The position numbers and the translations under genes are program-made. This document shows positions 1 through 8,491 of a stretch of DNA of 8,491 nt, piece by piece (the stretch's first letter is position 1; each line of letters starts with the position of its first letter). The notes under the pieces are model-generated. The model saw nothing but the letters and a program-made list of their open reading frames with translations. It searched no databases and was not told where the DNA came from. Origin of the DNA: Nitrospirota bacterium (GTDB lineage Bacteria > UBA2233); the NCBI GenBank assembly GCA_011620345.1, contig WOZJ01000039.1, forward strand, positions 1 through 8,491, given 5' to 3'.

Positions 1-1659
1 CTCAAGGAGGCCCAAGCCAGACTAGAAGAAGAGGCAAAGTACCGACAAGAGGTATTCGAAAGGGCGCTCAACGGAATGGCCGTAATCGATCCCGTGACGC
101 TTCGGCACTTTGAGGTCAACGGCGCCCTGGCCGAAATTCTGGGCTATTCTAAAGATGAGCTCCTGGACCCTCAGTTCGATTTTCTCAAAGTCTTCGTGCC
201 CGAGGACGCCCCCAAGGTCTTGAATGCGCTTAAGACGGCGCTGGCCACGAAAGCCTCCATCCGCTACGAGGTCTCCCATCAAAGAAAAGACGGGGGGCAC
301 CGGCACGTGCTCGTCCAAATCTCCGCGCTCGCCCCAAGGATCGGTTGGGAATCGGAAAGGTGCCTGGTCGTGGTCTCCGACATCTCGGATATCAAGCACC
401 AAAGCGATTTCCTCGAGGGGTTGTTCCAAATCTCTCCCGTGGGGCTCTTCGCCTGCGATATTGAAACTGGCACCCTGCTCGAGGCAAACCCCGCATTCCT
501 CGCCATGCTGGGGTATTCCCAAGAAGAGCTCCTTGGCAAGACCTGGTACGAGATCACCCCCCCGGATGTCGTCCAAAGGGAGCTTCAGGAAAACGAGGCC
601 CTCCTTAAGGGCGAGATCCCTATGATCATCAGGGAAAAGGTGTTTTTCAAAAAAGACGGGACGGAGATCCCCACGATCCTGTACTTCTCCAAGTTCTTCG
701 ACCCAAGGGCGAACAAAGAGATCTACGTCGACTTCGCCGTGGACATCTCCGAGATTAAAAAGGCCCAAGAGCAGCTGGATAAGGCCTACCGGTACTTCAA
801 GACGATCTTCGATACATCCAGCGAAATGTTCATCGTATGCGGCCCTGACGGCAAGGTTCGGGATGTCAACCGGGCGGCGGAGTTCCTCTTTGGCTACAGC
901 AAAGAAGAAATCCTGGATCCCGGCTTCGATTGGCGGTGTTGCGTGCATCCTGAGGACCTCCCTTCCATCCTTGATGCGCTCGAGACGGTCCAAAAGGATA
1001 ACGTCTGCCGCCGTCTGGAGGTGAGGGGGATCAAAAAGGACGGCTCCGAAATCTTTCTGTTAGCCTCCTACACCCCGATCGAAGCCTTTGAAGAGAGTTC
1101 CGGGGGCCGGCTCATCCTACTAGGCATTTACGTGGACATCACGGAAACCAAACGGCTCGAGGCCCACCTTAGGTACTTAAGCTTCCACGATTCCCTCACG
1201 GAGCTTTTCAATCGCGCCTATTTCGAGCAGGAGCTGGATCGGCTCTCCAAGGGGAGGAGGGCTCCCGTCGGGGTTATCATCGTCGACCTGGACAATCTCA
1301 AGCCCGTCAACGATACCCTGGGGCATGCCGAGGGCGATGCCCTGCTTAAGCGTGCGGCCAGGGCGCTGAGGGAGGCCTTCAGGGCCGAGGACGTGATCGC
1401 CAGGCTGGGCGGGGATGAATTCGGGGTCATCCTGGTCGATGCCGACAAAAAGGCGCTCGAAGGGTCTATAGAAAGGCTCCAAAAGGCCATAGATCAAGGC
1501 AAAGAGAACGGAACGACCCCAAAGCTATCCATCTCTGCCGGCTATGCCATCGCCGAAAAGACGCCTTTCGAGCCGGGGGAGCTTTTTCGGGCGGCGGACC
1601 GGGCGATGTACCGAAACAAGGTCACCAAAAAACGCGGGCTTACAAGAGGGCATCTATAA
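1..1659 (+). CDS. PAS-PAS-PAS-GGDEF diguanylate cyclase, 5'-partial
   Basis: The frame is open from the first base, and PAS-like sequence precedes the first ATG (position 76), so the true start lies upstream of the window. Counting residues from nucleotide 1, a short charged helix leads into three PAS folds at about 15-130, 135-255 and 262-380. Each has the 'xxGYSxEELL' segment typical of PAS domains. A GGDEF domain follows at about 390-550. It has the entry motif H-D-S-L-T-E-L-F-N-R (396-405), metal-binding Asp429 in D-L-D-N, and the intact active-site loop GGDEF (470-474). The RxxD sequence R461-A-E-D464 sits exactly five residues before GGDEF, which is the position of the inhibitory I-site. 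The protein should therefore convert two GTP to cyclic di-GMP with product feedback. No EAL or HD-GYP domain and no membrane segment is visible; upstream input domains cannot be seen. The PAS ligand is unknown. No sequence links it functionally to the molybdoenzyme genes. Confidence 0.93.
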   Translation, partial: LKEAQARLEEEAKYRQEVFERALNGMAVIDPVTLRHFEVNGALAEILGYSKDELLDPQFDFLKVFVPEDAPKVLNALKTALATKASIRYEVSHQRKDGGHRHVLVQISALAPRIGWESERCLVVVSDISDIKHQSDFLEGLFQISPVGLFACDIETGTLLEANPAFLAMLGYSQEELLGKTWYEITPPDVVQRELQENEALLKGEIPMIIREKVFFKKDGTEIPTILYFSKFFDPRANKEIYVDFAVDISEIKKAQEQLDKAYRYFKTIFDTSSEMFIVCGPDGKVRDVNRAAEFLFGYSKEEILDPGFDWRCCVHPEDLPSILDALETVQKDNVCRRLEVRGIKKDGSEIFLLASYTPIEAFEESSGGRLILLGIYVDITETKRLEAHLRYLSFHDSLTELFNRAYFEQELDRLSKGRRAPVGVIIVDLDNLKPVNDTLGHAEGDALLKRAARALREAFRAEDVIARLGGDEFGVILVDADKKALEGSIERLQKAIDQGKENGTTPKLSISAGYAIAEKTPFEPGELFRAADRAMYRNKVTKKRGLTRGHL

Positions 1660-1742
1660 CAGCAAGATTTGGAATGAAACCCAAAGGAGTCCACAAGGTT
1701 CAAGAAGGCTGGAGGGCGATCTCTACCGAATTTGTTGCCACG

Positions 1743-1779
1743 ACTGGACTTTAGCATGCTTCAATGCTCCTGTCCTAGT
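1743..1779 (+). terminator. Imperfect hairpin after the GGDEF gene, possible terminator
   Basis: An inner stem AGCAT (1753-1757) pairs with ATGCT (1764-1768) across a 6-nt loop. Beyond a 3x3 internal loop, ACTGGAC (1743-1749) pairs with GTCC-AGT (1772-1779) with one bulged T. A short T-rich stretch (TTGTTTA) follows. The position, 84 nt after the stop codon and before the next gene, suits a terminator or leader structure. The stem is interrupted and the T-tract is broken, so the call is weak. Confidence 0.25.
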
Positions 1780-1809
1780 TGTTTATCCCATCATACGATG
1801 GAGTAAAAT
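1779..1809 (+). promoter_or_regulatory. Candidate sigma-70-like promoter with internal palindrome
   Basis: A TTGTTT box (1779-1784) and a TAAAAT box (1804-1809) are separated by 19 bp, which is longer than ideal. Between the boxes, CCATC (1788-1792) and GATGG (1797-1801) form a perfect 5-bp inverted repeat around a 4-nt centre, a possible operator. The site lies 38 nt before the ATG of the plus-strand molybdoenzyme gene. It is judged by eye only and could be chance. Confidence 0.25.
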
Positions 1810-1847
1810 ATAGCTAATGTTACACCTATTAAGGTCACGAAGAAGCC

Positions 1848-4070
1848 ATGAAGGAGATTGAAAGAAGGGCATTCTTGAAGGGCGTCGGCTGGCTCGTCGT
1901 CACGCTGGGTATCCTGCCCAGGCTTGGAGTGAAAGCCATGGGCGATGAAATACCCTTTGCTTTTTTAGGCGATTCCCTTGAGAAAACCCCCGGGCTCGAT
2001 GCCTGGCTTCTACTTGCCCAAGACGGTACGGTTGTAGCCTTTACAGGAAAGGCGGAACTTGGTCAGGGTATTAAAACGGCATTAGCACAAATTGTCGCCG
2101 ATGAGCTAACCCTCCCCATAGGGCGGATCCGAATCATCACGGCGGATACGGCGCTGACTCCCGACGAGGGCTACACGGTGGGCTCTCTTTCCGTCCATCA
2201 GTCCGGCACCGCTCTCAGAAAGGCAGCTGCAACCGCCCGCGCCATCCTGATCAAGCTGGCCGCAAAGCGCCTTAAGGTCCCGACAAGCAATCTCGTGCTC
2301 CAAGAAGGCATGGTCATCAAAAAAGGAGAAGATGGCGGGCTTCCCTATATCTCCCTCCTTGAAGGCGGACGCTTTTTGGCAAGAGTCAATCCAGATATCC
2401 CGACCCAGCCCTTCGGAGCCTACCGCAGCGTTGGCCAATCCGTTCCTAGGGAAGACCTCGAGGACATCGTCTCGGGCTCCAAGCGTTACGTCCATGATAT
2501 CGAGTTGCCGGGCATGCTCTATGGGGCTGTTGTCAGACCCCCCGGCTATGGAAGGCGCCTGCTCAAGCTCGATGAGGAGGGCTTTGGTAAGGAATGCTCA
2601 AATGTTAGGCTCGTCCGTAATGGGAGCTTCTTGGGAGTGATCGCTAAGGATACCTGTGGGGCTTTCCAAGCCGCCGCATGCCTAGAGCGTTATGCCATCT
2701 TTAGTGAGCCTCGAAAGCTTCCAAAGGAGGAAGCGATAGAAGAGACACTACGAACTCTCAAGTCAAAAACGAGTCTTGTTGCGAGAAGGGGCCGTGTAGA
2801 GGCTAGGGAGCTCAAGGCCGCCCGGATGCTGGAAGCCACATTCTTCAAGTCTTATCAGGCGCACGCTTCCATCGCCCCTTCAGCGGCCGTTGCCCTGTAT
2901 GAGAACGGTCGCTACCGGGTGTGGACGCATTCCCAGGGAGTATTCCCCCTAAGAAAAGACCTGGCGAAGGTTTTGCGAATCAAGGAAGAAGGCCTTCGTT
3001 TGAGTCATGTTGAGGGGCCTGGATGTTACGGCCACAACGGGGCCGACGATGTGGCGCTCGATGCCTGTTTACTCGCCCGGGCCGTTCCCGGAAAGCCTCT
3101 CAAGGTTCTCTGGTCACGATCGGACGAGTTTGCCTGGGAGCCTTTTGGAACCGCGATGGAGGTCCGCCTAAGGGCGTGCCTGGATGCAGGCGGGCGGGTA
3201 AGCGTTTGGCGTAGCGATGTCTGGACGGGCAGCCACGCTACGAGGCCCGGCATCGGCAAAAAAGACGAAACGTCCTTGATCGCCTCCCACGCGATCGAGC
3301 AATCGCTAAAGCGCGAGCCCGTTTTCGACCCAGGCGGCGGGGAACGTAACGCCCTTCCCTTGTACGCCTTTGAGGCCCTAGAGATCAAAAAACACCTGAT
3401 ACTAGAGCCGCCCCTGCGCGTTTCGGCTCTGCGCTCTTTGGGGGCGATGGCAAACGTGTTCGCGATCGAGTCGTTCATGGATATGCTCGCTCTTGAGGCG
3501 CAGAAAGACCCCGTCGCCTTTCGTATCGAGCATCTAAAAGACGAAAGAGCTGTAGCGCTTATCTTGCGGCTCGCCAAGGCCGTCAAATGGAGCCACCCCG
3601 GCAGGAAAACAGGCCTGGGCGTGGGTTTTTCTTTTGCCCGGTATAAGAACGCGGCCGCTTACGTTGCCGTGGTCGTATGGGTATCGGTCAACGAAAAAAC
3701 GAGGCAAATCCGCGTTCAAAGGGTCGTTGCGGGGGTTGACCCTGGGCTTGCAATCAACCCAGGCGGCGTCCGGAACCAAGCCGAGGGCGGCATTGTCCAA
3801 GCGCTCAGCATGGCGCTTAAAGAGCGTGTGCGCTTTGAGAAGGACGGGATTCAATCTCTCGATTGGCAAACATACCCGATCCTTGGCATCGAAGAGAGCC
3901 CAAAGGTCCGTGTGTTCGTATGGGGAGAGCCCCAAGCGCCTTCCGTGGGCGTTGGTGAGGCGCTCATGGGGCCGACGACTGCCGCTTTGGCCAATGCGGT
4001 GTTCGATGCTACCGGGGTTCGGCCGTTTCGCTTGCCGATTGGAACCCACTCAAACCCCTTTGGGCTGTAG
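1848..4070 (+). CDS. Tat-exported molybdopterin-binding large subunit, xanthine dehydrogenase family (nicotinate dehydrogenase/IorB-like)
   Basis: This 740-aa protein is a molybdenum hydroxylase large subunit of the permuted IorB/NicB type, which hydroxylates N-heterocycles or oxidises aldehydes. The ATG at 1848 is chosen because it gives a complete Tat signal: E-R6-R7-A-F-L-K, then a hydrophobic stretch to about residue 31. The ribosome binding site is weak. After the signal comes the N-terminal molybdopterin domain (E-L-G-Q-G-I-K-T-A-L), then the 'DI-x-LPGMLYG-x-V-x-RPP' segment, then A-L-R-S-L-G and E-S-F-M-D. The C-terminal G-V-G-E-A motif contains Glu704, the position of the catalytic base in this family. 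The usual glycine-rich GGGFGRR loop is replaced by G390-P-G-C-Y-G-H-N-G-A-D-D401, a form I recall from a NicB-like branch. No cytochrome c domain (CxxCH) is fused to it, unlike some NicB proteins. No [2Fe-2S] subunit lies beside it; the only one in the window is about 3.7 kb away on the opposite strand. Substrate is not predictable. Confidence 0.88.
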   Translation: MKEIERRAFLKGVGWLVVTLGILPRLGVKAMGDEIPFAFLGDSLEKTPGLDAWLLLAQDGTVVAFTGKAELGQGIKTALAQIVADELTLPIGRIRIITADTALTPDEGYTVGSLSVHQSGTALRKAAATARAILIKLAAKRLKVPTSNLVLQEGMVIKKGEDGGLPYISLLEGGRFLARVNPDIPTQPFGAYRSVGQSVPREDLEDIVSGSKRYVHDIELPGMLYGAVVRPPGYGRRLLKLDEEGFGKECSNVRLVRNGSFLGVIAKDTCGAFQAAACLERYAIFSEPRKLPKEEAIEETLRTLKSKTSLVARRGRVEARELKAARMLEATFFKSYQAHASIAPSAAVALYENGRYRVWTHSQGVFPLRKDLAKVLRIKEEGLRLSHVEGPGCYGHNGADDVALDACLLARAVPGKPLKVLWSRSDEFAWEPFGTAMEVRLRACLDAGGRVSVWRSDVWTGSHATRPGIGKKDETSLIASHAIEQSLKREPVFDPGGGERNALPLYAFEALEIKKHLILEPPLRVSALRSLGAMANVFAIESFMDMLALEAQKDPVAFRIEHLKDERAVALILRLAKAVKWSHPGRKTGLGVGFSFARYKNAAAYVAVVVWVSVNEKTRQIRVQRVVAGVDPGLAINPGGVRNQAEGGIVQALSMALKERVRFEKDGIQSLDWQTYPILGIEESPKVRVFVWGEPQAPSVGVGEALMGPTTAALANAVFDATGVRPFRLPIGTHSNPFGL

Positions 4071-4191
4071 CGTTTTCTCCTATCCACCACTTCGGCAAGA
4101 GGATGGGTTGCTCAGCCAAGCTGATGGCATGGGTTCCTTGCGCAGGATATTTTTGTATTTCATTGGACAAACTTTTCCTTGGTGCACTATA

Positions 4192-4800
4192 TTATTCATC
4201 CTTCGGCCGTTCGAAAGCTTCCTTGGCCTCAAGGTAAACCTCGGGTGTGTCCAAATCTTGCAGGATTCCTTGGTCGTTAAGCTCCACAAAACGCACATGT
4301 TTAGCAAATCTTTTGATCAAGCATTTCAGCGTCTCTTCAGGCCGAAACGCTCTTAAGTATTTCATCGGAAGCAGGATGGGATGGCCCTTCTTTTCTTGGA
4401 ATATTGGAATCACTATTTGGGAGGCATTTTGATAAAATACGCCTGCCATTGTCTGGATTGTCTTCGGCTTCACGAGCGGGTGGTCGACGAGATGGACGAG
4501 GACGCCTTCCGTGTTGGCTTTTAACGCTTTAATCCCTACCCGTAAAGAATCCGCCATGGCTGAATTCGGTTTGGGGTTCGTTTCGACCCGTACTGGTAGG
4601 TCCTTGGCAAGCGCCTCGAGGCACAGACGAAGCCCGGGGTGAGTCACGAGGACGACCTTGCCCACTCCCCCGTTCAACATTGCCTCAAGGCAAAGGGTGA
4701 CTGCCGTCTTACCCTGGAAATCAAGCAGGGGCTTGGGACTTCCCATGCGCCTGGATAGCCCGGCTGCAAGAAGAAGCCCCGTTATGTTCGGACAGGTCAT
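4192..4800 (-). CDS. mocA: MocA-type molybdenum cofactor cytidylyltransferase
   Basis: This 202-aa nucleotidyltransferase (MobA-like NTP transferase fold) most likely transfers CMP from CTP to molybdopterin, giving the MCD cofactor used by bacterial xanthine dehydrogenase-family enzymes. The N-terminal signature is G-L-L-L-A-A-G-L-S-R-R-M-G-S-P-K (residues 8-23). Its LAAG form matches MocA rather than the LAGG of the GTP-using MobA. The strand-end aspartate is Asp106 in V-D-H-P, and a G-H-P motif follows. ATG 4800 is preferred because it places the nucleotide-binding strand directly after the start, as is usual. A TTG at 4845 in the same frame would add 15 atypical residues. The start has no clear Shine-Dalgarno and overlaps the end of xdhC by 80 nt in another frame, which suggests translational coupling. 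It is the last gene of the minus-strand operon and converges on the plus-strand large-subunit gene, 121 nt away. Confidence 0.85.
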   Translation of the reverse strand: MTCPNITGLLLAAGLSRRMGSPKPLLDFQGKTAVTLCLEAMLNGGVGKVVLVTHPGLRLCLEALAKDLPVRVETNPKPNSAMADSLRVGIKALKANTEGVLVHLVDHPLVKPKTIQTMAGVFYQNASQIVIPIFQEKKGHPILLPMKYLRAFRPEETLKCLIKRFAKHVRFVELNDQGILQDLDTPEVYLEAKEAFERPKDE

Positions 4801-5569
4801 AGCTACGACGTAGCTGAATGATTTCGGCAAGGATAGAAATGGCAATCTCTTGTGGCGTTACGGCACCGATGGGCAACCCGACGGGTGTTCGGATTCGCGC
4901 GATGTCTTCCTTGGAAAACCCCCTTTCTTGAAGAAGGTCGAACAATGCTGCACGCTTGCTCTTCGAGCCGACAAGCCCGATGTAACGGGCCGGGGTTTTG
5001 AGCGCGGCAAGAACCACGTTGAAATCGTGGGTATGACCAAACGTAGCCACGACAATGCAGCTGGATGGCCCTACATCGACCCCTTGGAATGGGTTGGCAT
5101 AATCGATAAGAACGGCCTTGATCCCCCCCTCTAGCTTTTCCTTGGCCCGTTCGAGGTATTCAACCCTGCTATCTAAAAGTACCATCCGAAAACCAAGGGG
5201 TTTCGCAAAAACGGCGAGCGCTTGCCCGATATGGCCTGCCCCCGCAACGATCAACTCGGGGTTGGGTAAAAGGGGCTCGATGTAGACCTTTGCCGTGCCC
5301 CCGCACATCGAATCGTTCTCTTTCGAGAGCTCGAGTGAAAGCAGAGTTGAGCGCTCATCTTCAAGCGCAAGAAGGGCCTGCTCGATCACGCCAAGCTCCA
5401 TCTTGCCCCCGCCTACCGTTCCTAAGATCGTACCGTCCTCATAAACGAGCATCTTGGCCCCGGGCCTTTGCGGGACAGATCCGGCTACTTCGACGACGAC
5501 CGCGAGCGCAACGCGCCTTCTTTCCCTAACGGCGGCAGCGAGCTCCTCGAAGAAGGCCCCCTCTTCCAT
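4721..5569 (-). CDS. xdhC: XdhC/CoxI-family molybdenum cofactor maturation protein
   Basis: This 282-aa cytoplasmic protein belongs to the XdhC/CoxI family, which binds molybdenum cofactor, supports its sulfuration and delivers it to xanthine dehydrogenase-family enzymes. The N-terminal domain has G-S-V-P-Q-R-P-G-A-K-M (30-40), G-G-G-K-M-E (53-58) and the conserved M-C89-G-G with V-Y-I-E-P after it. The Rossmann half begins at G110-A-G-H-I-G115. The C-terminal signature P-V-G-L-P-I-G-A-V-T-P-Q-E-I-A with I-L-A-E-I is present. The start is supported by GAGG (complement of 5577-5580) seven nt before ATG. It begins 13 nt after the large-subunit stop. The conserved family sequence ends at about residue 256; the last 26 residues are a Ser/Ala-rich tail encoded entirely within the overlap with mocA, in another frame, and look non-homologous. 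Confidence 0.92.
   Translation of the reverse strand: MEEGAFFEELAAAVRERRRVALAVVVEVAGSVPQRPGAKMLVYEDGTILGTVGGGKMELGVIEQALLALEDERSTLLSLELSKENDSMCGGTAKVYIEPLLPNPELIVAGAGHIGQALAVFAKPLGFRMVLLDSRVEYLERAKEKLEGGIKAVLIDYANPFQGVDVGPSSCIVVATFGHTHDFNVVLAALKTPARYIGLVGSKSKRAALFDLLQERGFSKEDIARIRTPVGLPIGAVTPQEIAISILAEIIQLRRSYDLSEHNGASSCSRAIQAHGKSQAPA
4801..4815 (-). promoter_or_regulatory. Perfect palindrome abutting the mocA start codon
   Basis: AGCTACG and CGTAGCT form perfect 7-bp arms around a single central base, immediately before the mocA ATG. As RNA this could fold as a 6-bp stem with a 3-nt loop, covering the place where a ribosome binding site would sit. It lies inside the xdhC coding region (codons for L-R-R-S), so a ribosome finishing xdhC would open it. 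The palindrome is directly visible; a role in translational coupling is inference. Confidence 0.35.
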
Positions 5570-5582
5570 CCTTTGTCCTCTT

Positions 5583-7766
5583 TTAAGCCTTTCCGAGCGC
5601 TTCCTTGACGCCTTTGGGTGTCATAGGCAGGGTTCGGACCCTCGCACCAGCCGCCCGAAATACACCGTTTGCTACGGCGGGGGCAATGGGCGGCACGCCA
5701 GGCTCTCCGATTCCCCCTTGGGGCTCGTTGGTGTTGAGGATCTGGACTTCGATCGAGGGCGCTTCGGGCATCCGAAGGAGTCGGTAGGTGTCAAAATTCT
5801 TCGATTCCACCCCTCCACCCCCAAACCTCACGCGCTCAAAAAGGGCCGCGCTAAGCCCCATCAGGATTCCTCCCTGAATCTGGGCTTCGATGATGTCGGG
5901 GTTCACGTAAGGCCCGCAGTCCACCACGGCCCATACGTCATGCACACGGACTATACCCGTTTCTTTATCCACGCTAACCTCGGCCACTTCCCCTACAAAG
6001 CTTCCGAACGAGAAGTGCAACGCAAGCCCCTTGGTCCGGCCTTCCTTGGCAGGCTCATGCCATTTGGCTTTCTCGCCTAGCGCCTCCAGCACCCTCCTGG
6101 CCCTTGGGTTATCCTTAAGGAGTGCAAGCCGAAACTCGAGTGGGTCACGGCCCGCAAGATAGGCCATCTCGTCCATGAACGATTCCACGACAAAGGCGTT
6201 ATGGCTGTGCCCTACGCTCCTCCAGTAGCCCACGGGAATCGGCATGTCTACGCGGACATACTCGACAAAGAGGTTGGGAATGCTATAAAACGTATTCTCC
6301 ACGCCTTCGATCGCCGATGAGTCTATTCCGTCCTTTAGGTCGTTTGGGTTCCACCTGGACGAAATCGAGGGAACGGCCATCCTGTGCGACCAGGCGACGA
6401 GGTTGCCTTGAGTATCCAATCCACCAATAACCCGAGCGGCGTTTCCCGGCCGGAAGAAGTCATAAGCAATGTCCTCTTCGCGGGTCCATACCAGCTTGAC
6501 GGGCTTCCCGGAGGCCTTGGAGAGGCCTACGGCCTCCTTGACAAAATCAACTTCTGCACGCCTGCCAAACCCTCCCCCCAAGAACGTCGTATGAATAAAG
6601 ACGTTGTCAGGGCTCACACCAGCGACTTCGGCGGCGGCCGCTTGGCTCATCGTCTGGTTTTGTGTCGGCACCCAGACGTCTACTTTGTGTTTTTGGACGT
6701 ACGCGACGCAGTTCATCGGCTCGAGCGTCGCATGGGCGAGGTACGGCAAGAAATAGCTCGCTTCGAGGCGTTTCGCGGCCCCATCAAGGGCCTTTGGCAC
6801 GTTGCCCGCGTGCTTAACCTCGACGCCGTTCTTTTGCAAGTCCTCGCGAAATATCCTCTCGACAAGAGCATCGTCGAGGTCGGCCTGAACCCCCTTCCCC
6901 CACTGAACTCCAAGCACAGACCTCCCTTTCCAAGCGGAATCGAGCGAGTCGGCCAGGATGCCCACACCCGACTCGAGGACATGAACTTGACGAACGCCCA
7001 GGATTGTTTTCGCCCTCGTCTCGTCAAGCTTTTCTAGCTTTGCTCCGAATGCTGGAGGCCTTGCGATGCTTGCATATAGAATGCCTGGCAAGAAGACATC
7101 CAGTCCGAACTGTGCCTTACCATCGACCTTGCATGCCGTATCGAAGCGCTTGAGAGGCTTTCCAATGTAATGAAATTCTTGTGGATCTTTGATGCGCGGG
7201 TTCGAAGGTAATGGTCGCTTGGCGGCATCTTTCACGAGCTCCCCATAGCTCAGCCCATGGTCTTTGCCCTTGGCGAACACACGTCCATGTTTGGCGTAGC
7301 ATACGCTCGGCTCGGCCCCTAACTTCTTCGCTCCCACCTCGACGAGCATTTGCCTGGCCTGGGCGGCAGCAAACCTTAAGACGGGGTACATATGCCGGAT
7401 GGACGTACTTCCTCCCGTCATCTGCATACCAAACCCAGGGTCTTTAAAGGCCTCGTCGGCCGGTGCGGTCCTGACGGTGACCTGACCCAAATCGACCTCG
7501 AGCTCCTCGGCCACGATCGTGGGCAGGGCCGTATACACCCCTTGGCCCATTTCGGATTTGTTGACCAGGATGACGGCACGGCCATCTTCGCGGATGAAGA
7601 ACCACGCAACAGGGCGAAACCCTTTACTTTCAACATCCTTCGCCAGCAAGACCTCCAAGCCCCAAGGAGTGGTTACAATCGCCAGCCCAAGCCCTGTTAT
7701 CGAGATCGCGCCCCGAAGAAAGGCCCTTCTGTTCACGGGCCCCAGAATGGTAGGGTTCGTTTCCAT
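5583..7766 (-). CDS. Tat-exported molybdopterin-binding large subunit, isoquinoline 1-oxidoreductase beta (IorB)-like
   Basis: This 727-aa protein is the catalytic subunit of a two-subunit molybdenum hydroxylase of the IorAB/aldehyde dehydrogenase type. The N-terminus carries a Tat signal, N-R-R-A-F-L-R-G, followed by a hydrophobic segment, so it is exported folded with cofactor. Next come E-M-G-Q-G-V-Y-T-A-L and T-G-G-S-T-S, the first molybdopterin-binding segments of this permuted family, then L-P-G-I-L-Y-A with R-P-P. The classical loop G-G-G-F-G-R-R occupies 397-403, followed by P-V-K-L-V-W-T-R-E-E-D. The C-terminal G-I-G-E-P-G contains Glu688, the expected catalytic base. ATG 7766 has AAGGGG (complement of 7773-7778) six nt upstream. 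It lies 17 nt after the [2Fe-2S] subunit gene and 13 nt before xdhC, the usual order for such an enzyme and its maturation factor. It aligns by eye along its length with the product of 1848-4070, so the two are paralogues. Substrate is unknown; heterocycle and aldehyde oxidation are both possible. Confidence 0.92.
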   Translation of the reverse strand: METNPTILGPVNRRAFLRGAISITGLGLAIVTTPWGLEVLLAKDVESKGFRPVAWFFIREDGRAVILVNKSEMGQGVYTALPTIVAEELEVDLGQVTVRTAPADEAFKDPGFGMQMTGGSTSIRHMYPVLRFAAAQARQMLVEVGAKKLGAEPSVCYAKHGRVFAKGKDHGLSYGELVKDAAKRPLPSNPRIKDPQEFHYIGKPLKRFDTACKVDGKAQFGLDVFLPGILYASIARPPAFGAKLEKLDETRAKTILGVRQVHVLESGVGILADSLDSAWKGRSVLGVQWGKGVQADLDDALVERIFREDLQKNGVEVKHAGNVPKALDGAAKRLEASYFLPYLAHATLEPMNCVAYVQKHKVDVWVPTQNQTMSQAAAAEVAGVSPDNVFIHTTFLGGGFGRRAEVDFVKEAVGLSKASGKPVKLVWTREEDIAYDFFRPGNAARVIGGLDTQGNLVAWSHRMAVPSISSRWNPNDLKDGIDSSAIEGVENTFYSIPNLFVEYVRVDMPIPVGYWRSVGHSHNAFVVESFMDEMAYLAGRDPLEFRLALLKDNPRARRVLEALGEKAKWHEPAKEGRTKGLALHFSFGSFVGEVAEVSVDKETGIVRVHDVWAVVDCGPYVNPDIIEAQIQGGILMGLSAALFERVRFGGGGVESKNFDTYRLLRMPEAPSIEVQILNTNEPQGGIGEPGVPPIAPAVANGVFRAAGARVRTLPMTPKGVKEALGKA

Positions 7767-7772
7767 ACTCTG

Positions 7773-7778
7773 CCCCTT
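7773..7778 (-). promoter_or_regulatory. Ribosome binding site of the IorB-like gene
   Basis: The complement reads AAGGGG, six nt before ATG 7766, within the 17-nt gap after the small-subunit stop. It fixes the start that keeps the Tat signal. Confidence 0.65.
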
Positions 7779-7783
7779 TTCTT

Positions 7784-8251
7784 TTACTCCTGGACCGAGG
7801 TAGCCAATGCGACATCAATGGCCTCTAGGATCCTCGGGTAGGTGCCACACCTGCACAGGTTTCCTGCCATCGCTTGGACAACTTTCTCACGGGTTATCTT
7901 AGGGTTTTCATTCAGCACGGCAATGGCCTGCATGATTTGGCCTGGCTGACAGTAACCGCATTGGGGAACTTGCCTTTGAACCCACGCCCGTTTGACGGGG
8001 TGGTCGGATGGAATGCCTTCGATCGTCGTCACACGCTTTCCGAAGGCATCGCCCACCGGGACCGAGCAAGAACGAACCGCCTTGCCTTCGAGATGAACCG
8101 TACAGGCGCCACACTGGGCAATGCCGCAGCCAAATTTCGTCCCAGTTAATTTCAAATGCTCTCGAATGACCCAAAGCAACGGAACATCCGGGCTAACGCC
8201 CACCTCGTAGGTTTTCCCGTTCACAATGAGGGTTGATTTTGCCTTGGGCAT
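7784..8251 (-). CDS. [2Fe-2S] small subunit of molybdenum hydroxylase (IorA/CoxS-like)
   Basis: This 155-aa protein is the electron-transfer subunit that carries electrons from the molybdenum centre to an external acceptor. The N-terminal ferredoxin-like domain has C42-x4-C47-x2-C50-x11-C62, the plant-type [2Fe-2S] site. The C-terminal helical domain has C98-x2-C101 and C133-x-C135, the second cluster. All eight ligands are present, and the length is normal for this family. ATG 8251 is chosen because a very strong Shine-Dalgarno precedes it and family members begin just before the first strand (here L-I-V-N-G). The frame stays open upstream to a TTG at 8464, but that would add 71 unrelated residues reading through the intron-like element. 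It has no signal peptide and presumably leaves the cell attached to a Tat-bearing large subunit. It is the first gene of the minus-strand operon and the only visible iron-sulfur partner for either large subunit. Confidence 0.95.
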
Positions 8252-8256
8252 TTTTT

Positions 8257-8266
8257 CCCTCCTCCC
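8257..8266 (-). promoter_or_regulatory. Strong Shine-Dalgarno of the [2Fe-2S] subunit gene
   Basis: The complement reads GGGAGGAGGG and ends five nt before ATG 8251, with an A-rich spacer. This is the strongest ribosome binding site in the window and decides the start against in-frame ATG 8311 and TTG 8464, neither of which has one. Confidence 0.85.
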
Positions 8267-8377
8267 GATCGCTTCAAGTTTAACAACGGGCTTTATTTTA
8301 ACATGCTCCATCTTTTCAAAAGAACAAGGTTGTCGAGTAACCGTGTAAGATTCGTGCCTTGAGTCAAGTCGATTAAG

Positions 8378-8491
8378 GTCGAAGGGGGACGGCACATCTC
8401 TGTGCCATACTCTCCTAAGAACCCGGAGTGCGAGTTTTCTCGCACCGGGCTCAAGCCTCTGCAAAGCCCCCTACGACAGGAGCCGGCATTT
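8378..8491 (-). mobile_element. 3' end of a group II intron (partial, runs off the window)
   Basis: Read on the minus strand, the segment GAGGCTT leads into a 34-nt domain V-like hairpin, then the linker T-T-A-G-G, a domain VI-like hairpin with a GAGA loop (8391-8406), a C-run and a plausible 3' end at T-T-C-G-A-C (8378). This order is that of bacterial group II intron 3' ends. The rest of the ribozyme and any reverse transcriptase would lie beyond 8491, so an intact intron cannot be told from a 3' fragment. The domain VI outer stem is poorly paired and no bulged branch-point A is obvious, which may indicate decay. The element is co-oriented with the molybdoenzyme operon and its proposed end is 126 nt before the first gene. 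The identification rests on remembered consensus, not on a covariance search. Confidence 0.6.
8419..8452 (-). ncRNA. Group II intron domain V-like catalytic hairpin
   Basis: On the minus strand this is a 34-nt element beginning G-A-G-C and ending G-T-T-C. Eight base pairs (GAGCCCGG with CCGGGTTC) form the lower stem, including a G·U pair at the third position, where the AGC catalytic triad lies. A 2-nt CT bulge on the 3' side follows, then a 6-bp upper stem (TGCGAG with CTCGCA) closed by an AAAA loop. Length, bulge side and size, triad and ends all match domain V. The usual GNRA tetraloop is replaced by AAAA or a variant of it. Confidence 0.65.

Follow-up and report, generated by a model that had tools for sequence, protein, structure and literature searches.

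In a mobile group II intron the bulged adenosine of domain VI attacks through its 2'-OH during splicing, domain V lies in the catalytic core, and the element moves by retrohoming with the help of the reverse transcriptase (RT) that it encodes. The closest relative identified for the element described here lies on plasmid B of Aquincola tertiaricarbonis RN12 (NZ_CP097638.1). Its ltrA gene specifies a protein (WP_250196020.1) with RVT_N, RVT_1, GIIM and HNH domains; its domain V has a GAAA loop and a U.G wobble, and its domain VI is intact with a bulged A. RT-GIIM-HNH introns are also carried by Yersinia, rhizobia, Gallionella/Nitrotoga and Pseudomonas phage phi3. These have a 77-nt unit composed of domains V and VI, are of the TTGAGC...GTTCTTAGG type and mostly end in GAC; the GNRA loop and the branch A are kept in all of them. 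A search of the literature for the CL1/chloroplast-like class combined with HNH found no such description.

The window (the whole stretch of DNA analysed, 8,491 nucleotides) comprises all 8491 bp of contig WOZJ01000039.1 from a Nitrospirota genome of 72 contigs and 1.80 Mb (96.8% complete). The sequence stops at 8491, within the element, 37 nt before the domain V-domain VI unit. The features of interest, from the contig end into the downstream operon, are as follows.

8455..8491, minus strand: post-ORF segment of 37 nt, from the stop of the intron ORF (itself missing) to the domain V-domain VI unit; contig end (gapless alignment to NZ_CP097638.1)
8419..8452, minus strand: domain V, 34 nt (RF00029 and family alignment of 53-76 relatives)
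8381..8415, minus strand: domain VI (family alignment and folding)
8378..8380, minus strand: intron 3' terminus GAC (homology; 77-nt domain V-domain VI unit)
8252..8377, minus strand: 3' exon side, the 126-bp leader that separates the intron end from the ATG of the small-subunit gene, AT-richer (about 41% GC)
7784..8251, minus strand: Fer2/Fer2_2 [2Fe-2S] subunit of a molybdenum hydroxylase, IorA-like (Pfam PF01799, PF00111)
5583..7766, minus strand: molybdopterin-binding large subunit, IorB-like (Pfam PF20256, PF02738)
4721..5569, minus strand: XdhC/CoxI-family maturation factor (Pfam PF13478, PF02625)
4192..4845, minus strand: MobA-like NTP transferase, MocA/YgfJ-like molybdenum cofactor cytidylyltransferase (Pfam PF12804; match to TIGR03310 below cut-off)

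Using positions 8491-8362 (minus strand) as the query, a blastn search of plasmids returned 96 records. The best match, to the Aquincola plasmid, is 81.1% identical over 106 nt (8491-8386), is ungapped (E 1e-19) and covers the post-ORF segment, domain V and most of domain VI. Among the plasmid matches listed, the annotated feature, wherever there is one, is ltrA (group II intron reverse transcriptase/maturase). The last base of the Aquincola ltrA stop codon aligns with 8491, so the contig stops almost exactly at the expected end of the intron protein gene; the ORF of the window copy would fall outside the contig.

To define the family, GTDB contigs were scanned with the Aquincola RT protein, giving 375 relatives of which 80 were kept (mostly proteobacterial, the remainder including Chloroflexota and Bacteroidota). 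Introns related to the window copy are thus widespread among proteobacteria. The stretch directly 3' of the RT ORF in the fetched relatives aligns to the window. A recognisable 34-nt domain V 3' of the RT, followed by domain VI, is present in 76 relatives (L038-L041 included), and 53 distinct 77-nt relatives formed the set for alignment and for a covariance model. No gaps are needed to align the window with these 53. It shares with the Aquincola-type lineage a homologous post-ORF segment, domain V, domain VI and the same 77-nt spacing. A C-G pair at alignment columns 8/31 is common to the window and the Aquincola intron and occurs in no other relative. An exact-type pattern scan of the GTDB contigs for the closest type of domain V found none, and no relative nearer than Aquincola.

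Three further observations were made among the sequences collected. In several other genomes (L009, L010, L011, L021, L022, L023, L024, L027, L032 and others) a contig edge lies within about 10-200 bases of domain V, which suggests that assemblies commonly break at group II introns. About 200 bases from its contig start, L017 (positions 197-267; G087:C30) has a domain V of the TTGAGC...GTTCTTAGG type whose stem is divergent; this piece was seen without an RT ORF and is possibly another relic or cut-off copy. Finally, a 545-kb viral contig (IMGVR_UViG_3300037484_000435, L037 positions 52-95) includes a canonical domain V and domain VI of the TTGAGC...GTTCTTAGG type. These are preceded by a stretch that resembles the C-terminus of an intron RT (FNPAWDEYFELREA), without HNH; the element is apparently a group II intron carried on the contig of a huge phage.

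The match of the window to a group II intron is far beyond chance. RF00029 (Intron_gpII) aligns over its full model length with 8454-8372 on the minus strand (39.4 bits, E 4.1e-5). This is 0.6 bit below the curated gathering score of 40, plausibly because of the degenerate positions in the window copy. The covariance model built from the 53 relatives gives the window 62.1 bits (E 7e-12 in 61 kb, about 2e-10 over its own genome) and intact relatives 91-97 bits, including L004, which was left out of model building. The family structure of domains V and VI is itself backed by covariation, with 251 two-sided changes where shuffles give 71, and the two domains of the window fold with a z-score of -5.5 relative to shuffled sequences.

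The original prediction, made from the sequence of the window, was of a group II intron tail just upstream of a molybdoenzyme operon. Homology, RF00029 and Pfam all bear this out, the tail comprising domain V, domain VI and the 37-nt post-ORF stretch. The 34-nt domain V was correctly placed: it has GAGC...GTTC ends, a G.U in the AGC triad, all 13 family helix pairs and, in a single-sequence fold, a bulge of 2 nt on the 3' side, six pairs down from the loop. The triad, asymmetric 3' bulge and basal and distal helices are as in group II introns. The second hairpin said to follow it corresponds to domain VI, in which 12 of the 14 family pairs are formed. The claim that the architecture of domain V is exact goes too far, since the loop is AAAA (8438-8435) and not GNRA (GAAA to AAAA), and at position 9/26 U.U replaces the U.G wobble. 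The intact intron architecture that this claim implied has to be given up, several invariant positions being broken.

The left bound of the predicted tail, 8378, coincides with the 3' end derived from homology. The 77-nt unit that it delimits equals in length that of nearly all distinct relatives, and its terminus (...GAC) conforms to the AY rule for group II introns. Rfam places the end at 8372, which would put the A bulge within UCGACCU; this alternative was rejected because the ungapped 77-nt family alignment ends the intron at 8378. The six additional bases most likely reflect the degeneracy of domain VI and not real intron sequence.

The window copy departs from its relatives at positions that these conserve. 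The domain V loop is GNRA in all 76 relatives, and 75 of them have U.G as the 9/26 wobble. The bulged position of domain VI is A in all 76 (74 UACYC, 2 CACCC) but C (8384) in the window. Five of the 22 columns that are invariant in the 53 relatives are broken (G17A, G42A, T70C, A71C and C72T), including those of the GNRA loop and the branch-point A. When each relative is left out in turn, the number of broken columns is 0 in 49 of them and at most 2, a yardstick biased towards functional introns since the relatives were chosen via intact RTs. Base-call or assembly errors near the contig end may also affect the changed positions. At the same time, 25 of the 27 family helix pairs are retained, and at pair 42/72 a two-sided change from G-C to A-U is found in the window and in none of the relatives.

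In our view the contig end is likely to be the decayed 3' remnant of a member of this known lineage of HNH-type group II introns, or else the end of a longer decaying copy that the contig cuts off. The ancestor would have been a retroelement encoding a protein with RT, maturase (GIIM) and HNH domains, whose ORF stopped about 40 nt before domain V. A copy would have inserted in sense into the leader of the molybdenum hydroxylase operon. In the window copy the domain V GNRA loop and U.G wobble, a pair at the base of the domain VI stem and the branch adenosine have been mutated, most helices still being paired. The window copy is probably dead, as judged from the mutation of several otherwise invariant catalytic positions; the ORF and domains I-IV may or may not persist past the contig end. 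Loss of the tetraloop, the wobble and the branch A with the helices kept should be the look of a fairly recently inactivated copy. The 25 retained pairs, one of them kept through a novel two-sided change, imply either that decay is recent or that some constraint is left, and to that extent count against a remnant.

It is unlikely that the window instead holds the end of a complete, active intron of the same lineage, with its 5' part on an unbinned short contig and with splicing by hydrolysis or from a branch nucleotide other than A. The contig does break inside the element, as intron-bearing contigs do in other genomes, and most pairs of domains V and VI are intact. Branching uses the bulged A of domain VI, but some group II introns splice by hydrolysis, without a branch (PMC7161350), so the loss of the branch A alone is no proof of inactivity. 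It is the combination that argues for inactivity: no relative shows the joint loss of the GNRA loop, the U.G wobble and the branch A. In addition, no RT was found anywhere in the assembly, which is 97% complete: a search with RVT_1 gave 0 candidates, GIIM gave none above threshold and the Aquincola RT gave no match at E 1. The complete Aquincola intron matched only the known 106 nt, and RF00029 and the family covariance model found no domain V other than that of the window. The last 22 and last 192 bases of the contig occur nowhere else in the genome, giving no sign of a second copy or contig overlap. It is highly improbable that the window copy is a functional group II intron variant that has AAAA as its domain V loop and C at its branch site and splices without a branched intermediate, in a lineage whose sampled relatives all keep the branch A.

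The intron tail lies in sense with the molybdenum hydroxylase operon, which we take to be of the IorA/IorB type from the domain order of molybdenum hydroxylase subunits. The nearest gene 3' of the tail is that of the Fer2/Fer2_2 subunit, whose ATG is at 8251, 126 bp from the intron end. On the same contig, a second molybdopterin-binding large subunit is encoded at 1848-4070 (plus strand), in the opposite orientation to that at 5583-7766 (minus strand). The two are of related type (34% identical) and flank the XdhC and cytidylyltransferase genes; the contig has only one [2Fe-2S] subunit.

The original prediction also placed the tail where the operon promoter might be, pointing in the direction of the operon, and proposed an effect on expression. 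The orientation and proximity stand, but a scan for promoter- and terminator-like sites gave none above chance, and the proposed effect is unsupported. The same result weighs against co-option of the remnant as a leader element of the operon (an RNA structure or a promoter), to which we give very little credence despite its sense orientation close to the start codon and its largely kept helices. Ancestry accounts for the kept structure. Moreover, a congeneric genome (G001) contains a related molybdenum hydroxylase (large subunit 46% identical in protein, small-subunit gene 75% in DNA) but no match to the family covariance model or to window DNA 8250-8491, and the leader of its own small-subunit gene is different.

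A chance hairpin or a mis-binned or chimeric contig end is scarcely credible: the position at the contig end, the G+C content (60% in 8378-8491 against 41% in the leader) and a nearest relative on a betaproteobacterial plasmid would fit it, but the E-values obtained with RF00029, blastn and the family covariance model exclude chance, a chimeric join precisely at the natural 3' end of an intron is unlikely, and the operon counterpart in the congener indicates that the contig belongs to the genome.

As a probable decayed remnant, the window copy adds little beyond annotation: another degenerate group II intron is put on record, here from a bacterium with a small genome, in whose assembly neither a further group II intron nor an RT turned up. 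Truncated copies make up most bacterial group II introns (PMC4028801), so that a relic is the ordinary expectation, and the window copy is consistent with this picture. It also illustrates how relics of this kind can fall less than one bit short of the RF00029 cut-off and so be missed.
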